Assembly (NCBI GenBank): GCA_031256905.1
Contig: JAIRPY010000094.1
Coordinates: 1 to 40,169 of the forward strand
DNA from: Spirochaetaceae bacterium
GTDB lineage: Bacteria > Spirochaetota > Spirochaetia > Treponematales > Breznakiellaceae
DNA: 40,169 nt
Reading direction: 5' to 3'
The position numbers and the translations under genes are program-made. This document shows, piece after piece, positions 1 through 40,169 of the stretch; position 1 is the first letter of the stretch, and the number at the start of each line of letters is the position of its first letter. The notes below the pieces were generated by a model that saw only the letters and a program-made list of their open reading frames with translations, did not search any database and was not told where the DNA came from.

Positions 1-239
1 ACAAGCCCTTTAAGTTTGATTTGGACGAAAGACTGCGGATTAGGTACTTTGTGCGGAGTTATCTGCAACGGAAGGGAATTGCGGAATTCGACCGGATTGT
101 TTTGGAAATTATGCCCCTCTTGAAAAACGGCCACACCCCGGAAGATCAGACGATCAAAAGCGTCTTGGAAGACATCGCTATTCCGGTCGGCAAAGACGCC
201 TGGCAGTTAAAAAACAGCGAGTTAGCTTTACTGCAATAA
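1..239 (+). CDS. C-terminal end of an unrecognised protein (truncated by the window edge)
   Basis: The reading frame is open from the first full codon at position 3 to the TAA at 237-239, so the gene starts upstream of the window. A TTG at 21 could be read as a start, but nothing resembling a ribosome binding site precedes it, and the in-frame residues before it (KPFKFD) read as ordinary protein. The visible 78 residues are charged and mainly helical in character, ending in NSELALLQ, with no signal peptide, membrane segment or catalytic motif that I recognise. The CntK-like racemase begins 19 nt downstream on the same strand, so the two are probably cotranscribed. I cannot assign a function from this tail. 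Confidence 0.6.
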   Translation, partial: KPFKFDLDERLRIRYFVRSYLQRKGIAEFDRIVLEIMPLLKNGHTPEDQTIKSVLEDIAIPVGKDAWQLKNSELALLQ

Positions 240-258
240 CCCCTTACCGAGAAAAAAG

Positions 259-1056
259 ATGCAGGAAAAAACAATAGAAATAATAATCGCGGATCCGGCT
301 AAAAACATCACGATTTTTGTCCTGAGTCCCGTGGAAGACCGGGCAGAAACGGCAAAACGGATTCTCGCGGACCGGTCCCTTGGGGCAGAGCAGGTGGGGT
401 TTGTCATTCCCCCGAAAAGCCCCGAAGATCTATGGCGGCTTGAAATGATGGGCGGCGAGTTCTGCGGCAACGCCGCTCGGAGTTTCGGGCTGTGGGCGGC
501 CCGGAACGCCGGACTTTCCGGACCCGCGGAAGTCTCCATCGGAATCAGCGGCCTGGCAAGCCCTCTGGGAACCCGGGTTCATGCGGAAAAGGGCATCGCC
601 GAAGTAGCAATCCCCGGTCCCTATCGCCAGGAAGTTCTCAATTTCCAGGGGCAGACTTTGCGAGCCTATCGATTCGACGGCATCACCCACGTCATAGCCC
701 CCATTCCCCCGGACGAAAAAACGTTTTTCGGGATCAAAAAGGAATTTGAAAAAAAGTTCGGGCAAGATAAAGCATTGGGAGTGATGTTCTACGATCAATC
801 CAAAGGATTTATGGTCCCCGGCGTATACGTGTACGGCACAAATTCCCTGATTTTTGAATCGAGTTGCGGTTCGGGCTCCGGGGCTTTGGGAATATGGCTG
901 AGCGAAGATCTGCCGGCCGGCGAAGCCTCTTGGAATATAGCCCAACCCGGCGGATGTATCGAAACGAGAGTGTTAAAAGAGCAGGGCTTGGTCCGGGAAG
1001 TTTTTATCGGCGGGCGGGTAATCCTCAGCGAACCGATGCGTATCGGCGTAAAATAA
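259..1056 (+). CDS. DapF-fold amino-acid racemase, CntK-like (histidine racemase type)
   Basis: This is a 265-residue cofactor-independent racemase/epimerase of the diaminopimelate epimerase superfamily. The two catalytic cysteines of the fold are visible: Cys69 in EFCGNAAR and Cys203 in SSCGSGSGAL. The flanking sequence fits the staphylococcal histidine racemase CntK better than true DapF. EQVGF precedes the first motif, a histidine follows in GITHVIAP, LGVMFYD lies in the middle, and QPGG follows the second cysteine; these match CntK features as I remember them. CntK makes D-histidine for the metallophore staphylopine, but the partner enzymes CntL and CntM are not visible here, so the substrate is open. 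The start is the ATG at 259, with a weak purine-rich GAGAAAAAAG just before it. It lies 19 nt after the truncated upstream gene. DapF itself is the main alternative. Confidence 0.75.
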   Translation: MQEKTIEIIIADPAKNITIFVLSPVEDRAETAKRILADRSLGAEQVGFVIPPKSPEDLWRLEMMGGEFCGNAARSFGLWAARNAGLSGPAEVSIGISGLASPLGTRVHAEKGIAEVAIPGPYRQEVLNFQGQTLRAYRFDGITHVIAPIPPDEKTFFGIKKEFEKKFGQDKALGVMFYDQSKGFMVPGVYVYGTNSLIFESSCGSGSGALGIWLSEDLPAGEASWNIAQPGGCIETRVLKEQGLVREVFIGGRVILSEPMRIGVK

Positions 1057-1059
1057 AAT

Positions 1060-1132
1060 TAGCGGCAATTGGACTTGAACCAATGACCTAACGGATATGA
1101 GCCGTTTGCTCTGCCAACTGAGCTATACCGCC
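1060..1132 (-). tRNA. tRNA with CAU anticodon (tRNA-Met, elongator type; Ile2 not excluded)
   Basis: The minus strand folds as a complete 73-nt cloverleaf. It has a 7-bp acceptor stem (GGCGGTA with TGCCGCT, including two G-U pairs), a 4-bp D stem GCTC/GAGC, an anticodon stem AACGG/CCGTT with loop CTCATAT, and a T stem ATTGG/CCAAT around TTCAAGT. The discriminator base is A and CCA is not encoded. The CAU anticodon and non-initiator acceptor indicate elongator Met, but a lysidine-modified tRNA-Ile2 also carries CAU in the gene and cannot be separated by eye. Confidence 0.93.
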
Positions 1133-1143
1133 ACTATTTTTTG

Positions 1144-1172
1144 AATATACTAAATCGAACATTTTTTGTCAA
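1144..1172 (-). promoter_or_regulatory. Consensus sigma70-type promoter of the CAU tRNA
   Basis: On the minus strand a perfect TTGACA (1167-1172) is separated by exactly 17 nt from TATATT (1144-1149). The predicted start near 1137 lies about five bases before the mature tRNA 5' end. This gives a local reference for what a strong promoter looks like in this genome. Confidence 0.85.
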
Positions 1173-1194
1173 TCTTTTACACCCAAGTTTTTTA

Positions 1195-1268
1195 CTTTTT
1201 TCTTCTTCTTTTCTCTCTTCTTTTCCCCTTCTTTTTTCCCTTCTTGCCCCCCTTTTTTCCCCTTTTTT
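1195..1268. repeat. Homopyrimidine/homopurine tract
   Basis: About 74 bp on the plus strand consist only of C and T, with a single purine (G at 1246), in irregular C/T blocks. The minus strand is the matching A/G tract. It fills the gap between the end of hexokinase and the tRNA promoter. No gene or terminator hairpin is visible within it. Confidence 0.85.
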
Positions 1269-1291
1269 ACTTTGACCTGCTCGCTGGCGGG

Positions 1292-2647
1292 TTAGGCTGA
1301 CAAAGCCGCTACCGCCGCGCCGAACAGGGAGGCCTGTTCCACCGGAACTATCGTATAAGATCGGGGCTTTTGGGCGTTCAGCATACTATGCAGATAGGAT
1401 TCGAGGGCGGTTCTCATCCCTTTGTACCGCATAAACGTGGTGCCTTCCACCGCGATGCGGATCGGCGCGAAGGGGTTGAAGCTCTGGGTGCGTTCGGCCG
1501 CGGCGGCCACCATGGCGGCGGAAAAAAGTCCGGCCCGTTCGGTAAGGATCGAAACGAGATACGCGCAGGAAGCCAGGGCATTTTCCTCGTCGGGCCCGAA
1601 AAGCGCGGCTATGTTCCCTTCTCCCGAAAGGGGCGAGTACATAAAATCGTTTAAGTCCTTGGTCTGCAAGGTGTTCCAGGTTAAAAATTCATCGGCCCTT
1701 TTAAATTTGAGCAGACCGTCTTGGACCGCTTGTTTGAGGATATGCAGAGTCAGGGGACCCAGATACGCGCCGGCCACGCTTTTTTCAAGGGTATATTTTC
1801 CCGGGGTTTTGGTGGCGGCGTCGTATTCCTTATCCAGAACGCCCATGTAGCGGTGCGCGAAGGTGCCGGTTTCGCAGACCACGATTTGCGGCGCGGTTTC
1901 CGAAGCGAAGCCTATTTTGGGAATACTGACTTCGGGGTACGCGGTATTGACGCCGGTCCCCAAGATAAAACCGATTACCGGACCTCCCGGTAGGGCGTAG
2001 CGGTCTTTTCCGCGTAATTCCCCCCGGGCGGGGAGGTCTGCAAGCCCAAAAAGCAGAGTCGCCGCAGTATCGTTAAGCAGGACGATGCGTTCCGGGATTT
2101 TTTTTACGTTTCTGCGTTTGAGGGCTTCCCGCAGGCCCTGTCCTATGGCTTTTCCTAGGACCTCCGGGGCGTCAATTTCTTTGCTGAAGGTGATGAGGAT
2201 CCCGTCCGCTTCTTTGGTGATGTCCATGTGATACGAAAAGGTGAAGCCTATACCCGGAACATCCGGGGCTTTTTCGAGGAGCGGCGCGGTCAGTCCGGCG
2301 ATTTGATCGAAGAATTGTTCGGCCGTTACTCTGCCTTGGGTGCCGGGCATGGGGGCTTTTTGGGTATGTTGAGCAACCGCTTTTCCGGATTCGTCAAAGC
2401 TGACCAGAGCGGCGCGGAGGTTAGTGCCTCCCGCGTCGAGGGCGATGACGGTTTTCCCCTGAGGAACCCGCCCGATAGGGCTGATATAGGCCGGAATCAT
2501 GGGAAGACTGGACGATTGTCCCCGCAGGCCCCGTTCCATATCGATGAGGGTATCCTTCACCAAACCGATGGGGTCGATTCGGTCATAATGAAAACCGTAA
2601 TATCGGGCGAATTCAGATAATTCATTTGGATTAAAAGATGCATTCAT
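1292..2647 (-). CDS. Hexokinase (eukaryotic-type hexokinase fold)
   Basis: The 451-residue protein phosphorylates hexoses with ATP at the entry to glycolysis. The actin-like ATPase fold shows the first phosphate motif ALDAGGTNLRAAL near residue 70, the catalytic-loop motif LLNDTAATLLFG in the first half, a second glycine-rich phosphate motif GFILGTGVNTAY, and a C-terminal segment EGTTFMRYKG before the final helices. The size fits a single-domain hexokinase, larger than the roughly 320-residue bacterial glucokinases. I chose the ATG at 2647 over an upstream ATG at 2689. The residues added by the longer frame look unlike the family, and a TTGATC-17-TATTTT promoter sits with its -10 just 6 nt before the 2647 start, leaving no leader. 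The gene is divergent from moaC and followed by the tRNA. Confidence 0.92.
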   Translation of the reverse strand: MNASFNPNELSEFARYYGFHYDRIDPIGLVKDTLIDMERGLRGQSSSLPMIPAYISPIGRVPQGKTVIALDAGGTNLRAALVSFDESGKAVAQHTQKAPMPGTQGRVTAEQFFDQIAGLTAPLLEKAPDVPGIGFTFSYHMDITKEADGILITFSKEIDAPEVLGKAIGQGLREALKRRNVKKIPERIVLLNDTAATLLFGLADLPARGELRGKDRYALPGGPVIGFILGTGVNTAYPEVSIPKIGFASETAPQIVVCETGTFAHRYMGVLDKEYDAATKTPGKYTLEKSVAGAYLGPLTLHILKQAVQDGLLKFKRADEFLTWNTLQTKDLNDFMYSPLSGEGNIAALFGPDEENALASCAYLVSILTERAGLFSAAMVAAAAERTQSFNPFAPIRIAVEGTTFMRYKGMRTALESYLHSMLNAQKPRSYTIVPVEQASLFGAAVAALSA

Positions 2648-2653
2648 AAAATC

Positions 2654-2682
2654 AAAATACCCTAATCCGCCGGATGGATCAA
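2654..2682 (-). promoter_or_regulatory. Hexokinase promoter, predicted leaderless
   Basis: The minus strand has TTGATC (2677-2682), a 17-nt spacer and TATTTT (2654-2659). Exactly six bases (GATTTT) then separate the -10 from the ATG at 2647. The expected transcription start falls on or next to the A of ATG. No Shine-Dalgarno sequence is present. Confidence 0.65.
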
Positions 2683-2724
2683 GTATCAATCCGGAGCCTC
2701 ATGGGCGATGGGCCGAAAAAAATA

Positions 2725-2730
2725 TATATT
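2725..2730 (+). promoter_or_regulatory. Possible moaC -10 element six nt before ATG
   Basis: TATATT is followed by six bases (AAAAGC) and the ATG at 2737, the same spacing as in the neighbouring hexokinase gene. No good -35 is seen 17 nt upstream. An alternative start at 2701 preceded by CGGAG would place this hexamer inside the gene. Confidence 0.4.
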
Positions 2731-2736
2731 AAAAGC

Positions 2737-3207
2737 ATGGAAATGAATCATTTTGACGAAGCCGGCAACGCTATTATGGTAGATGTTTCCGGCAAAGATA
2801 TAACAGCCCGAAGGGCCATAGCGAAGGGGCATATCACAGCGGGAGAAGAAACCTTGCAGGCGGTTCGCGGCGGCGGCTCGGCTAAGGGCGACGTGCTGGG
2901 CGCGGCTCGGATTGCGGGCATTCTGGCGGCGAAACGTACCGCCGAGCTGATCCCCCTCTGCCATCCTCTCAGCTTTGACGCTTGTTCCATCGATTTTGAA
3001 ATTCTGGACGGGCGCATTGAAGCGGTCTGCACAGTAAAACTGTCGGGCCGAACCGGTGTGGAAATGGAAGCCCTTACCGGGGTATCCATCGCTTTACTTA
3101 CTATATATGATATGTGCAAAGCGATGGATCGGGGGATGGTTATCGGCGGAATCCGGCTGTGGGAAAAGCGGGGCGGAAAAAGCGGCGTTTTCATTCGCCC
3201 CGAATAG
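2737..3207 (+). CDS. moaC: Cyclic pyranopterin monophosphate synthase MoaC
   Basis: MoaC converts the MoaA product to cyclic pyranopterin monophosphate in molybdenum cofactor synthesis. The 156 residues cover the family end to end. They include the N-terminal [33 protein letters not shown] in the first half, the active-site stretch LIPLCHPL, and [19 protein letters not shown] with the conserved MCKA and Asp-rich MDRG near the end. The start at 2737 matches the usual MoaC N-terminus. An in-frame ATG at 2701 has a better ribosome site (CGGAG) and would add 12 residues, so the start is not settled. The presence of moaC means this organism makes Mo cofactor, which would serve the xanthine-dehydrogenase-type subunits at 25133-26469. 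The gene is convergent with the transporter at 3228, with about 20 bp between stops. Confidence 0.93.
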
Positions 3208-3227
3208 CCGGGCTTGATATTGGCGGG

Positions 3228-4802
3228 TTACAGAAATCCCCGGCTGGTGAGAAAGGCCTTAGCCGCGGTTTCAGGTTTTTGCTTTAGCACATCTACCTGA
3301 TAATTCATTTCCCGCATGGCCTTTTCATCGATTTGTCCGGCGAGAAGTTCGAAGATTTCCGGGAGTTCCGGGAAGGTTTTGAGGAGTTCCGGTTTTACCA
3401 GAGGAATTGCGTCATACGGAGGAAAGTGCTGAAGATCGTCTTCCAGTATGACGAGATCGAATTCCGCCAGAAGTCCGTCGGTGGAAAACGCGTCAATGAC
3501 GTCGCTTTGACGGTTAATAAGCGCGGTGTATCGGGGAACGCCGTCCATCCCAATGACCTCTTTAAACCGCAGGTTATACCGGGTTTCAAGGCCGGGGAGC
3601 CCGTCAAAGCGATTCATGAATTCCATCGTAGGAGTCATAATAAGCCCGGAGCTGACCTTCGCCAAATCCGAAATACTGGCGAGCTGATACTTTTCCGCGG
3701 TGTCCCGCCGTACCGCCAGCGCGTAGGTATTGTTAAAACCCAGCGCGGGAAACATTTGGAGGCCGTATTTTTCAGCAAATTCTTTTTTGACGAATTCGTA
3801 TATTTCGGTTTTGCTCAAATACGCGGACTGTCCCAAAATACTGCTGTACGCGGTGCCGAGATATTCTACATACATATTAATTTCATTTTTTTTCAGAGCT
3901 TCAAAAATAATTTGCGTGCCTCCGAGATCAAACAGTCTTACTACTTGTATATCGGTTTTGGCTTCGATGAGCTGTCCGTAGAGTTCGCTCATGAGATTTT
4001 GTTCGGTGTAATCTTTTGCGCCGAGGATAAGAGTTTTTTCAGCTTGCGGTTTTTTTGAAACGGCCATGCCCGCCATAAATCCGGCAACGCACAATCCGGC
4101 GGCGGCTAATCCGATGCGGCGTTGCATAAGAATCTTCCGGATGCGCATTTTATCGAGGGATTGTATATCCTTACGAAAGGCTATGGGCGATACGAATCCT
4201 TCGATGCGGGCTGTGAGAAAATCGATGCCGAGAGAAAGCAGACACGCCGGAATCGCGCCGGAAAGAATTTGCGCGGTATTGACGGTACGGATGCCGGAAT
4301 ACACAAGATAGCCCAAACCGCCCGCGCCGATAAAGGCCGCGATGGTTACTAATCCTACCGCCGCCACCGCAGAGATTCGCACTCCGGCCATGATAACCGG
4401 TAACGCGAGAGGCAGTTTTACTTTCAGCAGGATCTGCCGGGATGTCATGCCTATGCCCGTTGCGGCTTCGACGATGTCCTGGGAAATAGAATCCAAGCCG
4501 GTAACGGTATTTTTGATGATGGGAAGCAGAGAATATACCACCGCCATAAATATCGCAGGCCGGGTTCCGATGCCGAGAAAAGGAATCAGGAATCCGAGAA
4601 GCGCGAGACTCGGTAAAGCCTGTACGATATTCGCTAAACCTAATATAAAGGGCCGAAGTTTTTTCATGTAACTAACCGCGATGCCCAGGGGAACGCCAAT
4701 CGCCGTGGACAGTAACACGGCAAGCACCGTAAGCCGGCAGTGTTCTATAAGAAAACGAAGGATTTCAGCGCGATTTTGCGCCATATACTGGAGTATATAC
4801 AT
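3228..4802 (-). CDS. Osmoprotectant ABC importer: permease fused to substrate-binding domain
   Basis: The 524-residue protein carries two usually separate parts of an OpuC/OpuB-type glycine betaine, carnitine or choline importer. Residues 1-210 are a membrane permease with several hydrophobic segments and the EAA-type loop region EAATGIGMTSRQI. After a further membrane segment near 230-248, residues from about 255 form an OpuAC-type binding domain starting LILGAKDYTEQNLMSELYG, so the binding domain is tethered to the outer face of the membrane. The ATPase gene precedes it, and its TAA overlaps this ATG (TAATG), which implies translational coupling. The quaternary-amine specificity is inferred from the family. 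Aromatic cage residues cannot be assigned by eye. Confidence 0.9.
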   Translation of the reverse strand: MYILQYMAQNRAEILRFLIEHCRLTVLAVLLSTAIGVPLGIAVSYMKKLRPFILGLANIVQALPSLALLGFLIPFLGIGTRPAIFMAVVYSLLPIIKNTVTGLDSISQDIVEAATGIGMTSRQILLKVKLPLALPVIMAGVRISAVAAVGLVTIAAFIGAGGLGYLVYSGIRTVNTAQILSGAIPACLLSLGIDFLTARIEGFVSPIAFRKDIQSLDKMRIRKILMQRRIGLAAAGLCVAGFMAGMAVSKKPQAEKTLILGAKDYTEQNLMSELYGQLIEAKTDIQVVRLFDLGGTQIIFEALKKNEINMYVEYLGTAYSSILGQSAYLSKTEIYEFVKKEFAEKYGLQMFPALGFNNTYALAVRRDTAEKYQLASISDLAKVSSGLIMTPTMEFMNRFDGLPGLETRYNLRFKEVIGMDGVPRYTALINRQSDVIDAFSTDGLLAEFDLVILEDDLQHFPPYDAIPLVKPELLKTFPELPEIFELLAGQIDEKAMREMNYQVDVLKQKPETAAKAFLTSRGFL

Positions 4803-5929
4803 TATTGATCCACATATCTTTTGCTGAGAGCCGTCACGAGACTGCTTTTGGTGATAATGCCCGCGAGTTTTCCATCTTCTTCGATTACCGGCGCGGAAGA
4901 AACGTTCCGCTGTTTCATCTGCCGGAGAACGTCTAAAATAGAATCCTGCGCTTTGGCGGCGTATATATTTCTGTGCAGAATCTGGGCCGCCGGCTTATGG
5001 TAATCCGGAGCGTCTTCGACATCCTCCGAGTATACCGCTCCCTCAAGTTTATTCTCGTCATCCACGATAAGAATACTGTCGACGCTACGGAACCGCATGG
5101 TTTCCAGGCAACGCAGAAGAGAACAGTTTTTGTGCGTCGAGACAGGATTTATGAGCATAATATCTTCCGCCCGAATGAGTTCAGGAGTCGTCCAAATACG
5201 ATGTTTTCCCACGAATTTAGCCGTAAAACCGTCTACCGGATTTTTCAGTATTTTTTCCGGCGCGTCGTATTGCAGAATTTCGCCTTGGTAAAGGATGCAG
5301 ATTCGATCCGCGAGCTTTATCGCTTCGTCCATATCATGGGTAACGAAGACCACCGTTTTTCTGAGCTTGCTTTGAAGCCGTAACAGCTCGTCCTGAAGCT
5401 GTTCTCTTGTGATCGGGTCTAACGCGGAAAAGGGTTCATCCATCAAGATAATTTCCGGATCCCGGGCGAAAGCCCGGGCAACCCCAACTCGCTGTTGCTG
5501 GCCTCCGGAAAGTTGCGCCGGATACCGATCAAGAAAAACCTCCGGATGCAATCCTACCATTTCAAGAAGTTCCGCGTTTTTTTGCAGTATTTTCTTCCGC
5601 TCCGCTTTTTTCTTCGCCCCTCCCAAAGAAGAAACTATTTCGATGTTCTGCCGGATAGTCAAATGGGGAAAAAGCCCGACCGATTGAATCACATAACCGA
5701 TATTGCGGCGCAAACGATACACGTTTTTTGTTTTTATATCTTCGCCGCGGATGCAAATACTCCCAGATGTAGGCTCTAAAAGCCGGTTTATCATCTTGAG
5801 AACCGTAGTTTTCCCGCATCCCGAAGGACCTATCAAAACAGCGATTTCATTTTCATGAACATCAAAGGTTATGCCTCTGATTACATCCTGCTGTTTATAT
5901 TTTTTTACCACACCCTTGAACTGTATCAC
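4802..5929 (-). CDS. Osmoprotectant ABC importer ATPase with CBS pair
   Basis: The 375-residue ATP-binding subunit pairs with the permease-binding fusion directly downstream. Walker A GPSGCGKTT is at about residues 34-42, the signature LSGGQQQR near 140 and Walker B IILMDEPFSALDP near 160, followed by the switch histidine in VFVTHDMDEA. From about residue 255 to the end are two CBS domains (INPVSTHKNCSLLRCLETM and the final SSAPVIEEDGKLAGIITKSS). In OpuA-type systems these sense ionic strength or cyclic di-AMP. The start codon is GTG at 5929. No Shine-Dalgarno sequence precedes it. A TATTAA five bases upstream resembles the leaderless arrangement at other genes, but lacks a convincing -35. 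Confidence 0.92.
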   Translation of the reverse strand: MIQFKGVVKKYKQQDVIRGITFDVHENEIAVLIGPSGCGKTTVLKMINRLLEPTSGSICIRGEDIKTKNVYRLRRNIGYVIQSVGLFPHLTIRQNIEIVSSLGGAKKKAERKKILQKNAELLEMVGLHPEVFLDRYPAQLSGGQQQRVGVARAFARDPEIILMDEPFSALDPITREQLQDELLRLQSKLRKTVVFVTHDMDEAIKLADRICILYQGEILQYDAPEKILKNPVDGFTAKFVGKHRIWTTPELIRAEDIMLINPVSTHKNCSLLRCLETMRFRSVDSILIVDDENKLEGAVYSEDVEDAPDYHKPAAQILHRNIYAAKAQDSILDVLRQMKQRNVSSAPVIEEDGKLAGIITKSSLVTALSKRYVDQ

Positions 5930-5997
5930 TAATGTTAATAGTGCTGAAAAAGAAGATAAAGATCCAATATTTTTTTAATCTTTTTTGAAAAAAACTC

Positions 5998-6639
5998 TTA
6001 AACTTTTAAAAGTTCTAAAAGGTGACAAACTTCTTCCACGCCGTCCACCACGACGCCTCCCATGCCAAGGCGGAGACCCGGCGCGACATCGAGATCCCGG
6101 CGGTCGCCGACCGCAAGACACTCCTCCAAAGGCGCGCCGCAGAGCCGCACAGCCTCCAGAAAGGGCTCAACAGCAGGCTTTGACACAAAACACGTATCCA
6201 ACCCAACTACCCCGGTAAAACAATCTTCCACACCCAAAACCGCCAACGTCTTCCGGGCCACCAGAACCGGATTGTTGGTAACTACCGCCAGCTTCGCCTT
6301 ACAACGCAGTAACGCTGTCTGCAGCGCGGTATCGGCTTTGAGAAAATCCGCCGGCTCGTAGAGTTCTTCCCGCCAGCGGATACTCTCCGCAATGGAAATT
6401 CCAAAAGCCTTGAAGGTATTGCCCAAACTTATCTGCCGGCCCCCATGAGTTTCAGCCCATTCAGCGCGATATTCGGCAATCTCCCGTTTCATCGCCTCCA
6501 AAGGCGCGCCCCGAACCTCCGCAAGCCGCTGGATAGACGCATCAATCTGAAATCGCAGATACTCCGGATGAGTATACAACGTGCCATCCATGTCAAAAAT
6601 AATGGCGGATATTTTTTCAGGTCTTTTACAGATTTGCAC
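5998..6639 (-). CDS. HAD-superfamily hydrolase (phosphatase-like)
   Basis: The 213-residue protein has the complete haloacid dehalogenase active site. The nucleophile motif FDMDGT is near residue 17, motif II VVTNNP sits mid-protein, the lysine follows in SKPAVEPF, and the acidic motif is VGDRRDLDV near the C-terminus. The helical segment between motifs I and II is a small cap (subclass I). These enzymes usually dephosphorylate small phospho-metabolites. The gene is the last of a minus-strand operon and overlaps the FGGY kinase by 14 bp. A substrate related to the kinase product or to a damaged sugar phosphate is therefore plausible but unproven. Confidence 0.85.
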   Translation of the reverse strand: MQICKRPEKISAIIFDMDGTLYTHPEYLRFQIDASIQRLAEVRGAPLEAMKREIAEYRAEWAETHGGRQISLGNTFKAFGISIAESIRWREELYEPADFLKADTALQTALLRCKAKLAVVTNNPVLVARKTLAVLGVEDCFTGVVGLDTCFVSKPAVEPFLEAVRLCGAPLEECLAVGDRRDLDVAPGLRLGMGGVVVDGVEEVCHLLELLKV

Positions 6640-8017
6640 TTTTTCCCTTAGATTTTTTATCAGAAAAATCTTTCAAAAAATCTCGGTCCTGGCAATAAAC
6701 CCGATACGCTTCAGCGTACTGAGCCCGTCTCTGGGGGTCCGGGACGTACCGCCGGCGGATCCGAATCAGGCGATCCGCGGCTTCCCCAAAACTTCCCGCT
6801 TCTCCCAGGGCCATCGTTCCTAACACCGCAGACCCTGCAAGTTCGCCATCCCGTATCTCCGGAATCAGCAGAGTACAGCCGGTAATATCCGCCTTAAGCT
6901 GATTCCACCGCGCATTCCGGCCCTGCCCGCCGGAAACCCGCATCTCTTCAATTGGAAACCCGGATTTCTCAAAAATATCGAGAACCCCTCGGGTCATAAA
7001 GCCGAGAGCTTCCAAAAGACCCCGGCCTAAGGCGGAGGTATGCAGAATATTTTTTCCAAAAAAACCGATTTTAGGAAAGAAACGGACCTTTTCGGAAGAT
7101 AAGGTTTCGTCCGAAGGAATAAGGTTCTCCAAAATTTCCTCGTAAGACCGCCGAACCTGCCCCGTGAGAACCCGATACTGCTCGAAAAGCCGCCCGGAAT
7201 CCGGTATAACCCCGCCGATATTCCACAAACCCCTTTCCAAATGGGGCAAAACCCGTAATTCTTGGCTTTTGAGGTAGCCTTCGGCGCAGAGGTTTAGGCC
7301 CTCCGACGTTCCCGCCCGATTGCAAACCCTTCCGGGTTTGATCGCGCCCACTCCCAGGAGGGACATAATGAAATCCGGGCCGCCTGCGAGGATGGGTATT
7401 TCCGGCGGAAGGCCGTAACGCTCCCCGGCGGACGGCGAAACTTTGCCAATCCTCGTTCCCAATTGCGCAAAAGGCGGAAATTTTTCCCGATCCAGCCCGG
7501 CCGAAAGGCATTGTTCTTCATCCCAATAATACGGAACATAGGCCTCGGACGGCAAAACCGTAACCGGGTCCGCTCCAAGTTTGAAGGAAAGCCATTCCTG
7601 GGCGGAGAAAAGATACCGAGTCTGGGCGTATGCTTCGGGCTTATTCTGCAAAAACCAGAGGGCTTGGGGAAGAAAAAAGGACCGAGGCTTGGGCAGAGCC
7701 GCTAGAGAGGCTAGTCTTTCGGTCCCGGAAGGCTCCGGCGAAAGGACCGGATCGTACCAGTGCAGAGGGTCCAGGGCCTGATCCTGATTCGTAACCGGCA
7801 CGAAGGTAGGACCGTTTCCGGAAATGCAAACCGCCTTCGGAGGACTGGTCCGGGGAAGCCTTTGGACCGCCTTGAGAAGCGCGGTTTCCCAGTCCGATGC
7901 CTGAATCCGCCCCGGCGATGGATAAATCTCCCGGGCAAAAGCCAGCTCCCTTCCATAGGTATCGATAATCCCAACTTTCAGAGACGACGTGCCGATATCC
8001 GCGCAAAAAATGGTCAT
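6626..8017 (-). CDS. FGGY-family carbohydrate kinase
   Basis: The 463-residue kinase has the N-terminal phosphate motif CADIGTSSLKVGIID and the C-terminal adenosine-binding signature MRVSGGQGRNARWNQ. The following DITG and GSAVLGTMALGE are typical of xylulokinase/gluconokinase-type FGGY enzymes. It would phosphorylate a pentulose, polyol or related sugar; the exact substrate cannot be read from the sequence. It overlaps prs upstream by 4 bp (ATGA type) and the HAD phosphatase downstream by 14 bp, so all three are translated from one message. PRPP synthetase upstream fits a link to pentose phosphate metabolism. No sugar transporter is present in the operon. Confidence 0.88.
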   Translation of the reverse strand: MTIFCADIGTSSLKVGIIDTYGRELAFAREIYPSPGRIQASDWETALLKAVQRLPRTSPPKAVCISGNGPTFVPVTNQDQALDPLHWYDPVLSPEPSGTERLASLAALPKPRSFFLPQALWFLQNKPEAYAQTRYLFSAQEWLSFKLGADPVTVLPSEAYVPYYWDEEQCLSAGLDREKFPPFAQLGTRIGKVSPSAGERYGLPPEIPILAGGPDFIMSLLGVGAIKPGRVCNRAGTSEGLNLCAEGYLKSQELRVLPHLERGLWNIGGVIPDSGRLFEQYRVLTGQVRRSYEEILENLIPSDETLSSEKVRFFPKIGFFGKNILHTSALGRGLLEALGFMTRGVLDIFEKSGFPIEEMRVSGGQGRNARWNQLKADITGCTLLIPEIRDGELAGSAVLGTMALGEAGSFGEAADRLIRIRRRYVPDPQRRAQYAEAYRVYCQDRDFLKDFSDKKSKGKSANL

Positions 8018-9252
8018 TCCGGAAGCCCTGAAAATAATTTGACGATAATATCCCGGTTATCCAAAAGGGAACTGAGAGAAAGGCCCTGGTGCAATCGGGA
8101 TATAGTTTGGGCAAAGAGTTTTGTGATATTCACGTTGATATACCATTCCCGTTTGAGCACTTCTTCATGGTAAATCGCGTTGGTGCCGATAATCCGGTAA
8201 AAAAAGCCCTGAATATAGGCTTCATCGAAGTATGAAATCGCATTTCCCGAAAACAAAGGCAGGCTGATGGCGGCTAATACTTTGCCCGCGCCCTGTTCTT
8301 TCAAAAATTGCATGGCTTTAAGCAAGGTTCCTCCGGTTCCAAGCATATCATCCGCCATAAGTACGGTTTTACCCTTTACATTACCCAGCAGTTTCAGTTC
8401 TCCGATGTTGTTATCCATTGCGTCTTTGGACACTCGGGAATAATCTCGTTCTTTGTAGAGTAAAGCCAAGGGCTTCTTGAGAGCTGTGGCGTAGAATTTA
8501 TTACGGTCCACCGCGCCGGTATCCGGGGAGACCACGACAAAATCGTCGTTGAGGATCCCCGGAATTTGAGAAAGGGTCCGGATAATCTGATAACTGGCAT
8601 GAAGATTTTCAACCCGCATATAATTAAAGGCGTTGCCGATTTCCCTGGAATGAATATCCAAAGTGATGATGCGGTTTACCCCGAGGGATTCCAGAATTTT
8701 TCCGACCCGGCTGGCGGTAAGGCCCTCCCGGCCCTTTTTTTTGTGTTGCCGCGCGTAGGGGTAGACTGGGATGACCAAGGTGACTCGGTCCGCGCCGGCT
8801 TGTTTTACCGCGTCTACGGTAACGAAGAGGGTCATGAGGTGGTCGTTTATGGAAAGCACCTTTTTGAGTTCTCCTTCGTTAAAGGCGACGGGGTAGCGGT
8901 TTTCGACATCTTGGATGATGTAGACGTCCTTTCCTCGGATGGATTCGAGGATTTCCGCTTTTATTTCGCCGTTGGCGAAGAGGGAGAATCGGGCGGGGAC
9001 CTTAAACCGGGGGCATCGGAAGCCGGCGGTTTTATCGGAGCTCCGGTGAACCGGACTGAGGGCATCGCTGATAAAATTGATCTGTTGGGCCGCGGCCGTG
9101 GGGTCCATCGCGTATTGAACCGCCAATTCCGCGGTCCTGGCTTCAAAGTGATGACGGTATCCTCGCCGCAGATGGGTTGTAACTTCATCTGCGAAAACTT
9201 CGCCGCCGGGGCAGGCTATTACGGCAAGATTCGCCGGAGTGGAATAGTTCAT
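8014..9252 (-). CDS. prs: Ribose-phosphate pyrophosphokinase (PRPP synthetase), long form
   Basis: The enzyme makes PRPP from ribose 5-phosphate and ATP for nucleotide, His and Trp synthesis. The PRPP-binding loop VLMADDMLGTGGT lies at residues 297-309 and the substrate stretch TLDIHSREIGNAF follows residue 197. FANGEIKAEI and IRGKDVYIIQ (about 92-115) match the usual N-terminal core. At 412 residues it is about 95 longer than the common 315-residue enzyme. The extra length is mainly an N-terminal extension of about 50-60 residues and inserted segments, and I associate such long forms with spirochaetes. A promoter TTGCAT-17-TATAGC ends ten bases before the ATG, and no Shine-Dalgarno sequence is present. 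It is the first gene of the operon with the FGGY kinase and HAD phosphatase, and divergent from the CDF exporter. Confidence 0.93.
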   Translation of the reverse strand: MNYSTPANLAVIACPGGEVFADEVTTHLRRGYRHHFEARTAELAVQYAMDPTAAAQQINFISDALSPVHRSSDKTAGFRCPRFKVPARFSLFANGEIKAEILESIRGKDVYIIQDVENRYPVAFNEGELKKVLSINDHLMTLFVTVDAVKQAGADRVTLVIPVYPYARQHKKKGREGLTASRVGKILESLGVNRIITLDIHSREIGNAFNYMRVENLHASYQIIRTLSQIPGILNDDFVVVSPDTGAVDRNKFYATALKKPLALLYKERDYSRVSKDAMDNNIGELKLLGNVKGKTVLMADDMLGTGGTLLKAMQFLKEQGAGKVLAAISLPLFSGNAISYFDEAYIQGFFYRIIGTNAIYHEEVLKREWYINVNITKLFAQTISRLHQGLSLSSLLDNRDIIVKLFSGLPE

Positions 9253-9262
9253 GGGTTACATC

Positions 9263-9291
9263 GCTATAGCGCATTCCCTAAAAATATGCAA
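9263..9291 (-). promoter_or_regulatory. prs operon promoter, nearly leaderless
   Basis: TTGCAT (9286-9291), a 17-nt spacer and TATAGC (9263-9268) are seen on the minus strand. Ten bases separate the -10 from the ATG at 9252, so the leader would be only about 4 nt. No ribosome binding site fits in it. Confidence 0.6.
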
Positions 9292-9306
9292 GCCCCAAGC
9301 CTAGAC

Positions 9307-9336
9307 TTGACAAATCCTTCAGAGTCCGTTTATTTT
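9307..9336 (+). promoter_or_regulatory. CDF exporter promoter, predicted leaderless
   Basis: A perfect TTGACA (9307-9312) is followed after 18 nt by TATTTT (9331-9336), or after 17 nt by TTATTT. The ATG is at 9342, five bases after the -10, with no Shine-Dalgarno sequence. The same TATTTT -10 is used by the tRNA-Lys and hexokinase genes in this window. Confidence 0.65.
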
Positions 9337-9341
9337 TCAGT

Positions 9342-10196
9342 ATGGACAAAGCAAAAGCCGGTTACTTTGAAGGATTTATTTCGATAGGGGTGAATTCGGC
9401 GTTGTTTGCCCTGAAATTATGGGCGGGAATCCTCACGAACTCCCTGGCCCTGACCGCAGATGCCTGGCATACTTTTTCCGATTCGCTAAGCTCTCTGATT
9501 CTTATTATCGGGGTGAAACTTTCCTCAAAAAAAGCGGACCGGGAACATCCCTTCGGCCATGGCCGAATCGAGCATATTACCTCGCTTTTTATTGCTTTCT
9601 TCCTCGGCCTTATCGCCTATGAATTTTTAAAAACCGCGGCCGGGCAATTTATCCGCCGGGAATCCCCGGTTTACGGAAAAACCGCGCTGGCCGTTACGAG
9701 CCTTTCGATTATTGCGAAGGAACTCCTGGCCCAATACGCTTTTTCCATCGCCCGAAAAACCCAAAATCCCAGCGTAAGAGCCGACGGCTGGCATCACCGA
9801 AGCGACGCGCTGTCTTCCGTCGGGGTGTTAGCCGGCCTCTTGTTTGGGAAAAACCTGTGGTGGATAGACTCGGCCCTGGGCGGAGCTATAGCCTTCCTGC
9901 TGTTTTACACCGCCTATGGAATCATCAAAGCCAGTGCCGCGGCCCTGCTCGGCGAAGAGCCGGATCAAAATTTAATCGATCAGATAACTGAAGAGGTTAA
10001 GGGCCGATACAATCAGGATTTGGCTCTGCATCACTTTCATATACACAATTATGTGACCCATAAAGAATTGACTTTGCACATTCGTCTCGATAAAACCCTG
10101 AGCATCGACCAGGGCCATAGCATAGCGACCGATATTGAACATAAAATCGCGGAAAAGTTCGGGATTATCGCTACGGTTCATGTAGAACCTAACTAG
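9342..10196 (+). CDS. Cation diffusion facilitator (CDF) family metal exporter
   Basis: This 284-residue inner-membrane antiporter expels divalent metal (zinc, iron, manganese, cobalt or nickel class) in exchange for protons. The two site-A motifs are visible: ADAWHTFSDS (D40, H43, D47) in the second membrane helix and DGWHHRSDA in the fifth. Several further hydrophobic helices follow (for example SLFIAFFLGLIAYEF). The last ~80 residues are the soluble cytoplasmic domain, with the metal-associated stretch LHHFHIHNYV and the terminal histidine region VHVEPN. HxxxD in the fifth-helix site is compatible with several metals, so specificity is not assigned. The start ATG directly follows a strong promoter with no leader. 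A Met/His-rich 21-bp minisatellite begins about 85 bp after the stop. Confidence 0.92.
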   Translation: MDKAKAGYFEGFISIGVNSALFALKLWAGILTNSLALTADAWHTFSDSLSSLILIIGVKLSSKKADREHPFGHGRIEHITSLFIAFFLGLIAYEFLKTAAGQFIRRESPVYGKTALAVTSLSIIAKELLAQYAFSIARKTQNPSVRADGWHHRSDALSSVGVLAGLLFGKNLWWIDSALGGAIAFLLFYTAYGIIKASAAALLGEEPDQNLIDQITEEVKGRYNQDLALHHFHIHNYVTHKELTLHIRLDKTLSIDQGHSIATDIEHKIAEKFGIIATVHVEPN

Positions 10197-10261
10197 GTAT
10201 ATTTTCTTTTCGGTCCTTTTCGTCCTCCCAGGACTTCTAGGTCCGGGAGCCTCATAGCCTG

Positions 10262-10726
10262 ATGGGAAAGCCTCGTAGCCTGGGGGGAAAGCCCCACACC
10301 ATGATACGAAAACCTCATCCCATGGGGGGAAAGCCTCATCCCATGGGGGGAAAGCCTCATCCCATGGGGGGAAAGCCTCATCCCATGGGGGGAAAGGCTC
10401 ATCCCATGATACGAAAGCCCCACACCATGATACGAAAACCTCACACCATGGGGGGAAAGCCTCATCCCATGGGGGGAAAGCCTCATCCCATGAGGGGAAA
10501 GGCTCACACCATGGGGGGAAAGCCCCACACCATGATACGAAAACCTCACACCATGGGGGGAAAGCCTCATCCCATGAGGGGAAAGCCTCATCCCATGGGG
10601 AGAAAGGCTCACACCATGGGGGGAAAGGCTCATCCCATGGGGGGAAAGGCTCATCCCATGGGGGGAAAGCCTCATCCCATGGGGGGAAAGCCCCATAGCA
10701 GGGGTTCAGGGATGACTACAGGTTAG
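10262..10726 (+). CDS. Doubtful ORF across the minisatellite (His/Met/Lys heptapeptide repeats)
   Basis: If translated, this 154-residue frame would give about 20 copies of a heptapeptide of the type MGGKPHP, MIRKPHT or MGGKAHP. That is a basic, histidine- and methionine-rich chain with no hydrophobic core. Histidine recurs every seven residues, which could bind metal, and the metal exporter lies just upstream on the same strand in a different frame. No promoter or Shine-Dalgarno sequence is seen before the ATG at 10262. The opposite strand is equally open, so openness is expected from the repeat alone. I list it so the possibility is recorded, not as a confident gene. Confidence 0.15.
   Translation: MGKPRSLGGKPHTMIRKPHPMGGKPHPMGGKPHPMGGKPHPMGGKAHPMIRKPHTMIRKPHTMGGKPHPMGGKPHPMRGKAHTMGGKPHTMIRKPHTMGGKPHPMRGKPHPMGRKAHTMGGKAHPMGGKAHPMGGKPHPMGGKPHSRGSGMTTG
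10280..10699. repeat. 21-bp minisatellite, 20 tandem units
   Basis: Twenty units of exactly 21 bp run without interruption, with degenerate flanks from about 10240. The commonest unit starts ATGGGGGG and ends CATCCC, so each junction forms the 8-bp palindrome CCCATGGG. Variation is modular. Bases 4-8 are GGGGG, ATACG or AGGGG; the middle is AAGCCT, AAGCCC, AAACCT or AAGGCT; the end is CATCCC or CACACC. Because 21 is a multiple of three and the unit has no stop, one frame stays open on each strand. The plus frame (10262-10726) would give M-G-G-K-P-H-P heptapeptides and the minus frame (10696-10193) M-R-L-S-P-H-G heptapeptides. Neither has a ribosome site. The array lies between two convergent genes. 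Confidence 0.95.
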
Positions 10727-10735
10727 GGAGAAGAG

Positions 10736-12862
10736 CTATTCGGCTTTGAATTTGGAAAGTTCGGATTGGAGGAGGTCGATAGAACGTTTTGTTTCGCCGC
10801 TTATGGCGTTGACTTGGAGGACGGCCTGGTTAATTTTTTCCGCTTCTTTGGCCATTTCATTCATGCTGTCGGAGATTTCTGCGGTTCCTTGTTCTAAGGT
10901 TCGGCATTCGCCGCCGATTTCTCGGCCTCCTTGCCGCATTCGGGTGAAACTTTCCTTAATAGTTTGGGTTCCTTCGGTGAGGCGGGTGACGGCTTCCAGA
11001 ATCTGCTTGCTTCCGAGGTCCTGTTCTTCCATTGCGCTTCGGACCGCGCTCTCCTGGGCCGATACGGTTCTCACCCCTTGGTCGATAGCCTCAAAACGTT
11101 CGAGCACCCCCGCGGCGGCCGTAGATATTTTGTCAATCGAGGTCTTGATTTCCTTCAAAACTCCGGCGATGGTCTTTGATTGTTTCGAGGAAGATTCCGC
11201 GAGTTTTCGGATTTCTTCGGCCACGACCGCGAAACCCTTCCCGGATTCCCCGGCATGGGCCGCTTCAATAGCGGCATTCATCGAAAGCAGGTTGGTTTGG
11301 CTGGCGATATTCGCCATCACCGAGGTAATGCCGATAAGGCCCTCCGATTCTTTCGCCACATTTTGCATTTCCCCGGCAATGCCGCTCAAACCGGTTCGGC
11401 CGCTTTCGGCCGCGGCGGATAAGTTTTCCATATTTTTCGCGTTGCCTATCAAAGTTCGGGCCACATTGGCGATATTTGAAACCATTTCTTCGACCGCCGC
11501 GGAGGATTTGGCTATATCTTCGGCTTGAGTTTCAATATGTTTCCCCAAGTTTTCAATAACGCCGTCAATATCCCCGATAACCTTAGCAGTCTTGTCTACG
11601 TTTTTCCCCTGGGTTTGGGTTTGCCGCTCCACATTGCCGATACTAGCGGTAATTTCTTTGACGGCCAAGGCGGTTTCGTCCATGTTTTCCGCGAGCTTTC
11701 CCCCGATTTCCCCAAGACCCGCGGCCTGAACCTTCACCTGCCGGATAAGTTCCTGAATAGAATCAAGAATCTTGTTGAAGTAAGTTCCCATGGCGCCGAT
11801 TTCATCATTACTGTAGATTCTAAGCCGTTTAGTAAGGTCTCCTTCTCCTTCGGAAATGTCTTTCATGCGATCCGCTACTCGGTTGATGCGCCGGGAAAGA
11901 CTGTTGGACACCAGGTAAATGCACCCCGCCGCAACCACCGCCGCCCCGGCAATAAAAAGAAGCGCGAAATGAACGAGTTTTACCAAAGGCGCCCGGACCG
12001 TTTTGAGGTCCGCCATGGCAAGAATAAGATAAGGATTCTTTGCAGTCCCCACAGTAAAGGGATAAGCCACCCAAATAGCATCCTTGGAGGTGAAGGCGGT
12101 CGAGTCCTTTCGGGCAATGAGCCGAGGGATTATGTCCGCTCCCGCGCTGGGAAAGGACGCGCTGGTTCCTTGGGAGAAGGGTTTGCCGAGCATATCGTCT
12201 TGGTAGTGGGCGCAGATGGTTCCATCGCCGGCGACTACCGCGACATGGCCGGTTTGATAGGGCCGAAGACCCGCAACATAAGGCTGAAGAGGACCAATAT
12301 TCACCTGCATTCCCACAACCCCCAGGACCTTTCCCCGGACAATAATAGCAGATCGGACTTCGATAATCAGCGCGTTTTTGCCCTGCCTATTCATCGTCAT
12401 CGGGAAACTGACGAAGTCGTTTTGGTCCGTTTCCGCGAGGACCTGCTGGTACCCCGGGTAGGTCTCCGGGGTAATAATCTCGTTTAGGTGGCTGTAATAG
12501 GGGATAAACTCCGCATCTTCTTCGTCGATGACGCCTTTATGCCAGAAAGCGTACATTCCAGTTATATTTTCATCGGATTTGAGGATATTCCGCAGGATGT
12601 CGGTAAACTCGGTGCGGCGGATTTCGGGATAGACCTGTTCGTAGCCGCTCATAATGACAGAAAGAGCTTTGGTTTTTTCAAGGTAGGCTTTGTAATACTC
12701 GGTAACTTTGGCGGCGTAGAGGGCGGCTTGGCTGGTCATATCTTGCAGGATGACCCGGTCCTGCATTTTCGCTCCCTGGAAGAAGAGGACGACTATAATG
12801 ACCGCTATAAGGGTCAAAGTTAGAAGCGAATTGGTAAGGGTAAGCCGGTATTTGAACTTCAT
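10736..12862 (-). CDS. Methyl-accepting chemotaxis protein with dCache-type sensor
   Basis: This membrane chemoreceptor signals to CheA/CheW. After the chosen start (ATG at 12862, preceded by GGGAG at good spacing) a first membrane helix covers about residues 8-30. A periplasmic sensor domain of about 270 residues follows, of dCache type: it contains [12 protein letters not shown]-like and YPGYQQV segments and ends at [11 protein letters not shown]. The second membrane helix is near 300-323, then a HAMP domain and a long helical signalling hairpin. The conserved tip is present ([20 protein letters not shown], then [18 protein letters not shown]). The ligand is unknown. An upstream in-frame ATG at 12901 is less likely because the Shine-Dalgarno sequence sits before 12862. 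It is divergent from the methyltransferase operon. Confidence 0.94.
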
Positions 12863-12879
12863 GGTTTCTCCCAAAAGAG

Positions 12880-12909
12880 GATATACAAGAGTGTCTAACA
12901 TTTTTTCAA
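12880..12909 (-). promoter_or_regulatory. Probable promoter of the chemoreceptor gene
   Basis: On the minus strand TTGAAA (12904-12909), 18 nt and TATATC (12880-12885) lie upstream of the GGGAG ribosome site and the ATG at 12862. The match is moderate. A second possibility, using TTGACT further upstream, lacks a good -10. Confidence 0.4.
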
Positions 12910-12960
12910 TTTAGTCAATCTTTTTATCCGTTAATTACAATTACAAATTTTTTAAAAGGT

Positions 12961-12989
12961 TTGCATTTAAAGTAATTGTATGGTAGAAT
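12961..12989 (+). promoter_or_regulatory. Promoter of the methyltransferase-corrinoid protein operon
   Basis: TTGCAT (12961-12966), a 17-nt spacer and TAGAAT (12984-12989) with an extended TGG just before it. The predicted start near 12996 gives a leader of about 20 nt that contains AGGAG before the ATG at 13016. This argues against the longer in-frame start at 12980, which would lie upstream of the transcript. Confidence 0.65.
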
Positions 12990-13015
12990 ACTTTAAAAAG
13001 CTGGTAGGAGAAAAG

Positions 13016-13825
13016 ATGCTCATAATAGGTGAAAAAATAAACGGGTCCATACCTTCGGTGGCCCGGGGGATTGCCGAGAAAAACGGCGATATGATTCGGG
13101 ACTTGGCGAAACGGCAGGCCGATGCAGGCGCGGCGTTTATCGATGTATGCGCTTCGGTGCCGCCTTCTGCGGAACTTGAAACCCTGCATTGGCTCATTGA
13201 TATGGTTCAGAGCGTAACCGATAGGCCCATCGCTATTGACAGTCCCAGCGCGCACATCTGCGCGGAAGCGATTCGGTTCTGCAAAAGACCGGGCCTGATC
13301 AATTCGGTTTCTATGGAAGGGGACAAAATCGATAAAATTTTCCCCTTGATTGCTGATACGTCTTGGGAATGCATCGCTTTGCTCTGCGACGATACGGAAA
13401 TTTCCAAAACCGTGGAAAAACGGCTGAGCGTTTTCGAGAAAATTATGCAAAAAGCCCAGGAATACCGCATCCCGGCGAACCGGCTTCACATTGATCCTTT
13501 GGTGCAGATGCTTTGCACTTCGGAGGACGGCATCCTCTCGATCCTCGAGGCCCTGCGGGAAATCAAGAAACGGTATCCGAAGATTCACATTACCGGCGGG
13601 GCCAGCAATATTTCCTTCAATCTGCCTATGCGCAGGTACATAAACCAGGGGTTCATCGTTCTTTCCATGAGCGCGGGTATGGACAGCGCGATTCTTGACC
13701 CTCTGAATCGGGATCTGATGGGGCTGATTTACGCCGCGGAAGCCCTCCTCGGGCAGGACGAATTTTGCATGGAATACATCGGCGCGTTCCGAGCCGGCCT
13801 TTTCGGGAACGAAAAACGTTCATAA
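13016..13825 (+). CDS. Methyltetrahydrofolate:corrinoid methyltransferase (pterin-binding, AcsE/MtvA class)
   Basis: The 269-residue TIM-barrel protein transfers methyl groups between a corrinoid protein and tetrahydrofolate. The pterin-binding family is recognised from MLIIGEKINGSIP at the N-terminus, ADAGAAFIDVCASVPP, PIAIDSPS, LINSVSMEGDK, HIDPLVQ and ITGGASNISFNLP. These correspond to strand-end motifs of AcsE, MetH pterin and O-demethylase MT2 proteins. The ATG at 13016 has an ideal AGGAG five bases upstream. The corrinoid protein follows after 49 bp in the same operon. There is no MT1 (substrate-specific) methyltransferase or activating protein beside it. It could serve the Wood-Ljungdahl pathway, O-demethylation or methylamine use, and the sequence does not decide which. 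Confidence 0.9.
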   Translation: MLIIGEKINGSIPSVARGIAEKNGDMIRDLAKRQADAGAAFIDVCASVPPSAELETLHWLIDMVQSVTDRPIAIDSPSAHICAEAIRFCKRPGLINSVSMEGDKIDKIFPLIADTSWECIALLCDDTEISKTVEKRLSVFEKIMQKAQEYRIPANRLHIDPLVQMLCTSEDGILSILEALREIKKRYPKIHITGGASNISFNLPMRRYINQGFIVLSMSAGMDSAILDPLNRDLMGLIYAAEALLGQDEFCMEYIGAFRAGLFGNEKRS

Positions 13826-13866
13826 ATATTTTATAAATATTAAGGAATATTTTATAAATATTAAGG
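13825..13866 (+). repeat. Tandem 21-bp duplication carrying two ribosome binding sites
   Basis: Two head-to-tail copies (13825-13845 and 13846-13866) of an AT-rich 21-mer beginning AATATTTTATAAATATT and ending AAGG lie between the methyltransferase stop and the corrinoid protein start. Each copy holds the inverted repeat AATATT-TTATA-AATATT and an AAGGA. The second AAGGA, extended to AAGGAG, is correctly placed before the ATG at 13875. The first lies 21 nt further up and could only act as a standby site. Confidence 0.9.
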
Positions 13867-13874
13867 AGAAATAT

Positions 13875-14507
13875 ATGACTAAAATTCAGGAAATCGCTCA
13901 AGCCGTTGAAGCGGGAAAATCCAAGATTGTCGGCGGTTTGGTAGAAGAAGCTCTTGCGGAAGGCCTCGATCCGGTCAAGATTTTAAACGAAGGCATGATC
14001 GGAGCCATGGACGTCGTAGGAGAGAAATTTAAACGGTCCGAAATTTTCGTACCCGAAATGCTGGTCGCGGCCCGGGCAATGAAAAAAGGCGTGGAAGTGC
14101 TGAAACCAAAACTCGCAGGAAAGGCCAACGTCGGCCTGGGCAAGTGCATCATCGGCACCGTCGCCGGAGATATGCACGACATCGGCAAAAACCTCGTCTG
14201 CATGATGATCGAAAGTACGGGCTTCGAGGTAATCGACTTGGGCGTCGACGTATCTTCAGAAAAATTTATCGACGCCCTGAAAAAAAACCCGGACGCCAAA
14301 ATCCTCGGCCTTTCGGCTCTGCTTACCACCACCATGCCGGCCATCAAGCAAACCATCGAAGCCGTTAACGCCGCAGGCCTAACGGGTTTCAAGATTATCA
14401 TCGGCGGCGCGCCGGTTACCGCAGATTACGCCAAACAAGTCGGCGCCGACGGCTACTCTCCCGACGCCGCCAGCGCGGCGGCCCTCGCAAAACAGCTGGT
14501 CGCCTAG
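13875..14507 (+). CDS. Corrinoid protein of a methyltransferase system (MtbC/MttC type)
   Basis: The 210-residue protein carries a cobalamin cofactor and shuttles its methyl group between methyltransferases. Residues 1-85 are the helical cap domain (for example GMIGAMDVVGEKFKRSE). Residues from about 90 form the Rossmann-like B12 domain with GDMHDIGKN at 98-106. His101 is the lower cobalt ligand, and later SALLTTTMP and IIIGGAPVT complete the nucleotide-tail site. All hallmark residues are present, in contrast to the paralogue at 26466-27128. It is the second gene of the operon with the pterin-binding methyltransferase and has a strong AAGGAG ribosome site. The specific donor (methoxyarene, methylamine or other) is not apparent because no MT1 gene is adjacent. 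Confidence 0.94.
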   Translation: MTKIQEIAQAVEAGKSKIVGGLVEEALAEGLDPVKILNEGMIGAMDVVGEKFKRSEIFVPEMLVAARAMKKGVEVLKPKLAGKANVGLGKCIIGTVAGDMHDIGKNLVCMMIESTGFEVIDLGVDVSSEKFIDALKKNPDAKILGLSALLTTTMPAIKQTIEAVNAAGLTGFKIIIGGAPVTADYAKQVGADGYSPDAASAAALAKQLVA

Positions 14508-14516
14508 CCCTTAACC

Positions 14517-14536
14517 CGGCGCGCGGCCGCGCGCCG
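14517..14536. terminator. Perfect 20-bp GC palindrome between convergent genes
   Basis: CGGCGCGCGG is followed immediately by its exact reverse complement, 20 bp entirely of G and C. It sits 10 bp after the corrinoid protein stop and 5 bp before the stop of the convergent DUF6941-like gene. It could act as a bidirectional transcription end, but no T run follows on either strand, so intrinsic termination is uncertain. Confidence 0.5.
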
Positions 14537-14541
14537 TAAAT

Positions 14542-14928
14542 TTACCCTTTCCGGACGTGCAGGGGAATTGAACTGAGGATTTTTTCATCGATATAAAGAA
14601 TGAAATTGACGACTCCGCTGGTTTTAAATCGAAGATTCGTAATACTGAAAACGAGATGCGATACCGCGGTGGCGTTGCCGACTCCCTTTACGTCTACATT
14701 GCCGTTTATGGTATCCATGTTCATTTCGCCGTTGAGATCCCGGGTTTCGATCCGGAAAGTATGGGATGAAAATTCCCAAATATCAAAGCGAATCCTAATC
14801 ACCACCGATAACTGGGGATGAATACAGGGAAAATTACGGGAAATAATCGTATCAAAGGTGCCGACAATAGTTAGTTTGCCCCCATTTTCTTGGGCGTAAT
14901 CGCAAAAGGTAAACAATTCTATCTTCAT
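14542..14928 (-). CDS. DUF6941-like small beta-rich protein
   Basis: The 128-residue protein resembles the uncharacterised family DUF6941. It begins with the typical LFTFCDYAQENGGKLTIVG-type opening, followed by FDTI and alternating strands suggesting a small beta-sandwich. No signal peptide, membrane segment or catalytic motif is visible. It follows the phospholipase-like gene by 27 bp on the same strand and could be cotranscribed with it. It also has its own possible extended -10 (TGGTATGAT) ending exactly six bases before the ATG, and lacks a Shine-Dalgarno sequence. Function is unknown. Confidence 0.75.
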   Translation of the reverse strand: MKIELFTFCDYAQENGGKLTIVGTFDTIISRNFPCIHPQLSVVIRIRFDIWEFSSHTFRIETRDLNGEMNMDTINGNVDVKGVGNATAVSHLVFSITNLRFKTSGVVNFILYIDEKILSSIPLHVRKG

Positions 14929-14934
14929 ACATCA

Positions 14935-14940
14935 ATCATA
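14935..14940 (-). promoter_or_regulatory. Extended -10 element six nt before the DUF6941-like start
   Basis: TATGAT preceded by TGG (extended -10) is followed by six bases and the ATG at 14928. No clear -35 is visible. It follows the leaderless pattern seen at other genes here but may be fortuitous, since the gene lies within a probable operon. Confidence 0.4.
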
Positions 14941-14955
14941 CCAAAAATTTCGGTT

Positions 14956-16002
14956 TTACGCTGGACCCTTAGATTCCCGATGACGGGTAAACTCTCGCCG
15001 GCGAATCTGCTGAAGGAGAATCTCGTCTAAGGGCAGAGCCTCCGTTTTGGCTGGAGCGCAGGGTTTCCCGGTTTCATCTTGAATGGAAAGTCCTTCATTC
15101 CCAAGGCGGCGGGAACACTTTTCCGGAGAAAAATTTCCGGTTTGAAAATAGGGTACTAAAACTTCGGCCGCGGCCTCAGAGCCAGCCCGCAGAGCCGCAT
15201 CGTAGACATCGACAAAAGAGCGGGTATCTTCTTTACCTTGTTCGGTAGGATAAAACCAGGCCCGCCGGGCAAGATTAAGATAATCCACCTGCAAAGGCAG
15301 TCTCTTCGGATGGAAATACAGAAGCGGTATTTTTTCCCCTGTTTCGCTTTCCGCCGAAGTCAGAAGAAAAAATTCTCTGCAGTCCCGAAAGGTGTTATCG
15401 ATTCGTTTAAGCAGAGCGCGATCCTTGCCGGCTCGTTCTGGAAAAACCTTTTGCAAACTTTGGCAGAGCAGTTCCTTGAGCCCGGCCGGAGGCGTTTCGC
15501 ATACCCTTACCAAGGCCTTTTGATCCCACGCCGCCGGAGTTTGTCCCCGTAAGAGGGCCAACATGAGAACATCCAAAATCCGCTCGAAAAAGGCATGAGC
15601 AGTTCCGCGTCTAAAAACCTGCCCGAAACGTTGAAATTTTTCAGCCTCCGAAGGAAGAACCGTCGATTTGTACACAATATAGGGATGACAAAACCGATCC
15701 AGCAGAGCATGAGTCATGAAACCCAAAGCATAAGCTCCCAAAGGCGAAACTTCCTGTCCCGGAGGCGGCAGAGTCTGAGATAAAAGACAGGCGGCAAAAT
15801 TACCAAAACCCCGCCGATGCAGAAGACCGCCGTATTCCAACGACACCGGACGAGTTATCTGATTGTGGTAAAATATATCCGGTCCCTGACAGCCTAGCCA
15901 AAAAATCCCCGGATTCTCCGCCCCAACCCGCAGAGGAATCCGGGTACTCAAACCGGCAAAAAGCATCTCCCCAAAAAGACTGTGCAGAATGTGCGCGGGC
16001 AT
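14956..16002 (-). CDS. Zinc-dependent phospholipase C family protein
   Basis: The 348-residue protein matches the zinc-dependent phospholipase C-like family seen in many anaerobes. An N-terminal MPAHILHSLFGE is followed by GCQGPDIFYHNQ near residue 40, a YGGLLHRRGFG motif, and ALGFMTHALLDRFCHPYIV near residue 95. Those His and Asp residues are the expected metal ligands. No signal peptide is evident, so the protein is probably cytoplasmic despite the family name, and phospholipase activity is not demonstrated for such members. A promoter TTGTTA-17-TAGAGT lies with its -10 six bases before the ATG and no clear Shine-Dalgarno sequence. The DUF6941-like gene follows after 27 bp. Confidence 0.8.
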   Translation of the reverse strand: MPAHILHSLFGEMLFAGLSTRIPLRVGAENPGIFWLGCQGPDIFYHNQITRPVSLEYGGLLHRRGFGNFAACLLSQTLPPPGQEVSPLGAYALGFMTHALLDRFCHPYIVYKSTVLPSEAEKFQRFGQVFRRGTAHAFFERILDVLMLALLRGQTPAAWDQKALVRVCETPPAGLKELLCQSLQKVFPERAGKDRALLKRIDNTFRDCREFFLLTSAESETGEKIPLLYFHPKRLPLQVDYLNLARRAWFYPTEQGKEDTRSFVDVYDAALRAGSEAAAEVLVPYFQTGNFSPEKCSRRLGNEGLSIQDETGKPCAPAKTEALPLDEILLQQIRRREFTRHRESKGPA

Positions 16003-16008
16003 GGACTC

Positions 16009-16037
16009 ACTCTACCGAAATTTCCAGCTTTTAACAA
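16009..16037 (-). promoter_or_regulatory. Promoter of the phospholipase-like gene, predicted leaderless
   Basis: TTGTTA (16032-16037), a 17-nt spacer and TAGAGT (16009-16014) on the minus strand, then six bases to the ATG at 16002. Its -35 overlaps the -35 region of the divergent methyltransferase promoter, so the two may compete for RNA polymerase. Confidence 0.5.
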
Positions 16038-16057
16038 CCGGCCCTTCCGCTTATAAT
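16031..16057 (+). promoter_or_regulatory. Promoter of the GIY-YIG/methyltransferase gene
   Basis: A perfect TATAAT (16052-16057) has TTAACA (16031-16036) 15 nt upstream, a short spacer. The leader would be about 40 nt and ends in GGAAG before the ATG at 16104. A TTGACA at 16066-16071 has no matching -10. Confidence 0.5.
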
Positions 16058-16103
16058 TCTTCAGGTTGACAAAAGATCGAAAAAAAGTCTTCTTGGAAGT
16101 AGC

Positions 16104-17360
16104 ATGGAATATATGTACATTGCCCAGTCGGCGAAAGAAACGGCTAAATGCAAAATCGGCAAGACTCAGAATTTAGAAAGAAGATTGAAAGAATATAACG
16201 CCATGACCGGATCAAAAAATAATGTTTACCAATACCTCTTCGCCGGCGAAGTGAAAAACGCCGGACCGGTAGAAAAGGCAGTGAAAGAAAAGTATCCCCA
16301 TCTGCGGGAGGAAAAAAGCCGGGAAATATATTTTTACAACGCCGTTCTTTTTAACGATTATGTCGGGTTTATAAAAGCGCATAAGCTCTTCGTGAAAGAA
16401 ATTATTTTTAAATCCGAAGATAAAATCGTAAAAGCAGTAAAGAAAATGCCTCCTTCCCTTGAAGAACGGGGAATGTCTAAAAATGACGTTTTGCAAAAAG
16501 CCAAAAAGATAAAAAACGATGAGTTCTACACCCGCTACGAAGATGTCGAAAAAGAAGTTTTAATGTACGATAAAAGCATCTGGCAAGATAAAGTTATCTT
16601 TTGCAACTGCGATGACCCGGTGGATAATGACGAAAAAAGAACTTCCGCCTTTGGGTTATATTTTCTGCGGAACTTCGAGGAACTCAAGGTAAAGCAATTA
16701 ATCTGCACCCATTACGGCGGAGGCATCGATTTATTCAACCCCGGCGGGAAAGGCTACATCTTCACCAAAGAAGGTTTCGGCGAAGGAAAACAATTTCCTC
16801 CGGGCTATACCGGCAGTTTCGATGATCCGTTATCGTTACAAATCCTGCGCGAAGAAGCGGACATCGTCTGCACGAATCCGCCCTTCTCAAAAGCCAAAGA
16901 GTATTGGAAAACCATTATCGATAGCGGGAAAAAATTTCTCGTCATTTCAAACATAGCAAATCCCCTTACAAACGCCTATTTACCCTACTTTTACGCCAAT
17001 AAAGTATGGGCCGGATATAACGAAGTGGATTGGTATTTAACGCCTAAAAAAGAACTTACCAGAGCGGCGGGGCATTGGTATACTAATCTTCCCATGAGAG
17101 ACCGCCCGAAAAGTAAAAATCTAAAAATACTAAAGCTGAAAGAAATTCCGGAAAAATATAAAAAGCATGACGATAACAAAATGTTGTTGGTAGATAATTG
17201 CTATATTCCGGGGGATTATAAAAAACCTTTTGCCGTTTCCGCCCGATCCATATTAAACGGTTTGCTGGAGAAGGGATATATTCTTATTCATGACAAGCGG
17301 TATACTCCGTATATAAACGGAAAAGAATGTTTCGCCCGGGTATTAGTGCAGAAAACCTGA
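16104..17360 (+). CDS. Fusion of GIY-YIG (T5orf172-like) domain and EcoRI-family adenine methyltransferase
   Basis: The 418-residue protein has two parts. Residues 1-95 resemble a GIY-YIG/T5orf172 domain: MYIAQSAKETAKCKIGKT is followed by LERRLKEYN, with Arg26/Arg27 in the place of the catalytic arginine, and a later glutamate in GPVEKAVKEKYP. From about residue 138 it follows the EcoRI adenine-specific methyltransferase family, with NDEFYTRYEDVEKE and the catalytic motif TNPPFSKAKEYW (NPPF at 258-261). The C-terminal half would methylate adenine in DNA using S-adenosylmethionine. No restriction endonuclease or specificity subunit is adjacent, so it is an orphan enzyme unless the N-terminal domain cuts DNA. 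The gene is visibly richer in A/T and Lys/Glu codons than its neighbours, which suggests acquisition by transfer. It has a GGAAG ribosome site. Confidence 0.85.
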   Translation: MEYMYIAQSAKETAKCKIGKTQNLERRLKEYNAMTGSKNNVYQYLFAGEVKNAGPVEKAVKEKYPHLREEKSREIYFYNAVLFNDYVGFIKAHKLFVKEIIFKSEDKIVKAVKKMPPSLEERGMSKNDVLQKAKKIKNDEFYTRYEDVEKEVLMYDKSIWQDKVIFCNCDDPVDNDEKRTSAFGLYFLRNFEELKVKQLICTHYGGGIDLFNPGGKGYIFTKEGFGEGKQFPPGYTGSFDDPLSLQILREEADIVCTNPPFSKAKEYWKTIIDSGKKFLVISNIANPLTNAYLPYFYANKVWAGYNEVDWYLTPKKELTRAAGHWYTNLPMRDRPKSKNLKILKLKEIPEKYKKHDDNKMLLVDNCYIPGDYKKPFAVSARSILNGLLEKGYILIHDKRYTPYINGKECFARVLVQKT

Positions 17361-17404
17361 CGGCCGGGTTAATTGCCCGCCGATTTAGCCGCGACAGCTT
17401 TACT

Positions 17405-17428
17405 GCCCGGGTTTTTAAAAACCCGGGC
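17405..17428. terminator. Perfect 24-bp palindrome between convergent genes
   Basis: GCCCGGGTTTTT is followed at once by its reverse complement, giving a GC-rich 7-bp stem with an A/T centre. Weaker flanking complementarity (GACAG near 17395 with CTGTC near 17463, AGCTT with AAGCT) nests around it. It lies in the 141-bp gap between convergent genes ending at 17360 and 17502. It fits a bidirectional terminator or a protein-binding palindrome; nothing else is seen in the gap. Confidence 0.55.
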
Positions 17429-17501
17429 GGACTTCTGCGGATCAAGTTTTAAGCTGAAAGCCCTGTCTGAAATCTGCTAGGCGGGTTTTTCTGCGCGGCG
17501 G

Positions 17502-20500
17502 TTACTCTTTCGGCATAATTTCAAGGACCAGTTCAACTTCGCCCTTGGAACGTTTTACCGCCCGGGCAATTTCGTCCACTTTCCAGCCTTGCCGGGCAAG
17601 CCGAATGATATTATCCCGCACTCCCAGGGATGGCGCGCCCTTGTCGTCGTCAAAAACTTTGTCTGTATTTCTAGGCGCATCCATCAGCTTAACCTGATCC
17701 AGCATTTGTTTGTTTAAATCTTCAAGCCGAGTTTCAGCCCGGGCAAGCCATTCCCGGGCCTTCTGCATATCCTTAATGCGCTCTTCAACGGTCGAAAGCG
17801 CGGTGTCCAACAAAGACAGTTTATCTGCAACTTCCCGAGCCCGGGTATTCTCTTCAGTAAGACTTGCAACCGCAGAACGAAGCGAGCCAATCTCCGCGGA
17901 AAGTCCGCTCACCTCGTCAGTGATATGCCGGGATATTTTTTCCGATTCCTGAAGGGATTTGAAATTCCGATCTATGCCGTCGTTGGTAGCGTCTAAAGTT
18001 TGATTCTTTTTTTCTATGCGCTGATATTTTTCTTCGGTATCGACCAGCGCGTCGTTGAGTTTGCGTATCTGAATCTGAATTTGCTGAAGAGTATCGTCGG
18101 AATCAGAAACTTCGGTGAGCTTTTCCTCGACAGCCGCAGACACCTGCAAGAGCCGGTTAAACTCGGTTTCCATCTGTTCAATCCGGTGCTTCTCTGTGAG
18201 AAACCGAGTCATCTTCGCGTTTACCTCATCTTCGAGCCGTTTAATTTTAACGAGCTGGCCCTCCAAATCCATAGCTTCAAGTCTGCGCTGATCGATGCGG
18301 TCGTAGTCGCCCTGAAGTTCCGCAAGCCGGCGTTCCAGTTCTACTTTCAGCTCGTCGGTACGCTCAAAAAGCCGAGTCTGGCTGGCGAACTCTTTTATGC
18401 GCCGATCCGCTTCTTTTATCGCGGAATCTAACGTTTTCACATCTTCGCTGATCCGGGCAAACACTTCTGCGCGATGCGTATCTGCGTCTTTGTCCGCGTC
18501 GTTTATGGCGGAACGGAAGGCCTTCAAACGCTCCTCGCTTTCTGCAAGGAGTTCCGCAGACCGTTTCCGGGCTTCGCTCAGGGATCCGTCCAGTTCTTGC
18601 AGTTCTTGAGCGAACTCAGTCTGACGCTTGTCTAAATCCTGCCGGGACCCTTCCAGCTTATTCGCAATCTCCTGATTTTGAGCTTCAATTTTTTCGGCGA
18701 CAGCGTTAATGCGTTCTTCCAAACCGCTCTGACTGTGCTGAATTTGTTCAGTAATACTGCGTTCATACCGTTCGATTTCCGCTTTCGCCGAAGCCTCTGC
18801 GGAAGCCCGGGAGGTTTCTAAACTCTGCTGAATCTGCGCTTGCAGGGCATCAAGAGAATCCCCGGCGGATTGCATTCGGGAGCGCAGGTCTGTTTCAAAC
18901 CCGTCCGCCTCGGTTTTGACGCTCTCAAGCTCCGATAGTAACGCTTTCTTTTGTTCAGCGAAAGCTCCTCGCAGTTCTTCATGAAGGGTCTGCTCTTTTT
19001 GTTTATACTGGGCGTCCGCATCCTGAATAAAACCCGTAATTTTCACGTGCTGACTTTCCTGCCATTCCTTGAGCCACTGCCCGATATCCTCGCTCCGCTT
19101 CCCCAGATCCTTGGCGAAATCATCTTCGAACCTCTGAAACTGCTCCGCCACATTCTGATAAGCCTGAGACTTTAAAACCGCCAAATCCTGTTCCGCATCG
19201 TTCATGCCGGTTTTCAGGGCTTCTAACGCCGTTTCAAACGCTGAAACCGCCTTTTCCCGGGCTTCCGCAGAATCCGACTCAAACCGGGAAATGTCGTCTT
19301 GCAGTCTCTGCTCAATGCCGCTCATATACCGGCGCAGTTCAGCGTCAAGCCCCGAAGCGTCATCCGCAAGAGTCTCAAGCCGTTTAAAATGCTCCCCCTG
19401 AGCCGTCTGATACTCCTCAAACTTGGCCTCGGTTTCTTCCAAAATTCTGCGCTCCACCGAATCCGCGGCAGACCGCAAACTGGTTTCCAGCGCGGCCATA
19501 GCATCGTCAAAATGAGAACCTAAAGCCGCTATACGTTGTTCCATCGCAGAAGAAGATTCGTCAAGAGAAGAAAGTAAACCTTGGGCCTTCGCTTCCTCGG
19601 CTTCACTGATCGACTTCCACTGCTCAAACCGGGCGTCCAGGGCCTGCAAAGCCTGCTGTTCCGTTTCCCGGGCCTGGTGTTCCAGCCGGGTCCGGAGATC
19701 CGCCCCGGCGCGTTCCGCTTCCTGCCGGGCTTCGGCGAGGTTTTGCCCTAGGGCCTCAATCTGAGCGTTCCACTTAGCCAGTTCTTCTCCGGCCAGGCCC
19801 TTCGCCCGCTCTTCCGCGGCGGCCGCCGCTTCTGCCAGCTCCCCGGCGACCCGGGATGCGGTATCGTCAATTTTCGTTCCCACCTCGGCGAGGCGAGATT
19901 CCGCAGATTCAAGGTCCTGGAAAAGCTGATTCCGCAGATTCCCAAAAGCGGATTCCAACTCCGCAAATTGCCGGCGCATTTTGGCTTCTTCTTCGCCTGC
20001 GGCAGACAGGGCTTTCTCTTTGGCTTTGACAACCGCCAGGGCCATCTCGTTTTCCAGTAAAGCCTGCGCTTGATTAAGCCGGTCCTCGATGCCTGTAAAC
20101 CGCTCCTCCTCGGAGGCCAGCCCGGCGGTAATGCGGCGTTCCGCCTCCGCGCAGAAAGCCTCAGTTTCAGCCATAACCCGCCGAATCTCCGCGTCCTCCG
20201 CAGAGGCCGCCTGTTTCCAAGCCTCAAGTCGGCGGGCGTTCTCCTCAGCTCCGGCGCGCTCGAGGTCTTCCCGGCCCCGCCGGAGCCGGTCCTCCAATTC
20301 CGCCAACGATACCGCGCTCTCGGCCGAGGCGTCCTGCAACTCCCGCAGAAGGGAGCGGGTCCTTTCGTTCTCGGCGTCCATACTGAGTTTCCACTGTTCC
20401 AGCCCCGCGCCGGCCAGGGCGGCGGCTTTTTCCTCCCCGGACTTTACGGTTTGGAGCATCTGGTTCTCAATGTTTGCCCTGAGGGTTTCAAGATTCCCGC

Positions 20501-23500
20501 GTAACGTCTCAAACTGCCTTTGGGCTTCGGCGATTTCGTCAAAAACGCGCTGTTTAGTCTCCCTGGAAACTCGTTCCAGTTCGGCCAAAAGCTGACGGGC
20601 TTGGGCCTCTCCGGTTTCTCCGGCTTGTTTCCATCGTTCCAGCCCCTGATCGCTCAGGGATTGGGCTTTTTCTTCTGCTTCGGCCGCGGCTCTGGTTAGA
20701 AGCTCTTCGATTTGATCGGCGGTTTCCTGAATTTTTGACTGAATGCCGTCGAATCGGCCCTCGTTTTCGGCGTATGCGGCTTCCAACTCTCCGAGAAGCT
20801 GACGAGCTTTGCGGTCTCCTTCTTCCGCGGTTTCTTTCCAGCGTTCCAGTCCGCGATTGCTTAGGGATTGGGCTTTTTCCTCCGCGTCCCGGACCGCGTT
20901 TTCCATCGTTGAGGCGATGCGATCCGCCGCGGCGGTAATTTGCGTTTGAGCTTCATCGAATCGGCCCTCGGCCCGGGCGGATTCCTCGGCGATCCGGTCA
21001 AGCAGAGCGCGAACCTTCTCTTCTTCGGCTAGGATTGTCTGTTTCCATGTTTCCAGAGCGGAAGTCCAGGCCATTTCGGCGCGTTTTTCCGCGGACCCGA
21101 GGCCCTCGTTTATAATCTGCTCGGCCCGGCTGGCCGTATCGTTGATCTTCGTCTGGAGTTCCTCGAATTGCCCGGCGGTTTCCCGGATTTCTTCGGAAAT
21201 CCGGCGTTTCGAGGTTTCCAAAGAAGTTTCCAACTCGGCCAACTGGGAGCGGAGTTGGGCATCCTCGGTCTCGACGGTCTGCTTCCATTTGGCAAGTTCC
21301 TGAGATGCGGTTTCCGCGGCGCGTTTTTCCGCAGACTGTAGGGTATTAGTCATGGTCGACTCGATAGTATCGCAGGTTTCGTCGATTTTACTCTGCAAAT
21401 GTTCGATTCGTCCCTGGGCGTTTGCGATTTCACTGGTAATTTCGAGTTCCGTGTCTTCCAAAGAGGTTTCCAACTCGGCCAACTGGGAGCGGAGTTGGGC
21501 ATCCTCGGTCTCGACGGTCTGCTTCCATTTGTCGAGTTCTGCGGTGAAAAAGGTTTCGATCCCCGCAAGGCCCTTCCGGATTTCGGCGTCTTTGGTTTCA
21601 AGATGCTGTTTCCACTGGCTGAGTTTGGCGTCCGCGATTTCTGCGGCTTGGGCTTCCGCGCTGGCGAGGGCGGCTTCCAAGTCCGCGAGGGCGGCCCGAA
21701 CCTGGGCGTCCCGTTCTTCCGCGGCGGCTTTCCATTTATCGAGTTCCCCGGCGGCTTCCGCGGACGCGAGTTCCTGCGCGCTGGCTATGGCGGTCCGAAT
21801 CCGATCTTCGATATGAGCGGCGGCTTCGTTGAGTTCGGTCTGGAGCGCGTTGATCTGCCCGGTTCCTCCGAGGATTTCCTGGGAAATCCGTTCTTTTGTA
21901 TCTGTCAGGGAAAGTTCAAGGCTGGCAAGAACGTTTTGAACCTTTACTTCCTCGGTTTCCACGGCTTGTTTCCAGCGTTCCAGTTCGGTTTCCGCGGCGG
22001 CCGAAGCTTGATCGTGCGCGTTATCCCACGCCTGCGTCAGTTCGGATTCGATATGCCCGGCGGTTTCGTCAAGTTTTGTCTGCAGCGCTTCAAGTCTTTC
22101 CGTGATTTCAGCGATGCCTTCGGAGGCCTGCTGTTTTGCTTCGTCGGCCGCGGTTTCAATATTTGCAAGCAGGTCTTTGGCGAGGCCGTTTTGGGTTTCC
22201 ACGGCTTGTTTCCAGCGTTCCAGTTCTTCGTCGGCCCGCAGAAGTCCTTCTTCTTTTGCGCTGGCGACGGCGTTGACCAATTCTACTTCGATATGGGATG
22301 AAGTGGCGTCTAATTTACTTTTCAGTCCTTCGATTTGCTTGCCGGCCCCGGCGATTTCCCTAGAAATTTGATTTTGCGTGTCTTCGAGGGAAGTTTCCAG
22401 CACGGAAATGATCTGTTTCGCCTTACCTTCCGCTTCTTCGACGGCTTGTTTCCATTTTTCGAGTTCCGAATCTGCAATAGCCAGGGCCCGTTCTTCGGCT
22501 TCGCTGACCTCATTTTCGATATGTCCGATAAGTTCGTCGATTTTAGTTTGAATCCCGTCAAGCCGATGGTTCATCTGTTCTATTTCGTTGGCCATATACT
22601 TTTCGGTTTCCGCTCCGGCGTTTTCGAGGTCCCGGAGGAGCTGACGGGATCGTTCGTCGCCTTCGGCCGCGGCTTCTTTCCATCGGTCGAGGCCTGCGGT
22701 CATTTCCTCGGCGATGCGTCCTTGGGTTTCGGCGGCGGCGTTCAGCATCGTATCCTGCATTTGCTGGATATTTTCGTCCATATCTTCCCGGAGTTTGTTT
22801 AATTTTTCCGTTATCCTTTGGGTTTCGCCGCCGAATTCGGTTTTGAAGGCCCCAAGGGAGGTCTGCATTTCCTCAAGAATTCGACTCGAGGCGGCATCCC
22901 GTTCTTCCACCCGCTGATTCCACTGTTCAAAGCGGTCTGCGGCGTTTTGGGAAATTCGTTCCTCGATGGTTTTTCCCTCGGTTCCAATCTGATTCCGCAA
23001 AGCTCCCAGGGAAGCATCAATATTTTCCTCCAGGTCCCGGAGCCGTTGTTCCATAGCGTCGGTTTCCGCGGTGAAATGGGTTTTAATTTCCCCGGAGGCG
23101 GCTTCAAGGTCCGCGAGAACCTGCCGGGTTTTCGCGTCTCCTTCCATAGTAAGTTTGTTCCAGCTTGCGATGCGTTCTTCGTTGGCTTCGAGGATTTGCC
23201 GGTCCAGGGTCTGCATCCGGTCGGCGAAACGTTTTTCCAGATCCTCGATTCTTGAATCCGCAGATTTTTTAACCTCGGCGATGTGTTCTTCCAGCATAGC
23301 GGTTTGGGCTGTGGTATTTTCCCGGGATTCGTCGGCTATATTTTTCAGGTCCTCGAGAAAACGTTTCATCCTTTCATTTTCCGATTCCACGGTCATTTCC
23401 CAACTGCTCCGCTGGGCCTCGAGGCGTTCCTGAAGGTCCTGAAGATCCCGGTTCCATTCTTCTTTAAAAAGATTCTGCTGATTTTCCAATTCGGAAGCGT

Positions 23501-24389
23501 CGGTTTTCCAGCTTTCTTTACAGTCGGTGACGAGTTTTTGCGTTTCTTTGAGCTGGGTCCGGGCGTATTCGAGGTGGGCGTCGAGGTCCTTTTCGATGGC
23601 GGTCTGCAACATTTCGATGCGTTCTACCGCTTGTTCCCGCAGTTTGAGAAGCGCGGCGTTTTCCATGTTATCCGCCCGAACCGCGGCTTGTTCGAGGGCG
23701 TCATTAAGACTGCGGCTGATGAAATTCATATCCCGGTCGATGCGCTCGATCCGGCTTTGCTCGGCTTGTTCGATGGCTTCTTTGCCTTCGGCGATTCGGC
23801 GTTCCGCCTGTTCCGCGTCGGACCGCAGGGTATTCACCTGATCCGCCGCGGAAGCCAGGACCTGCCGGGCTATATCTTCCAGCGCGGCGGCGTTTTCTGC
23901 GGCGAACCGTTGTTCCACTTCGGCCAGCCCCTGCTCGAGGGCTTCGAATTTTTCTTTACTGTCCGCGACTCGTTTATTGACTTTTTCGACGAATACGGAT
24001 TCTTCCCGAATGCGATTGAGGTTTTCCTGGACCCGGACGCTCATTTCGATGAGTTCCTTGAGGGAAACGTCGTATCCGTTGAGGCGTTCATCGATGCGGG
24101 TCACCGCGGCGGCTTTTGCCGCGAGTTCTTCGTCGGTAATTTGCAGACGGCGCATCAGTTCCTTCGCGGCTTTCTGTTGCACATCCAGGGAAATGCTGTA
24201 ATCTTTCACGGCCCCTTCTTTTTCCGCGACAAATTCGGTGAGTTCCTCCTTGAGTTCCGTAGCGTACTGCTGGATTTTCTGCATGGATTGGCTGTGTTTA
24301 TCGATTTGGCGGTACAAAAAGAGAACCATCCCCACAATGCCGAGGGTCGCTATGTTCCCCAGGGAAAAAATTTCAGAAAAAATATCCAT
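17502..24389 (-). CDS. SpiroCoCo-family giant coiled-coil protein
   Basis: This 2295-residue protein begins with a short membrane anchor (IATLGIVGMVLFLYRQID, about residues 13-30). The rest is almost wholly charged coiled coil, so it is probably fixed to the inner membrane and extends into the cell. The middle holds about 17 repeats of roughly 60-80 residues, each opened by a tryptophan motif of the ERWKQAVETE type and followed by LLAELE-like and IEELQTKID-like stretches. The last ~40 residues differ (VRDNIIRLARQGWKVDEIA) and look like a helix-turn-helix-type tail. The family is known from spirochaetes and is thought of as cytoskeletal or structural, without a defined function. Two repeats share 66 identical bases, which points to recent internal duplication or conversion. 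The HAD gene ends 2 bp upstream of its ATG. Confidence 0.9.
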   Translation of the reverse strand: MDIFSEIFSLGNIATLGIVGMVLFLYRQIDKHSQSMQKIQQYATELKEELTEFVAEKEGAVKDYSISLDVQQKAAKELMRRLQITDEELAAKAAAVTRIDERLNGYDVSLKELIEMSVRVQENLNRIREESVFVEKVNKRVADSKEKFEALEQGLAEVEQRFAAENAAALEDIARQVLASAADQVNTLRSDAEQAERRIAEGKEAIEQAEQSRIERIDRDMNFISRSLNDALEQAAVRADNMENAALLKLREQAVERIEMLQTAIEKDLDAHLEYARTQLKETQKLVTDCKESWKTDASELENQQNLFKEEWNRDLQDLQERLEAQRSSWEMTVESENERMKRFLEDLKNIADESRENTTAQTAMLEEHIAEVKKSADSRIEDLEKRFADRMQTLDRQILEANEERIASWNKLTMEGDAKTRQVLADLEAASGEIKTHFTAETDAMEQRLRDLEENIDASLGALRNQIGTEGKTIEERISQNAADRFEQWNQRVEERDAASSRILEEMQTSLGAFKTEFGGETQRITEKLNKLREDMDENIQQMQDTMLNAAAETQGRIAEEMTAGLDRWKEAAAEGDERSRQLLRDLENAGAETEKYMANEIEQMNHRLDGIQTKIDELIGHIENEVSEAEERALAIADSELEKWKQAVEEAEGKAKQIISVLETSLEDTQNQISREIAGAGKQIEGLKSKLDATSSHIEVELVNAVASAKEEGLLRADEELERWKQAVETQNGLAKDLLANIETAADEAKQQASEGIAEITERLEALQTKLDETAGHIESELTQAWDNAHDQASAAAETELERWKQAVETEEVKVQNVLASLELSLTDTKERISQEILGGTGQINALQTELNEAAAHIEDRIRTAIASAQELASAEAAGELDKWKAAAEERDAQVRAALADLEAALASAEAQAAEIADAKLSQWKQHLETKDAEIRKGLAGIETFFTAELDKWKQTVETEDAQLRSQLAELETSLEDTELEITSEIANAQGRIEHLQSKIDETCDTIESTMTNTLQSAEKRAAETASQELAKWKQTVETEDAQLRSQLAELETSLETSKRRISEEIRETAGQFEELQTKINDTASRAEQIINEGLGSAEKRAEMAWTSALETWKQTILAEEEKVRALLDRIAEESARAEGRFDEAQTQITAAADRIASTMENAVRDAEEKAQSLSNRGLERWKETAEEGDRKARQLLGELEAAYAENEGRFDGIQSKIQETADQIEELLTRAAAEAEEKAQSLSDQGLERWKQAGETGEAQARQLLAELERVSRETKQRVFDEIAEAQRQFETLRGNLETLRANIENQMLQTVKSGEEKAAALAGAGLEQWKLSMDAENERTRSLLRELQDASAESAVSLAELEDRLRRGREDLERAGAEENARRLEAWKQAASAEDAEIRRVMAETEAFCAEAERRITAGLASEEERFTGIEDRLNQAQALLENEMALAVVKAKEKALSAAGEEEAKMRRQFAELESAFGNLRNQLFQDLESAESRLAEVGTKIDDTASRVAGELAEAAAAAEERAKGLAGEELAKWNAQIEALGQNLAEARQEAERAGADLRTRLEHQARETEQQALQALDARFEQWKSISEAEEAKAQGLLSSLDESSSAMEQRIAALGSHFDDAMAALETSLRSAADSVERRILEETEAKFEEYQTAQGEHFKRLETLADDASGLDAELRRYMSGIEQRLQDDISRFESDSAEAREKAVSAFETALEALKTGMNDAEQDLAVLKSQAYQNVAEQFQRFEDDFAKDLGKRSEDIGQWLKEWQESQHVKITGFIQDADAQYKQKEQTLHEELRGAFAEQKKALLSELESVKTEADGFETDLRSRMQSAGDSLDALQAQIQQSLETSRASAEASAKAEIERYERSITEQIQHSQSGLEERINAVAEKIEAQNQEIANKLEGSRQDLDKRQTEFAQELQELDGSLSEARKRSAELLAESEERLKAFRSAINDADKDADTHRAEVFARISEDVKTLDSAIKEADRRIKEFASQTRLFERTDELKVELERRLAELQGDYDRIDQRRLEAMDLEGQLVKIKRLEDEVNAKMTRFLTEKHRIEQMETEFNRLLQVSAAVEEKLTEVSDSDDTLQQIQIQIRKLNDALVDTEEKYQRIEKKNQTLDATNDGIDRNFKSLQESEKISRHITDEVSGLSAEIGSLRSAVASLTEENTRAREVADKLSLLDTALSTVEERIKDMQKAREWLARAETRLEDLNKQMLDQVKLMDAPRNTDKVFDDDKGAPSLGVRDNIIRLARQGWKVDEIARAVKRSKGEVELVLEIMPKE
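21226..21531 (-). repeat. Two identical 66-bp segments within the coiled-coil gene
   Basis: Bases 21226-21291 and 21466-21531 are identical, exactly 240 bp (80 codons) apart, while the sequence between them has diverged. Both encode the stretch KWKQTVETEDAQLRSQLAEL plus flanks. Identity at silent positions indicates recent duplication or gene conversion between repeat units, not protein-level constraint alone. Confidence 0.9.
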
Positions 24390-24391
24390 AC

Positions 24392-25066
24392 TTATACCTT
24401 AATATACTCCCGTAAAGCGGAATACCGAGAAAATATAAAATCCGCGTTTCCAACACGGCCTTTCCTAAACCAAGGCGCGATCAACGCGGCCCAAATCCCC
24501 GCGTTTTTAGCTCCCATTATATCATATTTCACGCTGTTGCCAACGTACAGCAGTCTATCCTCCGGAATTCCCAAGCGGGCCGTCAACGCCCGAAACGGAG
24601 CCGGCGCCGGCTTAAGCGCGCCAATCTGCTCAGAGCAGAGGACCGCATCCCAATAACCCCCAAGACCCAGGTTTTCAAGTTTCGTCTCCGGGGGAAAATC
24701 CGAAAGAAGCCCCAGCTTTAGGCCCGCGCCCCGAATAGCCTCCAGGGTTTCCCGCAATTCCGGGTAAAGCCGGATGCGCTTGAAAAGAGGCTCCCAGCCC
24801 CGATAAATGAGGTCTTCGGTTTTTTGCTTCACCCAGCCCGGGTCCGCCCGGAGAAGGGTCCCCATAATACGGGCCTGCTTATCGTAAAAGGTATCCGAAT
24901 CTCCGCTCTGGAACGGGCCGCCTCTAAGGATAGTCCGGGCTTTCCCCAAGGCAAAGAGCAGACGATGCTCTTTGACGATAAAAGGAATCAGAGGCAGGTA
25001 AAACCGGTAATTCGGATAGAGGGTCCCATCCAAATCAAACGCGACCCCGTCAAATTTTCTGCTCAT
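24392..25066 (-). CDS. HAD-superfamily hydrolase
   Basis: The 224-residue protein has all four HAD motifs: FDLDGTLYP near residue 10, LLSDFP near 120, the lysine in LKPAPAPF near 150, and VGNSVKYDIMGAKNAG near 175. The cap between motifs I and II is helical. It probably removes phosphate from a small metabolite; the substrate is unknown. The stop codon lies 2 bp before the ATG of the giant coiled-coil gene, so the two are translated together, though a functional link is not obvious. AGAGGA lies six bases before the ATG at 25066. A promoter TTGCCA-17-TATGAA overlaps the divergent promoter of the FAD-subunit gene. Confidence 0.87.
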   Translation of the reverse strand: MSRKFDGVAFDLDGTLYPNYRFYLPLIPFIVKEHRLLFALGKARTILRGGPFQSGDSDTFYDKQARIMGTLLRADPGWVKQKTEDLIYRGWEPLFKRIRLYPELRETLEAIRGAGLKLGLLSDFPPETKLENLGLGGYWDAVLCSEQIGALKPAPAPFRALTARLGIPEDRLLYVGNSVKYDIMGAKNAGIWAALIAPWFRKGRVGNADFIFSRYSALREYIKV

Positions 25067-25077
25067 CGTATTCCTCT

Positions 25078-25106
25078 TTCATACTAAAAATATACCCGAA
25101 TGGCAA
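25078..25106 (-). promoter_or_regulatory. Promoter of the HAD/coiled-coil operon
   Basis: TTGCCA (25101-25106), a 17-nt spacer and TATGAA (25078-25083) on the minus strand. Eleven bases then lead to the ATG at 25066. The AGAGGA motif follows the -10 directly, so whether it lies in the transcript depends on the exact start. Confidence 0.5.
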
Positions 25107-25120
25107 GTACCGCTTTATGC

Positions 25121-25126
25121 TATACT
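25121..25126 (+). promoter_or_regulatory. Extended -10 of the FAD-subunit gene, predicted leaderless
   Basis: TATACT preceded by TGC (extended -10) is followed by six bases and the ATG at 25133. No clear -35 and no Shine-Dalgarno sequence are present. The region overlaps the divergent HAD promoter. Confidence 0.55.
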
Positions 25127-25132
25127 ACAAGT

Positions 25133-26011
25133 ATGTATGATATTACCGCTTTGTACGAGGCCGAAACCGTGCCGCAGGCGATTGCTCTGTTGCAAGAGCA
25201 TCCCCGGGCGTACATTATCGCTGGAGGCAGTGATATGCTGATCCGCATCCGGAAGGGAGGGCTCCCAAATTGCGAGCTGGTGAGCCTCCGGGGCATCCTG
25301 AATCTGCGGGGAGTTTCCCTCGAGGCCGACGAAACCCTCAGAATCGGACCCCTCACGGTTTTTTCCCATCTCGTCCGGGACCCCCTGATCCGCCGGCACA
25401 TTCCGCCCCTGGCCGAAGCCGCAGAATTCGTAGGAGGACCCCAAATCCGCAACGTCGGCACCATCGGCGGCAATATCTGTAACGGCGCCAGCTCCGCAGA
25501 TACCGCCCCAACCCTCCTCGCTTGGGATGCGATCCTTGAATATACCGGTCCCGCCGGAATCCGCCAGATCCCCATCGAAAACCATTACCTCGCCCCGGGG
25601 AAAACCGCCCTCGCCCGGGACGAAATCCTCACCGCAATCCTCATCCCCAAGCAAAACCGGGAAGGATACCACGGGTGCAGTCTCAAATACGCCCGGCGAA
25701 ACGCTATGGATCTTGCGATCTTGGGCTGTTCGGTAAATGTCAGGCTTGAAGCCGGTATCCTGCGGGATGTACGGGCGGCTTACGGCGTGGCAGGCCCCGT
25801 GCCTCTGCGAGCCCGAACCGCCGAAAACGTCATCCGAGGAAAGCCCCTCTCCGAAGGAGCCTCCCTCGGCAAAGCCGTGCGAAACGCAATAAACCCCCGT
25901 ACAAGCTGGCGGGGAACCCAAGAATTCCGGCTCCACTTGGCAGAAGAATTGACAAACCGAGCCTTGGCCCAGGCAATCCGCGCCGCAGGAAGCTCCGTAT
26001 GCGATGCGTAA
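25133..26011 (+). CDS. Xanthine dehydrogenase-type FAD-binding subunit
   Basis: The 292-residue protein is the middle (FAD) subunit of a molybdenum hydroxylase of the xanthine dehydrogenase/CO dehydrogenase family. Both FAD-binding motifs are present: IIAGGSDMLIRIRKG near residue 30 and the loop GTIGGNICNGASSADTAP near residue 110. The C-terminal domain is of the CoxM type. The ATG at 25133 is preferred to an in-frame start at 25100 because the -10 element lies between them. It overlaps the 2Fe-2S subunit gene by 13 bp. The large molybdopterin subunit is absent from the window, so the pair may be incomplete or act with a subunit encoded elsewhere. Confidence 0.9.
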   Translation: MYDITALYEAETVPQAIALLQEHPRAYIIAGGSDMLIRIRKGGLPNCELVSLRGILNLRGVSLEADETLRIGPLTVFSHLVRDPLIRRHIPPLAEAAEFVGGPQIRNVGTIGGNICNGASSADTAPTLLAWDAILEYTGPAGIRQIPIENHYLAPGKTALARDEILTAILIPKQNREGYHGCSLKYARRNAMDLAILGCSVNVRLEAGILRDVRAAYGVAGPVPLRARTAENVIRGKPLSEGASLGKAVRNAINPRTSWRGTQEFRLHLAEELTNRALAQAIRAAGSSVCDA

Positions 26012-26469
26012 TAAACGGAAGACCCGCAGAAGCCCGGGTAGATGTCACGATGTCCCTGGCGGATATGCTCCGGGATGAGTTCGGCCTTACCAGTGTAAAG
26101 AAGGGCTGTGAAGTAGGAGAATGCGGGGCCTGTACGGTCCTGGTCGATGGGGAAAGCGTTAACGCCTGCATTTACCTTGCGGTGTGGGCGGAGGGCCGGG
26201 AGATTCTCACCGTTGAAGGCCTTACCCGGCTTGACGGCGGCCTTTCGGAAGTTCAGCAGGCCTTCATCGAGGAAGGAGCCGTGCAGTGCGGATTCTGCAC
26301 CCCGGGATTTCTTTTGACCGCCCAGGAGCTTGTTCAGCGGGGCGGGGCCTACACCGAAGAGGAACTGCGGAAAGCTCTTTCCGGGCATCTCTGCCGCTGT
26401 ACGGGCTATGAAAATATACTAAACGCGGTAAAGCGATTGGTCGATCTGACGCCGCCCGGAGACGTCTAA
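25999..26469 (+). CDS. Xanthine dehydrogenase-type 2Fe-2S subunit
   Basis: The 156-residue protein is the small electron-transfer subunit. The N-terminal plant-ferredoxin-like domain has KKGCEVGECGACTVLVDG near residues 34-51, and the C-terminal helical domain has QCGFCTPG near 95 and LCRCTGYENI near 131, together ligating two 2Fe-2S clusters. All cluster cysteines are present. It is translationally coupled to the FAD subunit (13-bp overlap). The 3' end overlaps by 4 bp the stop of a convergent gene, which leaves no room for a molybdenum subunit downstream. Confidence 0.93.
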   Translation: MRCVINGRPAEARVDVTMSLADMLRDEFGLTSVKKGCEVGECGACTVLVDGESVNACIYLAVWAEGREILTVEGLTRLDGGLSEVQQAFIEEGAVQCGFCTPGFLLTAQELVQRGGAYTEEELRKALSGHLCRCTGYENILNAVKRLVDLTPPGDV

Positions 26470-27128
26470 CCCTTTACCCCCGGGGTGTTCGTCTGGGGGT
26501 TGCAATAAGCTTCTGCGATTTCCGCGGCGGATACCGCGTCTTGGGCGTACATATCCGCGCCGATAGCCTCGCAGTAGTGTTTTGTTACCGGCGCGCCGCC
26601 GATCATAATTTTTACTTTTTCTCGCAATTTTGCGTCGGCCACGGCTTGGGTTAGGGCTTTTAGGTGGGGCATTGTCGTGGTGAGCGATGCGGTGCAGACG
26701 ATTATCCGGGCGTGTTCTCGTTCTGCGGCTTCGATGAACCGTTCGCTTGGGACGGACGCGCCTAAGTCGATTACCCGCAGGCCTAGGCCCCGCATCATTA
26801 CTCCTATTAGATTTTTTTCTATTTCCTGAATGTCTCCTTTAGCCGTGCCGATTACCACGGTTCCCTTTTGCGGGGATTCGCAGGCTTCAAGATAGGGTTG
26901 AAGCTGGCGGATTCCGAGATTTAAAGCCCGGGCGGTAATCAGCACTTCGGTGATGAAAATTTCGTTTTTCCGGTACCGGCGTTCCACTTCCGCCATGCCA
27001 GGAATAAGCCCGTGTTTCAGGATGTCCCCGACGGGGTACTGCTCCGCGATGGCCCGGGAAATCAGGCTCATCATCTCCTGGGCTTTCCCGGACTGCAGGG
27101 TCCGGGCAATTTCTTGCAATTCAAGCAT
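26466..27128 (-). CDS. Corrinoid-protein paralogue lacking the cobalt-ligand histidine
   Basis: The 220-residue protein matches methyltransferase corrinoid proteins end to end: a helical cap domain (LIPGMAEVERRYRKNEIFI), then a B12-type domain with SLTTTMPHLKAL and IMIGGAPVT. The cobalamin signature is broken. Residues 99-104 are DIQEIE where the intact protein at 13875 has DMHDIG, so Gln101 replaces the cobalt-ligand histidine and Glu104 the glycine. It may bind cobalamin without the lower ligand, bind another ligand, or act as a sensor. I chose the second ATG (27128) because AAGGA lies six bases before it, while the first ATG at 27134 directly abuts that sequence. It is the third gene after two PocR-AraC regulators. 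Confidence 0.85.
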   Translation of the reverse strand: MLELQEIARTLQSGKAQEMMSLISRAIAEQYPVGDILKHGLIPGMAEVERRYRKNEIFITEVLITARALNLGIRQLQPYLEACESPQKGTVVIGTAKGDIQEIEKNLIGVMMRGLGLRVIDLGASVPSERFIEAAEREHARIIVCTASLTTTMPHLKALTQAVADAKLREKVKIMIGGAPVTKHYCEAIGADMYAQDAVSAAEIAEAYCNPQTNTPGVKG

Positions 27129-27172
27129 TCCCATTCCTTGTTTTTTATGCCGTTTTCCTTAGTTTGCGGCTT

Positions 27173-28561
27173 TTATTCATCCTTGATGAGTCTGCGGCAG
27201 GCGAGGGAAAAGTTGTGTTCCGAGATCTCCTGCGCCATTCCGCCCTGTCCCCGGTATTTTCCCGGGCTTACGCCGATGTAATGTTTAAAAGTCTTGGAAA
27301 ACCAGCTTTGATCTTCAAAACCGCAGGACCCCGCGATTTCGCTGAGCGAAAGATCCGTTTCGGTGAGCATCCGGCTGGCCTTTTCGACTCTGATGCGGTT
27401 GAGGTAACTCGACAGATTTTCCCCCATTTCTTCCTTGAAAATCGTGCTGAAATAGGGCGCGGACAAACCCGAAGCCGACGCAATTTCTTGCAGACTGATC
27501 TTCCGGGTGTAGTTTTCCCAAATGAACCGCTCGGCTTTCCGCAGAGCCGACGCGTGCCGCACCCCGTGGAACGAAAAGATCTGCCCGGCCATGCGTTCAA
27601 CAATGCTGTGGAGCACGTCGGTTAATTCTTCCACATTTTGGGCCCTTTGAATCCGTTTTAGATGCTCGTTGTTGGTTTCCAGGAGAATCTTTTCCGTGGT
27701 GCCTGAAGCCGCATGGGTTCGGGACAAGAGAACCACAAGCTCTATAGCCCGAAACTGGATGTACCGAAACTGATCCGGATTGGCGAAGAGCAAAACCGCC
27801 AAAAGCTCGTTAAGGATGCGCCGGCCCGTATCATTATCCCCCCGCCGGAGCGCGGACAGTAACATCCGTTCCTTGTCCAAAGGATAATCCGGCAAGGGGG
27901 ATCCCGCAGGATACTGCTCCTTCAGTTCCTGAATCTTCGCGGATAAATCTGTCTGCTGTTCGGCGCGGCGTTTCATGGTTTTGTAATACTCTTCGCTTCC
28001 GGCGGACAGGGATTCCGCCAAAATCAGCATCAGTTCCGCCAGAGCTTTAATCCGGTCCGAATCGCCTTTGGGAAACCGGGCTACTTTCTCCCGAATTTCT
28101 TCTATCGAAACGTTTCCGCCCCCCATCTGATACATGAGGTCTGCGGTTTCCTTAGGGTCGATTCCCAAAAAACCGGTCCCCACCAAGGATCCGACAAACC
28201 GGTCCTCCGCATATACCGGGCTGGTCCAGAACATAAAACCCAACTCGCACATGTATATATGGGACCCCCGGAACCGGTTCGATTCCTTGATCCCGTTGAT
28301 GTGCATTTCCGCGCAGGGACCCGCCGAAAAATCCTGGGCAACCTCGGGCTCCACTCCCCCTCGATGCTTCATGCAGTAAAGGCAGGGCGTCCAAACCCCA
28401 TCCTTGACCGCCTCAGGAATAGGCAGATAAGTATGATCCTCGACGCAGGCAAGCGCGCCCGTGGCTTTTGCGTATACGGTCAACATTTTGTATGCCTTGA
28501 GCAAGATAGGATCAGTCCGGCTTGAGGCGTTGACGTTGCTTTTTTCTTTTTTTTCTTTCAT
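27173..28561 (-). CDS. PocR-domain AraC-family transcription regulator (second of tandem pair)
   Basis: The 462-residue regulator has an N-terminal PocR-type ligand-binding domain (about residues 20-170) with the cysteine pattern CLYCMKHRGG, a later GPCAEMHING and the core YMCELGFMFWTSPVY. A helical middle follows, then a C-terminal AraC DNA-binding domain (about 350-440) with two helix-turn-helix units: ISLQEIASASGLSAPYFSTI and LSEIAGSCGFEDQSWFSKTF. PocR-type domains are known to sense small metabolites, and such regulators often sit beside corrinoid methyltransferase genes. It lies 21 nt downstream of a close paralogue and 44 nt upstream of the degenerate corrinoid protein, all on the minus strand. 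GAGGGG lies about ten bases before the ATG. Confidence 0.9.
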   Translation of the reverse strand: MKEKKEKSNVNASSRTDPILLKAYKMLTVYAKATGALACVEDHTYLPIPEAVKDGVWTPCLYCMKHRGGVEPEVAQDFSAGPCAEMHINGIKESNRFRGSHIYMCELGFMFWTSPVYAEDRFVGSLVGTGFLGIDPKETADLMYQMGGGNVSIEEIREKVARFPKGDSDRIKALAELMLILAESLSAGSEEYYKTMKRRAEQQTDLSAKIQELKEQYPAGSPLPDYPLDKERMLLSALRRGDNDTGRRILNELLAVLLFANPDQFRYIQFRAIELVVLLSRTHAASGTTEKILLETNNEHLKRIQRAQNVEELTDVLHSIVERMAGQIFSFHGVRHASALRKAERFIWENYTRKISLQEIASASGLSAPYFSTIFKEEMGENLSSYLNRIRVEKASRMLTETDLSLSEIAGSCGFEDQSWFSKTFKHYIGVSPGKYRGQGGMAQEISEHNFSLACRRLIKDE

Positions 28562-28582
28562 ACGAGCTGACCCCTCACTGTC

Positions 28583-29998
28583 TTAATAATATATACTTTC
28601 TTCCTTCTTGTATTGTACTTTATTGTAATACGCCGGTTTTATTTTGACAATCGGCGAGTACCCCCCGGATTCCCGGTATTTTCCAGGACTCACTCCGAGG
28701 TAACTTTTGAAGATCTTCGAGAACCAGCTTTGATCCTCAAAACCGCAGGCGCCGGATATTTCGCTTAAAGGCAGATCCGTTTCAGAAAGCAGGGCCGCCG
28801 CCTTTTCCACCCTCAGTCGGTTCAGATAACCGGAAAGGTTTTCTCCCATTTCTTCTTTAAATATACTACTAAAATAGGACGCCGACAGTCCCGAAACCTC
28901 AGCGATTTCCTGCAAACTGAGTTTTCGGGTGTAATGTTCCCAAATATACCGCTCGGCCTTCCGCAACGCGGACGCGTGCCGGACCCCCTGAAACGAAAAA
29001 ATGCGCCCTCCAATGCAGTCTATGATGCCCCCCAGGATGTGCATAATTTCCGAGACGCTCTTGGATTCCTGAATCTTCTTGAAATACCGGTTATTGACTT
29101 CGAGGGCCGTCCGGTACTCGGCGGATTCCTTGGTATGTCCCGCGCTGAGGGCCTCCCGGGAAAGCATCACCGCCAATTCAATAGCCCGAAGTTGCATAAA
29201 ATCCACATTCCCCGGATTAGCCGCGCCAATGCCCTCCAGAAGTTCATGCAGAATCTTCCGGGCATTATCGTAATCTCCGCGCCTCAGCGCGGCAAGCAAA
29301 AGCCGCTCCTTATCCAAAGGATGATCCTGCTTTTTTCCCTTGGCCGCCTTCCCCGGCCCCGCCGGAACCCCGGGTTTTTTATACATCCGGGCGAAGTTTT
29401 CATTTTCTTTGGACAGCCCGGTCTGCTTCGGATTCGGCTGTTTCATACCGGAAATTTGTTCCGCGCAAAACCCAAGCATCTGGGCGAGAGCTTTTATCTC
29501 CTCATACGTTCGGGACCGGCTTTGCGCGGCATACTTGAGAGCTTCGGTCTCGGTCACCGCGCCTTTGCTGAGGACAAGAATCCGCCGGATTACTTCCTGG
29601 GGGTCTACGTGCAGTACCTGTCCGGCGTTCAAGGCCCCGATGAACCGTCCCCCCGCGTAGATCACACTGATCCAGAAGATCAATCCCAGTTCGCAGGTGT
29701 AAATGTAGGTCCCGCCGTTTCGGTGGGCTTCGAACATACTCTCCGAGTGCATGGGATTGCAGGGATATTCCCAATTTCCCCAGTCCCGAGGCGCGTCCTG
29801 GCTGTGCTTGCGGCAGAGTTCGCAGAAAAATGTTCGGTCCTTATAAGGCACAATCTTCAGAGGATTGCCGCTGTGGTCCATCAAAGCCACGGAGCAGTCC
29901 GCCGCCCGCTGATAAGAAGTCATCACTTTAGAGGCTTTCATCAGTAAGGGCTCCACTTCCCGGCGGTTTATAATACTGGATTGACAACAAGGATTCAT
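28583..29998 (-). CDS. PocR-domain AraC-family transcription regulator (first of tandem pair)
   Basis: The 471-residue protein has the same layout as the next gene. The PocR-type sensor domain has FFCELCRKHSQD, a later YPCNPMH, and the core YTCELGLIFWISVIYAGGR; the C-terminal AraC domain has LSLQEIAEVSGLSASYFSSI and LSEISGACGFEDQSWFSKIF. The DNA-binding halves of the two proteins are nearly identical through VRHASALRKAER to VSPGKYR, so they may bind the same operators. The sensor halves differ much more, so they may answer to different ligands. GGAG lies eight bases before the ATG at 29998. A 340-bp region upstream has no gene. Confidence 0.9.
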   Translation of the reverse strand: MNPCCQSSIINRREVEPLLMKASKVMTSYQRAADCSVALMDHSGNPLKIVPYKDRTFFCELCRKHSQDAPRDWGNWEYPCNPMHSESMFEAHRNGGTYIYTCELGLIFWISVIYAGGRFIGALNAGQVLHVDPQEVIRRILVLSKGAVTETEALKYAAQSRSRTYEEIKALAQMLGFCAEQISGMKQPNPKQTGLSKENENFARMYKKPGVPAGPGKAAKGKKQDHPLDKERLLLAALRRGDYDNARKILHELLEGIGAANPGNVDFMQLRAIELAVMLSREALSAGHTKESAEYRTALEVNNRYFKKIQESKSVSEIMHILGGIIDCIGGRIFSFQGVRHASALRKAERYIWEHYTRKLSLQEIAEVSGLSASYFSSIFKEEMGENLSGYLNRLRVEKAAALLSETDLPLSEISGACGFEDQSWFSKIFKSYLGVSPGKYRESGGYSPIVKIKPAYYNKVQYKKEESIYY

Positions 29999-30338
29999 AA
30001 AAAATCTCCTATAAATACATCAGTAATTAAAAGTGTACTCATAGCTGTTTTGAACGGACTACACCCTAATGGCTATTTTTCTTTTTCTTTTTGAAAAAAA
30101 TGTCTGCCCCCAGGTTAAAGGCCCATCGATCTTAGCAAGGGGTCATACAACCGAAGAAAAAATAATTCATGGAACATTCAGGACTGATATATAGAGAAAA
30201 TTTACTGTAGGGTATATATTTTTTCCGAGGATTCAGGCATCGAAGCAGATGAACCTGCTCCTTTTCCAAAGGTTTTGTGGATCGCTACCTAAACGTCTAG
30301 AGCATCCTCAACCGCAACGTTTGAGGATGGCGCAAACT
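29999..30338. other. Intergenic region upstream of the PocR-AraC operon
   Basis: About 340 bp lie between the first PocR-AraC gene and the end of the PUR-domain gene, both on the minus strand. The sequence is AT-rich near the regulator, with homopolymer runs around 30075-30100, and more mixed further up. I see no convincing promoter, no cobalamin riboswitch signature and no ORF of merit. The only clear structure is the inverted repeat at 30303-30329. Confidence 0.6.
30303..30329. terminator. Stem-loop downstream of the PUR-domain gene
   Basis: CATCCTCAA (30303-30311) and its exact complement TTGAGGATG (30321-30329) form a 9-bp stem with a 9-nt loop. It starts 9 bp after the stop of the minus-strand PUR-domain gene. 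No T run follows, so it may be an RNA-stabilising 3' hairpin rather than an intrinsic terminator. Confidence 0.45.
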
Positions 30339-30782
30339 TTAATGTTCCCAGCGGTTCTGATTATGCCGGCGGACCACCCGCACGGAACGGTTCTGGTATT
30401 GTCCATCGCTGGAAGTTTCTTGATATTTTTTGTAAGGGCCGTCCCCGGACTTATAACCTTCGCCAGGTCCGGCGTCAGAGTAGGCCGGCTCTTCCTTATA
30501 GTCCCGGTCCACCCGAAATAACGCGGAACGATTTCGTTTTCGTTCCCGGACATATCGTTCCAATACCTGCAAGGATTCATCAAATCCCCCAAGGAATTCC
30601 GTTAGGTCCTCGGCAAAAAGGATCACCGATTGCCGTTCAAAACCGCCGCCGCCTTCCCCCCGATTTTTACTCTCCACAATGTTAAGATATAAATCGCCCA
30701 TTCGGTTCTCTTTCACATTGAAGAAATAGGTCCTATTCTGTAACTGCACTTTTGTCGAATATAACTCGCCCCGTATGCCCAT
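30339..30782 (-). CDS. PUR-alpha-like nucleic-acid-binding protein (DUF3276, BpuR-like)
   Basis: The 147-residue protein begins with a PUR domain: MGIRGELYSTKVQLQNRTYF, then FNVKENRMGDLYLNIVESK and RQSVILFAEDLTEFLGGFDE. This matches the bacterial PUR-alpha family, which includes the Borrelia regulator BpuR that binds single-stranded DNA and RNA. The remaining ~55 residues are a disordered tail rich in Arg, Lys, Tyr and Gly, which probably helps bind nucleic acid. The tail has low complexity and no known motif. The gene lies 23 nt after the phosphohexomutase in an operon starting at atpB, with AAGGA seven bases before the ATG. A regulatory or RNA-chaperone role is inferred from the family. Confidence 0.9.
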   Translation of the reverse strand: MGIRGELYSTKVQLQNRTYFFNVKENRMGDLYLNIVESKNRGEGGGGFERQSVILFAEDLTEFLGGFDESLQVLERYVRERKRNRSALFRVDRDYKEEPAYSDAGPGEGYKSGDGPYKKYQETSSDGQYQNRSVRVVRRHNQNRWEH

Positions 30783-30805
30783 GTTTTATTCCTTTTGTAT
30801 CGAAG

Positions 30806-32623
30806 CTATTTGAGCGTATCCGCTTCGATAACCATACGCCTCTGCCACTCGATGAGGTCCCGTTCCAATGCCGTATCAGAACCTTCCGCATCAGCCATAA
30901 CCCGAAATACCGGTTCCGTCGCGGAACCGCGCATCCAAATCCATGCTTTTTCCCGGCCCGCATCCCCGCAGAATGCGATCTTAAGCCCCCCTTTGCCGGC
31001 CTCCCCGAAACGGGTAATTCCCCGGCGTTCTTCCATTCCGTTGTAACACGCCGGGGTCCAACCGTTTATGCCGTACCGAACTCGCAGTTCTTCCTTTCGT
31101 TCCTCCCAAGAGCGCAAAAATATTGTCTGATAGCGGTCTTTTAACCCGGTATGATCCCTCGTTCTTACCTGCAAAGCCGCTTCCGGCGTGTACGATCCTG
31201 TGGTAGTAAACTTGGGAAGGGAATCAAGGAGGTCGGAAAGAGAAAAATCCCGCGGATACCCATTTTGATGAGAAAGACGCCGCCAGATATCGAAAAAGCC
31301 TTCGCGCCCGTCCCCGCCCCGAAGGGTCAAGAGTTTTACAATAGCCATAACCGTGTTAATCGGGTCCCGGACAGCCGATGGGTGCGTTATGTTGCCTCCG
31401 GCAGAGCCTTCTCCCAAAATTCGCACGGTCCAGCCTTGTTCCCGCAGGCGGCGGGCAAGGCCGACCACGTTAGCCTCCCCGACTTCCGCCCGGAACACCG
31501 AAACCCCGAAAGCCTGCGCGATCCGGTCGATCCGCAGGGATGTCGGATCGTTTACCGCCACCGCAACTTTTTTCCCGGCGGTGCCGTCCGGGGCAAGCTC
31601 TCCGGTCCAGACCAGATGGGCAAACTCTCCGACACACGCCAGGGCAAACCCTTCCTGAGCCTCAAGGCTCCGGGCTTTTCCGGCGGCTTCGTCCCAGATG
31701 ACCAGATTGCCCCGATCCCCATCGCAGTCAGGCACGTAGCCTAAAATAACTTCGGGATGCGTCTGATGAGTTTCCTCAAGAAACCGTCGGCAAGGTTCTA
31801 GGGCCTCTCCTTCAGGCACAATCTTGTGCGCGATACCCCCCGGGGTATCGTTTATGGCGTACACCGGAATGCCCAATTCCCCAAAAAATTCCCGATCAAT
31901 AGACAAAGTCCGGGCAGAACCGTTAAAATCCACCGCAATTCCCAGAGGTTTTTTCTGCAATCCTTCGATTAGAGCTTGAGAAAGGGTTTTTTCAACTCCG
32001 AAAACCACCTTTTTGGTGAAATTAAGGTATGCGGCGTAGGCTTCTTTTTTTACCGCCGGCGCCTCGGCGTACACGTCCGGGATGGGAGTCGGAGCAGACA
32101 AAGCCGGGAGCCGGGCAACCCGGTCCGGGTCGGCGGTGAAGGCCCGAAAATCAGCGATCAGCTTGGACGCTTCCTCGGCCGACAGAACTCCGCCGTCAAT
32201 CCGCCCGAATTTAAGCCCGTTATGCCCAATAGGATTATGGCTTGCCGAAATGTACACAAAGCCGCAGGCGGATTCCGCGCTTCGGGCGTACGCCATAATC
32301 TCCGGGGCTGAGGTTATTTCGGCAAATCTTACTTGGCAATTTTCGGCGGCGAAGGCCCGAAGCATTGCATCCGCGATGGCCGGTCCTGTGGGTCTCGTAT
32401 CCATCCCGACGATAATCGTCGGATGGTCCGTATCGCGCTTCAGGCAGTCCGCGAACACCTTGGCGGCGCAGAAGGCCATGAGGGCATGGGACTCGGAAAT
32501 GTTCGGGCTGTTACTTTCCTCCCGGCAGGCGGTTTCCTTTGCGTCATCGCTGGCGAAGACTCCCCGCCAGCCCGAAGGCGAGAGGATCATATTCTCTAAA
32601 GCCGCTTTAAATTCCTGCATCAT
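30806..32623 (-). CDS. Phosphoglucomutase/phosphomannomutase-family phosphohexomutase
   Basis: The 605-residue enzyme belongs to the alpha-D-phosphohexomutase superfamily, which interconverts hexose 1- and 6-phosphates. Catalytic Ser128 lies in YISASHNPIGHNG, the metal-binding loop is DCDGDRGN near residue 330, the sugar-binding loop is GEGSAGGNI near 430, and the phosphate-binding loop RGSATEPVFRVM lies near the C-terminus. The chosen ATG at 32623 is the first of an ATGATG. Its last two bases begin the atpB stop, giving a 4-bp ATGA overlap and translational coupling. A longer frame to 32809 runs inside atpB and is a shadow. Glucose versus mannose specificity cannot be settled by eye. Confidence 0.9.
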   Translation of the reverse strand: MMQEFKAALENMILSPSGWRGVFASDDAKETACREESNSPNISESHALMAFCAAKVFADCLKRDTDHPTIIVGMDTRPTGPAIADAMLRAFAAENCQVRFAEITSAPEIMAYARSAESACGFVYISASHNPIGHNGLKFGRIDGGVLSAEEASKLIADFRAFTADPDRVARLPALSAPTPIPDVYAEAPAVKKEAYAAYLNFTKKVVFGVEKTLSQALIEGLQKKPLGIAVDFNGSARTLSIDREFFGELGIPVYAINDTPGGIAHKIVPEGEALEPCRRFLEETHQTHPEVILGYVPDCDGDRGNLVIWDEAAGKARSLEAQEGFALACVGEFAHLVWTGELAPDGTAGKKVAVAVNDPTSLRIDRIAQAFGVSVFRAEVGEANVVGLARRLREQGWTVRILGEGSAGGNITHPSAVRDPINTVMAIVKLLTLRGGDGREGFFDIWRRLSHQNGYPRDFSLSDLLDSLPKFTTTGSYTPEAALQVRTRDHTGLKDRYQTIFLRSWEERKEELRVRYGINGWTPACYNGMEERRGITRFGEAGKGGLKIAFCGDAGREKAWIWMRGSATEPVFRVMADAEGSDTALERDLIEWQRRMVIEADTLK

Positions 32624-33378
32624 TCTTCCACCGCTTCTGAGATGAACAATGTAGTAAGGAAGGAAAACACCACCGCCTGAATCAGGCCGTCGAAAAAGTC
32701 GAAGTATATGGACAAAGCCGTAGGGATTGCAATAGGAATCGGCAGAGCGTCTTCGACGAGAAGCATGATAATAAACCCTCCGAGGATATTGCCGAAAAGC
32801 CGTAGACACAGGGACAAGGGGCGGACAATATATTCCAAAAGGTTGAAGGGAAGCATCATCGGGGCGGGCTGGAAGAGTTTACGGACCCAACCTTTCAGGC
32901 CTCGGGCTTTCAGGCCCCCGAAAAGAACCAGCAGGATCGACAGGAGCGCGAGGGCGGCGGTAAAGTTTATATCCCTCCCGGGAGGCTTGATCTCGAAGGG
33001 CGCATTGATGTGGAAAGCGGAAATCGAAAGGGGCGAAATCGCCGGGATGATATTTGCAATGAGCAGGAAGAGGAATATTGTGCCGATATAGGGTCCATAC
33101 GTTTTAGCCCGATGTCCGAAGTATTGACTCGAAAAGGAGTTAAGAAATTCGACAGCCCCTTCGAGGAATATTTGGGGTCCTTTCGGCACGGCCTGCATTT
33201 TGCGGGTTAAGAGGACCCCGGCAAGGATCAAAATACCCATAACAACCCAAGACACAACGATGGTTTCGTTTATATCCAGGGCGGTTACGGTTTTGCCGAG
33301 AAACGTAATCGACATTCCCTCGGGGAGGGGTATGGAAAAAACCGTTTTGAATTCCGTCAGGGATTCTTTTATATCCAT
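32620..33378 (-). CDS. atpB: F-type ATP synthase subunit a, isolated from the other atp genes
   Basis: The 252-residue membrane subunit forms the proton or sodium half-channels next to the c-ring. It has five or six hydrophobic helices (for example IVVSWVVMGILILAGVLL and YIGTIFLFLLIANIIPAI). The essential arginine is in LSLCLRLFGNILGG, followed by the last channel helix ALSIYFDFFDGLIQAVVFSF. In most genomes atpB is followed by the c, b, delta, alpha, gamma, beta and epsilon genes. Here it is followed by a phosphohexomutase with a 4-bp overlap, and no other subunit is in the window. A near-leaderless promoter precedes it. The T. pallidum-type treponemes rely on V-type ATPases, so an F-type subunit here is notable. 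Confidence 0.92.
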   Translation of the reverse strand: MDIKESLTEFKTVFSIPLPEGMSITFLGKTVTALDINETIVVSWVVMGILILAGVLLTRKMQAVPKGPQIFLEGAVEFLNSFSSQYFGHRAKTYGPYIGTIFLFLLIANIIPAISPLSISAFHINAPFEIKPPGRDINFTAALALLSILLVLFGGLKARGLKGWVRKLFQPAPMMLPFNLLEYIVRPLSLCLRLFGNILGGFIIMLLVEDALPIPIAIPTALSIYFDFFDGLIQAVVFSFLTTLFISEAVEE

Positions 33379-33387
33379 GATGGATCT

Positions 33388-33416
33388 TACATACTACATA
33401 TTATGGAATTGATCAA
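33388..33416 (-). promoter_or_regulatory. atpB operon promoter, nearly leaderless
   Basis: TTGATC (33411-33416), a 17-nt spacer and TATGTA (33388-33393) on the minus strand, then nine bases to the ATG at 33378. The leader would be about 3 nt. No convincing Shine-Dalgarno sequence is present. Confidence 0.5.
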
Positions 33417-33467
33417 GCCCTTCTTTTCTTTATTTAAAAGAGAAAAAATGTAATTTTTTTAGAAAAA

Positions 33468-33992
33468 TCAGGATAGTTCGTTATCTTTAAAGAAAAAATC
33501 GTCTTTAAAATACTTTTTCAGCAAAGTTTCTGAAACCGCGTCTTTTTTGTTCATGTGCGTATAGGTTTCTTCGAGGAAGCCTTTGGTCGTGTAGAAGCAT
33601 CCGAGGACGAAAAATTCCGCGACTTTACTAACCACCCCGATAGCGGCGTACATCTGCATCGGGTTGTCATGGACGAAATCGGACATAATGTATTCGATGA
33701 CGATTTGCTCCGCCAGGCTTATTCCATAGAGGGTTTCTGAGACCGGGAAATTATGCCGCATCTGCTCTTTCCCAAGGACCACGAAGAAATTGCCCACTCC
33801 GGAACGGTCTAACCCCCGGTCTATCGTCCGGGCGACCAGGGAATACAACGCACTGTTCATGTCGATGAGGGCCTTGTCGTCTAAGGCGTTGTAGTGTTTC
33901 AGCTGTTCCGCCTTCCGAATCTTCTCTTTCCACCGGATCGCCAAATTCCGGGCGTTAAAATTCAATGCGTCGATTAGGGTACTCTCTACCAT
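33468..33992 (-). CDS. Small helical protein, possibly RsbRD N-terminal-like sensor
   Basis: The 174-residue protein is all-helical in character, with an N-terminal NFNARNLAIRWKEKIRKAEQ and a middle YSLVARTIDRGLDRSGVGNF, and no membrane segment. The N-terminal arrangement reminds me of the RsbRD N-terminal (RsbT co-antagonist type) helical domain found on stressosome and sensor proteins. That resemblance is weak, and no STAS or kinase domain is attached. It is a single-gene unit with its own well-formed promoter (TTGTAT-17-TACACT) placed six bases before the ATG, and no Shine-Dalgarno sequence. Function is unknown. Confidence 0.7.
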   Translation of the reverse strand: MVESTLIDALNFNARNLAIRWKEKIRKAEQLKHYNALDDKALIDMNSALYSLVARTIDRGLDRSGVGNFFVVLGKEQMRHNFPVSETLYGISLAEQIVIEYIMSDFVHDNPMQMYAAIGVVSKVAEFFVLGCFYTTKGFLEETYTHMNKKDAVSETLLKKYFKDDFFFKDNELS

Positions 33993-33998
33993 AAATAA

Positions 33999-34027
33999 AG
34001 TGTACCACGGCTCTTCAAAATATACAA
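33999..34027 (-). promoter_or_regulatory. Promoter of the RsbRD-like gene, predicted leaderless
   Basis: TTGTAT (34022-34027), a 17-nt spacer and TACACT (33999-34004) with an extended TGG. Exactly six bases (TTATTT) then precede the ATG at 33992. This is one of the clearest leaderless arrangements in the window. Confidence 0.65.
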
Positions 34028-34092
34028 GAAATTTCTTAAATTTTTCTCTTTTGAAAAATACATTTTTAAAAACTTTTTAAAATAAAAATATT

Positions 34093-35148
34093 CTAACGCA
34101 AAGTAAGGGTTAAAAGCAAGGGAAGATGATCGCTTACGCCGCCGCCGGTACGGGGATTATACCCGTAGGGTTTATCGGCTTTGAGAAAGGCCTCTTCCTG
34201 GACGACTTGGCAGTCGCTGAACTCCCAGCCGGTTTCGTCGAAGAGCCCGGGCGACAACAGAAAGTGATCAATCCTTTCCCAAGCCTCTCGGAAATAATAG
34301 GACCCGGCATCTGATATTTCGCTCCAAGGAGAATAGAAAACCAGCGAGTCTTCGGGAAAATGTTCCGGTTCCGGCGGAGTTTTCCGGCTGAGGATGAGAA
34401 AATCCGACTGAGCGGAGCCGGCGAGTTCCGCGGCCTCCGGATCGTCCGGCAGGAGCGCGAGGACCCGCGGGCTTTTGCGGTAAAATTCATCGTAATTTTC
34501 GTTGAGGTCCCCTAGGATAATCACCGGTATAGCCGGATATTCCTGCCGCAATTCCCGAAGCCGCCGCAAAATAAGCCGGGCCGAGGCTTTCCGCAGGGTT
34601 TCGGTTTCATCATCTCCTCCAAGTTTCGATTTCCAATGGCACACAAAGCAGACAAACGGAGCGTCTTTGACCCGAAACCATATTTCGAGCAGGGGCCGGG
34701 GCGGAGTTTCTCCGTTTATCGTGATAGAATGAAGGAAGGTCCCTTCAAAAGGGATGCGGCTCAACACGCCGAGGCCCAAGGCTCCGCCGGGATTTGCGCC
34801 GAAAAAACGCCAGTTGTACGGATTTTTCCCGCTTTTTTCAAAGGCTTCCGCCAGGTCTGCCAGAACTTGGGAGTTTTCGATTTCGATCAGCCCCAGAATG
34901 TCCGGCGGAGGGTCGCTTATTTTTTTAAGCCCCAGGGCAAAAGTGTTCAGTCTTCCCCGGTACTTTTCCTCGGTCCAGCCTGCGGAAGCGCGATAATCGT
35001 CATATTCTCTCCCGGTTTCTTGTCCGTCAAAAAGGGCCTGCATATTCCAGGTAATGATCCGCATTTTTTCAAAGTTTTCTAACTTTTCCGATGTCTCGCA
35101 TCCCAAAAACCAGAATGCCAAGAATCCGATGAAAAGAATTTTTTCCAT
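34093..35148 (-). CDS. Lipoprotein of the endonuclease/exonuclease/phosphatase family
   Basis: The 351-residue protein starts with a lipoprotein signal ILFIGFLAFWFLGC (lipidation at about Cys17), so it is exported and membrane-anchored. The mature part has the DNase I-like EEP fold: IITWNMQALFDG, ILGLIEIENSQ, VCHWKSKLGG, VIILGDLNENYDE, RIDHFLLSPG and SDHLPLLLTL. These supply the metal-binding and catalytic Asn, Glu, Asp and His residues. It could act on extracellular nucleic acids or phospho-compounds; the substrate is not clear. GGAGG lies six bases before the ATG at 35148 and falls partly in a possible hairpin. It follows proS by 65 bp on the same strand. Confidence 0.88.
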   Translation of the reverse strand: MEKILFIGFLAFWFLGCETSEKLENFEKMRIITWNMQALFDGQETGREYDDYRASAGWTEEKYRGRLNTFALGLKKISDPPPDILGLIEIENSQVLADLAEAFEKSGKNPYNWRFFGANPGGALGLGVLSRIPFEGTFLHSITINGETPPRPLLEIWFRVKDAPFVCFVCHWKSKLGGDDETETLRKASARLILRRLRELRQEYPAIPVIILGDLNENYDEFYRKSPRVLALLPDDPEAAELAGSAQSDFLILSRKTPPEPEHFPEDSLVFYSPWSEISDAGSYYFREAWERIDHFLLSPGLFDETGWEFSDCQVVQEEAFLKADKPYGYNPRTGGGVSDHLPLLLTLTLR

Positions 35149-35149
35149 C

Positions 35150-35177
35150 TAAAACCTCCACCATGGAAAAGGTTTTA
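35150..35177 (-). promoter_or_regulatory. Possible hairpin over the ribosome site of the EEP lipoprotein
   Basis: On the minus strand TAAAACC and GGTTTTA form a 7-bp stem around a 14-nt loop. The GGAGG ribosome site lies at the loop/stem border, so the hairpin could reduce its access. The stem is weak and may be incidental. Confidence 0.3.
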
Positions 35178-35213
35178 TGCGGAAATCTGCTTTAATTTTT
35201 TTGCAGAAATGCT

Positions 35214-37016
35214 TTAGTTTAAAAGATCCTTGCGGATTAGGGTAATTAGTTCTTGAGGGGCCTCGTGGAGGGACACGAGGCGGTTTTCTTTTGCATTTCT
35301 GGGTTTTATTTCGACGCAATTCCCGGCAAGATTTTTGTCTCCGACGACAACCCGATACGGAAGGCCGATGAGGTCTCCGTCTTTGAATTTGACCCCAGGC
35401 CGTTCCGGGCGGTCGTCGAGCAGAACCTCGATGCCGGCGTGTTCCAGCTCTGCGGTCAGCTTGTCTGCGGCGGCTTGCATCTCGCCTTCGTACTTGACCG
35501 GAATGATGAGAACCTGGTACGGCGCCACCGAGGAGGGCCATATAATGCCTGCATCGTCGTGATGTTCTTCGATAATCGACGCAAGGGTCCGGTCGATCCC
35601 GATGCCGTAACAGCCCATCGTGGGAACCTGACTTTTGCCGTTTTCATCCAGATACCGGACCTGCATCCCTTGGGTATATTTATAGCCCAGTTTGAAAATA
35701 TGCCCCAGCTCGTTGCCTTTTTTTTCGTAGAGTTCGCCGCCGCACTGGGGGCACCGATCTCCTGCCCGGACAATACGCAGATCGGCGGTACGCCAAGACG
35801 TAAAATCCCGGCCGTAAGCTACATGGGTATAGTGAACATCCCGAGCCAATCCGCCGGTGATCGCATCCTGCATGGCGGTTACGGTCGTATCCGCGATAAC
35901 CGGAATTTTCGTAAGCCCCACAGGACCCGCAAACCCCAGGGGCGCGCCGGTGAGCCGTTCCGCCTCGGCGTCCGGGGCCAGGGCAACTTCCGAGGCTTTG
36001 AGAACCGCCGCGAGTTTCACCTCGTTTACATCCAAATCGCCCCGGATGGCCACTGCAAAAAAGGCTTCGGGATAGACTTCCGGCGCGTCCGCCCTGGGCT
36101 TCCGCTTTTCGAGTTTTTCTCCGCCGGGCGTTTCGGAAAGGTCCAGTTCCACATTCAGAGCTTTGTAGATGAGAGTCTTAATGAAATTTTTCGCATCGGT
36201 TTTGAGGAAAGCGCAGAGTTCGTTAATGGTTTTAACCGAAGGAGTATCAATTTTCTCAATATTTTTCTTCGCCTCTGCTGAGGGGAGGGTAAAATCCGGC
36301 TGGCAGGATGCTTTTTCTACATTTGCGGCGTATTCGCAGGTTTTGCAGAAGAGGAGGGTATTGTCCCCGATGTCGCTTTCTACCATGAATTCTTCGGACC
36401 CGGTACCGCCCATCGCGCCGGAATCCGCCCGGACCGGAAGGACCGAAAGTCCGCATCGCTTGAAGATCCGCCGGTAGGCCTGGCCCATAGCCTGATACGT
36501 CTCCTCGAGACTTGCCTCATTTGGATGGTATGAATAGGCGTCTTTCATGACAAACTCCCGTCCCCGCATGACTCCATACCGGGGGCGGATTTCATCCCGA
36601 TACTTGGTGTTGATCTGGTAGAGCGTTAGGGGCAACTGCCGGTAACTGGATACCTCATCCCGAACAATCGCGGTAAAGACTTCTTCCGCCGTGGGGGACA
36701 CCACGAAATCCGCATCGAGACGGTTTTTCACCCGCAGAAGGGATTCGCCCATCGCGTCCCATCGGCCCGATTCTTTCCATAAATCCCCGGGTACTATTAC
36801 CGTAGGTTTTATTTCCAAACCGCCAATGGCATCCATTTCTTCTCGGATAATCTGTTCGACTTTTCTGAAGGACCGTAAACCCAAAGGTAAATAGGCGAAC
36901 AGCCCATTGGCGAGTTTACGTAACATTCCCGCCCGAAACATGAGCCGGTGACTTGGAATGACCGCGTCGGCCGGAACTTCCCGCAAAGTTGGAATGAAGG
37001 TTTGAGAGAAACGCAT
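35214..37016 (-). CDS. proS: Prolyl-tRNA synthetase, bacterial type with editing insertion
   Basis: The 600-residue class II synthetase charges tRNA-Pro. The catalytic core shows PTAEEVFTAIVRDEVSSYRQ near residue 110, the RDEIRPRYGVMRGREFVMKD stretch near 140, and motif 3 GCYGIGIDRTLASI near 450. The insertion between motifs 2 and 3 (about 225-400, including APLGFAGPVG) is the editing domain that clears Ala-tRNA-Pro in bacterial-type ProS. The C-terminal anticodon-binding domain holds VLLDDRPERPGVKFKDGDLI. The length is slightly above the usual 570. The start lies 3 bp after the FKBP stop, so translation is coupled to the upstream isomerase genes. Confidence 0.95.
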   Translation of the reverse strand: MRFSQTFIPTLREVPADAVIPSHRLMFRAGMLRKLANGLFAYLPLGLRSFRKVEQIIREEMDAIGGLEIKPTVIVPGDLWKESGRWDAMGESLLRVKNRLDADFVVSPTAEEVFTAIVRDEVSSYRQLPLTLYQINTKYRDEIRPRYGVMRGREFVMKDAYSYHPNEASLEETYQAMGQAYRRIFKRCGLSVLPVRADSGAMGGTGSEEFMVESDIGDNTLLFCKTCEYAANVEKASCQPDFTLPSAEAKKNIEKIDTPSVKTINELCAFLKTDAKNFIKTLIYKALNVELDLSETPGGEKLEKRKPRADAPEVYPEAFFAVAIRGDLDVNEVKLAAVLKASEVALAPDAEAERLTGAPLGFAGPVGLTKIPVIADTTVTAMQDAITGGLARDVHYTHVAYGRDFTSWRTADLRIVRAGDRCPQCGGELYEKKGNELGHIFKLGYKYTQGMQVRYLDENGKSQVPTMGCYGIGIDRTLASIIEEHHDDAGIIWPSSVAPYQVLIIPVKYEGEMQAAADKLTAELEHAGIEVLLDDRPERPGVKFKDGDLIGLPYRVVVGDKNLAGNCVEIKPRNAKENRLVSLHEAPQELITLIRKDLLN

Positions 37017-37019
37017 CGG

Positions 37020-37859
37020 CTACTGCCATTCCTCAAAGTCTGATTCGGTATCTTGCCATTCCTCAAAGTCCGATTCGGGTTCGGTATCCTCCGGCACGAT
37101 GGACAGGAGTTCCACCTCGAAAATTAAGGTTGAATACCCGGGAATCACATTACCCCCGCCTTGGGACCCGTAGGCCAATTCCGAAGGGATGTACAGCCGG
37201 TACTTGCTCCCGGGATTCATGAGCTGAACCCCCTCGCTCCAGCCCGGAATGACCGCGTAAAGCGGAAACTCCGTGGGTTCTTCCCGATCATAGGAGCTGT
37301 CGAAGACCGTTCCGTCAATAAAGGTCCCCCGGTAATGCACCAAGACCGTGTCCTCAGGACCGGGCTTTTCCCCGGCGCCTTCCGCGAGAACCTCGTATTG
37401 CAGACCGCTGGGGGTAACCTGAATCCCCGGTTTTTCCGCGTTTTCCGCCAGAAAGGTCTTTTCCTTTGTCTGGGCCGCTTCGTTTTGCTTGGTCATGGCT
37501 TCGGTGTAAGCGGTTTGCACTTTAGCGATTGCTTCGTCTAGGGTCAAAGCGGTGGTTTTGTCCTCGATGACCTCCTGCATTCCTTGCATAAAAGCGTTAT
37601 AATCGAATGAAAGGGCCAGCTCTTTGAGGTTTGAGCCTATCATCATGCCGAAAGCATAACTGATGTCGCCCTTCGAGGCGGCTTTTTCCTCGGTCCCGGC
37701 TGAGGCAGGGACGGCCGAGGAAGCCTCCCTGGAAGAGGCCGGACTTCCAGTCCCGGCCGAAGAGCCGGAGGGGGAAGATTTTCCCTCGTGCTTTCCTTCG
37801 GAATACACGGTCCATCCCAGGGTAAAAATCAAACAGCCTAAAAATATTCTTTTCGTCAT
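37020..37859 (-). CDS. FKBP-type peptidyl-prolyl isomerase, exported, with duplicated acidic tail
   Basis: The 279-residue protein has an N-terminal export signal (IFLGCLIFTLGWTVYSEG), a Ser/Ala/Pro-rich linker, a helical FKBP N-terminal dimerisation domain (about 65-150) and a C-terminal FKBP domain (about 155-255). The catalytic domain shows VLVHYRGTFIDGTVFDSSYD, VIPGWSEGVQLM and YIPSELAYGSQG. It would assist folding of proline-containing periplasmic proteins. The tail repeats ESDFEEWQ twice, encoded by a 30-bp DNA duplication that abuts the stop. It is the second of two paralogous FKBP genes, separated from the first by 35 bp of T-rich sequence (on the plus strand), and lies 3 bp before proS. 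AAAGGAAAAG precedes its ATG. Confidence 0.92.
   Translation of the reverse strand: MTKRIFLGCLIFTLGWTVYSEGKHEGKSSPSGSSAGTGSPASSREASSAVPASAGTEEKAASKGDISYAFGMMIGSNLKELALSFDYNAFMQGMQEVIEDKTTALTLDEAIAKVQTAYTEAMTKQNEAAQTKEKTFLAENAEKPGIQVTPSGLQYEVLAEGAGEKPGPEDTVLVHYRGTFIDGTVFDSSYDREEPTEFPLYAVIPGWSEGVQLMNPGSKYRLYIPSELAYGSQGGGNVIPGYSTLIFEVELLSIVPEDTEPESDFEEWQDTESDFEEWQ
37024..37083 (-). repeat. 30-bp tandem duplication in the FKBP C-terminus
   Basis: Two adjacent 30-bp units begin TGCCATTCCTCAAAGT (plus strand) at 37024 and 37054 and differ at few positions. They encode the duplicated acidic motif ESDFEEWQ separated by DT. In-frame expansion or loss would change the length of the protein tail. Confidence 0.85.
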
Positions 37860-37894
37860 TTTCTTTTCCTTTTTTTCGTTTTTTTTTCGTTTTT

Positions 37895-38575
37895 TTATTT
37901 TAAAATATCGAGGAGTTCCACCTCGAATACGAGGGCGGAGTGGGGGGGAATGACGTCGGCCGCGCCTTGGGCTCCGTAGCCGAGTTCCGCCGGGATGAAC
38001 AGCCGGTACTTACTGCCGACCGCCATAAGCTGGATGCCTTCGGTCCAGCCTTTGATAACGCCCTGTAATGGAAACTCGATGGGTTGTCCTTGGTCGTAGG
38101 AGCTGTCGAAGACGGTTCCATCGCTTAAGGCTCCTCGGTAATGGACTGATACGGTATCGGCGGGACCCGGTTTCGCGCCGGCGCCTTCGGTGAGAACTTC
38201 GTATTGCAGACCGCTGGGGGTAATTTGAATTCCCGGATTTTTAGCGTTTTCCGCTAGAAATGCGGCTTGTTCTTCTTTATACACTTCTGATTGGACCTCC
38301 ATGCTTTTATTGTACACTGCGTTGGCCTTTTCTATGGCTTCGGTAACGGTGAATTTAGTTTTTTTGCCTTCGCTGTATTCCCGAAATCCCTGAGCGAGGG
38401 CGTCGAAATCGCAATCAAAACTGTCGATCAGATTTTTGTATCCCGCGGCGATAGCCATGCCCAAGGCGTAACTGGTATCGGTTTCCGCGACGGAGGACTT
38501 CCCGGTATTTTCGTCGTTTTTTGGGTTGCATCCGAGGAAGACCCCAATCCCCAGGCAGAAAAGTATTTTTTTCAT
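37895..38575 (-). CDS. FKBP-type peptidyl-prolyl isomerase lipoprotein
   Basis: The 226-residue protein begins with a lipoprotein signal (ILFCLGIGVFLGC, lipidation at about Cys16), so it is membrane-anchored outside the inner membrane. A helical FKBP N-terminal domain (about 35-105) precedes the catalytic FKBP domain with VSVHYRGALSDGTVFDSSYD, VIKGWTEGIQLM and FIPAELGYGAQG. It is closely related to the next gene downstream, from which it differs mainly by its lipobox, the shorter linker and the lack of an acidic tail, so the pair arose by duplication. AGGA lies eight bases before the ATG. It opens a probable operon FKBP-FKBP-proS. Confidence 0.93.
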   Translation of the reverse strand: MKKILFCLGIGVFLGCNPKNDENTGKSSVAETDTSYALGMAIAAGYKNLIDSFDCDFDALAQGFREYSEGKKTKFTVTEAIEKANAVYNKSMEVQSEVYKEEQAAFLAENAKNPGIQITPSGLQYEVLTEGAGAKPGPADTVSVHYRGALSDGTVFDSSYDQGQPIEFPLQGVIKGWTEGIQLMAVGSKYRLFIPAELGYGAQGAADVIPPHSALVFEVELLDILK

Positions 38576-38608
38576 CCTTAAATTCCTACATTTCCCTGAA
38601 AATAAAGT

Positions 38609-38636
38609 AAACCGGCGTCTCGCAAAACGCCGGTTT
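38609..38636. terminator. Hairpin terminator after the tRNA-Lys
   Basis: AAACCGGCGT (38609-38618) and ACGCCGGTTT (38627-38636) form a perfect 10-bp stem with an 8-nt loop. On the minus strand it is followed by ACTTTATTTT, which suits termination of the tRNA-Lys transcript. On the plus strand T-rich sequence follows a little later. Confidence 0.8.
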
Positions 38637-38670
38637 TCAGGAGTTTTTTAGACTTGTATCTCATGCCTTC

Positions 38671-38743
38671 TGAGCCGCGCTGGATTCGAACCATCGACCC
38701 ACGCCTTAAAAGGGCGTTGCTCTACCTACTGAGCTAGCGGCCC
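38671..38743 (-). tRNA. tRNA-Lys (anticodon TTT)
   Basis: The minus strand folds as a 73-nt cloverleaf. It has acceptor GGGCCGC/GCGGCTC, D stem GCTC/GAGC, anticodon stem ACGCC/GGCGT with loop CTTTTAA, and T arm GATGG-TTCGAAT-CCAGC. The discriminator base is A and CCA is not encoded. The T stem has one A-G mismatch at its second pair, which is tolerable but unusual. The consensus promoter and terminator support an active gene. Confidence 0.95.
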
Positions 38744-38756
38744 ACGTATATTTTAT

Positions 38757-38785
38757 AAAATAACAAGAAAGAAAAAAAATGTCAA
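38757..38785 (-). promoter_or_regulatory. tRNA-Lys promoter
   Basis: A perfect TTGACA (38780-38785), a 17-nt T-rich spacer and TATTTT (38757-38762) on the minus strand. The predicted start is near 38750, about seven bases before the tRNA. It confirms TATTTT as a usable -10 in this genome. Confidence 0.8.
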
Positions 38786-38879
38786 GATCGAGAAATATTT
38801 TTTTTCTTTTTTTATCTCATTTTTTTTTTCAATTTTTTTATCTCAATTTTTGGATGTAGATTTAAACGATGAAAAAAAC

Positions 38880-38885
38880 TATACT
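38880..38885 (+). promoter_or_regulatory. pepT -10 element, predicted leaderless
   Basis: TATACT is followed by six bases (GAAACT) and the ATG at 38892. The -35 region at 17 nt (TAGATT) matches the consensus only in part. No Shine-Dalgarno sequence is present. The upstream 90 bp are T-rich with a repeated ATCTCA(A)TTTTT stretch and hold no gene. Confidence 0.55.
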
Positions 38886-38891
38886 GAAACT

Positions 38892-40148
38892 ATGAAATGG
38901 GATGATCCAGCTATCACCCGCCGGGTGGTCCAGCGGTTTTTAGCCTATACCCGATATTGCACCACCAGCGACCGGCATATTCTGGAAACGCCGTCTACTC
39001 CGGGGCAGTGGGACCTGGCCAAAGCCTTAGTCGAAGAACTTCAGGGCCTGGGCCTTTCCGATACGGAATTGACCCCCAAATGTTACGTCATCGCCCGAAT
39101 TCCGGCAAGCCCGGGCTGTTCAAACCGCCCAATCCCGGCTTTCATGGCTCATCTGGATACCGCCGACGATGTATCCGGGCAAAATGTCCAGGCCTGCTTC
39201 GTGGAGGCCTATAACGGAAAGAAAATCGACCTCGCAGACGGTTACGCCCTGGACCCCGGGACAGACCCGGACCTCGCGGCCCAAACCGGAAAGGCAATAA
39301 TTCACACCGACGGCACAACCCTGCTGGGCGCGGACGATAAAGCCGGCATCGCGGAAATTATGACCGCGGTAGAGTACCTCCTAGCTCATCCCGAAATAGC
39401 CCATGGCAAAATCGAGGTGATCTTCACCCCGGACGAGGAAACCGGCAAGGGCCTCCCGGAATTTCCCCGAAAAGCCGTCACCGCAGATGTTTGCTATACC
39501 GTAGACGGCGGACCCGCCGGGGAAATCGAAGCCGAATGCTTCAACGCCTACAAAGCCGATGTCCGCTTCACCGGAAAAGTCATGCATTTAGGCTACGCCC
39601 GAGGCCTCATGGCCAACGCCGCGCTCATGGCGGCTTCCTTTGCCGCGATGCTCCCCCGCTCGGAAAGCCCGGAAGCCACCGACGGCTATTTCGGCTACTA
39701 CTGCCCCATGGCTATCGAAGGAACCCCGGAAAAGGCCTCCCTCGAATGCTACATCCGAGATTTCGACCGAGCAAAGGCAGAAGGCCGGGTAACCGCTCTG
39801 GAACACTTCGCCAAAGCCGTGGAAGCCCAATTCCCGGGAGGCAAAATCGCAATAGATTCCCATCCCCAATATTTTAATATGAAAGAAAAAATCGACGCCC
39901 GCCCGGAAGTCCTCGATATTCTGAAACAAGCCGTCGCCAACATAGGCCTACCCTGGCGGCTCAAGCCAATCCGAGGCGGTACAGATGGCTCCCGGCTCAC
40001 CGAATTGGGGATCCCTACCCCCAATATCTTTACCGGCGGACGCCATTGGCATAGTTGCACCGAATGGGTCTCGGTCCCAGAAATGACCGCCGCCGTAAAA
40101 ACTATAATCGAAACCGCCCGACTCTGGAGCGCAAACAAATTACGCTAA
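38892..40148 (+). CDS. pepT: Peptidase T (tripeptide aminopeptidase, M20 family)
   Basis: The 418-residue cytoplasmic zinc peptidase removes the N-terminal residue from tripeptides. M20 metal and catalytic motifs are visible: MAHLDTADD (metal His and catalytic Asp) near residue 85, LLGADDKAGIAE (bridging Asp) near 145, FTPDEETGKG (catalytic Glu and metal ligand) near 180, a TVDGGPAGEIEAECFNA stretch, and the terminal GGTDGSRLTELGIPTPN. The N-terminal region with KWDDPAITRRVVQRFLAY and a GQWDLAKALVEEL stretch is typical of PepT. An in-frame TTG at 38850 would add 14 residues, but the -10 element lies between, so the ATG at 38892 is preferred. It is complete and ends 21 bp before the window edge. 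Confidence 0.95.
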   Translation: MKWDDPAITRRVVQRFLAYTRYCTTSDRHILETPSTPGQWDLAKALVEELQGLGLSDTELTPKCYVIARIPASPGCSNRPIPAFMAHLDTADDVSGQNVQACFVEAYNGKKIDLADGYALDPGTDPDLAAQTGKAIIHTDGTTLLGADDKAGIAEIMTAVEYLLAHPEIAHGKIEVIFTPDEETGKGLPEFPRKAVTADVCYTVDGGPAGEIEAECFNAYKADVRFTGKVMHLGYARGLMANAALMAASFAAMLPRSESPEATDGYFGYYCPMAIEGTPEKASLECYIRDFDRAKAEGRVTALEHFAKAVEAQFPGGKIAIDSHPQYFNMKEKIDARPEVLDILKQAVANIGLPWRLKPIRGGTDGSRLTELGIPTPNIFTGGRHWHSCTEWVSVPEMTAAVKTIIETARLWSANKLR

Positions 40149-40169
40149 AAACCTAAAACCTTTCCCCGG

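Follow-up and report, generated by a model that had tools for sequence, protein, structure and literature searches.

A 21 bp intergenic minisatellite of a Spirochaetaceae bacterium belongs to a genus-wide class of non-coding arrays with a common 21 bp step

A tandem array between two convergent genes of a Spirochaetaceae bacterium is a non-coding, dispersed minisatellite, and belongs to a class of intergenic arrays, spread across the genus, that share a step of 21 bp. The array lies in the window, the whole stretch of 40,169 nucleotides that we analysed (contig JAIRPY010000094.1, labelled C38 in our survey of its own genome, G000), and positions given without a locus label are those of the window. 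A sequence-only reading had drawn attention to this one array; the 21 bp period common to many unrelated arrays across the genome lay beyond what the view of a single window had shown. The common step is explained by nothing known. Our best explanation, held with moderate confidence, is that the 21 bp-step arrays of this genus are non-coding and that their unit length is filtered by exact helical phase, at growth or at survival.

Results

TRF reported the window array at 10264–10696 as 20.6 copies of a 21 bp unit, with 0% indels and a score of 523; a tandem repeat counts as a minisatellite or satellite from four head-to-tail copies upwards, given a unit of 10 bp or more. The register layout of positions 10267–10686 resolved 20 gap-free units of exactly 21 bp, as previously noted, with degenerate units flanking both ends. 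CCCATGGG had been placed at every junction; this was wrong, as it occurs at 9/19 junctions and the invariant element is CATG. The modular, mosaic nature of the units was confirmed: CATG is followed by GGGG, ATAC, AGGG or GGGA and preceded by ATCC, ACAC or ATAG, in combinatorial fashion. Self-identity within the array reaches its maximum at a lag of 105 (0.87), indicating that blocks of about five units were duplicated. These block duplications, and the presence of arrays of the same family at several loci, support the earlier suggestion of recombination or conversion between units. A CRISPR array was rejected because the units are contiguous at 21 bp, without spacers. Rfam matches in the window were limited to two tRNAs, so that the array matches no structured-RNA family, and a promoter or terminator function was rejected, no consensus site being found.

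Table 1. Features of the window associated with the 21 bp array and its surroundings
Feature	Position	Strand	Evidence and remarks
Cation-efflux (CDF) transporter gene	9342..10196	+	PF01545 (E 1.2e-45), PF16916; 3' end 49 bp before array
Open frame, SPHGMRL repeats, not regarded as a gene	10193..10696	-	Frame and homologous-array tests
Whole array with degenerate end units	about 10246..10707		Over 433 bp, no indels and 49 mismatches relative to the consensus
Open frame, MGGKPHP repeats, not regarded as a gene	10262..10726	+	Frame and homologous-array tests
Array core, CATG at 19/19 junctions	10300..10681		Unit CATG-NNNN-GARA-NN-CTC-NNNN, with variable blocks; column entropies
Methyl-accepting chemotaxis protein gene	10736..12901	-	PF00015, HAMP, dCache; 3' end 28 bp after array
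Perfect two-copy 21 bp duplication (AATATTTTATAAATATTAAGG)	13825..13867		Intergenic gap adjoining pterin-binding (methyltransferase-like) gene

The own genome is a 2.09 Mb MAG, 73% complete, and five further genomes of the genus were available (G126–G130). Because all the genomes are fragmented MAGs, copy number and the ends of contigs carry uncertainty; sister species and other genera were sampled in part. Among the best relatives of the cation-efflux gene are MAGs carrying the name Treponema, from which we infer a termite-gut Treponema as the host. The genome search for further arrays of the window unit that had been suggested from the sequence found four, on contigs C8, C20, C44 and C48. 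With five loci in all, the unit shows the pattern of a dispersed satellite, one unit at several loci of a genome. The window array is above chance, as attested by its TRF score and by these four further loci. Three loci of sister G126 also carry the unit, and their arrays cluster with the window array; the orthologous cation-efflux locus of G130 (68% amino acid identity) is without an array. As stated previously, the window array sits between convergent genes beside a metal exporter (Table 1). A histidine-rich product had been considered of potential interest beside the exporter, which is probably an incidental neighbour because the same unit is found in several other gene contexts. Searches for a phage or plasmid source gave no match in phages, plasmids or viral contigs (for the latter, one exact 27-base pattern).

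The survey of the own genome covered 1.08 Mb, and autocorrelation was calculated without TRF on 104 kb of intergenic DNA at lags of 8 to 159. Intergenic arrays numbered 33, of which 28 had a 21 bp fundamental or a 42 bp multiple and four had a period of 23 bp. BLAST clustering placed the intergenic arrays in 20 families; the period is 21, 42 or 63 in 16 of them, and two or three families have 23 bp units (2.2 turns). The seven strongest intergenic autocorrelation lags were, in order, 42, 126, 84, 21, 147, 105 and 63. The comb of 21 bp lags was also present in sisters G126, G128 and G129, with different unit sequences; a single 21 bp array without the comb was present in G127, and the signal in G130 amounted to a trace. 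No 21 bp intergenic arrays were detected in 400 kb sampled from four other genera of the family or in 299 kb of control loci, and the four genera likewise lacked the comb. A literature search found, within the library covered, no earlier report of a 21 bp repeat class in bacteria, spirochaetes or termite-gut Treponema. The two halves of the units in the 42 bp families are unrelated (lag-21 identity 0.32–0.43), and the 63 bp modules (L055, L100 and L121) carry a mobile-element end motif at non-21 spacings that sum to 63. Simple inheritance from a single 21 bp ancestor therefore does not account for the unit length. One family with an 85 bp period (L069, L093) carries a 22 bp step.

The 23 bp-unit intergenic arrays are hairpin-like and were observed in the own genome and G126 (L061 344–501, L120 471–625, L099 3229–3405, L122 9862–9970 and L144 77–285). 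Repeats of 92 and 105 bp in G128 (4 × 23 and 5 × 21) have one common GC-rich theme (L137 3567–3833, L166 3495–3700, L167 1–298 and L168 218–429).

Array units mostly diverge by about 10–25%, yet units of 20 or 22 bp are rare. A total of 36 of 57 arrays contained 960 mismatches and zero indels, counts in which mismatches within one array are non-independent events and the scarcity of indels may partly reflect homogenisation and the bias of TRF to gap-free repeats. Neutral bacterial DNA acquires roughly one indel per 5–20 substitutions. Outside the arrays, short duplications of two to three copies had periods mostly of 9 to 28 bp, and a preference for 21 bp was not distinct among them (seven at 21 bp versus 3, 6, 3 and 3 at 19, 20, 22 and 23 bp). 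As short duplications seem to arise at many lengths, the length filter seems to act on growth or retention. The perfect two-copy duplication elsewhere in the window (Table 1) is possibly a newborn array.

Where a gene flanks an array in a sister genome, its homologue in the own genome can lack one, as in pairs with 83%, 76% and 75% identity. Arrays are concentrated in convergent gaps (10 of 26 arrays versus 118 of 899 gaps; OR 4.4, p 9e-4), and lie closer to gene 3' ends (median 28 bp) than to 5' ends (90 bp; p 0.003). A codon alignment of metH (L109, G000:C51; ORF 1342–5985) revealed a 933 bp, 311-codon in-frame segment between the first two domains, which contains a 21 bp array at L109 2776–3008. 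The G129 sequence runs straight through the insertion site, and the G127 and G128 matches are contiguous there. metH has taken up an array-bearing segment in frame.

Direct signs of helical phase were weak. A common 10.5 bp A/T phasing across the arrays was not found (Fisher p 0.057, driven by one 42 bp family), nor was a helical pattern of column conservation in the arrays (p 0.07). Phased A/T curvature was rejected as a general rule, having been seen in a 42 bp family only. The unit consensuses showed dyad symmetry above dinucleotide shuffles (z 5.1), and single-strand self-pairing of the arrays exceeded that of permuted controls (mean z -1.7); no compensatory covariation around the dyad was detected (Stouffer -0.9).

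Discussion

B-DNA has 10.5 bp per turn, so that 21 bp is exactly two turns and only multiples of 21 bp hold phase over hundreds of base pairs; for this reason we favour a step that depends on helical phase. We propose that local sequence is duplicated by chance at any length, and that only duplications of whole 21 bp multiples would expand to long arrays or be retained in that form, since growth or packaging would require successive units to lie on exactly one face of the helix. Phase could be sensed by a protein that coats the DNA in a face-specific manner, or by an exchange reaction. Arrays would grow via unequal exchange or slippage of unit blocks, would be copied to new sites, and would be tolerated mainly at gene 3' ends, away from promoters. 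Any function of the window array would be structural, such as phased protein coating or the absorption of supercoils between the convergent genes. Exact helical commensurability is our best guess, as yet unproven, and the phase-dependent step in growth or retention is inferred. The 23 bp families and the 22 bp step (L069, L093) are exceptions that the helical model leaves unexplained. More tentatively, we speculate that units of any sequence are restricted to whole multiples of 21 bp in length, as an architectural feature read by a candidate face-specific protein filament or amplification machine.

The arrays could instead be ordinary neutral minisatellites, produced by slippage or unequal exchange that in this lineage favours about 21 bp, with neither selection nor helix geometry involved. 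This explanation, which we consider rather unlikely, is in keeping with the location of the arrays where insertions are tolerated (3' ends and convergent gaps), their fast turnover, the lack of dyad covariation, and the fact that unrelated sequences become units, mobile-element ends included. However, it leaves unexplained the 42 and 63 bp families with unrelated halves, the scarcity of units of 20 or 22 bp despite 15–25% divergence, and the absence of a clear 21 bp peak among short duplications.

It is improbable that the arrays are REP/BIME-like elements mobilised by a Y1 (RAYT-like) transposase. The own genome carries eight near-identical Y1 (RAYT/IS200-like) transposase genes, on contigs C1, C39, C47, C69, C72, C80, C120 and C126 (L199–L206). 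A TGTCTGGCACT/AGTGCCAGACA inverted repeat immediately precedes several Y1 genes; this motif has 40 occurrences against 2 expected and is also a component of three tandem arrays. Y1 genes were present in the five array-bearing members of the genus and absent from G130. This distribution and the Y1-linked sequence in three arrays make a role for Y1 possible, and the excess dyad symmetry of the array consensuses would suit REP/BIME-like elements, as would the mosaic intergenic clusters and the Y1 transposase with an adjoining inverted repeat, both known from REP/BIME and RAYT systems (PMC2817692, PMC3733652). REPs, however, are mostly single or in small clusters, whereas the array families are essentially without single units outside arrays (one 15 bp match); they differ further in being head-to-tail direct arrays of many unrelated families with a fixed 21 bp step. 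The window unit lacks three marks of a REP/BIME element: it is not palindromic (dyad symmetry at chance level, p 0.76), its family has no match outside arrays in place of dispersed single copies, and rather than flanking a transposase it is unrelated to the Y1 upstream ends (TGTCTGGCACT). Moreover, G128 and G129 are array-rich with one Y1 gene each.

A heptapeptide-coding role for the window array had also been raised as a possibility, and more generally the arrays could encode heptapeptide-repeat proteins, 21 bp being seven codons. We regard this as very unlikely and already largely refuted, even though open frames are common among the arrays, in-frame heptads lie inside metH, and one array lies at the 5' end of a restriction-modification-like gene. 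Both strands of the window array are open, as reported, with two open frames per strand (in the CATG-to-CATG core) where one had been counted. The Met/Lys/His frame meets stops in homologous arrays (one at C44, seven within 15 units at C48 and two at G126 C190). The Ser/Pro/His/Gly frame is open at all five own-genome loci and has stops at G126 C112 (two) and G126 C190 (one); it is mostly stop-free because conserved letters of the unit forbid stops in five of seven codons. Against column-permuted arrays, which keep composition and variation and scramble the frames, 39 arrays had 113 open frames where 97 were expected (combined p 0.41). The test for codon-level selection that had been called for gave no excess of synonymous variation against the same controls (p 0.90 over 39 arrays; p 0.43 for the window array). 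In two arrays (L101 and L114:15419), all six frames are closed. The need to keep a frame would by itself permit units of 15, 18, 24 or 30 bp, none of which form arrays here, and the 23 bp arrays are unable to keep a frame. On these sequence comparisons, we classify the window array as non-coding and not a peptide gene, and it probably makes no product at its locus.

A reverse transcriptase or diversity-generating retroelement that writes units from a short RNA template would fit the fixed step length and modular variants but is the least credible source of the arrays, as array-bearing genomes G000, G126, G128 and G129 (62–74% complete) gave no RVT_1 match.

Bacterial tandem repeats are usually taken to be neutral slippage products or coding repeats. 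Plasmid iterons are direct repeats about two helical turns apart, with proteins bound on one face. The present arrays resemble iteron arrays in being direct repeats at approximately two-turn spacing, and differ in being chromosomal, of up to about 50 units, with no common motif and no replication initiator identified. Like the bacterial satellites of Subirana and Messeguer 2019, they consist of tandem units no shorter than 10 bp, form families with more than one array each, and are intergenic and dispersed within one genome (PMC6749651). The same text describes non-coding dispersed repeat families of Leptospira interrogans, also a spirochaete, and puts all Leptospira repeats above 30 nt. In its available part, the paper gives no unit length common to unrelated families and ascribes multiples of three to coding; here, unlike those satellites, about 16 unrelated non-coding families have 21n in common. 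The dispersed minisatellite is of a known kind (PMC6749651), and the new element is a helix-commensurate unit length common to unrelated non-coding families. Borg elements likewise carry many unrelated, fast-evolving arrays per genome, both intergenic and within genes (Schoelmerich et al. 2023; PMC9879509). In Borgs the units are reported to be perfect repeats, and only 14–38% of intergenic unit lengths are divisible by three; here the lengths are fixed at 21n and most units differ by 10–25%.

If the helical reading is correct, the convergence of unrelated non-coding families on two helical turns is a natural experiment on minisatellite unit length, and could expose a chromosome-coating protein, or a step of repair or replication that senses helical phase. 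Such a helix-commensurate class would constitute a sequence-independent architectural DNA feature in a bacterial genus. The metH segment, absent from a sister species, represents a case of repeats entering a housekeeping gene.

Two further genes seemingly start inside a 21 bp array (L065 13798–15708 and L085 13908–15683), one restriction-modification-like and one murJ-like. Their N-terminal residues may derive from the array, unless the start is misplaced.
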